NCBI GenBank assembly: GCA_025464975.1
Contig: JAODMT010000024.1
Span: 124,001-188,000 of the forward strand
Direction: 5' to 3'
DNA from: Microbacteriaceae bacterium
Lineage (GTDB): Bacteria; Actinomycetota; Actinomycetes; Actinomycetales; Microbacteriaceae
Length of the DNA stretch: 64,000 nt
How positions within the stretch are numbered: position 1 is the first letter of the stretch; each line of letters opens with the position of its first letter. Positions 1 through 64,000 of this stretch are shown here, piece by piece. The notes beneath the pieces were generated by a model. It was not told the DNA's origin. It saw only the letters and a list, made by a program, of their open reading frames with translations, and made no database searches. Position numbers and translations under genes: made by a program.

Positions 1-19
1 TCACCTCAGGGAGTAACTC

Positions 20-253
20 GTGACCACCAAGACACCAGGCAATCGGGCGCTGCGCGCCATCGGCGGCACGATCAAGGTCATCGCGCTGACCATCCTTGCG
101 CTCGTCATCTACTTCATCTGTGACGACCTGTTCGGCGGCTACCCGCAGTTCCACTCGACTCTCATCACGTGGATCCTGCTGCTCGGGTTCATGGCGTTCG
201 GCCTCGTGATGTGGATCGTGGACGAGCGTCGCCACCTCGGCGACGATGACTGA
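20..253 (+). CDS. small two-helix membrane protein upstream of cydDC
   Basis: 77 residues with two clear hydrophobic segments (about residues 19-36 and 46-65) separated by a short polar loop, with a charged acidic C-terminus. The GTG start is preceded by GGGAG at a 6-nt spacing. The gene overlaps the CydD-like start by 8 nt, so the two are translationally coupled. I do not recognise the family. It is longer than the CydX-type subunits of cytochrome bd oxidase (about 30-40 residues), but its position ahead of cydDC suggests a bd-oxidase-linked role if cydAB lies just left of the window. That link is inference. Confidence 0.75.
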   Translation: MTTKTPGNRALRAIGGTIKVIALTILALVIYFICDDLFGGYPQFHSTLITWILLLGFMAFGLVMWIVDERRHLGDDD

Positions 254-1952
254 TGTAGCGACCCGCTCACCCGACGGGACGGATGCGGCGGCCACGTTGC
301 TGACGGGTGCGGAGCTGCTCGGCCGGCGCCAGCTGCGCCGGGCGGCCGCCTCGACCGTGCTCGAGACGGCGTTCGCGATCGGCCAGTGGGCCGCTCTCGC
401 TCTCGTCGCCGAACAGGTGCTCACGAGGTCGCAGTCGGGCGTCGGGATCGGGCTTCTCGCGCTCCTGCTGTGCGGAGCGGCAGCCGCGTTCGCGCGCCGC
501 TCGGCCACGCGTGCGGCGGCCGGTGGGCGTGAGGCGATCGCGACCGGCGTGCGCCGCCGGATTGTCGCCGCCGTGCTGCCGACGACTCGGCGCGGCGGCG
601 ACCCGGAGCCGGCCGTGGCCGCGCACGCGTTGCTCGAGCTCGCCGACGACGTAGCGGATTACCACGGCGCGGTCGCGCCACTGCGCATCGCCGCCCCGGT
701 CTCAATGGTGCTCATCTTCGCGGTGACGGCGATCGTGCACTGGCCGGCCGCAATCGTGCTGGCCGTCTCGAGCGCCCTCATCCCGCTGAATATGCGCCTC
801 GCTGGAATGGTCGCGAAGGACGGCGTGGACCGCAACCTCATGGCGACCCAGCGCCTCACCGCGATGGTGCTCGACAGTTTTCGCGGCCTCCACACGTTGA
901 AGAACCTCGGCGCTGTCCGGGCGCGCGGCAAGTCGATCGAGATCGCGTCGGGTCAGCTCGCCGGAACCACGATGTCGGTGCTGCGCCGGGTGTTCCTGTC
1001 CGGGCTCATCATGGATGTCGTCGTGACCTTCTCGATCGCCGTGAATGCGACCTACATCGGGCTCACGCTTCTCGGCTATGTGACGGTGCCCGGCATCCCG
1101 CGACTCACCCTCTTCGGCGGGCTATTCGTGTTGCTGCTGTGCCCGATGTATTTCGCGCCGATGCTCGCACTCGCGGCCGCATTCCACGACCGTGAGCGCG
1201 CGGCAAGCGCGTCGCGCGTGCTCGTCGACCTGCTCGCGGAGCCCGAACGGCCGGGCCCGACTGCCGCCACCGCCGGTTCGGCCATCGCCGTGCGGCTCGA
1301 CGCCGTGCGGTACCGCGCGCCAGGCGGCGGCCGGGAGATCCTGCGGATCCCGCTCTTGCGCATCCGCGAGGGGGAGTGGACGGTCGTGACTGGCGCGTCG
1401 GGGGCGGGCAAGACGACGCTGCTCTCGCTCGTCGCCGGATTCCGCGCACCAAGCTCCGGCACGGTCGAGTGGAGCGACTCAACGGCGCTGCTCGGGCCGC
1501 CCGTCATCGGCGGCGCCGCCTGGATCGGGCAGCAGACCGTCATCCTCGAGGGATCGGTCGCCGAGAATGTGCGGCTTGGCCGCGCGGATGCCACGGACGC
1601 TGATGTCGCTCGCGCGATCGAGGCCGCGGGACTCGCCGAGGTCGTGGCCAGACTCTCGGCCGGCGTCGACACGCAGGTCGGCGAGGGCGGCTGGGGGCTG
1701 TCGACGGGAGAGGCGCGTCGCGTCGCTATCGCGCGGGCGCTGCTGAGCGGAGCGCGACTGTGGCTGCTCGACGAGCCGACCGCACACCTCGACCCGCAGA
1801 CGGAGCGCGAGGTCCTGCGGGCGCTCAAGGCGGCAACACGCGAGAGCACCGTGCTCGTCGCGACGCACTCCGCCGCGGTGGTCGAGGGCGCGGATGCCGT
1901 GTGGTCGATCGAGTCCGGAACGCTGCATCGACTGGCCGAGGTCGCGCGATGA
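246..1952 (+). CDS. cydD: CydD-like ABC transporter, thiol reductant exporter subunit
   Basis: 568 residues. The N-terminal half is a six-helix ABC exporter domain; the C-terminal half is a nucleotide-binding domain with Walker [10 protein letters not shown] (about residue 382), signature LSTGE (about 484) and Walker [13 protein letters not shown] (about 504). CydDC heterodimers export cysteine/glutathione and are needed to assemble cytochrome bd oxidase. The pairing with a second, divergent ABC half-transporter in a 4-nt ATGA overlap is the usual cydDC arrangement. The signature has T in place of the usual second G. cydAB are not in view, so the assignment rests on fold, pairing and order; another heterodimeric exporter is possible. 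Confidence 0.82.
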
Positions 1953-3553
1953 CCGCCCATCACCCCGCACAGCGCCCCGCCTCGCGTGGAGGTCGGCTGG
2001 TGCCGCTTACCGCCCTAGCCATCGGCGGGCTCGCGCTCGCCGTGCTCGCCGAGATCGGCACGGTGGGACTGCTCGGCCTCTCTGGATGGTTTATCGCGGC
2101 CTGTGCGAGCGCGAATGCCGGCCTCGCGGGCTTCGTCACCTTCTCGTACATCTCGCCGAGCGGCGGCGTGCGCAGCTTCGCTCTCGTGCGGATCGCCGCG
2201 AACTACGTACAGCGCCTTGTGCAGCATTCGGCGGTCTTGCGCAGGCAGACCGAGATCCGCTCGGAGTTATTCGCGGATGCCGCAGCGGCACCGAAGCGGG
2301 CCGTTCGGCTGCGGGCAGGGGACCTGCTCGATCGCGCCATGAGCGACACCGAGACCGAGAGCATGGCGCTCATCCGCGCCGTGTCGCCCGTCGTGTGCTT
2401 CGTCGTGGTCGGGACCGGCGCGGTGCTCACCGCCGCGATCGAAAGCCCAGTGACCGGTCTTGCGCTTGCTGTCGTCCTCGTGGTTGCGTCCGTGCTGACG
2501 GCGCTCGATCGTCGCACCGCGCCGGACGCGCTCGACGACGCCACGCGCGGTCTGGTGCGCGCTGAGGCCGTGGCTGCCGTTGATGCCTGGCCGGAAATGG
2601 TTTCCCTCGGCGCGGCCGATCGGCTCGCCGACCGCACGCTCGCCCGGATCGACGCGCTCGCCGCGGCGCAACGAGTCGCCCGGGCCCGCGCCGCGCGCTC
2701 GACCCTTCGGTTCGGCCTGTTCGCGACGGCGTCGCTAGTCGCCGTCGGTTATGTCGCGATCGTCGTCGCCCACGAGAACGTGCCGACCGTCGTGTTCGCC
2801 GCTCTGCTCACGACGGGGGTGCTCACGATCGGTGCGCGACTCGGGGCGGCGGCCGAGGCGATGCGTCGCGCCAGCGAGGCCAGGGCCCGCCGCGAGCAAC
2901 TCCTGGCCGTGCCTCTCGAAGCGGGGCCGCTCGCCCCGACGGTCGCGCTGACGGGGGATGCCGGGACGGTCGGGTTTGCGGGTTATGCGCTGCCGGATGC
3001 AGTGCTGCGCAGCGCGAGGACCGTTGACGCGTCGGTACCGACCGGCGGCGTGCTGATCGTCGAGGGACGGTCCGGAACGGGTAAGACGACGCTGCTCGCG
3101 GCGCTCGCCGACGAACTCGCCGCGCGCCCCGCGGTAGACCCGTCGGCTCCGCGGGTGCTCCTTGTGCCGGCGGACGACTACCTCTTCACGGGCTCGATCG
3201 GCGCCAACATGCGCCTCGCCCGCGCGGATGCGTCCCGGGCCGACATCGATGTCGTGCTCGCTGCGTTCCAGCTCGACCAGGCCGGGATCGACGCGACGAC
3301 ACGGATCGGCGTAGGCGGGCGCGAGCTCTCCGGGGGCGAGCGCAAGCGCGTGCAGCTCGCCCGCGCGATCGTCGCGCGCCCCGACATCCTGCTCCTCGAC
3401 GAGCCGACGTCCGGCCTCGACGACGCGACCGCCGAGCTCGTGCTCACCGAGCTCCGGATGCGGCTGCCCGGTTCGACCCTCGTGATCGGCACACATCCGG
3501 AGTCGCGCGTGGTCGCACGCGCCCTCCCCGGCGAACTGCTCTCACTCGACTGA
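1949..3553 (+). CDS. cydC: CydC-like ABC transporter, thiol reductant exporter subunit
   Basis: 534 residues from the ATG that overlaps the cydD stop (ATGA). The longer ORF reaching back to 1760 is read-through of a shadow frame. Membrane domain followed by an ATPase domain with Walker [10 protein letters not shown] (about residue 373), canonical signature LSGGE (about 460), Walker [13 protein letters not shown] (about 479) and an H-loop GTHPES. It forms the second half of the exporter with the preceding gene. The linker between membrane and ATPase domains is short and Ala-rich, as in actinobacterial CydC. The last genes of the operon seem to be these two, since a LysR gene follows after 36 nt. 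Confidence 0.82.
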
Positions 3554-3589
3554 GGCGACGCCCAGGCGCCAAGTGCGGATACTTGACAG

Positions 3590-4522
3590 ATGCAGCCATA
3601 CCAGCTGACCTACTTTGTCGCGGTCGCGGAGGCCTCGAGCTTCACGCGCGCCGCACAGCGCATCCGTGTCGTGCAGTCGGCGGTGTCGGCCGCCGTGCGT
3701 CAGCTCGAGCGCGAGCTCGGCTGTGACCTGTTCGACCGCGGGCACCGGGGCGTCACCCTCACCGCCGAGGGGCTCGCCCTGTTGCCGAGGGCGCGTGAGG
3801 CGCTCGTCTCGCTCGAACTCGCGCGCGACGCCGTCGACCGGGCGCGGGGTCGGCTCTCGGGCTCGGTCACCCTCGGCATGATGGACTACGCCGGTCCCCT
3901 CGACCTCGGTGCCCTGCTCTCGGAATTCCACGCGATGCACCCGGACGTCGTCGTCAAGCTCAGGCAGACGATGGCCGGTTCGTATTCGAGTCTCGACGAG
4001 GTGCGGGCGGGGACGCTCGACCTCGCTCTCGTGTCGACGCTCACGAACGAGGTTCCCGGCATCCAGCTCGACGATCTGCACGCGGAGTCACTCGTCTTTG
4101 TGTGCCCGGCCGATCATCCGCTCGCCGATCGCGAGTCGGTCTCCATCCTGGACATCGCGAGTGAGGACTACATCGACTTCCCGCTCGGCTGGGGCAACCG
4201 CAGCGTTGTCGAGCGCGCGTTCGAGACGCTGGGCGCGTTTCGCACGGTGCGGGCCGAGGTCACCGATTTCTCACTCGCCCTGACACTCGTCGCGAAGCGG
4301 CTTGGCGTCGTGATCCTGCCGAATTCCGCAGTTCCGGACAGCGGTGACGTCGTCAGCGTGCCCATCGTGGAGAATCTCGCGTGGCACGTGCGCCTCGCAC
4401 TGCCGACCGGGCGCCCCGTGACAGCCGCCGCCGCTGGGCTCGCCGAGCACATCCGCTCCTTCAGATTCGGCGACGGGCCGGCACCTTCACCGGAGGGTGC
4501 CACGCTGGCGGAGGAAGGCTGA
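3590..4522 (+). CDS. LysR-family transcriptional regulator
   Basis: 310 residues. The N-terminal winged helix-turn-helix (residues 1-60) carries the typical LysR pattern YFVAVAEASSFTRAAQRIRV...QSAVSAAVRQLE. The rest is the periplasmic-binding-protein-like effector domain (about 90-295). The last 15 residues are low-complexity. The start ATG has no Shine-Dalgarno; a GATACT hexamer sits 6 nt upstream, so a leaderless transcript is possible. LysR proteins usually control a divergent neighbour, but here the left neighbour is co-directional cydC, so the target is not apparent. Confidence 0.9.
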   Translation: MQPYQLTYFVAVAEASSFTRAAQRIRVVQSAVSAAVRQLERELGCDLFDRGHRGVTLTAEGLALLPRAREALVSLELARDAVDRARGRLSGSVTLGMMDYAGPLDLGALLSEFHAMHPDVVVKLRQTMAGSYSSLDEVRAGTLDLALVSTLTNEVPGIQLDDLHAESLVFVCPADHPLADRESVSILDIASEDYIDFPLGWGNRSVVERAFETLGAFRTVRAEVTDFSLALTLVAKRLGVVILPNSAVPDSGDVVSVPIVENLAWHVRLALPTGRPVTAAAAGLAEHIRSFRFGDGPAPSPEGATLAEEG

Positions 4523-4549
4523 TCGGTCAGTCGTGAACGACCGGCTTGC

Positions 4550-4897
4550 TCATCGCGTCGGCCAGGCGAAGTCCCAGACGAGAAGGCCCGGGTCGGCCGG
4601 CGCGGCAGGTTCGGGCACAGCCGCCAGATAGGGGGCGACCTGACGCTGCCAGCTCTCGTTGACGGGGTCGACGTCAAGGACGCGGCTCATCCGTTTCCGA
4701 TCGGTTGCGACGACGCGATGAGTCAGTGTCGTCCCGGCGCGGTAGATGCGCCACTCGAGCACGCCCGCCTCGCGCATCGCCGCATCGAGGTCGGCCGGGA
4801 TGGCCCGGTGAAACTCCTCGTACGCCTCTCCGAGTCCCGGCGCGAGAGCCGTACGGAACTCGAATGTGTCATCTGTCAGGTCTCGGCCGCCGCTCAT
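4550..4897 (-). CDS. rhaM: L-rhamnose mutarotase family protein (DUF718)
   Basis: 115 residues if started at MSGGRDL; the ORF track extends 46 residues further but those residues do not resemble the family and cross the probable regulatory region. Family hallmarks are the ALAPGLGEAYEEFHRAIPAD block, where the His is the family's catalytic residue, and WRIYRAGTTLTHRV followed by a WQRQVAPYL helix. These small ferredoxin-like enzymes interconvert sugar anomers, feeding rhamnose (and in relatives fucose) catabolism. It is divergent from the GntR gene of the sugar locus and is probably part of the same pathway. The exact sugar cannot be told from sequence. Confidence 0.82.
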   Translation of the reverse strand: MSGGRDLTDDTFEFRTALAPGLGEAYEEFHRAIPADLDAAMREAGVLEWRIYRAGTTLTHRVVATDRKRMSRVLDVDPVNESWQRQVAPYLAAVPEPAAPADPGLLVWDFAWPTR

Positions 4898-5024
4898 ACT
4901 TCGTGAGATTACCGCAAATGGATCTGATTTAATCGACCGAAGCGGCACGATTTGTGGTCGAATTCGCGGCGCATGGGCGGCACGGATGCCGGAAATTCCG
5001 GCCTCGTCGGGGCTCAGGCAAAAA

Positions 5025-5056
5025 ATAGATTGCATCTATCCCGGAATGTGTAATAC
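5025..5056 (+). promoter_or_regulatory. candidate promoter with operator upstream of the GntR gene
   Basis: The inverted repeat ATAGAT-TGC-ATCTAT (5025-5039) overlaps a possible -35 (TTGCAT, 5030-5035), with TAATAC at 5051-5056 as -10; the 15-nt spacing is short. A second palindrome, GCCGGAAATTCCGGC, lies at 4988-5002. Position between rhaM and the GntR gene suggests autoregulation by that GntR protein. This is inference from layout. Confidence 0.4.
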
Positions 5057-5098
5057 TTATCCGCGAACGAACTGTTCATCCGACCAATGGAGGCTGCG

Positions 5099-5872
5099 GT
5101 GGCGATCAACGCGAATAAAGCGAAAGCCGTCGAACCGGAATCCGCCGACGAGCGGTACCGTCCCGGCTACGAACTCGTTGCGGAACGCCTCCTGCAGTAC
5201 ATCGCCGAGGAGAACCTCAAACCTGGCGACCGGTTACCCACCGAACAGGGGCTCGCCGATATCCTCGAGGCCACTCGCAATGTCACTCGCGAAGCAGTAA
5301 AGGTGCTCGCCGCCATCGGGCGCCTGAGCGTCCGCAAGGGCGCCGGCATCTTCGTGGCGTCAGCCAGCAGCTCGCTCGCAGATGAGGAACTCGCGCACTT
5401 CCAGCCCACCGACATGGAGCAGGTGCTGATGCTGCTCGATTACCGTCGGCTGATCGAGACCGACACGGCGCGCCTCGCGGCGACGATGGCCACACCAATT
5501 CAAGTGCGTGCCATCCGCGAGGCGGCCGAAGAGTCGGCCTCCGCTGGCATCGACGGTCGGATCGAAGCGTTTGCCGCGGCGGACGCCCGGTTCCACGATG
5601 CCGTTGGGATCGCCGCACGCAACGTCTTCCTGCAGTCGACCGTCGCGAACATCCGCCGTTTCGCCGCGCAGACCGACGTGCTGCTGTTCCACGGAGACGT
5701 TCCCGGCTCCCTCGAAGACGCGGGCCGCCAGCACGTCGCCATCGCCGAGGCCATCGCCGCCGGCGACACCGACTTGGCCACCCGGCTCATGACCGAACAC
5801 ATCGACACGACCCAACACCAATTCGAGCGCAAGATCCGCGACCGAATCTTCACACTCACGACGCGCGGCTGA
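5099..5872 (+). CDS. FadR/GntR-family transcriptional regulator (FCD domain)
   Basis: 257 residues from GTG 5099. That start is chosen because GGAGG lies 5 nt upstream, whereas the ORF-track ATG at 5087 has no ribosome site and itself forms part of that Shine-Dalgarno. The N-terminal GntR winged helix spans about residues 20-85 (PGDRLPTEQGLADILEATRN region) and a helical FCD ligand-binding domain follows (about 105-245) with the metal/ligand His residues in ADARFHDAVG and RQHVAIAEAI. FCD regulators commonly bind sugar acids or other carboxylates, which suits the dehydratase downstream. Likely repressor of this sugar locus. Confidence 0.88.
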   Translation: MAINANKAKAVEPESADERYRPGYELVAERLLQYIAEENLKPGDRLPTEQGLADILEATRNVTREAVKVLAAIGRLSVRKGAGIFVASASSSLADEELAHFQPTDMEQVLMLLDYRRLIETDTARLAATMATPIQVRAIREAAEESASAGIDGRIEAFAAADARFHDAVGIAARNVFLQSTVANIRRFAAQTDVLLFHGDVPGSLEDAGRQHVAIAEAIAAGDTDLATRLMTEHIDTTQHQFERKIRDRIFTLTTRG

Positions 5873-5914
5873 TCAGCCCCGCGTTTTCCCCTCACTCAGA
5901 ACGATTGGGATTCA

Positions 5915-8900
5915 ATGCTGAACCTCCTGCGATACCCCCATGCCTCGGCACGCTCGGCGACGATCGTCGCCAGCGTCGCGCTAACCGTGACGGCGCTGCT
6001 CGTGCCGGCCGCCGCGAACGCCGCACCTGCCGTGTCCGCCGCCAAACCGCAAGCAATCTCGGTGTACGTTGCCCCGAGCGGCAGCGGCCCGCAGGCCGGC
6101 ACGGAAAAGCATCCGTATCGATCCCTCGAGGGCGCTCGCGATGCCGCACGCAAGATCAGCAAGAACGCGAAGTCTGACATCAACGTCGTGCTCGCCGACG
6201 GCACCTACACCGTCGACAGCACCTTCACGCTGACTAGCCAGGACTCCGGCCAAAACGGCCACACAGTCACCTACGAGGCGGCTCCGGGAGCACATCCGGT
6301 GATCAGCGGCGGTCAGTCGGTCACCGGCTGGACGGTCTCGGATGCTTCCAAAGGCATCTACGAGACGCACGTCGGCGACCTGAACACCCGTCAGCTCTAC
6401 GTGAATGGAGAGCTGGAGACCCGGGCACGCAGTGGAAACAACCCCGCCGGTTTCACGAAGACGGCGACCGGGTACACGATCACCGACACGAGCCTCGACG
6501 CGTACAAGAACCAGACCAACATGGAAGTGGTGAGCCGCTGGGGCTGGATGCTCGACCGCTGCCCGGTGCAGTCGATCGTTGGCAACACCATGACAATTCA
6601 GCAGCCGTGCTGGAACAACGCGAACTTGCACGCGGGTGAAGAGATTCAAAACCCCGCCTGGCTCGAGAACGCCTACGAACTCCTCGACACCCCGGGTGAG
6701 TGGTACCTCGACCAGGCCGCGGGCGACCTGTACTACATGCCAAAGACCGGCCAGAACCTCGCCACCGCCACGGTCACCGTGCCGAAGGTGCAGGATCTCG
6801 TGGACCTCAACGGAACGATCGACAACCCGGTGAGCAACGTTTCGTTCGCGGGAATCACCTTCTCCTATTCGACGTGGCTCGCTCCCAGCTCCTCGGACGG
6901 CATCATCGAGGGCCAGGCCGGATTCCGAATCGTCGGAAGCAACAACCCCACCTTTGACTCCACCCGCATGAACTGGCAGAAGACCCCGGGCGCCGTGAAC
7001 GTGAGCTACGGGCACAACGTCTCGTTCAGCGGCAACCGCTTCACGAATCTCGGCGCGGTCGGCTTGAACCTCAACACCGGCACCCAGGGCACGACCATCG
7101 TCGGCAACGTCTTCACCGGCATCGCGGCGACCGGCATCCAAATCGGTGGCAGTGACGTGATCGACCACCACCCGAGCGATCCGCGTTCCATACTCAAGAA
7201 CACGCTGGTCAGCAACAACGTGGTCACCAACGTCGCTGACCTCTACACCGGCTCGGTCGGCATCCTGGCGACCTACACCGACCACACGACCATCGAGCAC
7301 AACAAGGTCTACAACCTGCCGTACAGCGGAATCTCGGTTGGTTGGGGCTGGGGCCTGACCGATCAGGGCGGCGACTACAACTACCCGGGAAATTCCGGGG
7401 TTACGGTCTATTCCACCCCCACCACGAGCACGAACGCAGTCGTGAGCGACAACGTCATCAGCGACATCATGAAGCTGCAGGCCGACGGCGGCGCGATCTA
7501 CACGCTCAGCGCCAGCCCGAACAGCGTGATATCGGGCAACCTCATCACCAACGTTCCGCCGCCGGCATATGGCGCGATCTACCAGGACGAGGGCAGCCGC
7601 TACTGGCAGCTCACCCAGAACGCGTTCTGCAACATCTCCTACCAGTGGCTGCTGATGAACCACGGCATGGACAACGTCGCGAGCCGCAATTACACGACAA
7701 ACCCGAACTACTCCACCCAGTTCAACAGCACCAACGACACCATCGCGAACAACACCACCGTGGCGAGCTGCGACCAGCTGCCGGCCAGCATCGTGAAGAA
7801 CGCGGGGCTGCAGCCGGCGTACCAACACCTCGACCCGAACCCGGCGCCGAGCGATACGGTCGCCCCGACCGCTCCGGGCAAGCCGTCGGCAGCCATGAGC
7901 TTCCCGACCACGGCAGAGCTCAGCTGGCCGGCGTCCACCGACAACGTCGGCGTTACCGGCTACTCGGTGTTCGCCAACGGCGCGCTAGTGAGCGCGAGCA
8001 AGGATCCGAGCGTGCGCGTCACCGGGCTCACCGCCAACACCGCGTATACCTTCGCCGTGACGGCGCGGGATGCTGCCGGCAACGAGTCGAACGCAAGCCC
8101 GGCGCTCACCGTGACCACGCCGGCCGGGGGCGACCTCGCGCTGAACCAGCCGGTGACCGCCTCGTCGTTCTCGGAGCAGAACTTTGCGAAGAACGCAGTC
8201 GACGGTGACCTCTCCACCCGCTGGGCGCAGGGCCTCGGCCTGCCCGACCCGTCATGGGTGCAGGTTGACCTAGGCAAGGCCTACGACATCTCCGGGGCGA
8301 TCACCACCTTCGAGAAGGCGAGCGGCTACAAGTACAAGATCGAGGCCTCCACCGACGAACTGCACTGGACCACCGTCGAGGACCACACCGGCTCCAACAC
8401 CACGGAGGCAACGAACTACTCGGTGCCGTCCGCACCGGTCACCGGTCGCTTCGTGCGGCTGACGCTCACCGGCACCAGCGGCAACGGTGGCAGCGTTTAC
8501 GAGCTCGAGGTCTACGGCCAGCCGGCAGCGGCGAGCGGAGACACCCAGGCCCCTTCGACCCCGGCAAAGCCGACGGTGGATGCCCTTCTGCCGAGCCTCG
8601 TCAACATCAGCTGGCCAGCATCCACCGACAACGTGGGTGTGTCCGGATACGCCGTGTACGACGGCACAACGCGGGTGGCCCTCACCGAGATCACGAGCGT
8701 TCGCCTGAGCGGACTCACTCCCGGATCAACCCACAGTTACACGGTGGTCGCCCGGGATGCGGTGCTCAACGAGTCCGCGGCAAGCCCCGCGTCTGTGGTC
8801 ACGATGCCCGCCGACAACGACCTCGCCAAGGGCAAGTCCGTCACGGTCTCTTCCTACTCCAACCCGAACACTCCGGCCATGGCCGTGGACGGCGACCTGT

Positions 8901-9226
8901 CCACCCGCTGGGCGCAGGGCCTCGGTCTGCCCGACCCATCGTGGGTCCAGGTGGACCTCGGCGCGGTGACCAGCATCAACAGCGTGGCCACCACGTTCGA
9001 ACTGCCCTCCGGCTACGAGTACCTGCTCGAGTACTCGACCGACGGAATCACCTGGTCATCGCTCGACAACCACACGGCGAGCAGAACCACCGACCGCACG
9101 AACTACTCGTTCTTGCAGCAGCCCGTCGATGCCCGTTACGTGCGTCTCACCGTGACCAACTCCAACGGGAACGGCGGCAGCATCTACGAGCTCCAGGTCT
9201 ACGGCGGATTCTCGGCCGCATCCTGA
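5915..9226 (+). CDS. secreted right-handed beta-helix carbohydrate-active protein with two FN3-F5/8C pairs
   Basis: 1103 residues. A Sec signal peptide (VASVALTVTALLVPAAANA, cleavage near residue 36) is followed by SVYVAPSGSGPQAGTEKHPY and a GTYTVDSTFTLTSQDSG block typical of beta-helix glycosidases and lyases (GH141-like proteins among them). The parallel beta-helix runs to about residue 640, with repeated 'NxxVSNNxVxN'-like turns. Then come FN3 (648-735), F5/8C discoidin (738-868), FN3 (878-964) and F5/8C (968-1101). F5/8C modules often bind galactose or fucose in glycans. No sortase signal or membrane anchor. Probably the extracellular enzyme that releases the sugar imported by the genes downstream. 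The precise activity is not determinable; alpha-L-fucosidase or a lyase are options. Confidence 0.85.
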   Translation: MLNLLRYPHASARSATIVASVALTVTALLVPAAANAAPAVSAAKPQAISVYVAPSGSGPQAGTEKHPYRSLEGARDAARKISKNAKSDINVVLADGTYTVDSTFTLTSQDSGQNGHTVTYEAAPGAHPVISGGQSVTGWTVSDASKGIYETHVGDLNTRQLYVNGELETRARSGNNPAGFTKTATGYTITDTSLDAYKNQTNMEVVSRWGWMLDRCPVQSIVGNTMTIQQPCWNNANLHAGEEIQNPAWLENAYELLDTPGEWYLDQAAGDLYYMPKTGQNLATATVTVPKVQDLVDLNGTIDNPVSNVSFAGITFSYSTWLAPSSSDGIIEGQAGFRIVGSNNPTFDSTRMNWQKTPGAVNVSYGHNVSFSGNRFTNLGAVGLNLNTGTQGTTIVGNVFTGIAATGIQIGGSDVIDHHPSDPRSILKNTLVSNNVVTNVADLYTGSVGILATYTDHTTIEHNKVYNLPYSGISVGWGWGLTDQGGDYNYPGNSGVTVYSTPTTSTNAVVSDNVISDIMKLQADGGAIYTLSASPNSVISGNLITNVPPPAYGAIYQDEGSRYWQLTQNAFCNISYQWLLMNHGMDNVASRNYTTNPNYSTQFNSTNDTIANNTTVASCDQLPASIVKNAGLQPAYQHLDPNPAPSDTVAPTAPGKPSAAMSFPTTAELSWPASTDNVGVTGYSVFANGALVSASKDPSVRVTGLTANTAYTFAVTARDAAGNESNASPALTVTTPAGGDLALNQPVTASSFSEQNFAKNAVDGDLSTRWAQGLGLPDPSWVQVDLGKAYDISGAITTFEKASGYKYKIEASTDELHWTTVEDHTGSNTTEATNYSVPSAPVTGRFVRLTLTGTSGNGGSVYELEVYGQPAAASGDTQAPSTPAKPTVDALLPSLVNISWPASTDNVGVSGYAVYDGTTRVALTEITSVRLSGLTPGSTHSYTVVARDAVLNESAASPASVVTMPADNDLAKGKSVTVSSYSNPNTPAMAVDGDLSTRWAQGLGLPDPSWVQVDLGAVTSINSVATTFELPSGYEYLLEYSTDGITWSSLDNHTASRTTDRTNYSFLQQPVDARYVRLTVTNSNGNGGSIYELQVYGGFSAAS

Positions 9227-9257
9227 CCCCCAGCAGTACCCGACAAAGAAAGCAGTC

Positions 9258-10355
9258 ATGAAGATCACCCACGTCGAATCCATCCGGGTTCATGTTCCCG
9301 CAGCCAACCCGCCGTTCAGGTGGAGGGAAGGCTTGGCCGGGAGTGCGCCAGCCGGCGATGGAGCAGTGCTGCGGATCGGTACGGACGAGGGAGCCGAAGG
9401 CATTGCGTTCTTCTCCCGTCCCGGTGCCGCCGTAATGCTCGACGACCTTGTCGAGCGAGTGTTCCGGCCCGAGCTGGTTGGCCAGGACCCGCTGCAGCGG
9501 GAATGGCTGTGGCATCGGATGTGGGAACTCGACCGCATCCACGAGTTGCCGCTGCCGACGCTCGGACTGGTGGACATCGCCCTGTGGGACCTCGCCGGAC
9601 GGATGAACGACCAGCCGACCTGGCAGGTTCTCGGCGGCTACCGCACGTCAATTCCCGCGTACGCCTCCACCTCCACCTTTGGCTCCATCGAGGAGTTCCT
9701 CGACGTGGCCGACCAGTGCTTGGCGCTCGGCTACCACGGAATCAAGCTGCACGCGTGGGGTGACGCTCGGCGCGACGCCGAGCTCTCAGTGGCGCTGCGC
9801 GAGCATGTGGGGGATGCCGTTCCGCTGATGTACGACGGGTCGGCCGGGTTCGACCTGCCCGACGCCATCTACCTCGGGCGGGTACTCAGCGACGCGAACT
9901 ACCTGTGGTACGAGGAGCCGATGCGGGAGTTCAGCATCAGCGCTTACGCGCGACTGGCTCGCGCCGTGGACGTGCCGCTTTTGGTGGCGGAGACGTCGGA
10001 TGGCGCGCACATGAACTCCGCCGACTTCATTACGTCCGGAGCCGCGACCTTCGGCGTGCGTGCCGGCACCACCCTGCGCGGCGGCATCACCGGGGCCATG
10101 CGTACGGCCCACTTGGCGGATGCCTACCGCTTGCGCGCCGAGGTGCACGGCTCCGACATCCCGAACCATCACCTTTGCATGGCGATCTCGAACACCACCT
10201 ACTACGAGTCGCTCATCACTTCCTCCACAGTCACGCGCGAACGATACGTCGACGAGAACGGCCTCGTGCACGCGCCAACGGAACCGGGAATCGCTCTGCC
10301 AGCCGGCCTCGACTATCCCGCCGTGCTCCGCCCGTACATCGGGGAGGCAGCCTAG
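9258..10355 (+). CDS. mandelate racemase/muconate lactonizing enzyme family sugar-acid dehydratase
   Basis: 365 residues, enolase superfamily. Metal ligands Asp193 (MYDGSAGFD), Glu219 (WYEEPM) and Glu245 (LVAETSDG) are each 26 residues apart, the superfamily spacing. Catalytic candidates are Lys163 and His165 (IKLHAWG) and His297 (EVHGSD). Members dehydrate aldonates such as L-fuconate, L-rhamnonate or galactonate to 2-keto-3-deoxy acids. KxH rather than KxK at the second strand places it outside the classical fuconate dehydratases, so substrate is inferred only from the fucose/rhamnose-type neighbours. It starts 31 nt after the beta-helix gene with AAAGAAAGCAG ahead of the ATG and is likely in the same operon. 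Confidence 0.85.
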   Translation: MKITHVESIRVHVPAANPPFRWREGLAGSAPAGDGAVLRIGTDEGAEGIAFFSRPGAAVMLDDLVERVFRPELVGQDPLQREWLWHRMWELDRIHELPLPTLGLVDIALWDLAGRMNDQPTWQVLGGYRTSIPAYASTSTFGSIEEFLDVADQCLALGYHGIKLHAWGDARRDAELSVALREHVGDAVPLMYDGSAGFDLPDAIYLGRVLSDANYLWYEEPMREFSISAYARLARAVDVPLLVAETSDGAHMNSADFITSGAATFGVRAGTTLRGGITGAMRTAHLADAYRLRAEVHGSDIPNHHLCMAISNTTYYESLITSSTVTRERYVDENGLVHAPTEPGIALPAGLDYPAVLRPYIGEAA

Positions 10356-10434
10356 GGATTCGCACCCGTCACCTCATGCACTCCAACGTTTCAACTTCGT
10401 CAATCCGAATAACAGCATCAAGAAAGGCAAGACA

Positions 10435-11799
10435 ATGAAGTCGCCCCTCCTCACCAGTCGCCGCAAGGCGACCGGGGCCCTAGCCCTCGTCACCGTGGGC
10501 CTGCTCGCAGCCCTCACCGGTTGTGCGAGTGCCGCCTCGACCGGTGGTAGCACCAGTGCTACTGCCTTCAAGCCGGTCACCCAGAGCGCCTCATCCGAGA
10601 TCACGGTCTGGGCCGACTCGACCCGCTTGCCGGCGGTCCAGGCCTACCAGAAGTCGCACCCGAACGTGAAGATGAACATCGTCACGTACGACGGCAGCGC
10701 CGACGGCTCCACCTATCTGCAGACCAAGGTGCAGCTCTTCGATCGCACCGGCAAGGGCTGGCCTGACCTGGTGTTCGCCTCGCCGACCGACGTGACCTGG
10801 GCATCGCAGCCCACCAGCAAGGGTGCCGTTCCGTTTGCCGCGCCCCTCGACAGCGGCAAACTCGTGCCGCAGGCCACGCTTGACAACTTCGCCAAGGGAT
10901 CGCTCTCGGCCTGCCAGTTCAACGGCAACACCTACTGCCTGCGCAACGACATCGCCCAGGTGGTGCTCTGGTACAACAAGACCCTCATGGACCAGTGGGG
11001 TTACACCGTTCCCACCACGTGGGAGCAGTACGAGGCCCTTGGCCAGAAGGTCGCAACGGAGCACCCGGGATACCTCGTCGGCGCCGTCGGCGACACGAAC
11101 TCGCAGGAGTCCTACTTCTGGTCGAGCCAGTGCCCCGCGCAGCAGCTTCAGAAGGATGGCTCGCTTCAGGTCAATCTGCAGGCCAAGGACTGCACCCGGA
11201 TGGCGTCGCTGCTCGACACGCTGATCAGCGCCAAGTCGGTTAGCACCCAGGGCTTCTTCACCCAGGGCTTCGACGGCAGCAAGGTTCTCATGGCCAATGG
11301 ACCGTCGTGGTACGGCCAGTACCTGTTCAACTCGGCATTCAAGACGCCGGCTGGACAGATCGCCGCGGCCAACCCGCTGACCTGGGCCGGCGAGTCCACC
11401 GCGGCCACCGGAAATGTCGGTGGCGGTGTCTGGATGGTGTCGTCGCACAGCAAGAACCTGAAGGCGGCAACCGCCGTAGCCACGTGGCTCACCACCTCGG
11501 ACGCCAACCTCACCAACGCTCCGACCTACCCGGCGTACTCTCCGGGCGCGAAGTCGTGGCTGGCGAACCCGGCCAACAAGGACTACTTCGCCACCGACAT
11601 CAGCGGCCCGTTCCAGAAGGCTGCCGACGAGGTGTGGACCGGATGGTCGAACACCAAGTTCAGCGACGCGACCGCGTGGTCGAGCGTGGTGCTTCCGGGC
11701 CTGACCGCCGGCAAGTCGCTGACGGATCTGCTCCCCGCCTGGCAGACCGCCATTGTCAATGAAGCGAAATCGGTTGGATACACGGTCACCACAAAATGA
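10435..11799 (+). CDS. sugar ABC transporter substrate-binding lipoprotein
   Basis: 454 residues from ATG 10435, preceded by AGAAAGG. The ORF-track start 375 nt earlier is a shadow of the dehydratase. A lipoprotein signal ends in the lipobox LTGC (Cys about 29), then a Ser/Thr/Gly linker and a family 1 extracellular solute-binding fold (ITVWADSTRLPAVQAYQKSHP). Conserved blocks include PDLVFASPTDVTW and a NKTLMDQWGYTVPTTWEQYE segment. The lipoprotein would be membrane-tethered and deliver a mono- or oligosaccharide to the two permeases that follow with an ATGA overlap. Confidence 0.92.
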   Translation: MKSPLLTSRRKATGALALVTVGLLAALTGCASAASTGGSTSATAFKPVTQSASSEITVWADSTRLPAVQAYQKSHPNVKMNIVTYDGSADGSTYLQTKVQLFDRTGKGWPDLVFASPTDVTWASQPTSKGAVPFAAPLDSGKLVPQATLDNFAKGSLSACQFNGNTYCLRNDIAQVVLWYNKTLMDQWGYTVPTTWEQYEALGQKVATEHPGYLVGAVGDTNSQESYFWSSQCPAQQLQKDGSLQVNLQAKDCTRMASLLDTLISAKSVSTQGFFTQGFDGSKVLMANGPSWYGQYLFNSAFKTPAGQIAAANPLTWAGESTAATGNVGGGVWMVSSHSKNLKAATAVATWLTTSDANLTNAPTYPAYSPGAKSWLANPANKDYFATDISGPFQKAADEVWTGWSNTKFSDATAWSSVVLPGLTAGKSLTDLLPAWQTAIVNEAKSVGYTVTTK

Positions 11800-12734
11800 C
11801 AATTGTTGAACCCGAGCGCGTAACAGCGCTCACCACCAAGCTGGCTCGTCGTCGCGGGATTCCGCGGCGCCGGGCCGGCCTGGCCGGGTACCTATTCGTC
11901 TCCGGATACACAATTCTTCTCCTCGTCTTCGGCATCATCCCGACGGGGTATGCGGTCTACCTCGCCTTCACGAACGACCAGGGCCAGTTCACGGGTCTCA
12001 ACCAATTCATCAAGGTGGCCCAGGACTATCGGTTCGGGCCTGCGTTCGTGAACATCTTCATCTACCTGGTGATGTGGCTCGTTCTCGTGATCGTGCTCAC
12101 GACGCTTGTCGCCGTCATCCTGCGAGCACGGATGAAGCCGGGCCTTGCGGCCGTGTTCCGCTTCCTCTACTACATCCCCGGCGCACTGGCCGGTGTCGCC
12201 AGTGTGCTCGTCTGGCTCTTCATGCTCGACCCGGCCGTGAGCCCCGCGTCTGGGCTGTTGCGTGCGCTCGGCTTCGACAACTTCTCCCAAGTGCTCGCGC
12301 CGGAGAACCTGCCGGTCATTCTCGTGCTCATCGCGTTCTGGACCGGAGCGGGTGGCTGGATCGTCGTCATGTATGGCGCGCTCAACAACATCCCCGAAGA
12401 GGTGCTTGAAGCGGCGCGGATGGACGGTGCCGGTCCGTGGCAGTCGGCGTGGCACATCCAGATTCCGATGATCCGCAAGTGGATCGTGTACCAGTCCATC
12501 CTGGCCTTCGCCGCGGGCACCCAGCTCTTCGTCGAGCCGCAGCTTCTCCAAACGGCGAGCCTCGGCCGGGTCAGCCCGACCTGGGCGCCCAACCAGCTGG
12601 CGTACGTATTCGCGTTCCAGCACGGCGACTTCAACGGCGCAGCCGCCCTCTCCATATTCCTGCTCGCTCTCGGCCTGATCGTCGCCACCATCCTGGTGAC
12701 CCGCTCGGGCTTGTTCAAAGTGGACGACGAATGA
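11796..12734 (+). CDS. sugar ABC transporter permease (MalF-like)
   Basis: 312 residues with six predicted membrane helices after a 30-residue basic N-terminus. The EAA loop that contacts the ATPase reads NNIPEEVLEAARMDGAGPWQSAWHI, matching the EAA--G consensus of carbohydrate uptake (CUT1) permeases. Starts at the ATGA overlap with the binding protein and ends in an ATGA overlap with the second permease. It would form the inner-membrane channel with the next protein. Confidence 0.92.
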   Translation: MTIVEPERVTALTTKLARRRGIPRRRAGLAGYLFVSGYTILLLVFGIIPTGYAVYLAFTNDQGQFTGLNQFIKVAQDYRFGPAFVNIFIYLVMWLVLVIVLTTLVAVILRARMKPGLAAVFRFLYYIPGALAGVASVLVWLFMLDPAVSPASGLLRALGFDNFSQVLAPENLPVILVLIAFWTGAGGWIVVMYGALNNIPEEVLEAARMDGAGPWQSAWHIQIPMIRKWIVYQSILAFAAGTQLFVEPQLLQTASLGRVSPTWAPNQLAYVFAFQHGDFNGAAALSIFLLALGLIVATILVTRSGLFKVDDE

Positions 12735-13648
12735 CCTCCTCAACTCTCGCCGCCGGGCGCGCGCAAGCCCCCGGCCGACGCGTCTCCCGTTTCGTATCCA
12801 TCGGGATCGTGGTGCTGATCCTCGTCCTGCTGATTGTGTTCTTCGTGCTGCCGGTGATCTGGCTGCTGCTCGCGCCGACCAAGACGGCCGGCCAGCTCGT
12901 TTCCCAGTTCCCGCTCTCGTTCGGCTCGTTTTCGCAGGTCGGCCAGGCCTGGCAGCACCTCGTGTCATTCCAGGGCGGCGTCATCTTCGTATGGCTGAAG
13001 AACTCGGCGATCTACTCGGTCGGCTCGCTGATTCTCACCCTGCTCACGAGCGTGACAGCCGGCTACGCGCTCGCGCTCACCAAGTTCCGGGGACGCAAGC
13101 TGCTGTTGACGGTAACCCTCGTGGTCATGATCATGCCCTCGGCCGCGCTTGTGCTGCCGACCTTTCTCGAGCTCAACTGGTTCCACCTGATCGGAACGGT
13201 GTGGTCGATCATCCTGCCGTTCTCCTTCTTCCCGTTCGGCGTATATCTCGTGTACATCTACTTTGCGACGAGCCTGCCGCGCGACCTGCTTTCGGCCGCC
13301 CGGATCGACGGGTGCAACGAATGGCAGGTGTTCTGGCGCATCGCCATGCCGCTCGCCAAGCCGGTCGTGGGGTTGATCGCGTTCTTCAGCTTCGTGAACA
13401 ACTGGAACAACTTCTTCTTGCCTTACCTGGTGCTTCCGAGCAGCGACCAGTTTCCCATCCAGGTCGGCCTGAACCAGCTGCTCTCCTCGACGCCGTCATT
13501 CAACCCGGTCGCGGGCAAGGGGCTCAACATCACAAGCCCGGAACTGGCGCTGGCGATTATCATCGCGATCCTGCCCGTGCTCATCGTGTTTCTCTTCTCC
13601 CAGCGCGCGCTAGTGTCCGGCATGCTGGCCGGAGCAACCAAGGAGTAG
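12731..13648 (+). CDS. sugar ABC transporter permease (MalG-like)
   Basis: 305 residues from the ATG overlapping the previous stop; the ORF track begins earlier in a shadow frame. About six membrane helices and an EAA loop LPRDLLSAARIDGCNEWQVFWRI. Partner of the preceding permease. There is no ATP-binding gene in this operon, so a shared MsiK/UgpC-type ATPase elsewhere in the genome must energise the importer, as is common in actinobacteria. Confidence 0.92.
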   Translation: MTSSTLAAGRAQAPGRRVSRFVSIGIVVLILVLLIVFFVLPVIWLLLAPTKTAGQLVSQFPLSFGSFSQVGQAWQHLVSFQGGVIFVWLKNSAIYSVGSLILTLLTSVTAGYALALTKFRGRKLLLTVTLVVMIMPSAALVLPTFLELNWFHLIGTVWSIILPFSFFPFGVYLVYIYFATSLPRDLLSAARIDGCNEWQVFWRIAMPLAKPVVGLIAFFSFVNNWNNFFLPYLVLPSSDQFPIQVGLNQLLSSTPSFNPVAGKGLNITSPELALAIIIAILPVLIVFLFSQRALVSGMLAGATKE

Positions 13649-13651
13649 CCG

Positions 13652-14650
13652 ATGCTCGTCGCCGACGCTCATCATCACCTGCGGGATCCGGCCGCTCGTC
13701 GGCCGCTCGGCCGCGCCGGCCTCGAGGTCGGCCCGGTTTCCTATGGGGCGGCGGCGTTGGGAAACCTCGCCGGACGAATAAGCGACGAGAGCGCCGAGCA
13801 GATTGTTGAGGAGGCCTGGGCCGGGGGAGTGCGCTACTTCGATGTTGCCCCGCACTATGGCCTCGGGCTCGCGGAGACCCGGCTTGGACGTGCGCTCGCA
13901 CACCGACCGCGAGACGAGTTCATCGTCTCCACGAAGGTCGGGCGGCTGCTGGTTGAGAACCCGGCCGGGCAGCAGCCCGACGACGGTGGATTCGACGTGA
14001 CATCGGCGCTGATCAGGCATCCCGACTACAGCCGGGATGGCGTTCTACGATCCATCGAGGACAGCCTCAACCGCCTGGGCCTCGACCGGCTCGATATTGT
14101 CCTCGTGCACGACCCGGACGACCACTACAACGAGGCTCTCGATGGCGCGTTCCCCGCGCTCGAGCAGCTGCGATCCGAGGGGGTCATCAGCTCCTATGGA
14201 GCCGGCATGAACCAGTCGGCGATGCTCGCGAGTTTTGTCGAGGAGACCGACCTTGACATCGTGATGTGCGCGGGCCGGTACACCCTCCTCGACCAGGGGG
14301 CGCTGGCCGACCTCATCCCGGCGGCTGCCGCTCGTGGCGTGTCGGTTGTCGCCGCCGCGGTGTTCAACTCCGGCATCCTCGCATGCGACCCACCGCGGGC
14401 CGACTCGAGCTACAACTACGGGATGCCGCCCGGCGAGATTGTCGCGCGCGCGCAAGCGATGGCGGACGTGTGCCACGAGTACGACGTGCCGTTGCCGGCC
14501 GCGGCGCTGCAGTTTCCGTTGGAGCAAGCGGTCGTGTCGACTGTGTGCGTCGGGGCGCGCTCGCCAGAGCAGCTGGCAGCGAACCTGCTGAACGCCTCGG
14601 CCGCGATCCCCCCGGAGCTTTGGAACACCCTGGACGCGCTCGAGAGGTGA
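13652..14650 (+). CDS. aldo/keto reductase, L-fucose/D-threo-aldose dehydrogenase-like, with amidohydrolase-like N-terminus
   Basis: 332 residues. From residue 17 (RRPLGRAGLEVGPVSYGAAA) it is a complete aldo/keto reductase: catalytic tetrad candidates are Asp in YFDVAPHYG, Tyr in the same block, Lys in VSTKVGR and His in IVLVHDPDDH. The subfamily resembles L-fucose / D-threo-aldose 1-dehydrogenase, which oxidises the aldose at C1. Residues 1-16 (MLVADAHHHLRDPAAR) do not belong to that fold and instead match the beginning of COG3618 amidohydrolases (sugar lactonases), including their metal-binding HxH. The ATG is 3 nt after the permease stop. The simplest reading is a deletion that fused a lactonase start to the reductase. 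An assembly artefact cannot be excluded. Confidence 0.85.
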   Translation: MLVADAHHHLRDPAARRPLGRAGLEVGPVSYGAAALGNLAGRISDESAEQIVEEAWAGGVRYFDVAPHYGLGLAETRLGRALAHRPRDEFIVSTKVGRLLVENPAGQQPDDGGFDVTSALIRHPDYSRDGVLRSIEDSLNRLGLDRLDIVLVHDPDDHYNEALDGAFPALEQLRSEGVISSYGAGMNQSAMLASFVEETDLDIVMCAGRYTLLDQGALADLIPAAAARGVSVVAAAVFNSGILACDPPRADSSYNYGMPPGEIVARAQAMADVCHEYDVPLPAAALQFPLEQAVVSTVCVGARSPEQLAANLLNASAAIPPELWNTLDALER

Positions 14651-15038
14651 TTTTCCTCGCTCCGTCGGCGACGCTGGGTTAATTTCCCGCTGATTCCACT
14701 CCCTTGACCGTGTGGTCGCGGCGGGGATACCGTTGTTGCCAGCCGGGCGACCCGTCGCCGACCACCCAGTGCCCCACGTTGTCCCCCACGCCGCTGGCGA
14801 ACGTGCGAGACAAGTCGAAAGAAGCGCCGGCTCGAACTAGGCGTCGTCGCTTCGCGACACTGAGGTCCGAGCAGTGCTGCGAGGACCGAATCCCCACCCG
14901 GTGTGCGTGGGTTCGCCAGCCGCACACCCGACGGCCGACGCCGGGCTGATGCACGCGTCAGCCGGATCAGAACCAGCCCGCAGGGTGGGCTTCGCCCTGC
15001 GTGAAATCCCGAATCAACGGCGAAAAGAAAGCAAGATC
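14651..15038 (+). other. gene-free stretch, probably a long structured leader of the next gene
   Basis: 388 nt without a convincing ORF. A promoter-like pair TTGACC (14704-14709) and GATACC (14726-14731) would give a ~300-nt leader. Visible stems include GTCGC-TTC-GCGAC and, at 14979-15001, CGCAGGG...CCCTGCG about 40 nt before the ATG. I could not match it to a riboswitch class that I know. Confidence 0.45.
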
Positions 15039-15533
15039 ATGCGCAAAATCAGCAAGCTCCTTGCAATTGCGGCGGTCTCGGCAACGGCGATGCTCACCAC
15101 CGCGGCCCCGGCCTTGGCGGCCACGGCCCCGACTCGATCCGCACCGGTCACCTACGCGAAGATTATTGGCAACATCCACATGAAGTCAGCGACGACGGCT
15201 GTGGTTCGAGCGCGCTATTCGTGCGTCGGATCCGTGGAACAACGGCACCTGTGGGTTTCCCTCAAGCAGACCGCGGATCGCACCGCGAACCCGGCTCTCG
15301 CGACCGAGGGATCGGGGAGCCAGATGATCGCCGCCGCGTGGAGCCAATCCCACGCTGGCGTGCTGACCTGTGACGGCAAGAGGCACACCGGCGCCTTTAC
15401 CGTCGACCAGACCGAGCAAGGCTTCGGCACTCTCGCGCGTGGCGCGGGATACGTGCAGTTCTGTCTCTTCGACGCGAACTACACGGAGGCACCGTACAGC
15501 GTGATGCAGTTCCGCCACGTGACCGATCACTGA
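15039..15533 (+). CDS. small secreted hypothetical protein
   Basis: 164 residues from ATG 15039 (upstream GAAAGCAAG); the ORF-track extension has no signal peptide. A classical Sec signal (LLAIAAVSATAMLTTAAPALA) is cleaved near residue 28. The mature ~136-residue protein has three cysteines (YSCVGS, LTCDGK, QFCLFD) and a beta-rich look with no recognised domain. It likely acts outside the cell. It stands alone, followed by a strong hairpin. Confidence 0.75.
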   Translation: MRKISKLLAIAAVSATAMLTTAAPALAATAPTRSAPVTYAKIIGNIHMKSATTAVVRARYSCVGSVEQRHLWVSLKQTADRTANPALATEGSGSQMIAAAWSQSHAGVLTCDGKRHTGAFTVDQTEQGFGTLARGAGYVQFCLFDANYTEAPYSVMQFRHVTDH

Positions 15534-15550
15534 CCGGGCAGGCCAGGCCA

Positions 15551-15584
15551 GCGGTGGAGGTGCACCGCGGTGCACCTCCACCGC
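15551..15584. terminator. perfect 34-bp palindrome, probable terminator
   Basis: Two 17-nt arms (GCGGTGGAGGTGCACCG and its exact complement) meet with no spacer, 17 nt after the stop of the secreted-protein gene. It is GC-rich and lacks a T tract, as many actinobacterial terminators do. A protein-binding palindrome is the alternative. Confidence 0.6.
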
Positions 15585-15635
15585 GCTCCTGTCGCGCGTC
15601 GTCCCTCCCCTTTCCGCGTGACCCAAAACGCGTGA

Positions 15636-15717
15636 CCCAAAACGCAGGACATTCACCACGAAACGTCCGCTTTCAGCCGGAATGGCGCATCCGGTGGTGA
15701 ATCTCCTGCGTTTTGGG
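15636..15717. repeat. palindromic intergenic element, copy 1
   Basis: 82 bp bounded by 24-nt inverted arms (left arm begins CCCAAAACGCAGGACATTCA; right arm begins GTGGTGAATCTCCTGCG) with one mismatch between arms and a 34-nt centre. The same arms recur at 27402-27484. A partial extra arm end (ACCCAAAACGC) lies just upstream at 15621. It lies between a secreted-protein gene and the 3' end of a DUF6766 gene. Confidence 0.8.
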
Positions 15718-15749
15718 AGAGACCGAACGGTATGACGCGGGTGGTGCGA

Positions 15750-16409
15750 TCAGCCGGTGCTTTGATTGCCGGCCGCAACCGGCTTCGATTCCGCCGAACC
15801 GCGCTGGCGCAGGTAGACGGAGGCCCCGACGAGTATGGCCACCGCGAGAAATTCGCTCTGCCAGTTCTGGAAGGATTCAAACCAGAATTGCGCCGTTCCG
15901 AAGTATTGCCAGACGGTCACTGCGCTCCCGCCGTGCGCTGCCTCCTCAGCGCTGTATGCCGCCGAGCCCCCGACGGCGTGTAGCAGCACCGAGCCGAGAA
16001 ACAGGATGACGAAGAGTCCGGCGAGGGAGTTTTCGTAGAGCTTCAGCAGGATTCCGCCGCGGGCAACGGGCCATGGCGTGTCAGCGTGTATTCGAGCCTC
16101 GTGCGGGTCTTCGTCTTCCGGTGCCGGCGCGTCCGGCGACTTCGACTCCGACGACCCGCGCTGAAAGAGAAACACGGTGAGAACGATGTACGACGCCATC
16201 TGCAGGAATTCGCTCTCCCAGTTTTCGAACGTTGCCTCCATGAAGTCACCGGACGTCAAATACTGGGCGACGGACGCGATCGCTTGACCGTGCTCCGCCT
16301 GGTTGTCGTTGTAGACCCTGAATCCGGTCGCGGCCATCCCGCCGAAGAAGACCGCGAACAGCAGGAAGTTTGCCAGCAACAGGCCGTGGTCGCGGAGCCA
16401 ATTCCTCAT
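15750..16409 (-). CDS. DUF6766-type membrane protein with internal duplication
   Basis: 219 residues, four predicted membrane helices. The protein is an obvious tandem duplication: ENWESEFLQMASYIVLTVFL..QRGSSESK (about residues 60-90) and QNWQSEFLAVAILVGASVYLRQRGSAESK (about 180-210) occupy equivalent places, each preceded by a hydrophobic helix and a polar loop. A charged linker (PEDEDPHEARIHAD) joins the halves. Function is unknown. Its only visible context is the palindromic element at its 3' end and the divergent monooxygenase. Confidence 0.8.
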   Translation of the reverse strand: MRNWLRDHGLLLANFLLFAVFFGGMAATGFRVYNDNQAEHGQAIASVAQYLTSGDFMEATFENWESEFLQMASYIVLTVFLFQRGSSESKSPDAPAPEDEDPHEARIHADTPWPVARGGILLKLYENSLAGLFVILFLGSVLLHAVGGSAAYSAEEAAHGGSAVTVWQYFGTAQFWFESFQNWQSEFLAVAILVGASVYLRQRGSAESKPVAAGNQSTG

Positions 16410-16509
16410 GTTTCTGATTGTCGCATTCGCGCTACCGCGAGCCGGGGGCTTGACGGGGACCGCTTAGGGGGATTCCGCTGGCGCACGATGACGGGGCTAG
16501 GGTGACAGC

Positions 16510-18099
16510 ATGGCCGGACTCGACGAGTCACTGGTGGACGTGCTCATCGTTGGAGCGGGTCCCACGGGGCTCGCGCTTGCCGCCGCGCTGAACGCGAACG
16601 GCGTGAGCTTCCGGATCGTTGACAAGGCGCCGGATGCCGTCCACGAGTCGCGTGCCCTTGGAATCCAGGCCAGGACCCTCGAGGTGCTGTCGCCTCTCGA
16701 GGTCACCCCCCATCTTGTCGAGGCCGGCGATTCCGCGGTGAGCCTCTCCATGCACTTCGCGAAGGGGACCTTCGGGCTTCGTCTATTCGAGTCCGGAGTC
16801 GACGAAACCGCCTATCCCTTTCTACTGTTTCTCTCGCAAGCACGCACGGAAGAGATTCTGATCGAGAGGCTCGAGACGGTTGGGGTTTCCGTGGAGAGAG
16901 GAGTCGAGCTCTCGACCGTCGAGCGGGGCGCCGAATTCGTGCAGTCCTTCCTCCTTGCCGGCGCAAGCGGGCTCACAGTTCGCAGCCGGTTCGTGGTCGG
17001 GTGCGACGGAGCGCACAGTTCAGTCCGGCACGCCGCAAGAATCGGCTTTGTCGGCGGCTCCTTTGACCAGACCTTCCTCATCGCCGACCTCGAGGCAGAC
17101 AACCTCGAGCACGGACGCGTGCACGTATTCCTCGCCGAGGAGGGTGTCATGCTCTTCTTTCCGCTCGGGTCGCCGGCCACCTGGCGTGTGCTCGCCATGG
17201 TGCCAGCCGGTGAGCGAGTCGAGCATCCGACGGTGCAGACCGTGCAGGCGACCATCGGGCGATACACGACAGATCCGATCACCGTTCGTGATCCCGTCTG
17301 GCTCACCACGTTTTCGGTGCAGAGCCGTCTGGCGGATCGGTTTCGGGCCGGACGCGTGTTCCTTGCCGGTGACGCCGCCCACATCCACAGCCCGGCCGGC
17401 GCTCAGGGGATGAACACCGGAATTCAGGATGCGGTCAATCTCGGCTGGAAGCTCGGCCTCGTCTGTCGCGGACAAGCGAGCGACGTCCTCCTCGACAGCT
17501 ACGAACTGGAGCGGCTGCCGGTTGCGCGGTCGGTTATCAGAACGACGAACCGCGCATTCCGAGTCGCAATATCACGGAGGCCGCTCACTGCATTCGTCCG
17601 ATCGCGAGTGGTGAGTCGGGTCGTCCCGGTTGTGCTTCGAATCCCGCTGGTGAGGAAAATCGGTTTCCGATTGATCTCCCAACTGAGCATCCGCTATCGC
17701 AATAGTCCGCTTTCGGTGGAGGGCACGCCGCGGCTTGGCCGCGGGCCGCGATCCGGGAATCGCGTTCCCGATTCGCCGATCATCGTGGCTGGGCGGCCAA
17801 CCACAGTCCACCGGAGCCTGTCGCCCTCGGCCTTTCAACTCCTGTGCTTCGGTCCTCTCGAGAGCTGGGCCGGGCACGAATCCGTGGATGCGCCGTGGTC
17901 GAACCTGATCCGGGTGGCGATGGTGGGTTCTGATGCCGCCCCGGGAGTGTGGACCGACCCGACCCGGTCGGTGCAGCGCCGGTTTGGTCTGCGCGGGTCG
18001 GATGTCGCCCATTTCCTGATTCGCCCGGATGGCTACATCGGCTATCGCGCTCGCGGCTCCGACCTTGGGGGAGTCAACGCCTACCTTCGGTCCCTCTAG
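16510..18099 (+). CDS. FAD-dependent aromatic-type monooxygenase
   Basis: 529 residues. The N-terminal dinucleotide-binding motif VLIVGAGPTGLALAAAL, the middle DG motif VVGCDGAHSSVR (about residue 165) and the GD motif RVFLAGDAAHIHSPAGAQGMN (about 290) are those of flavin hydroxylases such as the PheA/TfdB and polyketide hydroxylase group. A C-terminal thioredoxin-like domain is suggested by the length and the ending 'LIRPDGYIGYRARGSD'. It would hydroxylate an aromatic or polyphenolic compound with NAD(P)H and O2. No operon partner identifies the substrate. Confidence 0.9.
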   Translation: MAGLDESLVDVLIVGAGPTGLALAAALNANGVSFRIVDKAPDAVHESRALGIQARTLEVLSPLEVTPHLVEAGDSAVSLSMHFAKGTFGLRLFESGVDETAYPFLLFLSQARTEEILIERLETVGVSVERGVELSTVERGAEFVQSFLLAGASGLTVRSRFVVGCDGAHSSVRHAARIGFVGGSFDQTFLIADLEADNLEHGRVHVFLAEEGVMLFFPLGSPATWRVLAMVPAGERVEHPTVQTVQATIGRYTTDPITVRDPVWLTTFSVQSRLADRFRAGRVFLAGDAAHIHSPAGAQGMNTGIQDAVNLGWKLGLVCRGQASDVLLDSYELERLPVARSVIRTTNRAFRVAISRRPLTAFVRSRVVSRVVPVVLRIPLVRKIGFRLISQLSIRYRNSPLSVEGTPRLGRGPRSGNRVPDSPIIVAGRPTTVHRSLSPSAFQLLCFGPLESWAGHESVDAPWSNLIRVAMVGSDAAPGVWTDPTRSVQRRFGLRGSDVAHFLIRPDGYIGYRARGSDLGGVNAYLRSL

Positions 18100-18120
18100 G
18101 CGTCGTTGGTGCTGCGGATG

Positions 18121-18498
18121 TCAGCCACCCGGTCGCGCCCGTCGTCTGGGTGCTGGCGCGGCCTTGACACCCGCGCGCTGATCGGACGGGTTCTCCGTCG
18201 TCGGCTTGTGGTCGTCAAGGTCGATGGAACCCCGGTTGGATGCTTCGGCGACGAGCTTCTCGACCCAGCTGCGGTCGATCACCGTCGGGGTGCGCGTTTC
18301 GTAGGCGAAAACCAGCGGAATTCCGCCGCTTATCCAGACGGTGCTCCGGCCGTCCCCCTCGTTCGGGCCGCGACTCCACGAGAGGAAGAAGCTTTCGTGA
18401 TGGCGCAGCTTCGCGCCCATCGCCACCTGAAGGTGCAGAAGCGTGAGGTCGTCCATGTTGACGGTGAGGGCAAGCGCACCGTAGATGAGTTGTCCCAT
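18121..18498 (-). CDS. DUF7882-type small protein
   Basis: 125 residues. The N-terminal ~95 residues (MGQLIYGALALTVNMDD, HLQVAMGAKLRHHESFFLSW, STVWISGGIPLVF) match a short protein family widespread in Microbacteriaceae that is often mislabelled as an ATP-dependent DNA ligase; no ligase motif is present. The tail is basic and disordered. GGAG is 5 nt before the ATG. It converges with the monooxygenase. Function is unknown. Confidence 0.8.
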   Translation of the reverse strand: MGQLIYGALALTVNMDDLTLLHLQVAMGAKLRHHESFFLSWSRGPNEGDGRSTVWISGGIPLVFAYETRTPTVIDRSWVEKLVAEASNRGSIDLDDHKPTTENPSDQRAGVKAAPAPRRRARPGG

Positions 18499-18630
18499 GA
18501 CATCTCCCGTGAAAACAACGCCGGTGGTGTTGTAGTCCGCGAGGACGCCGGTTCAGTCCAGTATGGCCGCCGGTGGCCCCGGGGGGTACACAGGGGGGTA
18601 TTGACAGCGATATTGTGACCTGGCTGGCCG

Positions 18631-19596
18631 ATGCACAATGAAACGAAAACTGTGATGACTTCAATTGCTCAAGCGGATGCGGCAGGTGTTCATCCGCATC
18701 ACCGCCACGGCTGGTGGTGGAAGACGCTCATTGCCGGACTCCTCCTGTGGGCCGTCACCGTCGTTGTCACCGGCGTGACCCTCAATTCGAATCTCATTCC
18801 TACCCTGATTCTGATTGGAAGCTTTCTCGTCCCGTTTTGCGTTGTCCTGTTCGTCGTCGAGCGCGTCTCCGGGAACGTCAGCGTTCTGCAGGTAATCCTC
18901 GCGTTCTTCGTCGGTGGGATGAGCGGGGTGCTCGGCGCCTCGCTCCTCGAGGCGAACCTGACCGCGAACTTCTGGACCTACATCATGGTCGGGTTGATCG
19001 AGGAGTTCGTGAAGGCATCCATCCTGGTCATCGTCGGCTGGCGGGTCGTGCCAAAGACCGCGAGGCAGGGGGCGTTGCTCGGCGCCACCATCGGCGCCGG
19101 GTTCGCGGCCTTCGAGTCCGCCGGCTACGCATTCAATGCGGCCATCACGGCACAGGGCATCGACCTCACATCTCTTCTTCAGACGGAGATGCTCCGCGCC
19201 ATCCTCGCTCCGGTCGGTCACGTCTTGTGGACCGCAATCATCGGCGCGGCGATATTTGGCGTCGCGCGCGGTGGCGATCGCTTTCGCTGGTCGTTTCTGA
19301 TTCTCGCCGCCTACGTCGGCGTGGCCATTCTGCACGCCCTGTGGGATTCGATGGGCGGTATCTCCTCGTTCCTCGCGCTGGTCTTCACCGGAAATGCGCT
19401 CCAGCAACTGCAGTACGGGTTCCTGATGCCGAGAACGGCACAGGCCGCATCCAACCTCGCCACAACCCTGTACATAGTCGGTCTCGCGCTCGCCGCGGTC
19501 CTGGGAATTTTGGCGCTCTGGATCACGCTCGGTCGCCCGACCCGTCGATCGGTTGCGGCCCGTCGGGCGGCCGCGGTGGCCGGGCCTCCGGAATAG
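18631..19596 (+). CDS. PrsW-family intramembrane metalloprotease
   Basis: 321 residues with about eight membrane helices. PrsW hallmarks are present: the EE pair in GLIEEFVKA, GATIGAGFAAFESAGYAF, the His of APVGHVLWTA and the His/Asp of ILHALWDSMGG. These form the presumed metal site in the CPBP/PrsW glutamic protease clan. Family members cleave anti-sigma factors or other membrane proteins. Starts at 18631 or at the in-frame ATG 18655; neither has a strong ribosome site. No anti-sigma gene is adjacent, so its substrate is unknown. Confidence 0.87.
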   Translation: MHNETKTVMTSIAQADAAGVHPHHRHGWWWKTLIAGLLLWAVTVVVTGVTLNSNLIPTLILIGSFLVPFCVVLFVVERVSGNVSVLQVILAFFVGGMSGVLGASLLEANLTANFWTYIMVGLIEEFVKASILVIVGWRVVPKTARQGALLGATIGAGFAAFESAGYAFNAAITAQGIDLTSLLQTEMLRAILAPVGHVLWTAIIGAAIFGVARGGDRFRWSFLILAAYVGVAILHALWDSMGGISSFLALVFTGNALQQLQYGFLMPRTAQAASNLATTLYIVGLALAAVLGILALWITLGRPTRRSVAARRAAAVAGPPE

Positions 19597-19645
19597 CCAG
19601 GTCGGATGACTGGGCGGCGAGCTGGGACCGGGCGGCGAGCGGGGG

Positions 19646-19690
19646 CCGGGCGTGACGACACCGGGCGTGACGACACCGCGCGCGACGAAA
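19646..19690. repeat. 15-bp tandem repeat, three units
   Basis: Two identical units of CCGGGCGTGACGACA followed by a degenerate third (CCGCGCGCGACGAAA), in the tail of the PrsW gene. Further imperfect GGGCGGCGAGC duplicates precede it. Confidence 0.75.
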
Positions 19691-19747
19691 CCGCGCGCGT
19701 CCTTATGTAACCTGTGCTGAGAGTCCGTACGAGCGAACGGAGATTCT

Positions 19748-20383
19748 GTGCCGCACGGCCACCCACTGCACACCGACGTCGACGCAGAATGCTATTGCTG
19801 CCGCGCGATGCAGCCGTTCCGGTTCACATCGCCGAACGATCAGGTGGTCTGTGCCTTCTGCTCGAGGCACTTTGGCGACGGCAAAGCAGAGCGTCGGGAT
19901 CTCGACCACGTGAAAATGTGGGCGGAGCGATACGCAGAGCTCAGCGAGGAACATCGGCGCATGATCGATGCAGCGGACTCCGGCGCGGCATCGTCGGCAC
20001 GCCAGATCGAGGAGCTGACTCGCGAGGTCGCCGGCCTTCGCGACGTGATCGCCGATCGGTTCGAGGAGTCGCAGGGCGGGAGCATCCGCACCCTGTTGCA
20101 GAACGAGATTCAGAAGCGGGCGGACCGGAACACCGAGCTCGCCAACCGGCGGAGCGATCGACTGATGGCGGTGATCTGGCGGCTCGACGTGCTGCATCGG
20201 GACGCCGCCACGGCGGAACGCTGCACGTGTGGGCGGGCAACCGCCGCGTGTCCGGAATGGAAGGCGATCGAACCGCAACGCCGACTCCTGCGCGAGTGGG
20301 AGGCGAAAAACGTTGCGCTCCTCGGGCAGGGCGCACGGCATTCGCTTCCGGATGACCACCCGGCCGTCTCGTCGCGCGCCTAG
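19748..20383 (+). CDS. zinc-ribbon and coiled-coil hypothetical protein
   Basis: 211 residues from GTG, with GGAG 6 nt upstream. The N-terminus has a four-cysteine knuckle (CYCC and CAFC, about residues 15-37), the middle (about 50-150) is a charged, heptad-like coiled coil, and a second Cys cluster CTCGRATAAC lies near residue 160. Probably a soluble zinc-binding protein. I do not recognise a characterised family and the neighbours do not point to a job. Confidence 0.72.
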   Translation: MPHGHPLHTDVDAECYCCRAMQPFRFTSPNDQVVCAFCSRHFGDGKAERRDLDHVKMWAERYAELSEEHRRMIDAADSGAASSARQIEELTREVAGLRDVIADRFEESQGGSIRTLLQNEIQKRADRNTELANRRSDRLMAVIWRLDVLHRDAATAERCTCGRATAACPEWKAIEPQRRLLREWEAKNVALLGQGARHSLPDDHPAVSSRA

Positions 20384-20388
20384 AAGAG

Positions 20389-20440
20389 CCCGAGCCGAGC
20401 ACCCGAGCCGAGGGCCCGAGCCGAGCACCTGAGCCGATCA
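20389..20440. repeat. 13-bp tandem repeat, four units
   Basis: Units CCCGAGCCGAGCA, CCCGAGCCGAGGG, CCCGAGCCGAGCA and CCTGAGCCGATCA lie head to tail between two convergent genes and touch the stop codon of the EamA gene. Confidence 0.8.
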
Positions 20441-21334
20441 GCCGAGCGGTTCCGGCAGCTCCACACCCGCCGTTCGGCGGGCGGCGCTTCGCACGGCACC
20501 GATGCTCGCCGTGATCACGAGCGCGATCGCGACGAACGCGGTCCAGTTGAGCTTCTGCTGAAGAAGCACAAACCCCGCAGCGGTCGCGATTGCCGGAGAC
20601 AGACTCATGAGGATGGAGAAGGTTGCCGAGGGCAGCCGGCGAAGGGCGACGAGCTCGAGAGCATACGGAATCGTCGACGACAGCAGCGCGACGGCAGCAC
20701 CGAGCAGCAGGATGTTCGGACGGAACAGCCCCGCCCCGACGGTGGCGACACCGAACGGCACCGTGATGATCGCCCCGATCGCCATCGCGATTGCCAGGCC
20801 GTCGAACCGGGGAAAGTGCCTTCCGGTGCGGGCGGAAAGCAAGATGTACGCCGCCCACATTACGGCGGCGCCGAAGGCGAACACGACCCCGACCGGGTCG
20901 AGGGGGCCGAAGCTGTCCTGGCCGAGCAGAGCAACGCCGGCGAAGGCGAGCACCGCCCACAGCCAGCTCGACGCCTTTCGGCTGATCACGACGGAGAGCA
21001 CAAGCGGTCCGAGTACCTCGATGGTCACCGTCGCTCCGAGCGGGACTCGGGCGAGGGCCTCGTAGAACACCGCGTTCATGCCCGCGAGCGCGATCCCGAA
21101 CGCGACGACGGTCAGCCAGTCAGCGCGGCTGTAGCCGCGAAGAGACGGGCGGAATGTCGCAAACAGAATGATCGCCGAAAACGCCAGTCGGAGCGACACC
21201 ATGCCGATGGCCCCCACCGTCGGGAAGAGCAACACCGCAAACGACGCGCCAACTTCCTGAAAAACGAGGCCGGTGACGACTAAGCCGACGGCGATCGAGC
21301 GAGAGGTCCGGAGTTCGGTTGGGATGGATGGCAC
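20438..21334 (-). CDS. EamA-family (RhtA-like) metabolite exporter
   Basis: 298 residues from the GTG at VPSIPTEL; a GTG 51 nt earlier is also open, and neither has a good ribosome site. Ten predicted helices arranged as two EamA repeats, with LRLAFSAIILFATFRP early in the first and SSTIPYALELVALRRLPSATFSILMSLSPA in the second, a signature of the RhtA homoserine/threonine exporter group. Would export small amino acids or related metabolites through the inner membrane. It is divergent from the polyketide synthase operon, but a functional link is not shown. Confidence 0.87.
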   Translation of the reverse strand: MPSIPTELRTSRSIAVGLVVTGLVFQEVGASFAVLLFPTVGAIGMVSLRLAFSAIILFATFRPSLRGYSRADWLTVVAFGIALAGMNAVFYEALARVPLGATVTIEVLGPLVLSVVISRKASSWLWAVLAFAGVALLGQDSFGPLDPVGVVFAFGAAVMWAAYILLSARTGRHFPRFDGLAIAMAIGAIITVPFGVATVGAGLFRPNILLLGAAVALLSSTIPYALELVALRRLPSATFSILMSLSPAIATAAGFVLLQQKLNWTAFVAIALVITASIGAVRSAARRTAGVELPEPLG

Positions 21335-21445
21335 AGTGCAACGGTAGACCGCCGGGAGGGTCAGCCGCGCTTCGTGCCGTGCCACCAGTGATGAGCGGCG
21401 CAGTCAACCCCTCGCCGGCAATCGAGAAACCATCGTGAAAAGTGT

Positions 21446-21451
21446 TAGCGT
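21446..21451 (+). promoter_or_regulatory. -10 box for leaderless polyketide synthase transcript
   Basis: TAGCGT preceded by TGT lies exactly 6 nt before ATG 21458, and no Shine-Dalgarno exists, so transcription probably begins at the start codon. Confidence 0.5.
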
Positions 21452-21457
21452 CGCCGA

Positions 21458-22525
21458 ATGGCCCGCATTGCAGCCGTCGCCTCAGCGCTTCCGGCCTTCA
21501 CCTATTCCCAGGGGGAGATTACCGACACCATCGCCCCGATGGTGACTCAGAACGCCAGCACGCAAGCGGTACTGCGACGACTGCATGGCGCGAGCCGCGT
21601 GGACACCCGGCACCTTGTCATGCCGATCGAGCGCTACCGGGACGAGACCACGTTCACGAAGTCCAACGGAATGTTCATCGAAGTTGCGGCGAATCTCGCG
21701 GAACAGGCCCTTCGGGACGCCCTGGACACCGCCGGCCTTGCTCCCGAGGACATCGACTTCGTGATGTTCACCTCGGTCACCGGGATCTCGGCGCCGTCGA
21801 TCGATGCCCTTCTCGTGGCCAGGCTCGGCCTGCGTACGGACGTCAAGCGAGTCCCGATGTACGGACTGGGATGCGTTGCCGGTGCCGCCGGCATCGCCCG
21901 GGTCAACGACTACCTGATTGGTCACCCGGGCGATGTCGGAGTGCTGCTGGCGGTCGAGCTCTGTTCGCTCACCTTCCAGCGGGATGATGATTCCATCGCC
22001 AACCTCATTGCCACCGGGCTGTTCGGCGACGGTGCCGCCGCGGTCGTGATGGTGGGCGCCGAACGGGCGGCGCACATGGCGATCACCGGTCCCGATGTGA
22101 TCGCCACGCGCAGCCAGCTCTACCCGGACACGGAGGCCGTGATCGGCTTCAATGCGAGCGAGACCGGCTTTCGCATCATCCTCACCGCCCAGGTCTCGGA
22201 ACTCATCGAGGCGAATTTCGGCGCCGATGTCACGACCTTCTTGCGGGAAAACGGCCTCGAGCTCGACGATGTCGAGCGGTGGATCGCCCACCCAGGCGGC
22301 CCGAGGGTGCTCGAGTCATTTCAATCGGCGCTCGGCCTGCCCGATGGCGCCCTCGACAACAGCTGGCGGTCGCTCGCGGCGGTGGGCAACCTGTCGTCGG
22401 CGTCGGTGCTTCACATCCTCTCCGACGAGCTGTTAAGCCCGCTTCTACCCGGCGAAGACACCGTATTGTTCGCGCTCGGCCCCGGGGTGAGCGCGGAGCT
22501 GGTGCTGCTGCGGTGGCCGACGTGA
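21458..22525 (+). CDS. type III polyketide synthase (chalcone/alkylresorcinol synthase family)
   Basis: 355 residues, full family length. The catalytic triad is visible: Cys139 (GLGCVAGAAG), His278 (WIAHPGGPRV) and Asn311 (VGNLSSASVL). Such enzymes extend an acyl starter with malonyl-CoA and cyclise it to an alkylresorcinol, resorcylic acid or alkylpyrone. Followed by GTGA-overlapping genes for an ICMT-type methyltransferase and a flavoprotein, exactly the SrsA-SrsB-SrsC plan of Streptomyces griseus phenolic lipid synthesis. Product chain length cannot be read from sequence. Confidence 0.93.
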   Translation: MARIAAVASALPAFTYSQGEITDTIAPMVTQNASTQAVLRRLHGASRVDTRHLVMPIERYRDETTFTKSNGMFIEVAANLAEQALRDALDTAGLAPEDIDFVMFTSVTGISAPSIDALLVARLGLRTDVKRVPMYGLGCVAGAAGIARVNDYLIGHPGDVGVLLAVELCSLTFQRDDDSIANLIATGLFGDGAAAVVMVGAERAAHMAITGPDVIATRSQLYPDTEAVIGFNASETGFRIILTAQVSELIEANFGADVTTFLRENGLELDDVERWIAHPGGPRVLESFQSALGLPDGALDNSWRSLAAVGNLSSASVLHILSDELLSPLLPGEDTVLFALGPGVSAELVLLRWPT

Positions 22526-23052
22526 CCTCGCAGGTGCTCTTCGCCGCGCTCATCCTCGCCACCGGGGCAGAGCGACTGTATGAGGTCGTGCTCTCGAAGC
22601 GCAACGCCGCGTGGGCGTTCGAACGGGGAGGCAAGGAATTCGGCCAGCGCCACTACCCGTTCATGGTCGCCCTTCACGCCGCCCTGCTACTCGGATGCCT
22701 CGCCGAGGTGTTCCTCGCCGATCGTCCGTTCATCGGCTGGCTCGGTTGGCCGATGCTCGTGATCGCGCTCGGCTGCCAGGTGTTGAGGTACTGGTGCATC
22801 AACACGCTGGGGCACCAGTGGAACTCACGGGTCATCATTGTTCCGGGCGCCGGGCGGGTCACCGGCGGGCCCTACCGCGTCTTCTCGCACCCAAACTATG
22901 CCGCGGTGATCGCCGAAGGGATAGCACTGCCGCTCGTGCACTCGGCGTGGGTCACCGCCATCGCGTTCACCGTGGTGAACGCGATTCTGCTGTTCGGGTT
23001 CCGCATCCCGACGGAGGAGAAGGCGCTGGCAGACCTTGAGCCGATGACGTGA
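22522..23052 (+). CDS. isoprenylcysteine carboxyl methyltransferase-family methyltransferase (SrsB-like)
   Basis: 176 residues from the GTG that overlaps the synthase stop (GTGA); the ORF-track start is in shadow sequence. About five membrane helices and the SAM-binding signature INTLGHQWNSRVIIVPG...GPYRVFSHPNY typical of ICMT/phospholipid methyltransferases. In the srs operon the equivalent enzyme O-methylates the alkylresorcinol or alkylquinol. The C-terminal EEKAL motif is present. It probably acts at the membrane on the lipid made by the preceding enzyme. Confidence 0.9.
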   Translation: MTSQVLFAALILATGAERLYEVVLSKRNAAWAFERGGKEFGQRHYPFMVALHAALLLGCLAEVFLADRPFIGWLGWPMLVIALGCQVLRYWCINTLGHQWNSRVIIVPGAGRVTGGPYRVFSHPNYAAVIAEGIALPLVHSAWVTAIAFTVVNAILLFGFRIPTEEKALADLEPMT

Positions 23053-24095
23053 GCGTCGACGTCGACGTCGACGTGCTCGTGGTCGGCGGCGGCCCGGTGG
23101 GGCTCGCGTCGGCGATCGAGGCCCGGCTGCACGGACTCAGCGCGACAGTGATGGAGCCGCGAGACGCGGCCATCGACAAGGCCTGCGGCGAGGGGTTGAT
23201 GCCCGGCGCCATTCCCGCCCTCGCCCGGCTTGGTGTCGACCCTACGGGGTTTCCCGTGAGGGGGATCAGCTATCGCGACGCCACCCGCAGAGTGGACCAC
23301 GTCTTCGCCTCCGGCGAGGGCCGCGGCGTGCGGCGGACGACGCTGCACGCGACGCTCTTCGAGCGCGCCCGCGAGCTCGGCGTGCAATTCAGCACCGCGA
23401 GAGTGCAGAGCCTCGAGCAGGACGGCGCCTCGGTGACCGCGGCCGGCGTGCGGGCGCGCTACCTGATCGGAGCCGACGGGTTGCATTCCACCATCCGCCG
23501 GCTCGCCGGACTCGAGCGGACGCGAGCGGCGGCCACACCGGCCGCGGATCGCCGCTTCGGGCTTCGGCGCCATTTCCGCATGGAACCCGAGAGCGACTTC
23601 ATCGAGGTCTACTGGACTCCGGACGTCGAGGCCTACCTGACGCCCGTCGGCGGAGGGATCGTCGGCCTCGCCATCCTCGGCAGGCGGGGAATCGACTACG
23701 ACTCCGCCATCGCCGGGATCCCGGGCCTTGCCGAACGGGTGGCTGCGAGCGAACCGGTCAGCGTGCTGCGCGGCGCCGGCCCGTTTCGGCAGCGGACCTC
23801 TCGCCGGTCGCGGGGCCGGATCCTGCTCGTCGGGGACGCCTCCGGCTACGTTGACGCGATAACGGGGGAGGGGATCCGGGTCGGGCTGGCGCAATCGCGG
23901 CTGGCGATCGATTGCCTGGTCGCGGAGGATCCCCGCCGCTACGAGCGCTCCTGGACCTCGGCAACTCGTGATTTCCGGCTGATCACCGGCGGGCTCGTCC
24001 TGGCCTCGAACTCGCCACTGCGCCGGGCGATCGTGCCGACCGCCGCAATGGCGCCGGCCCTGTTCGGTCTGGTAGTCGAGCGGCTAGCCCGCTGA
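23049..24095 (+). CDS. FAD-dependent oxidoreductase (SrsC-like hydroxylase)
   Basis: 348 residues, GTG start in a GTGA overlap with the methyltransferase. FAD motifs: VVGGGPVGLASAIEAR (about residue 12), IGADGLHSTIRR (about 140) and LLVGDASGYVDAITGEGI (about 260). It belongs to the geranylgeranyl-reductase/PHBH-like flavoproteins and is placed like SrsC, which hydroxylates alkylresorcinol to a quinone precursor. The first residues VDVDVD come from a GTCGAC hexamer repeat. Its stop overlaps the convergent epimerase gene by 12 nt. Confidence 0.87.
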   Translation: MSVDVDVDVLVVGGGPVGLASAIEARLHGLSATVMEPRDAAIDKACGEGLMPGAIPALARLGVDPTGFPVRGISYRDATRRVDHVFASGEGRGVRRTTLHATLFERARELGVQFSTARVQSLEQDGASVTAAGVRARYLIGADGLHSTIRRLAGLERTRAAATPAADRRFGLRRHFRMEPESDFIEVYWTPDVEAYLTPVGGGIVGLAILGRRGIDYDSAIAGIPGLAERVAASEPVSVLRGAGPFRQRTSRRSRGRILLVGDASGYVDAITGEGIRVGLAQSRLAIDCLVAEDPRRYERSWTSATRDFRLITGGLVLASNSPLRRAIVPTAAMAPALFGLVVERLAR

Positions 24096-25070
24096 GGCGG
24101 CAAGCGCGTCGAACAGGGCGTCGAGCCGCTCATCGACAACCTGGTGCTGCGGGTTGGCGTCGTACCAGTCGATGATCTCCCGCGCGCCCTCCGCGAAGCC
24201 CGTGGTGGCGGCGAAGCCGGGGACGAGGGACTTGATCTTGCTGTTGTCGAAGATCATCGAGTGGCTGCGGTCGCCGAGGTGGCCGGCCCCCATCTCGGGA
24301 TCCGCCGCGGCGAGGGCATCCGAGGTGACGTGCACGACGTGCGGCTCGACGCCCGCGGCATCCGCGAGCAGTGCGGTGATCTGGGTCCAGCTGACGACCT
24401 CGTCAGAGGTGATGTGAACGCTGTCGCCGATCGCGTGATTGTTGCCGAGCAGTCCGACGAATCCGGCAGCGAAGTCGCGAGTGTGGGTGAGCACCCAGAG
24501 CGCGCTTCCGTGGTCGTGCAGAACGACGGGCGCTCCGCGGCGCATGCGATCGATCGCCGTCCACCCGCCGTTGAGTGGGATGCTCGTGCGGTCGTAGGTG
24601 TGCGATGGTCGCACAATCGTCACCGGGAATCCGGTCTCGCGATAAGCGGACACCAGCACGTCCTCGCACGCGATCTTGTCCCGCGAGTACTGCCAGTACG
24701 GGTTGCGTAGCGGCGTCGATTCCAGGACAGGCAGGCGCAGCGGTGGTTTTTGATAGGCCGAGGCCGAGGAGATGAACACGAACTGTCCGGTGCGACCGGA
24801 GAACGTCTCGACGTCGCGGGCGACGTGCTCGGCGGTGAAGGCAACGACGTCGATCACCACATCGAAGTCTCGGTCTCCGATTGCTCGGCGCACCGCCTCA
24901 GGGTCGCGCCCATCGGCCACGAGCACCTCTGCTCCCTCGGCGGCCGGTCGAAGCGAGGACCTGCCGCGGTTGAGGAGCGTCACGTCGAAGCCGCGCTCGA
25001 CAGCGAGCGCGCTCGCCGCGGAGCTGATGATTCCGGTGCCGCCGATGAATAAGACCGTGGGAGCTGACAT
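24084..25070 (-). CDS. NAD-dependent epimerase/dehydratase family protein
   Basis: 328 residues from MSAPTVLFIGG; the longer ORF runs through the regulator behind it. Extended SDR with the Rossmann motif GGTGIISSAAS, an SSASAYQ catalytic Ser region and a YSRDKI Tyr-xxx-Lys. The region FGFP..HTYDRTSIP and a WTQITALLADAAG segment resemble isoflavone-reductase or RNA-binding-like SDRs of unknown substrate. It is 2 nt downstream of the OhrR-like regulator, so the two form one transcript. Substrate unknown. Confidence 0.87.
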   Translation of the reverse strand: MSAPTVLFIGGTGIISSAASALAVERGFDVTLLNRGRSSLRPAAEGAEVLVADGRDPEAVRRAIGDRDFDVVIDVVAFTAEHVARDVETFSGRTGQFVFISSASAYQKPPLRLPVLESTPLRNPYWQYSRDKIACEDVLVSAYRETGFPVTIVRPSHTYDRTSIPLNGGWTAIDRMRRGAPVVLHDHGSALWVLTHTRDFAAGFVGLLGNNHAIGDSVHITSDEVVSWTQITALLADAAGVEPHVVHVTSDALAAADPEMGAGHLGDRSHSMIFDNSKIKSLVPGFAATTGFAEGAREIIDWYDANPQHQVVDERLDALFDALAASAG

Positions 25071-25072
25071 AC

Positions 25073-25498
25073 CTATACGGTTGCCGCTCCGATTAGTTTC
25101 GTCAAATCGTCCCGGATGCGTTCGAGCTCGGACAGCGGCATTCCGAGCCGCTCGACGATCCTCCCGGGAACCTGTTCGGCCTGCGAGCGGAGCGCAACGC
25201 CGGCGGACGTGAGTCTCACGTCGAGGGACCTTTCGTCCGTGGCGTTTCGAGCGCGGGTGACGTACCCGGCCGACTCCAGCCGCTTCAACAGGGGGGACAG
25301 GGTCGCCGGTTCGAGAAACAGGGTCGCCCCGATGTCGGTCACGGTGCGCGGGTTGCGCTCCCACAGCGCGAGCATGACGAGATATTGCGGGTGAGTGAGA
25401 CCGAGCGGCTGGAGCACAGGTCGGTACAGGGCGATGACGCTGCGCGATGCGGCGGCGAGGGCGAAGCAGACCTGACGGTCGAGGGCGAGCGGGTCCAT
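25073..25498 (-). CDS. OhrR-like MarR-family redox regulator
   Basis: 141 residues. The N-terminal LDRQVCFALAAASRSVIALY carries the single conserved Cys (about residue 11) that OhrR uses to sense organic peroxides, and the winged helix spans TVTDIGATLFLEPATLSPLLKRLE (about 52-76). It leads a two-gene transcript with the epimerase; no Ohr peroxidase lies beside it. The regulator probably represses its own operon, and perhaps the divergent small gene, through the palindrome at 25523-25545. Confidence 0.87.
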   Translation of the reverse strand: MDPLALDRQVCFALAAASRSVIALYRPVLQPLGLTHPQYLVMLALWERNPRTVTDIGATLFLEPATLSPLLKRLESAGYVTRARNATDERSLDVRLTSAGVALRSQAEQVPGRIVERLGMPLSELERIRDDLTKLIGAATV

Positions 25499-25522
25499 GA
25501 ATCCAGCCTATCGCCCTTAGGC

Positions 25523-25545
25523 AGTACACTTATAGTTAGTGCACT
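25523..25545. promoter_or_regulatory. candidate OhrR operator
   Basis: AGTACACT-N7-AGTGCACT, an inverted repeat with 7 of 8 matching positions, lies between the divergent OhrR-like and CxxC protein genes. It encloses TATAGT, a possible -10. Function inferred from location. Confidence 0.4.
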
Positions 25546-25577
25546 CTTCAAATTCAGCGGCATCAAGGAGAAGGAAT

Positions 25578-25814
25578 ATGGCAGCCAAACTCCCCTGGTG
25601 GGATCGCCTCAATCGCAGACTCTTCCCGTACATCGGGCCTCCGCCGCTTGGCCCATTCAACGAGACTCCGCTGCCGTCGACGCTCACCAAGGCGTGCCCG
25701 ATCTGCGGACACCCGATGAGCGACCACGAGATCGAGCGGAGGGACAACCGCCCGACACAGATTCACTGCCCCGACGACCGCGCCTATGCGCCCCACGAGG
25801 ACATTGCGATTTAG
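25578..25814 (+). CDS. small CxxC zinc-binding-like protein
   Basis: 78 residues from ATG 25578, preceded by AAGGAGAAGG, an excellent ribosome site; the ORF-track ATG start 39 nt upstream has none. A single CPICGHP knuckle (about residue 42) and a later HCPD give a probable C-x2-C...H-C zinc site. The N-terminus is Pro/Arg-rich (PWWDRLNRRLFPYIG). It matches small hypothetical proteins of actinobacteria; function unknown. Divergent from the OhrR-like gene. Confidence 0.75.
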   Translation: MAAKLPWWDRLNRRLFPYIGPPPLGPFNETPLPSTLTKACPICGHPMSDHEIERRDNRPTQIHCPDDRAYAPHEDIAI

Positions 25815-25833
25815 GCCGCCCGGCCCGATTGCT

Positions 25834-26490
25834 TCAGCCGAGCAACAGTTTGCGGAGGTCGCCGGGGGTCTTCGCCACGCCGATCGTGCCGACCTCCTCG
25901 GCCGGCGATCCGTAGCCCCACCCGACGAAAATGGTGGGAATGCCGTGCGCCGCGGCACCCTTCACGTCGTGTTCGCGGTCGCCGATCATGACCGGTCTCA
26001 CCAGGTCGGTGCCGACCGCACCGAGCCGAAGCAGCGCCTCGGCAACGACATCCGCCTTTCGGCTGCGTACCTCATCCTCCGAGGCACCCGTGATGACCGT
26101 GAAGTACCGGGTAAGTCCGTAATGGTCGAGCACGGCGAGAGCCGGAGTCTCCGGCTTCGACGTCGCGAGCGACATCGGAATGCCCCTCTCGTAAATGCGC
26201 TTGAGAAGGTCGGCGACGCCCGGATAGACAGTGCTGTTGAAGACCCCGGTGGACAGGTAATGCGGCCGGTACACACTGAGCGCATCGAGCGCCTCGTCGG
26301 TGTCCATGCCGGCAAGGTCACGAAACGAGTCGAGGATGGGCGGTCCAACGTAGGCGAGCAGCTCGGCAGGGCTCGGGATCGGCCGGCCGAGTTGCTCGAA
26401 GGTCCAGGCGAGGCTCGCGGTGATGCCCGGGGCCGAATCGACGATCGTGCCGTCGAGGTCAAAGAGGAAGCACGTCCATGGTGGGGTCAC
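25834..26490 (-). CDS. HAD-family hydrolase, phosphoglycolate phosphatase-like
   Basis: 218 residues from GTG. HAD motifs in order: DLDGTIVDS (about 10-18, nucleophile Asp), a ATSK motif II (SLATSKPETPAL, about 112), the Lys in RSRKADVV (about 145) and the acidic pair MIGDREHDVKGAAAHG (about 170). The helical cap fits Gph/PGP-type phosphatases that clear phosphoglycolate or small sugar phosphates. Start chosen because TAGGCT lies 7 nt before the GTG, suggesting leaderless expression. Confidence 0.88.
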   Translation of the reverse strand: MTPPWTCFLFDLDGTIVDSAPGITASLAWTFEQLGRPIPSPAELLAYVGPPILDSFRDLAGMDTDEALDALSVYRPHYLSTGVFNSTVYPGVADLLKRIYERGIPMSLATSKPETPALAVLDHYGLTRYFTVITGASEDEVRSRKADVVAEALLRLGAVGTDLVRPVMIGDREHDVKGAAAHGIPTIFVGWGYGSPAEEVGTIGVAKTPGDLRKLLLG

Positions 26491-26497
26491 CCGTCCA

Positions 26498-26503
26498 AGC
26501 CTA
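26498..26503 (-). promoter_or_regulatory. -10 box for leaderless HAD gene
   Basis: TAGGCT on the minus strand is 7 nt before the GTG start of the HAD gene, and there is no Shine-Dalgarno. Confidence 0.45.
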
Positions 26504-26634
26504 GGAGGTCACGGGCGACTCGCCCTGCAGCTCTCGTCCCTTCCCCGTTTCACCGGGCCGTCACACGAGCAGTCGGGCCCTCCGCCGGTTCTGCGCCGGG
26601 CTCCCCGCCGGTTCTGCGCCACTTCTTCGCCGCG

Positions 26635-27330
26635 TCAGAACAGACGGGAATCGCTGTCGTCGAGTCCGCGCATCTCGTCATAATCGAGCAGGAGACAGCG
26701 GATGCCGCGGTCCTCGGCGAGCATTCGCGCCTGCGGCTTGATCTCCTGTGCGGCGAAGACGCCAGACACTGGAGCCAGATGCGGATCGCGGTTCATCAGC
26801 TCGAGGTACCGGGTGAGCTGCTCGACCCCGTCGATGTCCCCGCGTCGTTTGATCTCAATCGCGACGGAGCGGCCAGCGTCATCCGTCGCCAGGATGTCGA
26901 CCGGTCCGATGGCCGTCATGTACTCGCGGCGCACGAGCCGCCAGCCCTTTCCGGCCAACTCGATCTGTTCGGCCAGGAGCTTCTGCAGGTGCGCCTCCAC
27001 GCCGTCCTTCTGCAGTCCAGGATCGATGCCGAGGTCGTGGTCGCTGTCGTGCAAGATCTCGTGGATGGAGATCACGAGCAGGTCGGCCGTCTTCGCCTGT
27101 GTGACCCTCCAGATTTCGGCGACGCCGGCCGAGGACTGGTCGTCATCCGGCTCCATCGACCGCACGCTGCACGGCGGGCTCATCCAGTTGAGAGGCTTGT
27201 AGCTGAGCGAGTCGGAGTGAACCAGCACGCTGCCGTCGGCCTTGAGGACGAGCAGGCGAGTCGCAAGTGGCAGGTGCGCACTGAGGCGTCCGGCGTAGTC
27301 GACGGAACAGCGGGCAATGACGAGACGCAC
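26635..27330 (-). CDS. nucS: endonuclease NucS (EndoMS), mismatch repair
   Basis: 231 residues. Begins [21 protein letters not shown] as all NucS proteins do. The nuclease domain shows the PD-(D/E)xK-type residues in [23 protein letters not shown] (about residues 145-170). The extreme C-terminus ends RLF, a sliding-clamp-binding tail. Actinobacteria lack MutS/MutL and use NucS to cut both strands at mismatches. It supports the taxonomic call. GTG start with TAAGCT 6 nt upstream. Confidence 0.95.
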
Positions 27331-27336
27331 CCGACG

Positions 27337-27342
27337 AGCTTA
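27337..27342 (-). promoter_or_regulatory. -10 box for leaderless nucS
   Basis: TAAGCT on the minus strand lies exactly 6 nt ahead of the nucS GTG start; no ribosome site is present. Confidence 0.5.
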
Positions 27343-27401
27343 ACGCGCTTCGGGCGTAGCGACGCATGCTCCCTCCCGGTCGCTCCCGCGCGCGTTTCTT
27401 T

Positions 27402-27484
27402 CCAAAAACGCAGGAGATTCACCACTCGAGGCCGTCTTCCGGGCCGTTTTCGCCGTGGTGGTGGTGATTCTCCTGCGTTTTGGG
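27402..27484. repeat. palindromic intergenic element, copy 2
   Basis: 83 bp with 24-nt arms (left begins CCAAAAACGCAGGAGATTCA, right ends TCTCCTGCGTTTTGGG) and two mismatches between the arms. The arms are nearly identical to those of copy 1 at 15636-15717 while the centre differs. It lies between nucS and the 3' end of the MFS gene. Confidence 0.8.
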
Positions 27485-27493
27485 TCACGACGG

Positions 27494-27550
27494 GGAGGCA
27501 CGAAGGGAGGCACGAAGGGGAGCCACGCGGGGGCTCACGAAGGGGAGCCC
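27494..27550. repeat. short tandem repeat next to palindromic element
   Basis: Two exact 12-bp units GGAGGCACGAAG followed by decayed copies (GGGAGCCACG, GGGGCTCACGAAGG), directly after copy 2 of the palindromic element and just before the MFS stop codon. Confidence 0.6.
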
Positions 27551-27559
27551 GACGCACGA

Positions 27560-28810
27560 CTACGCGAGCGGACCCGTGCGGTGCTTCTCCCGGGCCGCAC
27601 CGGAGACCAGCCCGGCGAGAGCCACCAGCACGAGTACCTCGAACAGGGCCGATAGGAGCCCGAAATGTTGGCCGAGGAATCCGATTGTGGGCGGGCCGAC
27701 GAGAAAGGCAAAGTAGCCGATGGTTGCCACGGCGCTCACCCGGGCGGCGGCCGTCTTGGGGTCATCCGAGGCGGCAGACATGCCGACCGGGAACCCGAGC
27801 GCCGATCCGAGGCCCCAGAGCACCACCCCGATCACGGCGACTGGCAGCGCCGGAACGAGAATGTAGATGAGCAGCCCTGCCGCGGCGAGAACCGCCGAGA
27901 CGCGCAACACGGGAACGCGGCCGAATCTATCGAGCAGTCCTACTCCGGAGAGTCGCCCGACCGTCATCGCGGTGACGAAGATGCCGAAGACCAGAGCGCC
28001 GGTCGCCTTCGATGCCCCGTGCCCGTCTACTGTCGCGAGGGTGAGCCAGTCATTGGCCGAGCCCTCCGAGAACGCCATCCCGAGCACGATGAGTCCAATG
28101 AGCAGAGTGCGAGGGTCCCGCCAGATGCTCAGCCGCCCGCGCCAGCTCTTCGAGTGATCGTCGTCGGGCACCGGCTCCGCGCCGTCCTCCACGGTGTGTT
28201 CCGACTGCGTGAATCGCACGGCGATGATGCCCCCGGCGGCAAAGAGCACCGCGATGCCGCCCATGTGAATCGAGAGCGGCAGATGGATGGTCTCTGCGAG
28301 TGACCCCAGAGCGGCGCCGACCATCGTCCCGAAGCTGAAGAAGGCGTGAAAAATCGGCATGATCGCTCGACCGAGGACTCGCTCGTTGGCGCCCCCGAGA
28401 ACGTTCATCGACACGTCACAGGTCGAGAAACACGCGCCGAAGAGCGCGAGGCCGACGAGCACGACGGCGTAGCTGCCGACTGTGGCGCCGACGCCGGCGA
28501 GCGCGAAGCCGGCCCCGCCGACGCAGAGCACGACCCAGATGGTGCCGCGGGCCCCGAACCGAGCGACGATGTGGCTGGACGCGAGCAGCCCGACTATCGA
28601 CCCGGCCGCGATTCCGAAGATTAGTCCACCCATCTGCAGGGTGCTGGCATGCAGGGCGTCGCGCACGGATGGGATGCGGGAAACCCAGCTCGCGAGCGCG
28701 AGGCCGCACAGCCCGAAGATGACGAAGATCGCGTTCCGCCAGGCGACCACTTGTTTGCGAGTGAGCCCTCCGGCGTACAGGTTCGAAGCGAGGCTGGCGG
28801 TCTTTGACAT
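27560..28810 (-). CDS. MFS transporter
   Basis: 416 residues from MSKTASLASN; the ORF track starts 26 residues earlier in a region without family character. Twelve predicted helices, a charged central loop (SEHTVEDGAEPVPDDDHSKSWRGR) between helices 6 and 7, and the motif WVSRIPSVRDALHAS near the N-terminus typical of the YbjJ/inner-membrane MFS group. Substrate unknown. Not obviously coupled to neighbours. Confidence 0.87.
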   Translation of the reverse strand: MSKTASLASNLYAGGLTRKQVVAWRNAIFVIFGLCGLALASWVSRIPSVRDALHASTLQMGGLIFGIAAGSIVGLLASSHIVARFGARGTIWVVLCVGGAGFALAGVGATVGSYAVVLVGLALFGACFSTCDVSMNVLGGANERVLGRAIMPIFHAFFSFGTMVGAALGSLAETIHLPLSIHMGGIAVLFAAGGIIAVRFTQSEHTVEDGAEPVPDDDHSKSWRGRLSIWRDPRTLLIGLIVLGMAFSEGSANDWLTLATVDGHGASKATGALVFGIFVTAMTVGRLSGVGLLDRFGRVPVLRVSAVLAAAGLLIYILVPALPVAVIGVVLWGLGSALGFPVGMSAASDDPKTAAARVSAVATIGYFAFLVGPPTIGFLGQHFGLLSALFEVLVLVALAGLVSGAAREKHRTGPLA

Positions 28811-28975
28811 GGCACGAATCCTGAAAACGAGGGAGAGCGGCGAGTGCCGGGGTCGGAACCGAATCAATGCGACGAATCGATTCGACAAAAAGTACCAAGT
28901 CGGGCGCGACGAGGCAAGACGGGAACGCAGTGTTCACCCTGTGGCCGTCGAGCGCCACCACGGGCATGATTTTCC

Positions 28976-28997
28976 TGATTCACAAATCAGTGAATCA
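28976..28997. promoter_or_regulatory. candidate operator of the ABC exporter operon
   Basis: TGATTCAC-AAATCA-GTGAATCA: perfect 8-nt arms with a 6-nt spacer, ending on the first base of ATG 28997. It is ideally placed for repression by the GbsR/MarR-like protein encoded last in this operon. The link is inferred. Confidence 0.6.
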
Positions 28998-29935
28998 TGG
29001 CTAGCCTTTTTCGTATGACATCGATCGTCGAGGCCACGGGTCTCACGAAGCACTTCGGCCGCGTGAAAGCCCTTGACGGACTCGACCTGTCGGTCACCGG
29101 TGGCGAGGTGCACGGCTTTCTCGGCCCGAACGGGGCAGGCAAATCCACGACCATCCGCGTTCTTCTCGGCCTGATCCGGGCAACGGGTGGCCACGCGACG
29201 GTATTCGGCCGGGACCCCTGGCGCGACGCGGTCGCCATCCACCGCGAGCTCGCCTACGTTCCGGGGGACGTCAATCTCTGGGCCGGCCTGACCGGCGGAG
29301 AGGTCATCGACATGCTCGCCTCGCTGCGCGGCGGGGCGGATGCCTCGCTGCGCGCCGAGCTCATCGAGGAGTTCGAGCTCGATCCCCGAATCAAGTGCCG
29401 CAACTACTCGAAGGGGAATCGGCAGAAGGTTGCGCTGATCGCGGCCTTCGCCCGTCCGGCCGACCTCTACATCTTCGACGAGCCGACAAGCGGCCTCGAC
29501 CCGGTGATGGAAGCCGTGTTCCGCAAGCAGGTGGCGAGGGTGAAACAGGATGGCGCGACCATCCTGCTCTCGAGCCACATCCTCAGCGAGGTGGAGGAAT
29601 TGTGCGACCGGGTCACGATCATCCGGGCCGGTCGCACCGCCGAGACCGGAACGCTGAGCGATCTCCGGCACCTTACCCGCACCAACTTCAGCGCGGTCAC
29701 GACCGTCGATGTCGGCGCGGTCGCCTCCCTCGGAGGAGTGCATGATGCCCACCGGATCGGTGATCGGCTGGTGTTCGACGTGGACTCGGATTGCCTGCAG
29801 CCCGTGCTCGCCGTTCTCGCTTCGAGCGGGGTCCACGCCCTGACGGTGGCTCCGCCGTCGCTCGAGGACCTCTTCCTGAGGCACTACGGCGATCGGTCCG
29901 GCGCGGCGGAGCCGGCCGAGAGGGTGGCGGTCTGA
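28997..29935 (+). CDS. ABC transporter ATP-binding protein (polyketide-antibiotic exporter type)
   Basis: 312 residues from the first ATG, but an in-frame ATG at 29015 (MTSIVEATGLTKHFG) is the more usual N-terminus and clears the operator. Walker A GPNGAGKSTT (about residue 47), signature YSKGNRQKV (variant of LSGGQ, about 136), Walker [14 protein letters not shown] (about 160) and H-loop SSHILSEVEE. The YSKGNRQK form is characteristic of ABC-2 exporters of the 'polyketide antibiotic' family. It pairs with the next gene in a 1-nt stop/start overlap. Confidence 0.92.
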   Translation: MASLFRMTSIVEATGLTKHFGRVKALDGLDLSVTGGEVHGFLGPNGAGKSTTIRVLLGLIRATGGHATVFGRDPWRDAVAIHRELAYVPGDVNLWAGLTGGEVIDMLASLRGGADASLRAELIEEFELDPRIKCRNYSKGNRQKVALIAAFARPADLYIFDEPTSGLDPVMEAVFRKQVARVKQDGATILLSSHILSEVEELCDRVTIIRAGRTAETGTLSDLRHLTRTNFSAVTTVDVGAVASLGGVHDAHRIGDRLVFDVDSDCLQPVLAVLASSGVHALTVAPPSLEDLFLRHYGDRSGAAEPAERVAV

Positions 29936-31542
29936 TGTTGAGGCTGCTCCGGGCTCAGGCGCGACGTGACCGATGGCAACTGCTCATCTGGATCCTCGGC
30001 ATCGGCCTGCTTTCGGTGGGAAGCGCGAGCGCGGTGGTGCAGGAGTTCGGAGCGGCCGCCGAGCGGGCGGCGCTCATCGGCCTCGCCATCGGCAGCCCGG
30101 CGCTTCTCGCGGTCCGCGGCCTCCCGGATGGCGCATCGAGCGGGGCGGTCATCACGTTCCAGATTTTCACGTTCCTTGCCGTGCTCGCGGCGCTCATGAG
30201 CACTTTCCTCGTCGTTCGGCACAGCCGCGGTGACGAGGAACGCGGTCGCACCGAGCTGGTCGGCGCGACCCCGGTGGCGCGGTCGGCAGCGCTCCGCGCG
30301 ACCATCCTGCTCGGCACCCTTGCCAATGTCAGTGTCGCGATTGTCGTCGGCGGCGGCTTCGCCGCGGTCGGGCTGCCGCTGGCGGGATCGGTGCTCGTCG
30401 GCCTCGCGACCGGGGCCACCGGTCTTGCCTTCTGCGGGATTGCGGCGCTGGCGGCACAGGTCGCCCGATCGTCCCGAGCGGCAAACTCGATCGCTGGGGG
30501 TGCCGTCGCGGTCGCCTTTCTGCTTCGGGCACTCGGGGACGCGCTTGGCACCGTCTCGTCGGACCGACTCCATGTCTCGAGCGCGTGGCCGTCCTGGCTG
30601 TCGCCGATCGGATGGGGCGAGCAAGTGCGACCGTACGGCCGGTCGACGGGTCTGCCGCTACTTCTCGACCTCGCGCTCTTCGTCGCGTTGGTCGCCGCGG
30701 CCGTCGCTCTCGTGCGCAGCCGTGACCTCGGGTCGGGCATCATCGGTGAGCGCCCCGGTCGGCCGTCGGCTTCCCCGGCGCTGCACGGTTCGTTCGGACT
30801 CGCCTGGCGGCTGCAGCGGTCCTCGGTCATCGGCTGGTCCGTCGGCGCGGCGCTGCTCGGACTGTTCGCCGGCGGCCTCGCCGACCCGGCGGTCAAGGCG
30901 GTGCAAGACAATGCCGCGCTCGCCGAGGCCGTGCGCGGAATAGTCTCGAGCGGCTCGGCCGATCTTCTCGACAGCTTTGTCGCCGCGATCATGGCGTTCC
31001 TCGGCGTGCTGGCCGCGGGCGCCGCCATCCAGGCCGTGCTCCGCGCGCGCTCCGAGGAGAGCGAGGGTCGGGCCGAACTCGTGCTCGCCGGTGCGGTGCC
31101 GCGCAATCGCGTACTCCTCGATGTACTCGCCGCCGCCGGGCTCTCGATCGTGATCGTGCTCGTCGTCGGCGGACTCTCGGCCGGGTTCGCCTTCGTCGGT
31201 GCCGGGCATCCCGACCGGTTCTGGGATTCGCTCGCGGCCGCCCTCGTGCAGCTTCCCGCGGCTCTCGTCTTCGCGCCGGTCTGCGCGCTTGTGCTCGCCG
31301 TCATCCCCCGTCTGTCGGTGGTGCTCGGCTGGGTGCTCCTCGCCATCGGGTTCGTTCTGGCCGAGTTCGGCGCCGTGTTCAAGCTCCCCGACTGGGTTCG
31401 CGATATCAGCCCGTTCTCGCACACCCCGATCGTTCCCGGACCCGACATCGACTGGCATCCAACGGCGATCCTCATCGTCGTGGCCGGGCTCGCGGCCGCC
31501 GCAGCGGCGGCCCTGGTGCGCCGAAGAGATCTGACGACATGA
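29935..31542 (+). CDS. ABC-2 type exporter permease
   Basis: 535 residues from the ATG within TGATG that closes the ATPase gene; the ORF-track start 144 nt earlier is shadow. About twelve membrane helices in two related halves, each beginning with an LRLLRAQARRDRW or WRLQRSSVIGW amphipathic entry and with an RSEESEGRAELVLAGAV / RGDEERGRTELVGATPV motif pair. That repeated 'ExGRxELxxA' loop marks the exporter-of-polyketide-antibiotics family. Likely exports a hydrophobic drug or lipid. Confidence 0.9.
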   Translation: MLRLLRAQARRDRWQLLIWILGIGLLSVGSASAVVQEFGAAAERAALIGLAIGSPALLAVRGLPDGASSGAVITFQIFTFLAVLAALMSTFLVVRHSRGDEERGRTELVGATPVARSAALRATILLGTLANVSVAIVVGGGFAAVGLPLAGSVLVGLATGATGLAFCGIAALAAQVARSSRAANSIAGGAVAVAFLLRALGDALGTVSSDRLHVSSAWPSWLSPIGWGEQVRPYGRSTGLPLLLDLALFVALVAAAVALVRSRDLGSGIIGERPGRPSASPALHGSFGLAWRLQRSSVIGWSVGAALLGLFAGGLADPAVKAVQDNAALAEAVRGIVSSGSADLLDSFVAAIMAFLGVLAAGAAIQAVLRARSEESEGRAELVLAGAVPRNRVLLDVLAAAGLSIVIVLVVGGLSAGFAFVGAGHPDRFWDSLAAALVQLPAALVFAPVCALVLAVIPRLSVVLGWVLLAIGFVLAEFGAVFKLPDWVRDISPFSHTPIVPGPDIDWHPTAILIVVAGLAAAAAAALVRRRDLTT

Positions 31543-32015
31543 GCGACTCGGATGCTCGGGCGGCGACCTCCGTCGAGGAGTTCGCCGAGCAGACCGCGGC
31601 AACGCTCGCGGCGGCCGGATTTCCCCGGATGGCGGCGCGAGTGGTCATGGTGCTCATGATTTCGGAATCCGGCAGCGCCACGGCCGAGGAACTCGCTGGA
31701 CGCCTCGGGGCGAGCGCCGCGGCGATTTCTGGCGCGGTCCGCTATCTCCAGACCCTCTCGATAATTCGGCGATTGTCGATTCCCGGCAGTCGTCGGCACC
31801 GTTACGAATTGCCGGACCATCTCTGGTACGCGACGTCGAGCTCACAGGGCCCGCTGTACACCCACCTCATCGCCCTCGCCGAGAAGGGGTCGGCCGCGCT
31901 GCCGGATGGATCGAGGGCGCGGGATCGCGCCGAGGAGATGGCCGACTACTTTCGCTTCATGCGCGAGCGATTGCCGCAATTGCTCGATGAATGGCAAGCG
32001 ACCCGCCCGCGCTAA
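31539..32015 (+). CDS. GbsR/MarR-like transcriptional regulator
   Basis: 158 residues, overlapping the permease stop by 4 nt (ATGA). Winged helix in about residues 30-90 (SGSATAEELAGRLGASAAAISGAVRYLQ) followed by a helical dimerisation tail ending LPQLLDEWQATR. This protein type is commonly the last gene of exporter operons and represses them in the absence of the transported compound. The palindrome overlapping the operon start is the obvious target. Confidence 0.88.
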   Translation: MSDSDARAATSVEEFAEQTAATLAAAGFPRMAARVVMVLMISESGSATAEELAGRLGASAAAISGAVRYLQTLSIIRRLSIPGSRRHRYELPDHLWYATSSSQGPLYTHLIALAEKGSAALPDGSRARDRAEEMADYFRFMRERLPQLLDEWQATRPR

Positions 32016-32099
32016 TCGGAAAGGGGGTATTGCCTCACCCGAACGGGGGTGATTTGATGAGGAGGAGTCGCTGCGGGGGCGTCGCTTTGAGGGGGAAAA

Positions 32100-34169
32100 G
32101 TGAAACGAATTGCTCGGCGTCTCAGTGTGGCAGGAGCTCTCGGCGGGGCGGTGATCTTGGCGGCCAGTCTTACCGCCGGACCGGCCTCCGCGGCGTCCGG
32201 ACGTGCCGAATTGGCGGGAAGCCAGCCGGCGTGGGCGAACGCGCAGTCGCTTCGGTCGGCGGCGCCGGCATCCGACTTCGTCAATGTCCGCGTGTATCTC
32301 AACTGGCGCGATGACGCTGCAGCGCAACAGCTGGCCGTCGCCGTGTCCACTCCTGGATCGCCGGACTATGGGCACTTCCTTACCGCAGCCCAATTCCGGC
32401 AGCAGTTCGCCCCGGCGCAGTCCAGTGTCACGGCGGTGCAGCAGTTCCTCCGTGACGCCGGCTTCTCGATCGTGAACACGCCGGGAAACAACCGATACGT
32501 CGCCGCCGAGGGACGGGTCGACCAGGCGCAGAACGCATTCGGCGCTCAACTCGGCCAATACAGCGCGTTCGGCAAGACACTGAGGGCGCCCGAGTCGGCG
32601 ATCACGGTGCCGTCGGCCCTGGCGGGCATCGTGCAGGGAGTAACCGGGCTCGACCAGAGCTCAGAGTTGCTTGCCCCCGACTCCACACCGGGGAACGGGC
32701 CGAACCAGAACCACGGAGCTCCGGGCACCGGATTCCGCGCCGGTGAGCCGTGTTCGCTCTGGTACGGAGAGAAGACCGTGTCCACGCCGAATGCCGCGGC
32801 CTACGGGACCAGCAGCAAGCCGCTCGCCCCGTGCGGATACACCCCGGCGCAGGTGAGGGGACTGTACGGACTGGACCAGGTCGCGGCGAACGGCACCGGC
32901 CAAACGGTGGCCTTCGTCGGCGCGAATGCCAGTCCGACGCTCAAGCAGGACGTGACCAAGTACAGCAGCCTGCACAGTCTGCCGGCTCCCAACATCACGG
33001 AGATTGTCGCTCCCGGCGTCTACCGTCACCCTGACACGCCGAGACAAGTGCCGGGGGACTACTACGGCGAGGAGACTCTCGATGCGGAGGCGATACACAC
33101 CACCGCGCCGGGAGCAAATCTGTTGTTCGTCGGATCGTCAAACGCCAACCAGGACTTCGACGCGAGCATCAACCACATCGTCGACAAGCACCTGTCGAAC
33201 ATCATCTCGATCAGCTACGGCTTCTCGGGCGAGAACGTTCCGCAGGGATTCATCAACAGCTTGAACGGCACCTTCACCGAGGCCGTGGCGACGGGAATCG
33301 GCGTTTACGTTTCCAGCGGTGACAGCGGCGACGAGGTCAGCAACTTTGGCAAGCCGGCCGTGGACTTTTATGCCGACAGCCCGAATGTCACGGCCGTCGG
33401 CGGCAGCTCCGCCTCCGTGGTCCCAAGCGGCGCGGCTCCGGCCGCCACCTACGCGTCCATCGACAACCCGACCTCGGCGCTCAACCAGCCGGGATGGCGA
33501 CGCGATTTCGAGGTGGGCTGGCAGACGGCGAGCGATGCGATCACGCCGAGCTCGGCGGACGCCCTGAGCGCAGCGCCCTACCTTCTCGGCGGAACGCTGT
33601 CGTCCCCGTTGCCCGGCGCCTTCGGCGGCGGCGGCGGTGGCGGCGTGAGCCAGGTCTTCTCTGAGCCCGCCTATCAGGGCGCCGCAATCGGGAGCTACCC
33701 CGGTCGTGTCGTGCCTGACATCAGTGCCCTCGCCGACCCGAACACCGGTCTGCTCGTGGGTCAGACCCAAACCTTCAGCGATGGCACCTACTACGACGAG
33801 TACCGCATCGGCGGGACATCCGTCGCGGCGCCGCTCATGGCCGGGATGGCGGCGGTGGCCAATCAGGTCGCCGGCGCCCCGCTCGGCTTCCTGAATCCCC
33901 GGATTTACCAGGCGTACAAGTCCGGGCAAGGGGCGTTCTACGACGTCGACCAGGCGGACAACTTCGGGACCGGTCTCGCATCCCCGCTACCTGCCGTGGT
34001 TCGCGTGAACTACACGAACAACGAGAACCCCTCCGGAGGCCTCAGCTATTTCCTGCGAACGCAGGAAACGCCGACCCAGACCCTGCACAGCACCCGAGGA
34101 TTCGATACGGCGACGGGGGTGGGAACCCCGGCGGGTGCAGGCTTCTTCAGCGCAATCACCAAGCCCTGA
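32100..34169 (+). CDS. secreted S53 sedolisin-family serine peptidase
   Basis: 689 residues from GTG, preceded by GAGGGGGAAA. Signal peptide to about residue 32 (ALGGAVILAASLTAGPASA). A pro-kumamolisin activation domain (about 50-190) and the catalytic domain (about 250-680) follow. Catalytic residues by pattern: Glu324 and Asp328 (EETLD), the oxyanion Asp in VSSGDSGD, and Ser574 in GGTSVAAP. The C-terminal RGFDTATGVGTPAGAGF resembles the family's Ca-binding site. Sedolisins are acid-active secreted endopeptidases. It stands alone. Confidence 0.92.
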   Translation: MKRIARRLSVAGALGGAVILAASLTAGPASAASGRAELAGSQPAWANAQSLRSAAPASDFVNVRVYLNWRDDAAAQQLAVAVSTPGSPDYGHFLTAAQFRQQFAPAQSSVTAVQQFLRDAGFSIVNTPGNNRYVAAEGRVDQAQNAFGAQLGQYSAFGKTLRAPESAITVPSALAGIVQGVTGLDQSSELLAPDSTPGNGPNQNHGAPGTGFRAGEPCSLWYGEKTVSTPNAAAYGTSSKPLAPCGYTPAQVRGLYGLDQVAANGTGQTVAFVGANASPTLKQDVTKYSSLHSLPAPNITEIVAPGVYRHPDTPRQVPGDYYGEETLDAEAIHTTAPGANLLFVGSSNANQDFDASINHIVDKHLSNIISISYGFSGENVPQGFINSLNGTFTEAVATGIGVYVSSGDSGDEVSNFGKPAVDFYADSPNVTAVGGSSASVVPSGAAPAATYASIDNPTSALNQPGWRRDFEVGWQTASDAITPSSADALSAAPYLLGGTLSSPLPGAFGGGGGGGVSQVFSEPAYQGAAIGSYPGRVVPDISALADPNTGLLVGQTQTFSDGTYYDEYRIGGTSVAAPLMAGMAAVANQVAGAPLGFLNPRIYQAYKSGQGAFYDVDQADNFGTGLASPLPAVVRVNYTNNENPSGGLSYFLRTQETPTQTLHSTRGFDTATGVGTPAGAGFFSAITKP

Positions 34170-34245
34170 CAGGGACCGTCCGCTTGCGACGCGCATTGAG
34201 AGTGCGAATTCGGCTTCCCGGAGATGTCGCGTAGGTGGTGCGCCT

Positions 34246-34251
34246 TAGGCT
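34246..34251 (+). promoter_or_regulatory. -10 box for leaderless M13 peptidase gene
   Basis: TAGGCT lies 7 nt before ATG 34259; there is no Shine-Dalgarno. Confidence 0.45.
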
Positions 34252-34258
34252 TGATCGC

Positions 34259-36238
34259 ATGACTGCCGAATACGCGCTGCCCTCCGGGATTCTCGCCGAC
34301 GAACTCGACCCGGACGTTCGCCCGCAGGACGACCTCTACCGGCACGTCAATGGCCGCTGGATCGCCCGAACCGAGATCCCGGCAGACAAGGCGCGATACG
34401 GCTCGTTCCACGTGCTTGCCGAGGAGGCGGAGAAGGCGGTGCGCGACATCATCGAGGACGCCCAGGCCTCGGCTCCCGGAACGGAGGAGCGCAAGATCGG
34501 CGACCTCTATTCGAGTTACATGGACGAGACCAGGATCAACGAGCTCGGGGCGACGCCGCTCACCAAGGACCTCGCCCAAGTCGACGCCGTCAGCGACATC
34601 CCGTCCTTCCTCGAGACGCTCGGTCGCCTGGAACGCCAGGGAGTGTCCGGCTTCTTCCAGCTCTACATCGACAACGACCCCGGAAACCCCGAGCGATACA
34701 TCGCGCTCTTCGAGCAAGGTGGGATCGGCCTGCCCGACGAAAACTACTACCGCGACGAGAAATTTGCGGAAGTCAGGACTGCCTACGTCGACTATCTCGC
34801 GAAGATGTTTGGTCTGGCCGGCTTCGACGATTCACTCGCGCGTGCCAAGCGAGTGTTCGAGCTCGAGACCACGATCGCCGCCTCGCACTGGGACAACGTG
34901 GAATCTCGCGACTCCGAGAAGACCTACAACCTCACCACCTGGCGCGACGTCGTCGATACCGCCGCTGCGACGACCGACGGACCCGACCTGAACCGCTGGC
35001 TGGACGCACTCGATGCCCCGGATGGTTCATTCGACGAACTGGTGCTTCGACAGCCGTCGTTCCTCGAGGGTGTCGCCGTGGCCCTCAACGCCGGCAATCT
35101 GCAGAAATGGATTGACTGGCTGCGGTGGCAGGTCATCCGCTCGACCGCCGCCTACCTCTCCGACGAATTCGTCGAGGCAAACTTCGACTTCTACGGTCGC
35201 ACTCTCACCGGCACCCCGGAGTTGCGGGCCCGCTGGAAGCGCGGCGTCTCACTCGTCGAGGGGTCGATGGGTGAGGCAGTCGGCCGCATCTACGTCGATC
35301 GACACTTTCCGGAGGCCGCGAAGGCGAGCATGGACGTGCTGGTCGGATACCTCGTCGAGGCCTATCGGGAGAGCATCAACGGCCTGTCCTGGATGACCGA
35401 GGCGACCAGGGCCAAGGCGATCGAGAAGCTTGAGAAGTTCACCCCGAAGATCGGCTACCCGGTGAAGTGGCGCGACTACTCCGTGCTTGAGATCCGGCCC
35501 GACGACCTCATCGCCAACGTGCGGGCCTCAAGCGAGTTCGAATTCCAGCGCGAACTCGGCAAGATCGGTAAGCCGCTCGATCGAGACGAGTGGTTCATGA
35601 CCCCGCAGACGATCAACGCCTACTACAACCCCGGATTCAATGAGATAGTGTTCCCCGCCGCGATCCTGCAGTATCCGTTCTTCGATGAGAATCGTGACGA
35701 CGCCGCCAACTACGGCGCGATCGGTGCGGTGATCGGCCACGAGATCGGTCACGGATTCGACGATCAGGGATCGAAGTACGACGGCGACGGCCGGCTCACC
35801 GACTGGTGGACGGCCGAGGACCGGGAGGCTTTTGAGAAGCTGACCGCATCCCTCATCGAGCAATACAACGCTCTCGCGCCGGCCCAGGTGCCCGACCATT
35901 ACGTCAACGGCGCCCTCACGATCGGCGAGAACATCGGCGACCTCGGCGGCCTGTCGATTGCCTGGAAGGCCTACCTCCTCTCGCTGCATGGCGAGGAGCC
36001 ACCGGTGATAGATGAGCTGACCGGAGCCGAGCGCTTCTTCTTCTCCTGGGCGCAGGCCTGGCAGCAGAAGTCTCGTGATGAGGAGGTCATCAGACTCATC
36101 TCCATCGACCCGCATGCGCCGAACGAATTCCGCTGCAACCAGATCGTTCGCAATATCGACGGTTTCTATGAGACCTTCTCCGTGACGCCGGCCGACAAGC
36201 TCTGGCTCGACCCGAGCGAGCGCGTGACTATTTGGTAG
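34259..36238 (+). CDS. M13-family (neprilysin/PepO-like) metallopeptidase
   Basis: 659 residues from ATG 34259; the ORF-track GTG eight codons earlier gives a non-family start. No signal peptide, so cytoplasmic like bacterial PepO. Zinc motif HEIGH (His494, Glu495, His498) with the third ligand in ENIGDLGG (Glu557, with Asp561), the substrate-binding NAYYNPG motif (about 460) and the C-terminal CNQIVRNIDGFYETF. Cleaves oligopeptides. The following gene starts inside its stop region. Confidence 0.94.
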   Translation: MTAEYALPSGILADELDPDVRPQDDLYRHVNGRWIARTEIPADKARYGSFHVLAEEAEKAVRDIIEDAQASAPGTEERKIGDLYSSYMDETRINELGATPLTKDLAQVDAVSDIPSFLETLGRLERQGVSGFFQLYIDNDPGNPERYIALFEQGGIGLPDENYYRDEKFAEVRTAYVDYLAKMFGLAGFDDSLARAKRVFELETTIAASHWDNVESRDSEKTYNLTTWRDVVDTAAATTDGPDLNRWLDALDAPDGSFDELVLRQPSFLEGVAVALNAGNLQKWIDWLRWQVIRSTAAYLSDEFVEANFDFYGRTLTGTPELRARWKRGVSLVEGSMGEAVGRIYVDRHFPEAAKASMDVLVGYLVEAYRESINGLSWMTEATRAKAIEKLEKFTPKIGYPVKWRDYSVLEIRPDDLIANVRASSEFEFQRELGKIGKPLDRDEWFMTPQTINAYYNPGFNEIVFPAAILQYPFFDENRDDAANYGAIGAVIGHEIGHGFDDQGSKYDGDGRLTDWWTAEDREAFEKLTASLIEQYNALAPAQVPDHYVNGALTIGENIGDLGGLSIAWKAYLLSLHGEEPPVIDELTGAERFFFSWAQAWQQKSRDEEVIRLISIDPHAPNEFRCNQIVRNIDGFYETFSVTPADKLWLDPSERVTIW

Positions 36239-37140
36239 TTGGAACCCGAGACCCTGAGCGCGGACGGCGGCAACGAGCTCCACGGGAGGGCCGTCACCGC
36301 GGAGCCGCCGGCACGGAGAACTTCTCCAGCGGCTTCAGCGCGCTCGGACAACTCGCCTATGCCGGTGCGAACGTATCCGCCAGCGTCATCGACCTGCGGA
36401 GCGGTCTCACCCTCGTGGCGATTGACGACCGGGTCGTGCTGCCGACCGCGGGCATCGGCAGAATTCTGCTGCTGATCGAGGTCTCGGCTCGTATCTCTGC
36501 TCGGGATGCCTCGGGTTTCGGCATCCTCGAGAAGACGCAAGGTGACTCGGTTGCCGAGGCGGGCATCTGGCGGCACCTTCAGGCTCCGGCGCTTCCGGTC
36601 ACGGACTTGGCCGCCCTGGTCGGGGCGACGGGCGACACCCTCGCGACGAATGTTCTTCTGCGCCAGGTCGGTCTCGCTTCCGTTCGGGCGCGGGCCGAAT
36701 CCCTTGGGCTGTCGCACACCGCGCTTCTCGACCTGGCGCGAACCACCCGCGGGCCGGACGATGCGCCGCAACTGTCGGTTGGCTCGACGTCCGAACTTGC
36801 CCGGCTATTCGCGGCTCTCGCACACGGTGAAACCGTCGACCCGGTGACCAGCCGACGGGTGCTTGGATGGCTCGCCCATAACTCCGATCTCTCCCTTGTT
36901 GCGAGCGCATTCGGTCTCGATCCGCTCTCGCACCGCTCGAGCGACCACGGCCTTCGGTTGATCAACGCGACGGGCGCCGATCGGGGTGTGCGCTCCGAGG
37001 TCGGCATGGTGAGTGGCACGCGTGGGGCCGTCGCCTACGCGGTGAGCGTTCGCTTCTCGGACGAGTCGCTCACCGAGCGATTGCGTGTGCTTGAGGCGAT
37101 GCGCACGTTCGGCCACGACCTGCTCGATCACGTGCACTAG
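36232..37140 (+). CDS. beta-lactamase-fold protein with lost catalytic motifs
   Basis: 302 residues. The fold is that of actinobacterial class A-like serine hydrolases (SVIDLRSGLTLVAIDDRVVLPT, ATNVLLRQVGL, DRGVRSEVGMV), but each catalytic motif is altered: the SxxK nucleophile site is GIGR, the SDN position reads TGD and the KTG site is ATG. It should have no beta-lactamase activity; a binding role or decay are the options. No ATG or GTG start exists; the best is TTG 36232, which overlaps the M13 stop, and the first ~30 residues are Arg-rich and out of character, so an N-terminal frameshift is possible. Confidence 0.7.
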   Translation: MVVGTRDPERGRRQRAPREGRHRGAAGTENFSSGFSALGQLAYAGANVSASVIDLRSGLTLVAIDDRVVLPTAGIGRILLLIEVSARISARDASGFGILEKTQGDSVAEAGIWRHLQAPALPVTDLAALVGATGDTLATNVLLRQVGLASVRARAESLGLSHTALLDLARTTRGPDDAPQLSVGSTSELARLFAALAHGETVDPVTSRRVLGWLAHNSDLSLVASAFGLDPLSHRSSDHGLRLINATGADRGVRSEVGMVSGTRGAVAYAVSVRFSDESLTERLRVLEAMRTFGHDLLDHVH

Positions 37141-37234
37141 GGCACATCGGCCCTCTTGTCACAGCCACCCGCTTCAGATGACACTGAATCGAGACAAAGC
37201 TCCTTCAGGCAATCGAAGAGAAGGCAGGACCCGG

Positions 37235-37840
37235 ATGACCAGTGACGACGCGATCTCGGTCGTGCCGGCGAACGAGGCATCCTGGGGCGACGTGCAATCC
37301 GTGCTGGGGACACGCGGCGATCCGTCCCACTGTCAGTGCCAGCGTTACAAGATCCGGGACTCGGAATGGCGGGCAGTCCCCGTCGAGGAACGCGCCGAGC
37401 GGCTCCGCGAGCAGGCTGCTTGCGGCCATCCCAGGTCTCGCACGACCAGCGGCCTCGTCGCGTACCTCGAGGGTGAGCCCGTCGGTTGGTGCGCGATTGA
37501 GCCCCGCACGGCCTACCGTCGCCTGCTGCTCACCCGCGTCCCGTGGACCGACAGAATGGAAGACAAGACCGACGATGGCGTTTGGGCCGTGACCTGCTTC
37601 GTCACCCGCACGGGTTTCCGGCACCGGGGAGTCAGTCGTGCCCTCGCCGCTGCCACGGTCGACTTCGCTCGTGAACGCGGTGCCCGATCCATCGAGGGGT
37701 ATCCGATGATCACGCAGCCGGGGAAGGAGATCACCTGGGGCGAGCTCCACGTCGGAAGCCGCAGCATCTTCGCCGACGCCGGGTTCGCCGAGGTGAGCCG
37801 GCCGACCCTCAGGCGGGTCGTGATGCGGATCGACTTCTAG
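37235..37840 (+). CDS. GNAT-family N-acetyltransferase
   Basis: 201 residues from ATG 37235. Core GNAT elements are VGWCAIEPRTAY (about 85), VTCFVTRTGFRHRGVSRALAAATVDFARERGA (acetyl-CoA loop, about 115-148) and FADAGFAEV near the C-terminus. An early CQCQRY motif is found in a GNAT subgroup with unknown acceptors. The ORF track begins 50 codons too early. Stand-alone gene. Confidence 0.87.
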   Translation: MTSDDAISVVPANEASWGDVQSVLGTRGDPSHCQCQRYKIRDSEWRAVPVEERAERLREQAACGHPRSRTTSGLVAYLEGEPVGWCAIEPRTAYRRLLLTRVPWTDRMEDKTDDGVWAVTCFVTRTGFRHRGVSRALAAATVDFARERGARSIEGYPMITQPGKEITWGELHVGSRSIFADAGFAEVSRPTLRRVVMRIDF

Positions 37841-38052
37841 GCCCGCTCCAACCGGATGATTGCCTGCCGCCACCACGGCGAACCAGAAAGCGAGTTCAGA
37901 CTATTCCCGACTATTACAGTGGCGACTCCGATGGGCGGTCCGACGAGTCTGCTGGACCGAGGGCAAAGGGCGCACAGGCGATCGGTCGGACTGATCCTCG
38001 CGGCCTGGTCGCAACGGTACTGCTGTTCGTTCTGCACGCCATTGCCTCGGTC

Positions 38053-38322
38053 GTGCTTGCCGTTTCGGCGTTCTTCGGCCAGCTGGCATTTGGCGCCTGC
38101 GGCTTCATCGGCTCGGCTGGCAGATGCGACTACGCGCTCGGTACGGGCAGCTTCTACGCCTTCTTGGCCGTGGTGATTGTGGTCTTCGCCGCGGTGATCG
38201 CACGGATGGCGCGCGTCACCGGACGGCACGAGCGGAGTTGGCCCATTCCACTCATTGGCTCGACTTCACTGATTGCCGCCTACTTTGTTTACGTTGGGTT
38301 GATGAACGCTGCAATGCGCTAG
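38053..38322 (+). CDS. small membrane protein with no visible true start
   Basis: The annotated 89 residues begin at GTG in the middle of a membrane helix. The same frame is open from before 37802 and reads RTDPRGLVATVLLFVLHAIA just upstream, plainly the first half of that helix preceded by a polar tail, but it contains no ATG, GTG or TTG. So the real protein is longer (three helices) and starts at a rare codon, or its start was lost by mutation or a frameshift. A Cys pair (GACGF, GRCDY) lies in the loop after helix 1. Function unknown. Confidence 0.55.
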   Translation: MLAVSAFFGQLAFGACGFIGSAGRCDYALGTGSFYAFLAVVIVVFAAVIARMARVTGRHERSWPIPLIGSTSLIAAYFVYVGLMNAAMR

Positions 38323-38335
38323 CAAGCTATTCATT

Positions 38336-38362
38336 TATCGGTGCACGCCGATACAATCGGCG
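38336..38362 (+). promoter_or_regulatory. promoter and operator of the CmtR-like metal sensor
   Basis: -10 box TACAAT (38352-38357) is 6 nt before ATG 38364, with TTCATT 17 nt further upstream. Two overlapping inverted repeats cover it: TATCGG-N6-CCGATA (38336-38353) and CGCCGAT-ACA-ATCGGCG (38346-38362). The arrangement indicates a leaderless, autorepressed transcript. Confidence 0.6.
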
Positions 38363-38363
38363 C

Positions 38364-38714
38364 ATGGCGATCATCCCTGCGATTGACCAGCGAACCGCGG
38401 CGGTCTCATTGTTCCGCTCCCTGGCCGACCCCACGCGCCTGGCGATCGTCCAACGACTCGCCGCGGGGGAGTCACGAGTGCGCGACCTGGTCGACGCGCT
38501 GGGATTGGCGCAATCCACCGTGTCCGAGCACGTCGCGTGCCTGCGCGACTGCGGACTGGTCGACGGGCGAACCGACGGCCGACAGACCTTCTATTTCCTG
38601 GCCCGTCCCGAGTTGATGGAGCTGCTCGAGGCCGCCGAAATTCTTCTCGAGGCAACCGGACACAAGGTCGACCTGTGCAGCGTCTACGGCACGAAGGCAC
38701 GAGCGGGCCAATGA
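38364..38714 (+). CDS. ArsR-family metal sensor, CmtR-like
   Basis: 116 residues from ATG 38364. The winged helix runs from LADPTRLAIVQRLAAGE to HVACLRDCGLVDGR. The Cys-Leu-Arg-Asp-Cys motif (about residues 57-61) and a later VDLCSVYG Cys reproduce the three-thiolate Cd(II)/Pb(II) site of Mycobacterium CmtR. Metal binding should release DNA and derepress the transporter gene, which starts within this gene's stop codon (ATGA). Confidence 0.88.
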   Translation: MAIIPAIDQRTAAVSLFRSLADPTRLAIVQRLAAGESRVRDLVDALGLAQSTVSEHVACLRDCGLVDGRTDGRQTFYFLARPELMELLEAAEILLEATGHKVDLCSVYGTKARAGQ

Positions 38715-39340
38715 CCGCCCTCACTGCACGGGACACCGAACGGCTCACCCGTCGCGCGCTCCGGCTCGCCCAGTTCACGGTCGCCTACAACGTCGTCGAG
38801 GGAATCGTGGCGCTCGCCGCCGGGATCGCCGCCGGCCTGGTGTCCCTCATCGGCTTCGGCCTCGATTCGGGTCTCGAATCCGCCACCGCCGTCCTGGTGG
38901 GAATTCGCCTCGCCGCCCGGCTCAGGCACGGGGAAGCCGACGAGAGGAGAGAACGACGCACCCTCAGGTTCGTCTCCATTACCTTTTTTCTCCTCGCCGC
39001 CTACGTCGTCGCCGCAGGAGCTCGTGACCTGATCGTCGGGGAACGGCCGGATGCCTCCCCCGTCGGGGTCGGCCTTCTGATTGCGTCGGTGGTCGTGATG
39101 CCGATCCTCGCGGCGCTGAAGCGACGCGTCGGCACTGCGCTGGGCGACAGCCTCATCCTGGCGGACGCGGCCGAGACCAAAATCTGTGTGCTGCTGAGCG
39201 TGTCGACGCTGCTCGGCCTCATCCTCTTCGCCCTCACCGGCGCGACCTGGATCGATCCGATAGCGGGCTTCGTGATCGCCGTGTTCGCGATCAACGAGGG
39301 ACGCGAAGCCTGGCACGGCGAGCTCGTCGACGACGACTAA
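38711..39340 (+). CDS. cation diffusion facilitator-family transporter, short form
   Basis: 209 residues from the ATG overlapping the regulator stop. Six helices; NVVEGIVALAAGI and SLIGFGLDSGLESATAV are the CDF core, and ADAAETKICVLLS replaces the usual HxxxD of helix 5, as in a known divergent CDF subgroup. The C-terminal cytoplasmic domain of standard CDF proteins is absent. With the CmtR-like sensor it forms a Cd/Pb (or Zn) efflux pair. Metal specificity is inferred from the regulator. Confidence 0.87.
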   Translation: MTALTARDTERLTRRALRLAQFTVAYNVVEGIVALAAGIAAGLVSLIGFGLDSGLESATAVLVGIRLAARLRHGEADERRERRTLRFVSITFFLLAAYVVAAGARDLIVGERPDASPVGVGLLIASVVVMPILAALKRRVGTALGDSLILADAAETKICVLLSVSTLLGLILFALTGATWIDPIAGFVIAVFAINEGREAWHGELVDDD

Positions 39341-39457
39341 CCGGCCGCCCGGCCGAGCACGGGCATGAACATCACACCACACCGCCGCTGATCAGGAATG
39401 TGCTCTGTATCAAGTGGGTTCCGGTGGGATAGGTAGAGCGGGAGAACGGAGCACACG

Positions 39458-40633
39458 GTGGACATTCTGGGCGAAATCGGTAAAGCACTCGCCATGGCCG
39501 GGTCCATGGGCTGGCAGATTCTCTGGCCCCTGATCCTCGGCTTCACCCTCTCCGGAGTAATCCAGGCGGTCATTCGCAAAGAGCAAATCACAAAACTGAT
39601 GAACGACGACTCGCCCCGATCGCTCAGCATCGCCTCAGGGCTCGGAGCGGCCTCCTCGTCCTGCTCCTACGCCGCCGTCGCTCTTGCCCGCGCGCTGGTG
39701 CGCCAGGGCGCGAACTTCACTGCGGCGATGGCGTTCGAGATAGCGTCCACGAATCTCGTCATCGAACTCGGCCTCATCCTTGCCTTTGTGATGGGCTGGC
39801 AATTCACCCTCGCCGAGTTCGTCGGTGGTCCGGTCATCATCCTTTTCGTCGCCCTCGGCTTCCGGCTCTGGATGCGCGGCAAAATTGTAGACGCCGCTCG
39901 CGAGCAGGCCGAAAAGGGCGTTGCCGGGTCCATGGAAGGTCACGCCGCGATGGACATGTCTGTCCAAGGCGAGGGGAGCTTCTGGAAACTGCTGCTCTCG
40001 AGAGCCGGCATCACGTCGGTGTCGCGGTACTTCGTCATGGACTGGGCTGCCGTACTCCGTGACATCGTGATCTGCCTGCTGATCGCGGGCGCATTCGCCG
40101 CCTGGGTGCCGAGACAATGGCTGCAGGCGGTCTTCTTTGAACACAACCCCACCCTGGCATTCCTCCTCGGCCCGCTCGTCGGCCCGCTGATCGCCGTGGT
40201 CAGCTTCGTCTGCTCCGTCGGCAATGTGCCGCTGGCCGCGGTGCTGTGGAATGGCGGCATCAGCTTCGGCGGGGTGATCAGCTTCATCTTCGCCGACCTC
40301 ATCATCGTGCCGATCATCCTGATCTACCGGAAGTATTACGGCACCAAGGCCGCTTTCCGGATCACCGCCATCTTTTACGGGGCCATGGCGATTGCCGGCT
40401 ACCTCGTCGAACTCCTCTTCACCCCGCTTCACCTGGTGCCCACCAACCGCAACCTCACCATCATCGACTCCGGTATCAGTTGGAACTACACCACCTGGCT
40501 CAACATCGCCTTCCTCGTCCTTGCCGCGATCCTGCTCGTCGTCTTCTTCCGAAGCGGAAGCGGCAGCATGCTCCGGATGATGGGTGGCTCGCCAGAGACG
40601 GGTCATGAACACGAGCATGACGCCGTCGGGTAA
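39458..40633 (+). CDS. permease of the ArsP/DUF318 family
   Basis: 391 residues from GTG with GGAGAACGGA upstream. About ten helices. The first repeat has ASGLGAASSSCSYAAVALARAL (about 65-87) and the second CSVGNVPLAAVLWNGGISFGG (about 250-270), the paired Cys/Gly-rich motifs of these predicted permeases; one branch exports trivalent organoarsenicals. A HEHEHD tail may bind metal. It follows the CDF gene by 117 nt on the same strand and probably belongs to the same metal-resistance unit. Confidence 0.85.
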   Translation: MDILGEIGKALAMAGSMGWQILWPLILGFTLSGVIQAVIRKEQITKLMNDDSPRSLSIASGLGAASSSCSYAAVALARALVRQGANFTAAMAFEIASTNLVIELGLILAFVMGWQFTLAEFVGGPVIILFVALGFRLWMRGKIVDAAREQAEKGVAGSMEGHAAMDMSVQGEGSFWKLLLSRAGITSVSRYFVMDWAAVLRDIVICLLIAGAFAAWVPRQWLQAVFFEHNPTLAFLLGPLVGPLIAVVSFVCSVGNVPLAAVLWNGGISFGGVISFIFADLIIVPIILIYRKYYGTKAAFRITAIFYGAMAIAGYLVELLFTPLHLVPTNRNLTIIDSGISWNYTTWLNIAFLVLAAILLVVFFRSGSGSMLRMMGGSPETGHEHEHDAVG

Positions 40634-40707
40634 CCAGGTCCGATCATCTGCCGGACTCGATCGCCCCACGAGTTGCGCGACGGTGGCGTGGTGGCGACGG
40701 CGCCTGC

Positions 40708-41565
40708 CTATCCCGCGGCGGCGAACGACTCGACGTACCGGGCGAATTGCAGTGTGGCGGCCACGCTGCCGGGACGCGGCTTGTCGTCCCATTGGTGTTC
40801 ACGGTCGGCCATCACCTGAACCAACAACGGATGCCACTGTTCGTCCAAAACATTAAGCGCCCACAGGAGGGCAGCTCGTTTTGAGGTGATCTCCCCGGTA
40901 TGCAGTGTGTGCAACATCCGACAGTGCGCCGTAACCATGTAGCGCTGGGTCCAGGCGATCTCAAAGGTCGTCCACTCGAGCAGGTCTTCGAGGAGACGGG
41001 GCAACAGGCGCCTCATCGTCTCCTGCAGAACCGCGCCCGGAACCGGATCCACCAGGGTCTTAGGGTCGGGGCCGACCAAGGCGATGCCGCGTTCCCGAAG
41101 GGTCCATCGGACTACATCGGTGTTGCAGTGGGTCGACCACTCCATCGCCTGGTGGCCCCGGTCAACATACAACCAGGGGACGTCGAGCCCGTGGAGGGAC
41201 TTCAGCTGCGCGCGGTCGGGGTACGCCCCTTCCAGATCTCTGCACCAATGACCTGAACGGTGGGGGAATTCGCGATGAAGCTCGCGCAGGCCGGCCTCCT
41301 GATCTGCGGTGATCGGGCCGTTGACCGGGATGAGGAAGTCGCAGTCGCTGTACTCGTCCGCGTCGCCCACGGCAAAGGATCCCTCGAGGTAAGCGCCGAC
41401 GAAATTGTCCTGTAGGACGTCGCGGGCTCGCTGAGTCAGTTCGGTCAGCAATTGATTGAGTTCGGGAAACTGCGTGGGATCGGGGTTGATCGGGCCGAGC
41501 GGGTCGGCATGCGAATCAGGCACGGCTGCTCCGTCAGGGAGGAAGTTGAATTCGTGCACGGGCAT
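40708..41565 (-). CDS. nucleotidyltransferase, aminoglycoside adenylyltransferase-like
   Basis: 285 residues from MPVHEF (a GTG four codons earlier is equally open). The nucleotidyltransferase motif GAYLEGSFAVGDADEYSDCDFL (GS...DxD, about residues 60-82) is followed by an all-helical C-terminal half with RMLHTLHTGEITSKRAALLWAL, the layout of ANT(3'')-type enzymes. Could modify an aminoglycoside or another small substrate; resistance should not be assumed. The gene is flanked by unrelated loci. Confidence 0.8.
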   Translation of the reverse strand: MPVHEFNFLPDGAAVPDSHADPLGPINPDPTQFPELNQLLTELTQRARDVLQDNFVGAYLEGSFAVGDADEYSDCDFLIPVNGPITADQEAGLRELHREFPHRSGHWCRDLEGAYPDRAQLKSLHGLDVPWLYVDRGHQAMEWSTHCNTDVVRWTLRERGIALVGPDPKTLVDPVPGAVLQETMRRLLPRLLEDLLEWTTFEIAWTQRYMVTAHCRMLHTLHTGEITSKRAALLWALNVLDEQWHPLLVQVMADREHQWDDKPRPGSVAATLQFARYVESFAAAG

Positions 41566-41637
41566 GATGCACCGCACGGCAAGGATCCGCAGGTGGCGGG
41601 GTGACCGACTCTAGTCGCCCCGAGGGCGGCCGTCGAG

Positions 41638-42936
41638 CTACGCGCGAAGGCCCTGCTGCTCATCCGGAGCGGTGTCACCGGATGCGCCGTCCCGAAGCTC
41701 CAGTCCCGCGATCTCGATGCCGAACAGCGCGTTGACGGCGGCGCTGAATGACGCGCCTTCCCCGGACCGGGCCAGCTCTCGAGCGCGTACGGACGGGGTG
41801 TGGAGCAGAACACCGGTGAGGTGACGAAGGGCAGCCTCGATGCGACCGTCGTCGTCGCCGCGTGCTTTCGCTCGAACGATCTCCGACTCGAGTAACTCGA
41901 AGACGTGGCTGCGGAGGGCGACGATGGCGGGAGCCAACTGCTGTTCCGCGGCGTGAGCGGCAAACTCAGACGCCGCTTCGCTCACGAGGGCACGAGCGTC
42001 ACTCGTCGCGCTCAGCTCCTCGAGGGGGGCATGCAGGCTGATCGTCTCAAGGTCGAGCAGTTCAATGCCGTCGACGCCCGAGACGTCGGGGTCGACGTTG
42101 CGCGGCAGTCCGAGGTCGATCACGATGCGCCGGGCGCCGGGGGAGAGCAGTCGAGCCGAAATGACCGGTGCCTCGGAGGAGGTGCATGTGATGACAACAT
42201 CGGCCGCAGCGAGGGCGGCCACAAGGTCAGTGCTCGCGGAAAGGCCGAGACGCAGGGCGAACTTCGATGCCCGACCGGACGGCGAGAACACCGTGACGTT
42301 CTCGGCTCCGCGGTCTCTGAGCGCCGCGACCGTGGTGGCGGCGTACTGCCCGGTGCCGACAATCAAGACCCGGGTCTCGGCCCAATCGGCTATTCGGCTT
42401 GACGCCAGCTCGAGGCCGAGCCTGACGAGCGAGCGGCCGGCGCCGCCGATCGCCGTGTTGTTCTTCACCCCGCGCGAGGTGCTGGCCGCCTTCTGGAACA
42501 GTCGCTCCAGACCGGATGACGTGGTGCCGGCCGTCCTCGCGTGCTCGAGCGCCCTGCGCACCTGGCCGGAGATCTCGTCTTCGCCGACGATGACAGACTC
42601 GAGCCCGGACGATACGGCGAACAAGTGCTCGGCAACGCTGTCTCCGAGAAGCACTGTGACGGTGTCCCGGAGCTCCGCTGGCTCAACGCCGCTCGCGGCG
42701 CTGATGACCCTGACCGTGTTCTCCACCGTGGCTGTCGTCGTCGCCATCTCCGTCGACACAGACTCGTCGATCTCGATGTACGCCTCGAATCGATTGCAGG
42801 TGGCGAGAACCACGGCGCCGGAGACGAGGTCGCCATCGTTGACGAGGGTCCCCGCGGCGCGGGGGGCACCGATTGACAGCTTCTCGAGAATTTCAAAGCT
42901 GGCGTTTCGGTGGTTAGCGGTCAGACATACAAGCAC
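41638..42936 (-). CDS. hemA: glutamyl-tRNA reductase
   Basis: 432 residues. Begins [20 protein letters not shown]; the catalytic Cys is in [11 protein letters not shown] (about residue 50), the NADPH-binding Rossmann domain starts at [18 protein letters not shown] (about 190), and the dimerisation spine follows. Makes glutamate-1-semialdehyde, the first haem-specific step of the C5 route. Expressed divergently from hemE with only 75 nt between the starts. GTG start with GAGG close upstream. The tail beyond residue 410 is acidic and disordered. Confidence 0.94.
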
Positions 42937-43011
42937 CTCAACAGCCTACGTCCGGTGATGCGGACACGGCTGCGGAAGTGCCTCCCAGCAGGCTCGCACA
43001 TACTTAAACAC

Positions 43012-44088
43012 GTGAATCTCCCAGCAACGCACCCGCTTCTCGATGGTCGGACGGCCGGCTCATCCCTCATTCGCGCATATCGAGGGGAACGCCCGGAGGT
43101 CACCCCCGTGTGGTTCATGCGCCAAGCCGGCCGCTCGCTGCCCGAATACCGGGAGTTGCGAGTCGGCTCCAATATGCTCGACGCCTGTCTCGACCCGCAC
43201 CTCTCGAGCGAGATCACCCTGCAGCCGGTGCGTCGACACGGAGTGGACGCCGCAATCTTCTTCAGCGACATCGTCGTCCCGCTCAAGCTTGCCGGCGTCG
43301 ACGTCGACATCGTTCCCGGACGCGGGCCGGTGCTCGGTGCCCCGATCCGCACGGCTGCGGATGTCGCCGCCCTGCTTCCGCTCGACCCGGAGGCCCTCGC
43401 CCCGATCGCGGAGGGAGTGGCGCGCACCGTCGCCGAGCTTGGCAACACTCCGCTCATCGGATTTGCCGGTGCCCCGTTCACCCTCGCCGCGTACCTCGTC
43501 GAGGGGGGACCGTCGAAGGATCACCTGCGGGCTCGAACGCTCATGCACGCCGACCCCGAAACCTGGGATGCCCTGCTTACCTGGGCTGCCGGCGTCACCG
43601 GCACCTTCCTCCGTGCCCAGGTTCTCGCCGGGGCGAGCGCCACACAGCTCTTCGACTCCTGGGTCGGGTCGCTTGCCGTCGCCGACTACGAATCGCGCGT
43701 TGCCCCGTACTCGGCGATGGCCATCGGCCACGTGAAGGATCTCGGTGTTCCGGTCGTGCACTTTGGCGTCGGCACCGCGGAACTGCTGCCGTCGATGCTC
43801 GCGATCGGCGCCGACGTCATGGGAGTCGACGATCGCATCCCGCTCGATGAGGCCGTTCGCCGGCTGGGAAACGGGGTGCCGCTCCAAGGCAACATCAATC
43901 CCGCGCTGCTCGCCGCGCCGTGGCCGGTTCTCGAGGCGCATGTGCTCGACGTCATCCGGCGCGGCCGCGCCGCCCGCTCCCACGTGCTGAACCTTGGTCA
44001 CGGAGTGCCGCCGGAGACCGACCCCGATGTGCTCACGCGCATCGTCGAGCTCGCGCACTCCCCGGCCGCGGAGTCCGTTCATGGCTAG
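43012..44088 (+). CDS. hemE: uroporphyrinogen decarboxylase
   Basis: 358 residues from GTG 43012; the ORF-track start reads into hemA. Family signatures PVWFMRQAGRSLPEYR (about 30) and FAGAPFTLAAYLVEGG (about 155) are intact, as is the substrate-binding Asp of FFSDIVVPLKLAG. Converts uroporphyrinogen III to coproporphyrinogen III by four decarboxylations. TACTTA lies about 6 nt upstream of the start. It leads the haem operon and its stop overlaps hemY by 8 nt. Confidence 0.95.
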   Translation: MNLPATHPLLDGRTAGSSLIRAYRGERPEVTPVWFMRQAGRSLPEYRELRVGSNMLDACLDPHLSSEITLQPVRRHGVDAAIFFSDIVVPLKLAGVDVDIVPGRGPVLGAPIRTAADVAALLPLDPEALAPIAEGVARTVAELGNTPLIGFAGAPFTLAAYLVEGGPSKDHLRARTLMHADPETWDALLTWAAGVTGTFLRAQVLAGASATQLFDSWVGSLAVADYESRVAPYSAMAIGHVKDLGVPVVHFGVGTAELLPSMLAIGADVMGVDDRIPLDEAVRRLGNGVPLQGNINPALLAAPWPVLEAHVLDVIRRGRAARSHVLNLGHGVPPETDPDVLTRIVELAHSPAAESVHG

Positions 44089-45340
44089 CGTCGTCATCGT
44101 CGGCGGCGGCATGGCCGGGCTCGTGGTCGCGCGCGATCTCGTTCTCGGGGGAATGACCGTCACACTGCTCGAGGCCTCCGATCATCTCGGTGGCAAGGTG
44201 GCGCGCCACACCGTAGCCGGAATCGAGCTCGACGCCGGCGCGGAGAGCTTCGCAACGCGGAGGGGCACCGTCGCCGAACTCGCGAGGCAGCTCGGACTCG
44301 AGGCGGCGATCGTCCCTCCGAATCCCGATGGCGCGTGGCTGCAGAACGCCACCGGGTCGGCGTTCCCGCTGCCGAAGACCGGCATCCTCGGCATTCCCGG
44401 TACCCCGATGGCGTCCGACGTGATCGAAGTCATCGGCTTCTGGGCGGCGCTGCGCGCCCAGCTCGACGAACTCATGCTCGGATTCGTTGGTGGGAAGGAG
44501 AAGAGTCTCGGGCGACTGGTGCGTCGCCGGATGGGGGACGCCGTGCTCGAGAGGCTGGTTGCGCCGGTGACCCTCGGGATTCACTCCAAGCACCCCGACG
44601 ATCTCGACGTCGACGTCGTCGCCCCCGGACTTCGCAAGGCGCTCCTCAAAACCGGCTCGCTTTCCCATGCCGTGCGACAGCTGCGCGAAGCGGCCCCGGC
44701 CGGTTCGGCCGTCGCCGGGATCAGCGGCGGGATGTTCGAACTCGTCGAGGCGCTGCGGCGCGACCTCGATCGGTTCGGCGTCACCGTCCGGCTCTCCACC
44801 CCGGTCAGCTCGGTGGATTCATCCGGCGCGATGGTCGCGGACGGTGAACGATTCGATGCCGACCACGTCGTGCTGGCGACCTCCCTCCGGCCGCTCGAGC
44901 AGGCGTCGATCGTTCTTGCCACGCTCGTCGTCGACGCGCCCGAACTGGATTCCGCGCCTCGCGGCACCGGCGTGCTCGTTGCGCCGGGGGCGCCAGGGAT
45001 CCGCGCAAAGGCGCTGACCCACGCAACGGTCAAGTGGCGCTGGCTTGCCGACAAAGTCGACGCAAGCCGACATGTGCTTCGGCTCTCGTACAATCAGGCA
45101 CCCGCCGACGGCCTGCGCGAGCTCGCAATCGAGGATGCCAGCCAGTTGCTCGGCGTGCCGCTGAACGCGGCGAGCATCATCGGCTTCGACCGGGTGGAAT
45201 GGGCCCCGCCGGCGGCAGCCCCGGACGTCGTTTCCGGGGTCACAGCGGTCGGGGAGGGGGTCTCCGGCACCGGTCTCGCCGCGGTGATCGGGCACGCGAG
45301 AAACGAAGCTGGACGTTTGCTGAAGGGCGTAGACGGGTAA
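44081..45340 (+). CDS. hemY: coproporphyrinogen III oxidase (HemY/CgoX, formerly protoporphyrinogen oxidase)
   Basis: 419 residues from ATG 44081. FAD-binding VVIVGGGMAGLVVARDL at the N-terminus, then the amine-oxidase-like DHLGGKVARHTVAGIELDAGAESF block and the C-terminal VTAVGEGVSGTGLAAVIGHAR FAD motif. With HemQ downstream, the enzyme most likely works as the coproporphyrinogen oxidase of the coproporphyrin-dependent path, using O2. Starts within the hemE stop region. Confidence 0.92.
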   Translation: MASVVIVGGGMAGLVVARDLVLGGMTVTLLEASDHLGGKVARHTVAGIELDAGAESFATRRGTVAELARQLGLEAAIVPPNPDGAWLQNATGSAFPLPKTGILGIPGTPMASDVIEVIGFWAALRAQLDELMLGFVGGKEKSLGRLVRRRMGDAVLERLVAPVTLGIHSKHPDDLDVDVVAPGLRKALLKTGSLSHAVRQLREAAPAGSAVAGISGGMFELVEALRRDLDRFGVTVRLSTPVSSVDSSGAMVADGERFDADHVVLATSLRPLEQASIVLATLVVDAPELDSAPRGTGVLVAPGAPGIRAKALTHATVKWRWLADKVDASRHVLRLSYNQAPADGLRELAIEDASQLLGVPLNAASIIGFDRVEWAPPAAAPDVVSGVTAVGEGVSGTGLAAVIGHARNEAGRLLKGVDG

Positions 45341-45408
45341 GCCCCGGGGGCTACTGTGGGGACAGGTCCTCAACTATGCCCATTCGGGCCGGGCAGAACG
45401 GAGCAATC

Positions 45409-45702
45409 ATGCGAGGCAAACTTCAACTTCTCGTCGGACTGGCCGCTGGATACGTACTCGGTTCGCGCGCCGGTCGCCAGCGCTACGAAGAAATCAAGCG
45501 CGTCGCCGTGAAGCTCTGGAACGACCCGCGCGTGCAGACCCAGGTGAAGAATGCCGAGGGGTACGCGAAGGACATGGCTCCGCAGGTCGTGGACTTTCTG
45601 AGTGACGGAGCAAAGAAGGTCGCCTCGCGGGGACGCGGACCCTCCAAGCAGACCCCAGCAAACCCACGGGCCGCATCGGCGAAGCCCTCCGCGGCCGAGT
45701 AG
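45409..45702 (+). CDS. YtxH-like membrane-associated protein
   Basis: 97 residues from ATG 45409, with GGAG 5 nt upstream. An N-terminal helix (LQLLVGLAAGYVLGSRAGRQRYEEI) with the 'YVLGSRAGRQRYEEI' motif typical of actinobacterial YtxH-like proteins, then an amphipathic region and a basic, Pro/Ala-rich tail. First of three small genes inserted between hemY and hemQ. Role unknown; the family is often found with stress and envelope genes. Confidence 0.8.
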   Translation: MRGKLQLLVGLAAGYVLGSRAGRQRYEEIKRVAVKLWNDPRVQTQVKNAEGYAKDMAPQVVDFLSDGAKKVASRGRGPSKQTPANPRAASAKPSAAE

Positions 45703-45708
45703 CTCGCC

Positions 45709-46119
45709 GTGAGCGACGAAAGATACTCGAAGCGCCCACTCCTCAGCCTCATCGCCGACCTGCCAAAGCTGGCGATCGCGCAGGTCAAGAACGAGTTCGA
45801 CCAGTTCAAACGGGAGATGGTCGCCAAGCTGAAGCACGCCAGCGTGGGAATCGGACTGCTCGCTGGAGCGGCATTCTTCGGCTTCTTCCTGCTGGCCGTG
45901 CTCATCGCGGCCGCTATCCTTGGGTTCGCCACCATCGTCCCCGGCTGGCTCGCCGCCCTCATCGTCGCGGTGATCTTGTTGATCATCGTGCTCGTGCTCG
46001 CGCTGGTCGGCATCCGGCAGCTCAAGCGGGGAATGCCTCCGGCGCCGACGCAGACCATCACGAGTGTCAAGAAAGACGTGAACGCCATCAAAGGCATCGG
46101 GAAGAGGACCAGTCGATGA
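45709..46119 (+). CDS. phage holin-family (DUF1469-like) membrane protein
   Basis: 136 residues from GTG, 6 nt after the preceding stop. An amphipathic N-terminus (LPKLAIAQVKNEFDQFKREM) and two adjacent membrane helices (about 50-105), then KRGMPPAPTQTITSVKKDVNAIKG. This matches chromosomal actinobacterial proteins labelled 'phage holin family' that are not phage-linked. It sits with YtxH- and DUF3618-type partners, a conserved trio. ATGA overlap with the next gene. Confidence 0.83.
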   Translation: MSDERYSKRPLLSLIADLPKLAIAQVKNEFDQFKREMVAKLKHASVGIGLLAGAAFFGFFLLAVLIAAAILGFATIVPGWLAALIVAVILLIIVLVLALVGIRQLKRGMPPAPTQTITSVKKDVNAIKGIGKRTSR

Positions 46120-46340
46120 GCGATCCGATCGAGGCACGGCTCACAGAGACCCGTTCGGAGCTCGAGCAGACGCTTGACGCGATTCAGGACCGGCTCAACG
46201 TGCGAAAGCAACTCGGCAAATATGCAGCCAAGGCCAAGGCTTCATACAAAAGCCGACCCGTACCGTGGATAGTTGGGGCGACCGCCGCGGCAATTGTGAT
46301 CGGTGGCCTCGCGGCCTGGGCGATCTTCGGAGACGACTAG
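46116..46340 (+). CDS. DUF3618 membrane-anchored small protein
   Basis: 74 residues. The N-terminal half is a charged helix (ARLTETRSELEQTLDAIQDRLNVRKQL), the family signature; one C-terminal membrane helix (WIVGATAAAIVIGGLAAWAIF) follows. Starts at the ATGA overlap with the holin-like gene. Unknown role; the neighbours suggest a shared membrane-associated function. Confidence 0.87.
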   Translation: MSDPIEARLTETRSELEQTLDAIQDRLNVRKQLGKYAAKAKASYKSRPVPWIVGATAAAIVIGGLAAWAIFGDD

Positions 46341-46459
46341 ACCGGTTGGCGCTGGGTGACCGGCGTGCAACAAACCAACCATCGCAACCCAAAAGCTCTC
46401 CACGCAATGACGCCCGGCCGCTTTTTGTTCTCGCAGAGATGCGAGGGAGGATAGACGGC

Positions 46460-47131
46460 ATGAGCTCCACCACCCCCAGCCCGAGCGGATACACCCTGTG
46501 GGCGGTCTTCCGCCGCGACCCGGCGAACCCTGCCGGAGACGATGTGGAGTCGCTGGCACAGGCGGTTCGTGGTGTCGAGGACCTCGGCGTGACCGTGCGC
46601 GGCTTCTACGATGTCTCCAGCCTGAGGGCGGATGCCGACATCATGGTCTGGCTGCACGGCGGCGCGCCAGAGACCCTTCAGCGCGCGCTGCGTGAGCTTC
46701 GTCGCAGCCCGCTGCTGAAGACCATGCTGCCGACGTGGAATGCCATGGGCGTTCACGTCGACGCCGAGTTCGCGGCCAATCACCGCCCGTCGTTCATGCG
46801 CGGCATCGACCCGGAGGCCTGGGTTACCGTCTACCCGTTTGTGCGTTCCTACGACTGGTACCTGCTGCCGGACGAGGAGCGCAGCGCGATGCTCTCGGAT
46901 CACGGGCGCAAGGGCAGCGAATACCGTCAGGTGCGCGCCAACACCGTCGCATCCTTCGCCCTCGGCGACTACGAGTGGATTCTTGCCCTCGAGGCCCCGG
47001 AACTCGTCGACCTGGTCGACCTCATGCGCCACCTTCGGCAGACCGAGGCCCGGCGCCACGTGCGCGAGGAAGTACCGTTCTTCACCGGTCGACGCATCTC
47101 GATCGAGGAGATTCCCGAGGTTCTGTTGTGA
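46460..47131 (+). CDS. hemQ: coproheme decarboxylase HemQ/ChdC
   Basis: 223 residues from ATG 46460 with GGGAGG upstream. Chlorite-dismutase fold. Tyr125 (TVYPF) and His148 (SDHGR) lie 23 residues apart, the spacing between the radical Tyr and axial His of actinobacterial ChdC. Converts coproheme to haem b with peroxide, the last step of the coproporphyrin-dependent route. It overlaps hemH (GTGA). Confidence 0.93.
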   Translation: MSSTTPSPSGYTLWAVFRRDPANPAGDDVESLAQAVRGVEDLGVTVRGFYDVSSLRADADIMVWLHGGAPETLQRALRELRRSPLLKTMLPTWNAMGVHVDAEFAANHRPSFMRGIDPEAWVTVYPFVRSYDWYLLPDEERSAMLSDHGRKGSEYRQVRANTVASFALGDYEWILALEAPELVDLVDLMRHLRQTEARRHVREEVPFFTGRRISIEEIPEVLL

Positions 47132-48294
47132 GCATCACCAACGGTGAGCTGGTTCCCGGAGCGACGGAGGCGGCGCGCGGCGGCGCGGAACACGTCACGG
47201 AACCGACGGCGTACGACGCGATCCTTCTGACCAGCTTCGGCGGCCCGGAGGGCCAGGACGATGTCATCCCGTTCCTGCGCAATGTCACTCGTGGACGCGG
47301 CATCCCGGAGGAGCGCCTCGAGGAAGTCGCCCATCACTACCGCGCGTTCGGCGGGGTAAGCCCGATCAACGAGCAGAACCGGGAGTTGAAGGCGGCGCTC
47401 GAGGCGGAGCTCGCCCGTCGCGGTATCGACCTTCCCGTGCTTTGGGGCAATCGAAACTGGAAGCCATACCTGCGCGAGGCAATCATCGAGGCCAACGAGC
47501 GGGGCTACCGAAAGCTCATCGCCATCGGCACGAGTGCATACAGCTCGTACTCGAGCTGCCGGCAGTACCGCGAGGACTACGCGGAGGCGCTCACCGAGAC
47601 CGGCCTCGACGGCGTGATTCAGATCGACAAGGTGCGCCAGTTCTTCGACCACCCCGGCTTCGTCGAGCCATTCGTCGAGGGCCTCGCGGCCGGTCTCGCC
47701 GAGGTCGCCGCCGCCGGAATTCCCCTCGACCAGACCCACGTGCTGTTCTCCACCCACTCCATCCCGACCATGGATGCCGCCAAGAGCGGTCCGCAGTCGC
47801 GCGGGTTCGGCGAGGGCGGTGCCTACGAGGCGCAGCATCGGGCCGTGGCCGAGGTCGTGGTGGCCACGACGAGCCCGAGCGTCGACTGGTCCCTCGTGTT
47901 CCAATCGCGCAGCGGTCCGCCGACGCAGCCCTGGCTCGAGCCCGACGTGAACGACGCGATCACCGACCTGGCCGGCCGCGGCATCCGGGCGGTCGTGATT
48001 GTGCCCCTCGGATTCGTGAGCGACCACATGGAAGTGAAGTGGGACCTCGACACCGAGGCGATGGAGACATCACGCGGACTTGGTCTTCTTGCGGTTCGGG
48101 TGCCGACCCCCGGCACCCATCCGGCCTATGTCGCGGGCCTCGTCGACCTCGTGCTCGAGCGGCGCGACGGAGTGCCGCTCGATGAGCGCCCGGCGCTGAC
48201 CGAACTCGGCCCCTGGTACGACGTGTGTCGGCCGGGCTGCTGCGAGAACGTGCGTCTCGGGTTCAAGCCGGCCCTCGCCGGAGTTGCGCCATGA
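47128..48294 (+). CDS. hemH: coproporphyrin III ferrochelatase (HemH/CpfC)
   Basis: 388 residues from GTG 47128, overlapping the hemQ stop. Ferrochelatase motifs LLTSFGGPEGQDDV, HYRAFGGVSPINEQN, and the catalytic His in VLFSTHSIP. The C-terminal DVCRPGCCEN and the internal SSYSSCRQY Cys match the four ligands of the [2Fe-2S] cluster seen in some actinobacterial chelatases. Inserts Fe2+ into coproporphyrin III ahead of HemQ. About 30 residues at the N-terminus are extra and disordered. Confidence 0.93.
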   Translation: MSITNGELVPGATEAARGGAEHVTEPTAYDAILLTSFGGPEGQDDVIPFLRNVTRGRGIPEERLEEVAHHYRAFGGVSPINEQNRELKAALEAELARRGIDLPVLWGNRNWKPYLREAIIEANERGYRKLIAIGTSAYSSYSSCRQYREDYAEALTETGLDGVIQIDKVRQFFDHPGFVEPFVEGLAAGLAEVAAAGIPLDQTHVLFSTHSIPTMDAAKSGPQSRGFGEGGAYEAQHRAVAEVVVATTSPSVDWSLVFQSRSGPPTQPWLEPDVNDAITDLAGRGIRAVVIVPLGFVSDHMEVKWDLDTEAMETSRGLGLLAVRVPTPGTHPAYVAGLVDLVLERRDGVPLDERPALTELGPWYDVCRPGCCENVRLGFKPALAGVAP

Positions 48295-49238
48295 CCGCCG
48301 CGCTCCGCATCGGCACGCGGGGAAGCGCCCTCGCTCTTGCCCAAACGGGTGTCATGGCCGACGCCATTGCCAAGGCGTCCGGCCTCGAGGTCGAGATTGT
48401 CCCGATTGCCTCGGAGGGCGACCACTCCACGGCATCGCTCGCGAGCCTCGGTGGAACCGGCGTGTTCGCAAGCAGGCTGCGGGAGGCCCTCATCGCCGAC
48501 ACCTGCGACCTCGTCGTGCACTCCCTCAAGGATCTTCCGACCGCGCCTTACCCCGGGCTGCGCATCGGCGCGGTGCCGAAGCGAGCAGACGCCCGCGACG
48601 TGCTGTCCGCCCGTGACGGCCTGACCCTCGACGGCCTCGACGTCGGCGCGCGGGTCGGCACCGGCTCGCCGCGCCGCGCCGCGCAATTGCGCGCGCTTCG
48701 CCCGGAGGTCGAGGTCGTGGACATCCGCGGCAACGTCGACACGCGACTGCGGAAGGTGACCGACGGTGAGCTCGATGCCGTGATCCTCGCGGCGGCCGGG
48801 CTCGGTCGACTCGGTCGGCTCGACGCCGTGACCGAATACTTCGAACTCTCCCGCTGGGCGACCGCGCCGGGCCAGGGCGCCCTCGCGATCGAGGTTCGCG
48901 AGCAGTACTCCCCGGAATTTGGCGCGATGCTGAAGGCGATCGATCACCCCTCCACCCGCATGGCGGTGTTCGCGGAGCGAGCGGTGTTAGCCAGACTCGA
49001 GGCCGGCTGTTCGGCGCCGATCGGCGCATCCGCGGTTCTGGACGGCGAGATGCTGTTCCTGACGGCGACGGTCTACGCGAGTGACGGTTCGAATTCATTG
49101 ACCAGTTCGCACGCGCTCGTTGTGGAGGGTTCGGCCACCGAACGGGCGCTCCTTCCCGACGAGCTCGGCGCTCGCGTGGGCGACGAGCTGCTTCGGCTCG
49201 GGGCGGCCGAACTCGCGCCGCTCGGGACGGATTCATGA
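48291..49238 (+). CDS. hemC: porphobilinogen deaminase (hydroxymethylbilane synthase)
   Basis: 315 residues from the ATG overlapping the hemH stop. IGTRGSALALAQTG at the N-terminus, GTGSPRRAAQLRALRPE Arg motif (about 125), and the cofactor-binding Cys in LEAGCSAPIG (about 240), which carries the dipyrromethane. Polymerises four porphobilinogens. Part of the unbroken hemQ-hemL run. Confidence 0.95.
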   Translation: MTAALRIGTRGSALALAQTGVMADAIAKASGLEVEIVPIASEGDHSTASLASLGGTGVFASRLREALIADTCDLVVHSLKDLPTAPYPGLRIGAVPKRADARDVLSARDGLTLDGLDVGARVGTGSPRRAAQLRALRPEVEVVDIRGNVDTRLRKVTDGELDAVILAAAGLGRLGRLDAVTEYFELSRWATAPGQGALAIEVREQYSPEFGAMLKAIDHPSTRMAVFAERAVLARLEAGCSAPIGASAVLDGEMLFLTATVYASDGSNSLTSSHALVVEGSATERALLPDELGARVGDELLRLGAAELAPLGTDS

Positions 49239-50017
49239 GTCTTTACCGCGAGAACAGGCCACTGACCGGGTGGCGAGTGCTGGTTCCGAGGGGCGGAAAG
49301 TGGGGCGACGGCGTCGCCGCGACGCTTCGCTCCTACGGTGCGGTGCCGGTCATCGCCCCGATGATCAACTTCGCGAGTGCGGAAAACCCGATCCGGCTGT
49401 CGGACGCGCTTAAGCGACTCGAGCGCGGCGACTTCGATTGGCTGGTCATCACGAGCGCGACGACCGTGGATGTGCTTCTGAGCCAGCAGGTTGCCGTGCC
49501 CGCCTCGACCCGCATCGCCGCGGTCGGCGAAACCACCGGAGCCGCCCTCGCCCTTGCCGGCTACCGGGTCGACTTCGTGCCGGAGAGCGACAACTCGGCT
49601 CGCGGTCTCGTGAAGGAGTGGCCGGCCTCCGACATCGTCGGCAAGGTGCTCATCCCGCAGTCCGACATTGCGGAACCGACCCTCGTCGCCGGGCTCGGGC
49701 GGCTCGGCCTCGACGTCGAATTCGTCGCGGCCTACCGAACGGTCGGAGTTCAGGTATCCGAACATGTGGCGGCGGATGTCGCGTCCGGCCGGATCCGTGC
49801 CGTGCTCATCACCTCGGGGAGCGTCGCCCGCCAGGTGCAAGCGCAGCTCGCACCGCTGCCGGAGGAGACGGTTGTCGCCGCGATCGGGCCGCGCACGGCA
49901 TTCGATGCCCGAGCGGCCGGCCTCACCGTGCACATCATCGCCGAATCTCGCTCGGCCACCTCGCTGGTCGAGGGACTCGTCGAGTACGTTCTTGCCCAGG
50001 GAGAGACCAATGACTGA
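49235..50017 (+). CDS. hemD: uroporphyrinogen-III synthase
   Basis: 260 residues, ATGA overlap with hemC and an 8-nt overlap with hemB. Two-lobed HemD fold; sequence is weakly conserved in the family, but WRVLVPRGGKWGD, LVITSATTVDVL, AAVGETTGAALALAG and the second-lobe VLITSGSVARQVQ and AIGPRTAFDARAAG are recognisable. Cyclises hydroxymethylbilane with inversion of ring D. Confidence 0.92.
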   Translation: MSLYRENRPLTGWRVLVPRGGKWGDGVAATLRSYGAVPVIAPMINFASAENPIRLSDALKRLERGDFDWLVITSATTVDVLLSQQVAVPASTRIAAVGETTGAALALAGYRVDFVPESDNSARGLVKEWPASDIVGKVLIPQSDIAEPTLVAGLGRLGLDVEFVAAYRTVGVQVSEHVAADVASGRIRAVLITSGSVARQVQAQLAPLPEETVVAAIGPRTAFDARAAGLTVHIIAESRSATSLVEGLVEYVLAQGETND

Positions 50018-50993
50018 GAGCGCCCCACGAATTCGGCCGCGCCGGCTTCGCACGACGCCTGCCATGCGACGGCTCGTCGCCGAAACCAGGCTGAGCGCCG
50101 CGGAACTCGTGCTGCCCGTGTTCGTTCGGGAGGGAATCACGGAGCCGGTGCCGATCGGTTCGATGCCGGGCGTGGTCAACCACTCGCTCGACAGCATCCG
50201 GCGGGCGGCTACTGAAGCGGCGGAAGCCGGCATCGGGGGCCTCATGCTGTTCGGCGTGCCCGAGCACAAGGACGCAGTCGGCTCCGGCGCGACCGATGAG
50301 AATGGCATTCTCAACGTCGCGACCCGCGCCGTGATCGAGGAGGTCGGTGACGCTCTCGTGGTGCAGACCGATCTCTGTCTCGACGAGTTCACCGACCACG
50401 GGCACTGCGGAGTGCTCGACTCCCGAGGCTACGTCGACAACGACGCGTCGCTCGAGCGCTATCGCGACATGGCGCTTGCCCAAGCGAACGCGGGATCGCA
50501 CCTTCTCGGACTCAGCGGGATGATGGACGGCCAGGTGGCGGCCGTGCGCTCCGTTCTCGACGACAACGACTTCGGCAACACCGCGATCCTCGGCTACGCG
50601 GCCAAGTATGCCTCGGCGTTCTATGGTCCGTTCCGCGAGGCCGTCGCGTCCTCGCTCGTCGGGGACCGGCGCACCTACCAGCTCGACACCGGAAACCGCC
50701 GGGAGGGCCTCCGCGAGGTCATGCTCGACGTCGACGAGGGGGCCGACGTGGTGATGGTCAAGCCGGCGATGAGCTTCCTCGACGTGTTGGCCGACGCCGC
50801 AGCCATCAGCCCGGTTCCGGTCTGGGCCTACCAGGTGTCGGGCGAGTATTCGATGATCGAGGCCGCCGCCGCGCACGGGTGGATAGATCGCCGCCGGGCG
50901 GTCGAGGAATCGGTACTCAGCATCAAGCGCGCCGGCGCCGACGCCATCCTCACCTATTGGGCCGTCGAACTCGCGGATTGGCTGCGCTCATGA
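50010..50993 (+). CDS. hemB: delta-aminolevulinic acid dehydratase (porphobilinogen synthase)
   Basis: 327 residues from ATG 50010, in front of which lies GGGAGAG. Active-site lysines are in [17 protein letters not shown] and [11 protein letters not shown]. The metal-binding segment [14 protein letters not shown] keeps two of the three cysteines of zinc-type enzymes and has Asp at the other. Condenses two ALA molecules. ATGA overlap with hemL. Confidence 0.95.
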
Positions 50994-52363
50994 CAAGCAA
51001 CGAGCACTATTTCACCCGCGCCAAGCTCTCCATCCCCGGCGGCGTCAATTCCCCGGTGCGCGGCTACGGTTCGGTCGGCGGCACTCCGCGCTTCATCGTC
51101 TCCGCGCGCGGCCCCTACGTCACAGACGCCGAGGGGCGTGAATACGTCGACCTCGTGAGCTCCTGGGGTCCGGCGATCCTCGGCCACGCTCATCCAGGCG
51201 TCGTCAAGGCGGTTCAGGATGCCGCGGCGCGCGGCCTCTCGTTCGGTGCCTCCACGCCGGCCGAGACGGAACTCGCCGAACTCGTCCGCGCCCGGATGAG
51301 TGTCGAGCCGCCGAACAGCGCCGGCCATCCGAGCGGCGTCACCCACAACGGGGTCGAGAAGATTCGTCTGGTCTCCACCGGCACCGAGGCGACCATGACG
51401 GCGATCCGCCTCGCCCGCGGCTTCACCGGCCGCGAGTTGCTTGTCAAATTCGCCGGCCACTATCACGGCCACTCGGATGCGCTGCTGGCCGAGGCCGGTT
51501 CCGGTCTCGCGACCCTGACCATGCCCGGGTCGGCCGGCGTCACCCTCGCCACGGCCGCCCAGACCATCGTTCTGCCCTACAACGACCTGGACGCGGTGCG
51601 CGCGGTGTTCGCGGAACTCGGATCGAACATCGCCGCGGTGATCGTCGAGGCCGCGGCGGCGAATATGGGAGTGGTGCCGCCGGAGCGCGGATTCAATCGC
51701 GCGCTCGCGTCAATCGCCCGCGAAAACGGCAGCCTGGTGATTTTCGACGAGGTGCTGACCGGATTCCGGGTGGGACCGGCGGGCTGGTGGGGACTCGAGG
51801 CGGCGAGAGTCGTTCCGGACGGGGCGGGCTGGACGCCGGACCTCTTCACCTTCGGCAAGGTCATCGGCGGCGGAATGCCGCTCGCCGCCCTCGGCGGAAG
51901 AGCCGACGTCATGGATCATCTCGCGCCGCTCGGGCCGGTCTATCAGGCCGGAACGCTCAGCGGCAACCCGGTCGCGGTCGCCGCCGGCATCGCGACGCTT
52001 CGCGCGGCGGACGCGGCGGTGTATGCCCGACTCGACGCGACGGCGGACCAGCTTTCGGCCGCGGTCTCCAGCGCGCTCGCGGCCGAGGGTGTCGAGCACT
52101 CGGTGCAGCGCGCCGGAAACCTGTTCTCCTTCGCGTTCAGCCCCGTCGCCCCGCGCAACTACGCCGAGGTGAAGGCACAGCAGGCCTTCCGCTACGCGCC
52201 GTTCTTCCATGCGATGCTCGACGGCGGGGTGTCGCTACCGCCCTCGGTATTCGAGGCCTGGTTCGTATCGGCAGCGCACGACGACGTGGCCATCGGACGT
52301 ATCCTCGAGGCGCTTCCGGCGGCGGCGAAGGCCGCCGCGCGTGCGACGGCACCGACGCCATAA
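50990..52363 (+). CDS. hemL: glutamate-1-semialdehyde 2,1-aminomutase
   Basis: 457 residues from the ATG overlapping hemB's stop. PLP-binding Lys290 in [29 protein letters not shown]-type N-terminus, [17 protein letters not shown] and [11 protein letters not shown] (here [11 protein letters not shown]) motifs. Makes 5-aminolevulinate from the HemA product, completing the C5 route. Last gene of the haem run. Confidence 0.95.
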
Positions 52364-52432
52364 TCGGCTCGTTTCGCGCGATTTCACGTTGAGAAGCAGA
52401 ACGAGCGAAGCGAGCACGATCCTCGCGGCAGA

Positions 52433-53458
52433 TCAGCCGAACAGGATCGCGGCCTCGTCGTATCGGGACTGAGGCACCGTGTTCAGTCGGCCGAGGGCAT
52501 CCTCGAAGGCCACGTGGGTGATAGCGGTGCCGCTGAGCGACACCATCCGGCCCCAGTGTGAGTGCATGATCGAGTCAACGGCGGCCATGCCGTAGCGGGT
52601 CGCGAGCACGCGGTCGTAGGCGCTCGGCGTGCCTCCACGCTGGATATGGCCAAGGGTCGTCGCGCGCGTCTCCACCCCCGTTCGCTCCTCGATGATCGGG
52701 GCGATCATCTCGCCGATACCGCCGAGTCGCGGCCGCCCGAAGGCGTCGAGACCGCGCTCGGAGTGCGCGTCGTCCATCGAGTCGAGGTGGAACCCCTCCG
52801 CGACAACCACGAGGGGAGCGCGTCCGCGCGCTCGCGCCGAGGTCACCCAGGCGCAGATCTGGTCGATCGACGTCTTCTGCTCCGGGATCAGGATGGCGTG
52901 CGCGCCGGCGGCCATTCCGGAGTGCAGGGCGATCCAGCCGACGTGGCGGCCCATCACCTCGGCCACCATGCAGCGGCCGTGCGAGTCTCCCGTCGTGCGC
53001 AAGCGGTCCATCGCATCCGTCGCGATCTGCACAGCCGTGTCAAAACCGAAGGTGTAATCGGTCGCCGAGAGATCGTTGTCGACGGTCTTCGGAACGCCGA
53101 CGATCTTGATCCCGGCGTCCGTCAACCGTTTCGCCGCCGCGAGCGTGCCTTCGCCGCCGATCGCGATGAGGGAGTCGACGCCCAAGCGCTGCATGTTCTC
53201 GCGCACGACCTCCGCCCCGCCGTTCGCCTCGAACGGATTGGTGCGCGAGGTGCCGAGGATCGTGCCGCCCTGCTTCGAGATGCCCTGGATGTCCTTGCGT
53301 TCGAGCGGCATCACGTCACCCTCGACGACGCCACGCCATCCGTCCCGGAAGCCGACAAACTCCTGATGATAAATCTGGGTCCCTTTGAGGACGACGCCGC
53401 GAATGACGGCGTTGAGGCCGGGACAGTCGCCGCCACTAGTGAGTATTCCAATGCTCAT
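52433..53458 (-). CDS. pfkA: 6-phosphofructokinase
   Basis: 341 residues. Nucleotide loop LTSGGDCPGLNAVIRG at the N-terminus, IAIGGEGTLAAA (Gly at the position that favours ATP over pyrophosphate), catalytic PKTVDNDL, MGRHVGW and VVAEGF motifs. The Gly/Lys combination (GGEGT with PKTVDND) is that of group III actinobacterial PfkA enzymes, which are ATP-dependent. Phosphorylates fructose 6-phosphate in glycolysis. Convergent with hemL. Confidence 0.93.
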   Translation of the reverse strand: MSIGILTSGGDCPGLNAVIRGVVLKGTQIYHQEFVGFRDGWRGVVEGDVMPLERKDIQGISKQGGTILGTSRTNPFEANGGAEVVRENMQRLGVDSLIAIGGEGTLAAAKRLTDAGIKIVGVPKTVDNDLSATDYTFGFDTAVQIATDAMDRLRTTGDSHGRCMVAEVMGRHVGWIALHSGMAAGAHAILIPEQKTSIDQICAWVTSARARGRAPLVVVAEGFHLDSMDDAHSERGLDAFGRPRLGGIGEMIAPIIEERTGVETRATTLGHIQRGGTPSAYDRVLATRYGMAAVDSIMHSHWGRMVSLSGTAITHVAFEDALGRLNTVPQSRYDEAAILFG

Positions 53459-53529
53459 GACACCATCATTCCGCAGGATTCTGCCCTCGGCAGCACATGC
53501 CCCGGTCCGCCGTGATTAGAGTCGGGGCT

Positions 53530-53571
53530 ATGGAGCCGACCCGATGGCTCCCTAAGGAGGATCATGTCTGA
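53530..53571 (+). CDS. possible 13-codon leader ORF
   Basis: ATG 53530 opens MEPTRWLPKEDHV and ends at TGA 53569-53571, inside the DUF4190 gene, whose ATG (53564) it overlaps. TAGAGT lies 7 nt ahead, in leaderless spacing. The Shine-Dalgarno of the downstream gene (AAGGAGG) is inside this mini-ORF, so it could couple translation. It may be chance. Confidence 0.25.
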   Translation: MEPTRWLPKEDHV

Positions 53572-53977
53572 ATCAAACAGCGGCTCCACCCCCGATCCCG
53601 CCGCCGCGCGGCCCGTGGGCGGGCCGCCCAACGGGGCTCAGCGTTACGGCTATCCGGCGGCGCCGGGAGGCGCCGGACCCGGTCAGGATGCCGATCCCGG
53701 CCGCGTCCTCGGCATCATCGGACTCGTGCTCGCGTTCGTCGTCAGCATCGCGGGAATCGTCGTGAGCGCGATCGCCCTGCAGGAGTCGCGGCGGGCGGGT
53801 CACTCGAACGGGTTCGCGATGGCGGGCCTCATCCTGTCCATCGTGTTTACCGTGATCGGGCTGGCGGTCGCGGTCATCGCCGTGTTCGCGGTCATCGCCA
53901 CGCTTCAGCAATGCGCTGCCCTCGGCCCCGGGATGCATCAACTGGGTAACGGATTGACCTTCACCTGCGGCCGCTGA
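53564..53977 (+). CDS. DUF4190-domain membrane protein
   Basis: 137 residues with AAGGAGGATC directly upstream. The first ~40 residues are Pro/Gly-rich, followed by two membrane helices (GIIGLVLAFVVSIAGIVVSAIAL and NGFAMAGLILSIVFTVIGLA), the DUF4190 pattern with the ALxxSRRAGHSNGFAMAG turn. A short extracellular tail holds two Cys (QQCAAL, FTCGR). Function unknown. Confidence 0.87.
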   Translation: MSESNSGSTPDPAAARPVGGPPNGAQRYGYPAAPGGAGPGQDADPGRVLGIIGLVLAFVVSIAGIVVSAIALQESRRAGHSNGFAMAGLILSIVFTVIGLAVAVIAVFAVIATLQQCAALGPGMHQLGNGLTFTCGR

Positions 53978-53983
53978 CTCGAC

Positions 53984-54027
53984 CGTGCCCGGAACCCGGC
54001 CGGGATCCTCGCGACCGGCCGGGCACG
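53984..54027. terminator. bidirectional terminator hairpin
   Basis: CGTGCCCGG and CCGGGCACG form 9-bp arms around a 26-nt loop that itself contains complementary CCGGCC/GGCCGG-type tracts. It lies between convergent DUF4190 and PPOX-fold genes. Confidence 0.65.
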
Positions 54028-54030
54028 CAT

Positions 54031-54516
54031 CTAGAGTTCGATCGTCCTGTTTTCGCCGATGTCGGGCTGACCGCCCGTCACCGCGGCCTTCGCGACCTTG
54101 AACAGCACGACGACCTTCGGGTCGTCCGTCGACCAGTACTCCGCGGTGTGCGCGTGCACCTTGATTAGAGCGATCGACGGGTCATCCCGCCCTTCGGGAA
54201 ACCAGGCCTGAGCCTGCGTGTTCCATAGCTCATCCGTCTTGGCCCGGTCGTGCACGATGGTCGCGGTGCCGGCGATCGACAGGTAGCCCTTCCCTGAGTC
54301 CATCGTCACGTTCACCTGCGGATTGGCCGCAATCTCATCGGTCTTGTGGGACGGCTCCCGCGAGAGAAACCACAGGTCGCCGTCGAACTCGACCTCCTGA
54401 GTTGCGAGCGGGCGACTGACCAGGTGGCCATCCCCGTTGATCGTGGTCATGAAGCCGACCCGCGCCGCCTTCACGAGTTCGGTTACCTTCTGCAGTTCTT
54501 CTTTGGTTGCACTCAT
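54031..54516 (-). CDS. pyridoxamine 5'-phosphate oxidase-fold (general stress protein 26-like) protein
   Basis: 161 residues. The split-barrel flavin/F420-type fold is indicated by RVGFMTTINGDGHLVSRPLATQ, LWFLSREPSHKTDEIAANPQVNVTM and YLSIAGTATIVHDRAKTDELW. These blocks are those of the general stress protein group, which binds flavin or related cofactors but is not the vitamin B6 oxidase. It is 27 nt downstream of trhO on the same strand, so perhaps one transcript. Confidence 0.87.
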   Translation of the reverse strand: MSATKEELQKVTELVKAARVGFMTTINGDGHLVSRPLATQEVEFDGDLWFLSREPSHKTDEIAANPQVNVTMDSGKGYLSIAGTATIVHDRAKTDELWNTQAQAWFPEGRDDPSIALIKVHAHTAEYWSTDDPKVVVLFKVAKAAVTGGQPDIGENRTIEL

Positions 54517-54543
54517 GGCGCGAACGGTACGCGCGATCGGCGG

Positions 54544-55422
54544 CTAATCGGCGACGAGAATTGGATGTTCGAAGCAGGCTGTCTGCGCCGCGTGCTCGTC
54601 GCACACCACGAGTTGCACCCGGCAGCCGAGGTCACTGCAGTTCTGCATTCGCTTCGTCGCGGCACTGCACCGGTAGCATCGGCCTACCGTCTCGGCGTTC
54701 GGGCTGAAGTCCACGGACATCCGGTTGTCGAAGACGTAGAGCGAGCCGCGCCAGAGCCCGGCGTCCCCATAGGTCTCGCCGTACCTGGCAATTCCGCCGT
54801 CGAGCTGAAACACGTTCTCGAAGCCGCGGTTGACCATGAGCGAACTCAGGATCTCGCAGCGGATGCCGCCCGTGCAGTAGGTCACGATCGGCTTGTCCTT
54901 GAGGTGGTCGTACTTGCCGCTGTCGAGTTCGGCCACGAAGTCGCGGGTGTTGTCGACCTGGGGAACCACGGCGCCGGCGAAGTGGCCGATCTCGGCCTCG
55001 AAGGAGTTCCGCCCGTCGAAGAACACGACGTCCTCCTTCTCCACGAGTTCGTGCAGTTGCTCGGGGCTGAGCCGTGTGCCGCCGCCGACCACCCCATCCC
55101 GGTCGACGCGCAACTCGCCCGGCGCGCCGAAGCTCACCAGTTCGTCGCGCACGCGCACGCTCAGCCGCGGGAAGTCGTTGCCCTCGCCCTCGCTCCATTT
55201 CGCGTCGAGGTCTGCGAACGCGGAATATTCGCGGGTCTTGCGAAGGTAGGTCTTCACCGACCGAAGTTCGCCGCCGACCGTTCCGTTGATCCCGTCCTTG
55301 GACACGATGATGCGGCCGCCGAGGCCGAGCGACTCGCACAGGTCACGTTGCCACAGGCGAATCGCGTCCGGATCGGAGAGCGGGGTGAAGCGGTAGAACA
55401 ACAGAATCTTCGGTACGGCCAC
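54544..55422 (-). CDS. trhO: tRNA uridine(34) hydroxylase TrhO (rhodanese-like)
   Basis: 292 residues. The N-terminal ferredoxin-like domain ([20 protein letters not shown]) is followed by a rhodanese domain with the active loop [13 protein letters not shown] (about residue 175-187) holding the essential Cys, and a C-terminal Cys-rich segment ([19 protein letters not shown]). TrhO makes 5-hydroxyuridine at the wobble position of tRNAs using O2. Strong family match. Confidence 0.93.
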
Positions 55423-55462
55423 CGGTCGATTCTAGGTTGCGTGCCGGCGCTTCTCCGCCGTG

Positions 55463-55552
55463 CGTTTCTCCGGAGGTTTTGCCTCATTTGCTCGAATTCG
55501 CCCCGGGTGGGCGGGCAATTCGGGCCGCAATCGCAAATCCTCCGGAGAAACG
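55463..55552. repeat. third palindromic intergenic element, different arms
   Basis: 90 bp with 20-nt arms (CGTTTCTCCGGAGGTTTTGC and GCAAATCCTCCGGAGAAACG, one mismatch), a 50-nt centre with weak inner symmetry, between divergent trhO and the alkA-type gene. Same size plan as the elements at 15636 and 27402 but unrelated arm sequence. Confidence 0.7.
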
Positions 55553-55590
55553 ATGGGTAACGATGGGTAACGACGGGAAACGATGGGTAA
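55551..55590. repeat. 10-bp tandem repeat, four units
   Basis: CGATGGGTAA, CGATGGGTAA, CGACGGGAAA, CGATGGGTAA lie head to tail, starting at the last base pairs of the palindromic element and ending 30 nt before the glycosylase promoter. Confidence 0.85.
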
Positions 55591-55619
55591 CGACGACGAC
55601 GGCGATCAGGCTGGCGACG

Positions 55620-55625
55620 TATGCT
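55620..55625 (+). promoter_or_regulatory. -10 box for leaderless glycosylase gene
   Basis: TATGCT is 7 nt before ATG 55633, which favours that start over ATG 55621, which lies inside the box. Confidence 0.5.
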
Positions 55626-55632
55626 CGACGGC

Positions 55633-56574
55633 ATGGGCGCGGTGTCGGTGAAGGCGGATGCGTCGCCGCTCAGCAGCACGTATGCCCCGGTACATCCGCT
55701 CGATGTCCGCCTCACGCTGAAACCGCTGAGTCGCGGCTCGGCGGACCCGACGCTCGTCTGGGATTCCAGCGGAATCTGGCGCACCATGCCGACCCCGCTC
55801 GGGGCGGCGACCCTGCACCTGAGCCAACGGGCCAATATCATCTCGGCCACGGCCTGGGGCCCGGGAGCGGAGTGGGCGATCGCGAGTGTGCCCGAATTGC
55901 TCGGGAGCGGCGACGACGGTTCGGACTTCGACGTGTCGAGCAACGACTTCCTGCGGCAGGCACAGCACGGCACTCTCGGACTGCGGTTGTTGCGAACGGG
56001 CCTCGTGCTCGAGATGATGATCGCCGCAATCCTGGAGCAGAAGGTGACCACGATCGAGGCACGGCGAGCCTGGGCGTTCCTCATTCGCAAGCACGGCGAG
56101 CCGGCGCCAGGGCCCGCGCCGGCCGGAATGCGGGTGTCTCCCTCCGCTGCGACGTGGCGGATGATCCCGTCCTGGGACTGGCACCGCGCGGGAGTGGATC
56201 CGCGACGGTCGCAGACTGCCATCGCCGCGGCATCCGTCGCGAGCGGGCTCGAGCGCACCCTCGCCCTCGGCCGCGGGGGAGTGGATGTCGTGGCCCGGCT
56301 CCGTTCGGTACCGGGCGTTGGAGTCTGGACGGCCGCCGAGACCAGTCAGCGCTCGCACGGTGACCCCGACTCTGTGAGCGTCGGGGACTACCACCTGCCG
56401 GCGCTCGTCGGCTGGGCGCTCATCGGCAAACCGGTCGACGACGACGGGATGATGGAGCTTCTCGAGCCCTGGAACGGCCAGCGTCAGCGGGTGATGCGTC
56501 TGATCGAGTCGAGCGGATTCGCGAAGCCGCGATTCGGACCGCGTATGACAATTCAGGACCACCGACGGCACTGA
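55633..56574 (+). CDS. DNA-3-methyladenine glycosylase II-like (AlkA-type) HhH-GPD protein
   Basis: 313 residues from ATG 55633 (four codons inside the ORF-track start, see the -10 box). An N-terminal AlkA-like barrel (VHPLDVRLTLKPLSRGSADP) and the HhH hairpin LRSVPGVGVWTAAE (about 235-250), followed by the catalytic Asp in SVGDYHLPALVGWAL. ILEQKVTTIEARRAW matches the helix where AlkA has 'QQ(V/I)S'. Removes alkylated bases. The Fe-S cluster cysteines of EndoIII are absent, as expected for AlkA. Confidence 0.88.
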   Translation: MGAVSVKADASPLSSTYAPVHPLDVRLTLKPLSRGSADPTLVWDSSGIWRTMPTPLGAATLHLSQRANIISATAWGPGAEWAIASVPELLGSGDDGSDFDVSSNDFLRQAQHGTLGLRLLRTGLVLEMMIAAILEQKVTTIEARRAWAFLIRKHGEPAPGPAPAGMRVSPSAATWRMIPSWDWHRAGVDPRRSQTAIAAASVASGLERTLALGRGGVDVVARLRSVPGVGVWTAAETSQRSHGDPDSVSVGDYHLPALVGWALIGKPVDDDGMMELLEPWNGQRQRVMRLIESSGFAKPRFGPRMTIQDHRRH

Positions 56575-56580
56575 TCGGGC

Positions 56581-56586
56581 TACCGT
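56581..56586 (+). promoter_or_regulatory. -10 box for leaderless thioesterase gene
   Basis: TACCGT lies exactly 6 nt before the GTG start at 56593, with no Shine-Dalgarno. Confidence 0.45.
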
Positions 56587-56592
56587 GGGCGG

Positions 56593-57138
56593 GTGCACCT
56601 CATTTTTCGAACCTTCCTCGTCTGGCTCCGTCGCAACGGGCGGCGTCTCGACCACCACGAGGTCGGCCGACTGTCCATGCGGGTCTGGCCCACCGACCTC
56701 GACGTGCTCGGCCACATGAACAACGGCGTGTACCTGTCGATCATGGACCTCGGCCGCATGGACCTCATGCAGCGGTCCGGGGTGTGGTCACGCATGGCCA
56801 GAGCGGGGTTCTATCCCGTCATGGCGAACGAGACCATCAGCTTCCGAAAGTCCTTGCAACCCTGGCAGCGCTTCACCATCGAGACCCGAATCATCGGTTA
56901 CGACGAGAAGGCGGTGTACACCGAACAGCGCGCCGTCGCGGACGGCGAGATCTATGCCGTCGCGGTGATGCGCGGCCGATTCCTGAAGCGGAGCGGCGGA
57001 ACCGCCACGATGGCCGAAATCAGCGCCGCAACCGGGGTCGACACGGCAGGACTGAGCGTTCCCGCCTGGGTGACCCGCTGGGCATCGGATGTCGCGCTGC
57101 CCGGCACCCGGGAGGCCGCCCCGAGCACGTGGGACTGA
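56593..57138 (+). CDS. hotdog-fold acyl-CoA thioesterase (4HBT-like)
   Basis: 181 residues from GTG. WPTDLDVLGHMNNGVYLSIMD (about 34-54) is the acyl-CoA thioesterase hotdog motif, with the Asp and His-Met-Asn-Asn of the active region. SFRKSLQPWQRFTIETRIIGYDEKAVYTEQ forms the following strands. The hydrophobic N-terminus resembles Them6-like eukaryotic relatives. Acyl substrate unknown. Only 18 nt separate it from the glycosylase stop. Confidence 0.87.
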   Translation: MHLIFRTFLVWLRRNGRRLDHHEVGRLSMRVWPTDLDVLGHMNNGVYLSIMDLGRMDLMQRSGVWSRMARAGFYPVMANETISFRKSLQPWQRFTIETRIIGYDEKAVYTEQRAVADGEIYAVAVMRGRFLKRSGGTATMAEISAATGVDTAGLSVPAWVTRWASDVALPGTREAAPSTWD

Positions 57139-57148
57139 GCGCACCCGC

Positions 57149-57343
57149 TCAGTCGGTGCGGGCCTCGTCGCTCGAGTCCGGCTCGGGATGAGCCCCGAGC
57201 GGACCGCCTCCGAAGTCGGCCGCGTGCGCGGCATCCGCGGACGACTTGAGCAGGTCGTCGGCCACCCGTTGAGCCTCAGCCGCCTCTGCGTCGTCGCCCG
57301 CGGCGGCGCCGCCCTGGTTCGCAAATTGGTCGAAATCCGCCAT
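57149..57343 (-). CDS. small acidic hypothetical protein
   Basis: 64 residues from MADFDQFANQGG with AGGGAG 8 nt upstream of the ATG; the longer ORF-track version reads into an upstream region and the MarR gene in another frame. Acidic, Ala/Gly-rich and probably disordered (AAEAQRVADDLLKSSADAAHAADF). Too short for a fold call. Its good ribosome site and position between two real genes make it likely expressed. Confidence 0.65.
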   Translation of the reverse strand: MADFDQFANQGGAAAGDDAEAAEAQRVADDLLKSSADAAHAADFGGGPLGAHPEPDSSDEARTD

Positions 57344-57506
57344 GGTACTGCTCCCTGATCCGGTGGCACCAATTGAGTATGCCTCTGGCGAGCCTAGCCA
57401 GCCGGGGGCGCCGAGGCAAAGACTTTCGCCGGATGACGGCCGCCGACGCGGCGTCGCGCGGCGCGCAAGAATCGCCACCGGACGCCGCCGCCGCCACGGA
57501 CGGGCA

Positions 57507-58004
57507 CTAGTTCTCCGGGGCCTCGCTGGCGTCGAGGTCCCACTCGGCATCGCCACGGATCGCTTCGACGACTCTCTGCGAGATGTGGGTGAGGCGCTGC
57601 ACATCGTCGTTCTGCAAGACGTCGAAGAAGTACTCCCGGAGCGCCGCCACATGGCCCCGCGTCGCCCCGATCACCGCGCGCCGCCCCGTGGCAGTGAGGA
57701 CGATCAACGAACCCCTTCCGTCGGCCGGGCATGCAGCTCTGCCGACCAACTCACGCTTCTCCATGCGGGCCACGAGGTGGGACACCCGGCTCTTCTCCCA
57801 ACCGATCGAACTGGCGATGTCGCGAATCCTCAACTGCCGGCCCTCGGCCTGGTTGATCACCAGAAGCACCTCGTACTCGGACGCCGAGATTTGCGAGTCC
57901 CGTTGCAGCTGGACGTCGAGCGCACGGTCAAGCCCGCGGCGCATCCAGTAGAAGGAGCGCCACGCTTCCAGCTCCTCGCCGGTAAGCGCCGTGTGATTTG
58001 TCAT
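57507..58004 (-). CDS. MarR-family transcriptional regulator
   Basis: 165 residues. WRSFYWMRRGLDRALDVQLQRD opens the dimerisation helices and the winged helix reads RIRDIASSIGWEKSRVSHLVARMEKRELVGR (about 65-95) with the basic wing CPADGRGSLIVLT. Divergent from the FMN reductase gene; two palindromes in the 86-nt gap are the obvious binding sites. A quinone or electrophile sensor role is suggested by the reductase, but is inference. Confidence 0.9.
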   Translation of the reverse strand: MTNHTALTGEELEAWRSFYWMRRGLDRALDVQLQRDSQISASEYEVLLVINQAEGRQLRIRDIASSIGWEKSRVSHLVARMEKRELVGRAACPADGRGSLIVLTATGRRAVIGATRGHVAALREYFFDVLQNDDVQRLTHISQRVVEAIRGDAEWDLDASEAPEN

Positions 58005-58024
58005 ACTCCCAGTCTACAAATCAG

Positions 58025-58063
58025 TGACGTGTCATCAAAGAGCCTACACTTGGTGACGCGTCA
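58025..58063. promoter_or_regulatory. pair of candidate MarR operators
   Basis: TGACGTGTCA (58025-58034) and TGACGCGTCA (58054-58063) are spaced 29 bp centre to centre; the second extends to TTGGTGACGCGTCAACAA, 18 bp with only the flanking G/A pair off symmetry. They lie between the divergent MarR and reductase genes. Confidence 0.65.
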
Positions 58064-58090
58064 ACAATCCATTCGAAGTAAGGAACTGTT

Positions 58091-58687
58091 TTGTCTCTCA
58101 GGATCGGAATCATCCTCGGCAGCACCCGCCCGGGGCGCAACGGCGAAGCCATAGCCAAGTGGATATACGAGATCGCTTCGAAGCGCCCGGATGTCGAGTA
58201 TGAGCTCGTCGACCTGCTCGACTACGACCTCCCGCACCTCGACGAGGCAGTTCCGGCCGCCCGGGGACAGTATGCCGGCGAACACACGAAGCTCTGGGCG
58301 GCGAAGATCGCCGAGTTGGACGGCTTCATCTTCGTCACACCCGAGTACAACCACTCAATGTCGGGTGCGCTCAAGAACGCCATCGACTACCTGTACGCCG
58401 AGTGGAACAACAAGGCGGCCGGCTTCGTCGGCTACGGCGCTTCCGGCGGCATTCGCGCCGTCGAGAGCCTCCGCCTCGTCGCCGGGGTGTTACAGATCGC
58501 AGACGTGTGCGCCCAGGTCGCCATCTCTCTCATTAGTGACTTCGAGAACTTCACCGTGTTCACGCCGGCCGCCCACCAGGAGGCCGCTCTCGCTAAGGTC
58601 CTCGACCAGACCGAGGCCTGGTCGGGCGCGCTCAAGCCGATTCGCGTGACCGAGGAGATTTCCGACGAGCTCGAGTCGGTTCACTGA
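58091..58687 (+). CDS. NADPH-dependent FMN reductase family protein
   Basis: 198 residues from TTG 58091, with AAGGAA 7 nt upstream; no ATG or GTG competes. Flavodoxin-like fold: phosphate loop LGSTRPGRNGEAIAKW, TPEYNHSMSGALKNAIDYLY (about 80-100) and GYGASGGIRAVESLR (about 115-130) are hallmarks of the azoreductase/quinone reductase group. Reduces quinones, azo compounds or flavins with NADPH. Probably under the divergent MarR protein. Confidence 0.92.
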   Translation: MSLRIGIILGSTRPGRNGEAIAKWIYEIASKRPDVEYELVDLLDYDLPHLDEAVPAARGQYAGEHTKLWAAKIAELDGFIFVTPEYNHSMSGALKNAIDYLYAEWNNKAAGFVGYGASGGIRAVESLRLVAGVLQIADVCAQVAISLISDFENFTVFTPAAHQEAALAKVLDQTEAWSGALKPIRVTEEISDELESVH

Positions 58688-58732
58688 TTAACCGGATGGG
58701 CCTCACCCCTGCGGCCGGTCGCCCTGCCCAAG

Positions 58733-58738
58733 TAGTCT
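58733..58738 (+). promoter_or_regulatory. -10 box for leaderless putA
   Basis: TAGTCT lies exactly 6 nt before ATG 58745 and no ribosome site is present. Confidence 0.5.
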
Positions 58739-58744
58739 CGACAT

Positions 58745-61700
58745 ATGCTCCCGTCAGCCGCTGATTCACCCGCGAGCAACGAGTCCCTCGCCGAGGAATC
58801 AATTGCAACGGTGCGGAGGTGGTTGTCCGAAAGTGCCTCGGCCACGCCCGACCGGTCGGCCGAGCGGCTCGCCGGGATGCTGAAGGATGCAAGGGGCCTC
58901 GACTTCACCACCGGATTCGTCGACCGGGTGATTCGGCCCGAGGACCTTCGGGTCGCCGGCCGGAATCTGGAGGTGCTCTCCCGCTCCGTCCCCGAATTCC
59001 TGCCCTGGTACCTGAGGGTGGCGATTCAGCTCGGAGGCGGGTTTGCCCCCCTTCTCCCGTGGCCGATAGTGCCCATCGTCCGCCGGGTGTTGCGGGGTAT
59101 GGTCGACCACCTGATCCTGGACGCGAGCCCGGACCGGCTCGGCCGCAGCATCAGCAGGCTGCGCACCCCCGGCATCCGGCTGAACCTCACCCTGCTCGGC
59201 GAGGCTGTGCTCGGCGACGAAGAGGCCGACGCCCGACTCTCCGGTACCCGGACGCTGCTGGAGCGAGACGACGTCGATCACGTGTCGATCACGGTGTCAT
59301 CGATCTCCAGCCAGCTTTCGCTGTGGTCATTCGAGGAGACGGTAGCCAGGGTGGTGAACCGGCTCTCTCCGCTCTACGAGTTCGCCGCGGCATCCGTGAC
59401 GCGCAAGTTCATCACCCTCGACATGGAGGAGTTCCACGACCTCGACCTCACGATCGAGGTGTTCCGTCACCTCCTCGACGACCCGAAGTTCAAGAACCTC
59501 GAAGCCGGTGTCGTGCTGCAGGCTTACCTGCCGGATGCCCTCGTGGCGCTGCAGAACCTCACCGAGTGGGCCACCGAGCGTCGATTGGCCGGAGGGGCCG
59601 GGGTGAAGGTGCGGGTCGTGAAGGGGGCCAATCTCGCGATGGAGCGAGTCGACGCCGAGCGACACGGCTGGCCGCTCGCGACCTGGGACTCCAAGCGCGG
59701 GACCGACGCGAACTTCAAGCGGATGCTCGACTGGTCCCTCACGCCGGAACGCACCGATGCCGTTCGCATCGGCGTCGCCGGGCACAACCTGTTCGACATC
59801 GCCCATGCGTGGCTTCTGGCCAAGCAGCGGAGGGTCGAGTCACGGATCGAATTCGAGATGCTGCGTGGAATGGCGACGGGGCAGGCGGATGCCGTGCGCC
59901 GCGATGTTGGCGGCCTGCTGCTCTACACGCCGGTGGTGCAGCCCGGCCAGTTCGACTCCGCGATCTCCTCTCTGATTGGCCGGCTCGAGGAGAACGCGAG
60001 TGGCGAGAACTTCATGTCCGGCGCCTTCGAACTCGGCTCGAACGTCGCCGCGTTCGACCGGGAGGCCGACCGATTCCTCGCCTCGATCGCGGCACAGGAT
60101 GACCCGGTCCCGCGAACCCATCGGGTGCAGGACCGCTCGGTGGTTGCCGCGCTGCAGCCGATCGACACCGCGCCTCGCCCGTTCATCAACGACCCGGAGA
60201 CCGACCCGTCGATCGCCGTGAACCGCGAGTGGGGACGCCAGATTCTCGAGCGGGTTGCCTCCTCCCAGCTCGGCGTCGATGCGGCCTCCGCGGCGCAGGT
60301 TCGCGACGCCGAGACGCTCGCCGCCATAGTCTCGAGCGCGGCCGTTGCGGGGTCGGCCTGGGGCGAACGCCGAGCAGACACTCGTGCCGCAGTGCTGCAC
60401 AGCGTCGCGGAATCGATCGCGGCGGCGCGCGCGCGGCTCATCGAGGTGATGGCGAGCGAGACGGGAAAGACAATCGCCGAGGCGGACGTCGAAGTGAGCG
60501 AGGCCATCGACTTCGCCAACTACTACGCCGAACAGGCGCGGGAACTCGACCGTGTACCCGGTGCGGAGTTCGTGCCGTCGCGCCTGACCGTCGTGACTCC
60601 TCCATGGAGCTTCCCGGTGGCAATTCCCGCCGGCTCGGTGCTTGCCGCGCTCGCCGCCGGGTCCGCTGTCATCGTCAAACCCGCCCCGCAGGCCCGCCGG
60701 TGCGCCGCCGTTCTGGTCGAGGCGCTGTGGGCGGGAGGCGTTCCACGCGACATCCTCTGCCTGGTCGACGTCGAAGAGGGTGAACTTGGCAGGCAGCTGG
60801 TCTCGGATCCGGCTGTCGATCGGGTCATCCTGACCGGGGCGTGGGAGACCGCGCGACTGTTCCGATCCTGGCGAAGCGACCTCCCACTCCTCGCCGAAAC
60901 GAGCGGAAAGAACGCGATCGTCGTGACCCCGAGCGCGGACTTCGACCTTGCGGTGGCCGACATCGTGACAAGTGCATTCGGCCACGCCGGCCAGAAGTGT
61001 TCGGCGGCATCCCTCGTGATTCTCGTCGGCTCGGTCGCCACGTCGGCGCGGTTCCGGCGTCAGCTGAGCGACGCGGTCGGCAGCCTCAGGGTCGGCTACT
61101 CGCAGCACGCGACCACCACGATGGGCCCGCTGATCGAACCGGCGTCGGGCAAGCTCCGCAGGGCGCTGACCACGCTCGAGCCTGGCGAGCAGTGGCTGGT
61201 GCAGCCGAGAGCGCTCGACGAGAGTGACCGGCTGTGGTCGCCAGGAGTGAAAGAGCACGTCGCTGCCGGATCCGAGTTCCACCTCACCGAGTACTTCGGC
61301 CCGGTTCTCGGGGTCATGCACGCTAAGACGCTGGCTGACGCCATCGAGCTGCAGAACGCGCCGGCCTACGGACTCACCGCCGGACTGTACTCGCTCGACG
61401 CCGAGGAGATCGCCCTGTGGATCGATCAGGTGCAAGCGGGCAACCTGTACGTGAACCGCGGGATCACCGGCGCAATCGTCCGGCGTCAGCCATTCGGCGG
61501 CTGGAAGCGGTCGACGGTCGGCACGAGCGCGAAGGCCGGCGGCCCAAACTACCTTCTGACCCTCGGCGACTGGAGGCCGGTGTTCTCCGAGCCGGTCAGT
61601 TCCGTCGTGCTCGCCGGGCTGAGCGACGGTGTCGCGAGAGTGATCGAGGCCGCCCAGCAGGGCATGGAGTTCCTCGAGTTCGACCGGGTTCGAGCCGGGG

Positions 61701-62236
61701 CGGTGAGCGACGAGCGGGTCTGGCAGGCGGAGTACGGCGTGACGACGGACGTCTCCGGCCTCATCGCCGAGCGAAATCTGTACCGGTACCGTCCGGTCCC
61801 GGTTCATGTCCGACTCGCCGAGGGTGCATCGCCTGCTCAGCTCGTTCGGGTGGTCACGGCCGCCACGCGTGCCGGGGCCCCGATCTCGATCAGTTCGGCG
61901 GTGCCGGTGGCCGCCGGCCTCGTCCGCCTGTTCGCGGACGAACAATCGCCCGTCACCGTCCGCGAGGTCGTCGTCGAGTCGGATGCTCGCTGGCATGAGC
62001 GTGTGAGCACCGGCCAGACCGGCGTCGGCGGCGGAACGGCCGGCCGGATCCGGTTGATCGGCGGCTCGGCGCACGCGCTCGCGGATGCGCTGGCCGGCGA
62101 TCCGGACGTGGCCGTGTACCCGGGACCGGTCACCACCTCCGGGCGAATCGAGTTGCTCCCCTTTCTAGTCGAACAGGCGATCAGCATCACCGCCCACCGA
62201 TTCGGCAACCCCGATCCCTCGATGACTTTTAGCTAA
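58745..62236 (+). CDS. putA: bifunctional proline dehydrogenase / L-glutamate gamma-semialdehyde dehydrogenase
   Basis: 1163 residues. The proline dehydrogenase barrel occupies about residues 60-450 (VRVVKGANLAMERVDAERHGW, LEARGVVL-type KNLEAGVVLQAYLPDA). The aldehyde dehydrogenase domain follows (about 490-960) with the WSFPVAIPAGSVLAALAAG cofactor strand, catalytic Cys752 in HAGQKCSAAS and an ETSGKN motif. A ~200-residue C-terminal extension of unclear function follows. It channels proline to glutamate. No N-terminal DNA-binding ribbon-helix-helix, so not autoregulatory like enteric PutA. Leaderless-type -10 box upstream. Confidence 0.95.
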   Translation: MLPSAADSPASNESLAEESIATVRRWLSESASATPDRSAERLAGMLKDARGLDFTTGFVDRVIRPEDLRVAGRNLEVLSRSVPEFLPWYLRVAIQLGGGFAPLLPWPIVPIVRRVLRGMVDHLILDASPDRLGRSISRLRTPGIRLNLTLLGEAVLGDEEADARLSGTRTLLERDDVDHVSITVSSISSQLSLWSFEETVARVVNRLSPLYEFAAASVTRKFITLDMEEFHDLDLTIEVFRHLLDDPKFKNLEAGVVLQAYLPDALVALQNLTEWATERRLAGGAGVKVRVVKGANLAMERVDAERHGWPLATWDSKRGTDANFKRMLDWSLTPERTDAVRIGVAGHNLFDIAHAWLLAKQRRVESRIEFEMLRGMATGQADAVRRDVGGLLLYTPVVQPGQFDSAISSLIGRLEENASGENFMSGAFELGSNVAAFDREADRFLASIAAQDDPVPRTHRVQDRSVVAALQPIDTAPRPFINDPETDPSIAVNREWGRQILERVASSQLGVDAASAAQVRDAETLAAIVSSAAVAGSAWGERRADTRAAVLHSVAESIAAARARLIEVMASETGKTIAEADVEVSEAIDFANYYAEQARELDRVPGAEFVPSRLTVVTPPWSFPVAIPAGSVLAALAAGSAVIVKPAPQARRCAAVLVEALWAGGVPRDILCLVDVEEGELGRQLVSDPAVDRVILTGAWETARLFRSWRSDLPLLAETSGKNAIVVTPSADFDLAVADIVTSAFGHAGQKCSAASLVILVGSVATSARFRRQLSDAVGSLRVGYSQHATTTMGPLIEPASGKLRRALTTLEPGEQWLVQPRALDESDRLWSPGVKEHVAAGSEFHLTEYFGPVLGVMHAKTLADAIELQNAPAYGLTAGLYSLDAEEIALWIDQVQAGNLYVNRGITGAIVRRQPFGGWKRSTVGTSAKAGGPNYLLTLGDWRPVFSEPVSSVVLAGLSDGVARVIEAAQQGMEFLEFDRVRAGAVSDERVWQAEYGVTTDVSGLIAERNLYRYRPVPVHVRLAEGASPAQLVRVVTAATRAGAPISISSAVPVAAGLVRLFADEQSPVTVREVVVESDARWHERVSTGQTGVGGGTAGRIRLIGGSAHALADALAGDPDVAVYPGPVTTSGRIELLPFLVEQAISITAHRFGNPDPSMTFS

Positions 62237-62247
62237 GGAGAACCCCC

Positions 62248-63081
62248 GTGTCGACCGCGCCTACCGTCCTTCCCCTCAACACCGGCTCATCCATCCCGCT
62301 CATCGGCCTCGGCACCTCGCCGCTCACCGACGAAGAGGTCGCTCCGGCCGTCGTTGCTGCGGTCGAGGCCGGCTACCGGCACATCGACACGGCCGCCAGG
62401 TACGGCAACGAGCGCGGAGTCGGCGAGGGCGTACGGCGCAGCGGCATTCCCCGCGAGCAGCTGTTCATCACGACGAAGCTCGACGGCATCTTCCAGGGAG
62501 ACGACCGGGCGATCGGCGGTCTCGATGAGTCCCTCGAGCGACTCGGCCTCGACTACGTCGACCTGCTGCTTATCCACTGGCCGCTGCCACAGCGTGGGCA
62601 GTACGTCTCCACCTGGCACACCTTCGAGAAGCTGTTCGCCGCGGGCAAGGCACGTGCGATCGGGCTCTCGAATTTCAAACCGGATCACGTGGCGACTCTC
62701 GTGCGGGAGGCCGAGGTCCTTCCCGCGGTCAATCAGGTGCAGCTCAGCCCGTACACACCGCGACTGGCCGAGCGCCGAGCCAATGACCTGCACGGGATCG
62801 TTACCGAGTCGTGGAGCCCAATCGGCGCCGGGAACGACCTGCTCTCCGCGCCGGCAATCGTCGCCATCGCCGAACGAATCGGCAAAACCCCGGCGCAGGT
62901 GGTGTTGCGGTGGCACGTGCAGCAGTCGCTCGTTGCGATACCGAAGTCCGCCAACCCGAAGCGAATCGCGCAGAACATCGCGGTGTTCGATTTCGAGCTG
63001 ACTGCCGCGGACCTGTCATCCATCGCCGCCCTCGACAAGGGGCCGGCGGCCGGGGTCGATTCGGACGTGAGCGGCCACTAG
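62248..63081 (+). CDS. aldo/keto reductase (2,5-diketo-D-gluconate reductase-like)
   Basis: 277 residues from GTG, with AAGGAGA 7 nt upstream. GYRHIDTAARYGNE holds the catalytic Asp and Tyr, FITTKLDG the Lys and LLIHWPLP the His. IPKSANPKRIAQN is the NADPH-binding motif of the AKR3/5 group. Broad carbonyl substrate range expected. It lies 11 nt after putA on the same strand and may be co-transcribed. Confidence 0.92.
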   Translation: MSTAPTVLPLNTGSSIPLIGLGTSPLTDEEVAPAVVAAVEAGYRHIDTAARYGNERGVGEGVRRSGIPREQLFITTKLDGIFQGDDRAIGGLDESLERLGLDYVDLLLIHWPLPQRGQYVSTWHTFEKLFAAGKARAIGLSNFKPDHVATLVREAEVLPAVNQVQLSPYTPRLAERRANDLHGIVTESWSPIGAGNDLLSAPAIVAIAERIGKTPAQVVLRWHVQQSLVAIPKSANPKRIAQNIAVFDFELTAADLSSIAALDKGPAAGVDSDVSGH

Positions 63082-63270
63082 GGCAGTAGTTTCTCTCAAA
63101 GATATCCGCCGGTAGCGCGTCATAGCTTCGTGCGTTCGTTGTCTCTTGCGGTGTACCTCGGCTTTCGCGCCCGGCGAAGGCGAGCCCCGCACCCGCGAAC
63201 GGAGACTGTCGTGACCCGAAACCACGCTGACCACATCCCCCCGGATCGTGAGCGCGACGGGGGAGGGGCG

Positions 63271-63855
63271 GTGACCATCCGGGGCGCCGATGACGCGGCC
63301 GACGGCTTCCATGACCGGGCCGATCGCCTGCTCGAGGCAAGCGCCCGTGGCGACCAGCAGGCGTTCGCCGAACTCGTCGACACTCTCGGACCGCGGGTGT
63401 TCCGCAGAATCCGGGCGGTGTTGCGGGACGAGGCGCAGTCCGAAGAGGTGATGCAAGACCTGTTTCTCGAGGTCTGGAGGCAGGCGGCCCGCTTCGATGC
63501 CCGGCGCGGCGGCGCGGTCGCCTGGATCATGGCCAGGGCACACGCCCGGGCCGTCGATCGGGTGCGTTCCGTCGTGGCTGATCGCGAAAGGGACCTGCGA
63601 GTCGGGCTGCGCGACCACCTGCCGGAATATGACTCCGTGGTCGAGTCAATCGAGGTCCGCGGCGATTTCCTTCGGGTGGCTCGGGCGCTTCGGCGGTTGA
63701 CCGCGGTGCAGGCCGAGGCGGTGGTTCTCGCCTACCGGGACGGCTATAGTCACGCCGAGCTTGCCGAGAAGCTCGGCGTTCCGCTCGGCACAATCAAGTC
63801 GCGCATTCATGACGGGATGCGGCATCTTCGTGAGGATCTCGGCGTGGCCGCCTGA
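63271..63855 (+). CDS. ECF sigma factor, SigK-like
   Basis: 194 residues from GTG 63271, chosen for GGGAGGGG 5 nt upstream and length close to SigK (about 187). GTG 63211, with GGAG 6 nt upstream, and the ORF-track start at 63130 give longer versions. Region 2 reads RVFRRIRAVLRDEAQSEEVMQDLFLEVWRQAARFD, and region 4 VQAEAVVLAYRDGYSHAELAEKLGVPLGTIKSRIHDGMRHLRE. The expected anti-sigma gene (rskA) is not next; a GntR gene follows. Regulon unknown. Confidence 0.88.
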   Translation: MTIRGADDAADGFHDRADRLLEASARGDQQAFAELVDTLGPRVFRRIRAVLRDEAQSEEVMQDLFLEVWRQAARFDARRGGAVAWIMARAHARAVDRVRSVVADRERDLRVGLRDHLPEYDSVVESIEVRGDFLRVARALRRLTAVQAEAVVLAYRDGYSHAELAEKLGVPLGTIKSRIHDGMRHLREDLGVAA

Positions 63856-63862
63856 GCAAACC

Positions 63863-63891
63863 TTGACGGTTGGCCAATGTACTCGTACAGT
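63863..63891 (+). promoter_or_regulatory. promoter with operator upstream of the terminal GntR gene
   Basis: TTGACG (63863-63868) and TACAGT (63886-63891), 17-nt spacing. The palindrome TGTAC-TC-GTACA (63878-63889) sits between and over the -10, as in an autorepressed GntR gene. Confidence 0.55.
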
Positions 63892-63923
63892 CTGGGTTCT
63901 TGGTACCCACAGAGGAGTCCCCC

Positions 63924-64000
63924 ATGAGTTCCCCGCTCAGCCTGGCCCTCGACCACGCGTCGATGTTTCCCCCGTACGAGCAGATTCGCGTTCAGATCAT
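63924..64000 (+). CDS. GntR-family regulator, N-terminal fragment at window edge
   Basis: Only the first 25 codons are inside the window (MSSPLSLALDHASMFPPYEQIRVQI). 'PPYEQIRVQI' is the classical first helix of GntR winged-helix regulators (YtrA-like or aminotransferase-fused). GAGGAG lies 8 nt before the ATG. The rest is beyond the right edge. Confidence 0.65.
   Translation, partial: MSSPLSLALDHASMFPPYEQIRVQI

Follow-up and report, generated by a model that had tools for sequence, protein, structure and literature searches.

The window, by which we mean the whole stretch of 64,000 nucleotides that was analysed, comes from an actinobacterium of the family Microbacteriaceae and contains on its forward strand a cluster that leads up to a reading frame joining parts of two gene families. 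The cluster includes a GH141-type beta-helix protein with F5/8 and fn3 domains (5915-9226; Pfam GH141_M, Beta_helix and F5_F8_type_C), which is probably secreted and possibly a glycosidase feeding the cluster. It is followed by an enolase-superfamily sugar-acid dehydratase-like protein (MR_MLE, 9258-10355; PF13378, E 2.3e-36), an ABC sugar-binding protein (10435-11799) and two ABC sugar permeases (permease 1, 11796-12734, Pfam BPD_transp_1; permease 2, 12731-13648). A GntR/FCD regulator (5087-5872) precedes the GH141-type protein. Compared to a locus of Compostimonas suwonensis (L009), the dehydratase-like protein is 83%, the binding protein 71% and permease 2 79% identical, and the closest permease 2 relatives, L146 and L147, reach 89%.

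Directly downstream of permease 2 lies an open reading frame of 332 amino acids (13652-14650, forward strand) that starts with MLVADAHHHLRDPAAR and runs gaplessly into a complete aldo/keto reductase (AKR). The AKR part (13700-14650; PF00248, E 1.1e-43) is covered by Pfam Aldo_ket_red at residues 29-331, so that the first-pass annotation rightly described the N-terminal piece as running straight into a full reductase. Its barrel coverage and the Asp-Tyr-Lys-His tetrad (D64, Y69, K95 and H153, all invariant in 49 homologues) place it in the AKR family. Its best relatives among solved structures carry the name L-galactose dehydrogenase, and these relatives together with the neighbouring genes point to a probable L-fucose (L-galactose-type) aldose 1-dehydrogenase. 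An AlphaFold2 model of the fusion has a mean pLDDT of 94.6 with most of the barrel at 95 or more, while residues 1-10 have a mean of 51 and the first strand is found at residues 17-19; the predicted product is an intact barrel with a floppy tail, and an active dehydrogenase carrying this tail would be the expected outcome. Pairwise comparison with the L009 AKR by codon position gave 52, 40 and 136 differences at first, second and third positions of 316 codons, a pattern that fits purifying selection on the AKR body, although the periods preceding and following the fusion are pooled in it.

The opening residues of the frame, MLVADAHHHLRDPAARRPLGRAGLEVGPVSYG..., were previously read as the N-terminus of a COG3618 amidohydrolase complete with the metal-binding HxH. 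To score this we built a profile of 17 columns from 58 distinct COG3618 N-termini taken from the loci fetched here. Codons 1-17 (MLVADAHHHLRDPAARR, 13652-13702) reach 25.2 bits, which confirms that reading. This stub ranks first among the 98,407 stop-free 17-mers of the window, where the runner-up has 16.0 bits, and none of 200,000 shuffles reached its score. When 2.8 million 17-mers from the other loci were scored, values as high were limited to COG3618-type N-termini. Within the family (minimum 24.9, median 37.2) the stub stands near the bottom, mainly because two columns are off consensus: it carries the N-terminal motif [V/I]D[A/S]HxHxWDP with an Ala at -1 and an Arg in place of the Trp (HLRDP versus HLWDP). 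This Trp is kept in all 58 members, and relaxed constraint after the fusion would explain its change. HxH, DP and Arg are correctly placed, and the match holds on the DNA level too. A genuine lactonase, L062, has the nearest N-terminal peptide, MTVIDAHHHLWDPAARRYSF, so that lactonase-like sequence extends through codon 17. A low-threshold tblastn search with the Compostimonas lactonase picked out the stub as its top hit in the neighbourhood of the locus (63% over 19 positions, E 0.009); around and downstream of the AKR it gave no lactonase C-terminus and no other credible lactonase fragment. The Amidohydro_2 barrel of about 280 residues is absent from the frame, for which Pfam reports Aldo_ket_red only; with 17 of these residues and no barrel, the stub cannot be a functional lactonase.

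The ATG of the fusion lies 3 nt past the stop codon of permease 2, and a Shine-Dalgarno sequence, AAGGAG, is found within the last permease codons, 6 nt before this ATG (13640-13645). After codon 1, no ATG, GTG or TTG occurs before codon 36, which already lies inside the barrel. Given the lack of another start before the barrel and the upstream AAGGAG, the reductase is translated from the start of the lactonase. One might go further and suppose that the stub was kept since the lactonase start offers a better, permease-coupled translation site, so that selection for expression would have favoured a fusion that was more than just tolerated; we regard this as unlikely.

In some relatives of the AKR both parent genes stand side by side. 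The closest AKR found is that of C. suwonensis (76% identity), and in a tree of 94 AKRs it is the sister of the window AKR with 99% SH-aLRT support. The gene order at L009 is dehydratase, binding protein, permease, permease, FAH hydrolase, SDR, COG3618 lactonase, AKR and esterase, and the lactonase stop overlaps the GTG start of the AKR. The L009 lactonase is a full-length match to the NCBIfam L-fucono-1,5-lactonase, though below the model cut-off, and also matches PDB 4dlf. A COG3618 gene immediately upstream of the AKR, on the same strand and in the same order, occurs at 15 of the 94 AKR loci, namely L009, L012 and L095, the latter two from the 14-row clade of the window AKR, and 12 further loci. 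The proposal that fuconolactonase and fucose dehydrogenase genes are natural neighbours is thereby supported, including the case of the sister AKR. In Sinomonas gamaensis (L042:7040-7923) the COG3618 gene directly upstream of the AKR seems frameshifted, with two overlapping pieces that lie in different frames; this may be a further lactonase in decay beside such an AKR, or a sequencing error. As a further observation on the tree, the AKR of a contig titled Vibrio cholerae strain 35D (L080) groups with the Sinomonas AKR (99%), and it looks as if the record title is wrong or the contig foreign.

The picture is less uniform if the position after the permease is regarded. The synteny comparison suggested by the first-pass annotation did yield a lactonase between permease and AKR, in L009 and in L152, a relative of the window operon with the order permease, COG3618, AKR; beyond these two the order after the permease varies widely. 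It is SDR then AKR in L148 and L017, AKR alone in L149 and L150, and nothing recognisable in L146 and L147. In L146, L147 and L151 none of the queried catabolic genes directly follows permease 2, which indicates that this operon slot is unusually labile. The order permease, lactonase, AKR is therefore plausible as a predecessor, having been seen once (L152), and the exact ancestral gene order of the window is a reconstruction. L009 has two additional genes (FAH and SDR) between permease and lactonase, and their absence in the window may be a separate event. Among the genomes compared no undeleted version at the same operon position with high identity was found. Neither the AKR matches from 13 genomes of the genus and 400 of the family nor a genome-contig scan gave a second case of the fusion, and none of the AKRs with E <= 1e-110 among the 400 family genomes carries it.

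The junction itself can be followed on the DNA level. Codons 3-14 share 30 of 36 nt with the L009 lactonase. On the left of position 13700, agreement with the sequence preceding the L009 AKR is limited to 8 of 45 nt, and on the right 49 of 60 nt agree with the L009 AKR itself. The similarity thus switches from lactonase to AKR at codon 17, at shared CGT/CGG (Arg-Arg) codons (13691-13702), in agreement with the earlier suggestion of a join at shared 'RRP' codons. The switch implies the loss of about 800 nt; the distance in L009 gives about 803 nt, and the exact size here may differ. The join is spanned by a near-repeat with a period of 11 nt, CGGCCGCTCG-T-CGGCCGCTCG (13689-13709), whose copies are in different reading phases, and a few junction bases could stem from local duplication. 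We considered and rejected recombination between the two copies of the 10-nt repeat CGGCCGCTCG, as a simple exchange would break the frame and leave one copy instead of two. The longest exact repeat between the lactonase and AKR gene starts in L009 is 7 nt; a relative at this distance does not allow the precise breakpoints or the extent of the shared sequence to be read off. A search of the literature on bacterial gene fusions by microhomology returned nothing usable.

We consider the following course of events well supported and highly probable. In the ancestor a complete COG3618 lactonase would have stood directly upstream of an AKR-type aldose dehydrogenase, in a cluster that also comprised the GH141-type enzyme, the sugar-acid dehydratase and the sugar ABC transporter. 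From this arrangement some 800 nt would have been deleted, with the ends meeting at Arg codons of both genes; all of the lactonase after codon 17 and the start codon of the AKR would have gone. As the frame was kept, the AKR would since be translated from the lactonase ATG with the ribosome site in the last permease codons. Its N-terminus would be a flexible tail of roughly 16 residues, and it should still be an active dehydrogenase.

Other origins of the composite frame have to be weighed against this deletion. The fusion is known from one assembly, and the join is GC-rich and contains the 10-nt near-repeat, which would suit a collapsed or chimeric assembly in which some 800 nt were skipped and the lactonase is in reality complete. 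A graph assembler, however, would make such a join across a shared stretch exceeding its k-mer length, and the gene starts in L009 share at most 7 nt; frame, start codon and ribosome site are all preserved at the join, which lies within a contig of 638 kb. Moreover the lactonase body is found nowhere else in the assembly, and the Trp-to-Arg change in the stub suggests an old event, so that an artefact appears very improbable. Still less credence is due to a natural N-terminal extension of the AKR that resembles COG3618 by chance or convergence. Such extensions exist in some AKRs, and the MIMADRIHHHPMEARRPLGR preceding the AKR of L023 aligns loosely with the stub; at 2.6 bits compared to 25.2 bits for the window it was dropped as a similar extension. 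In no other AKR that was checked does the motif occur at a plausible N-terminus, two pattern hits being located far upstream in read-through of neighbouring genes, and chance similarity would hardly place HxH, DP and Arg correctly and match on the DNA level as well. This explanation would have gained from relatives that have the extension but lack a lactonase at the locus; a search for them found none.

A different route to the same junction would be the replacement of a module, in which an AKR recombined onto a lactonase start that already followed the permease, with no deletion in a contiguous pair. The high variability among relatives downstream of the permease, where FAH-SDR-lactonase-AKR, lactonase-AKR, SDR-AKR, an AKR by itself or nothing recognisable may follow, is what such exchange might produce, and FAH and SDR are likewise missing in the window. 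The C-terminal part of the lactonase is absent downstream of the AKR, though, and since the sister AKR already has a lactonase as its direct neighbour a single deletion is simpler; we think replacement improbable. The missing lactonase remainder downstream also disfavours an insertion of the AKR into a lactonase gene.

The first-pass annotation had further assumed that the event removed the lactonase of the pathway. This does not hold for the genome (3.22 Mb, 24 contigs) and is true of the fusion locus only. One other clear COG3618 gene is present, intact and 34% identical to the L009 lactonase (C3:198827-199654); it lies outside the window, at a distance of about 61 kb from the fusion. The product of the gene preceding it has a match of about 600 bits to a solved L-fuconate dehydratase. 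FAH and SDR are present as well, with another AKR on contig C5, so that the route appears complete genome-wide if judged by families. Sugar lactones also open spontaneously. Loss of the lactonase at the fusion locus would be tolerable on both counts, the second lactonase and the spontaneous opening, and the intact second gene probably makes the deletion harmless.

Placed beside known systems, the stub shares with L-fucono-1,5-lactonase (COG3618; PDB 4dlf; PF04909; NCBIfam NF052480) the N-terminal motif, HxH and DPA.R; it differs in lacking the barrel, with 17 of about 280 residues left, and in the Arg at the family-invariant Trp. The remainder of the frame shares the full-length fold and the four active-site residues with the AKR-type L-galactose / L-fucose dehydrogenases (PDB 7ezi, 8scc; PF00248), from which the putative enzyme is set apart by a foreign N-terminus of 16 residues replacing its own start. 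With actinobacterial non-phosphorylating L-fucose-type clusters such as L009 the window has in common the order dehydratase, binding protein, two permeases, then AKR. Unlike in those clusters, the lactonase is a stub, FAH and SDR lie elsewhere, with the other AKR on C5, and L-fuconate dehydratase and the intact lactonase are found at C3:197-200 kb.

The fusion of a lactonase stub with an AKR is a new instance of an ordinary, known kind of gene loss. It illustrates that an operon can lose one enzyme and yet keep the next, as frame, start codon and ribosome site are retained. Automatic annotation would give a plain aldo/keto reductase here and overlook the former lactonase. A lactonase missing at one locus, moreover, need not break the pathway if the genome holds paralogous parts at scattered places.
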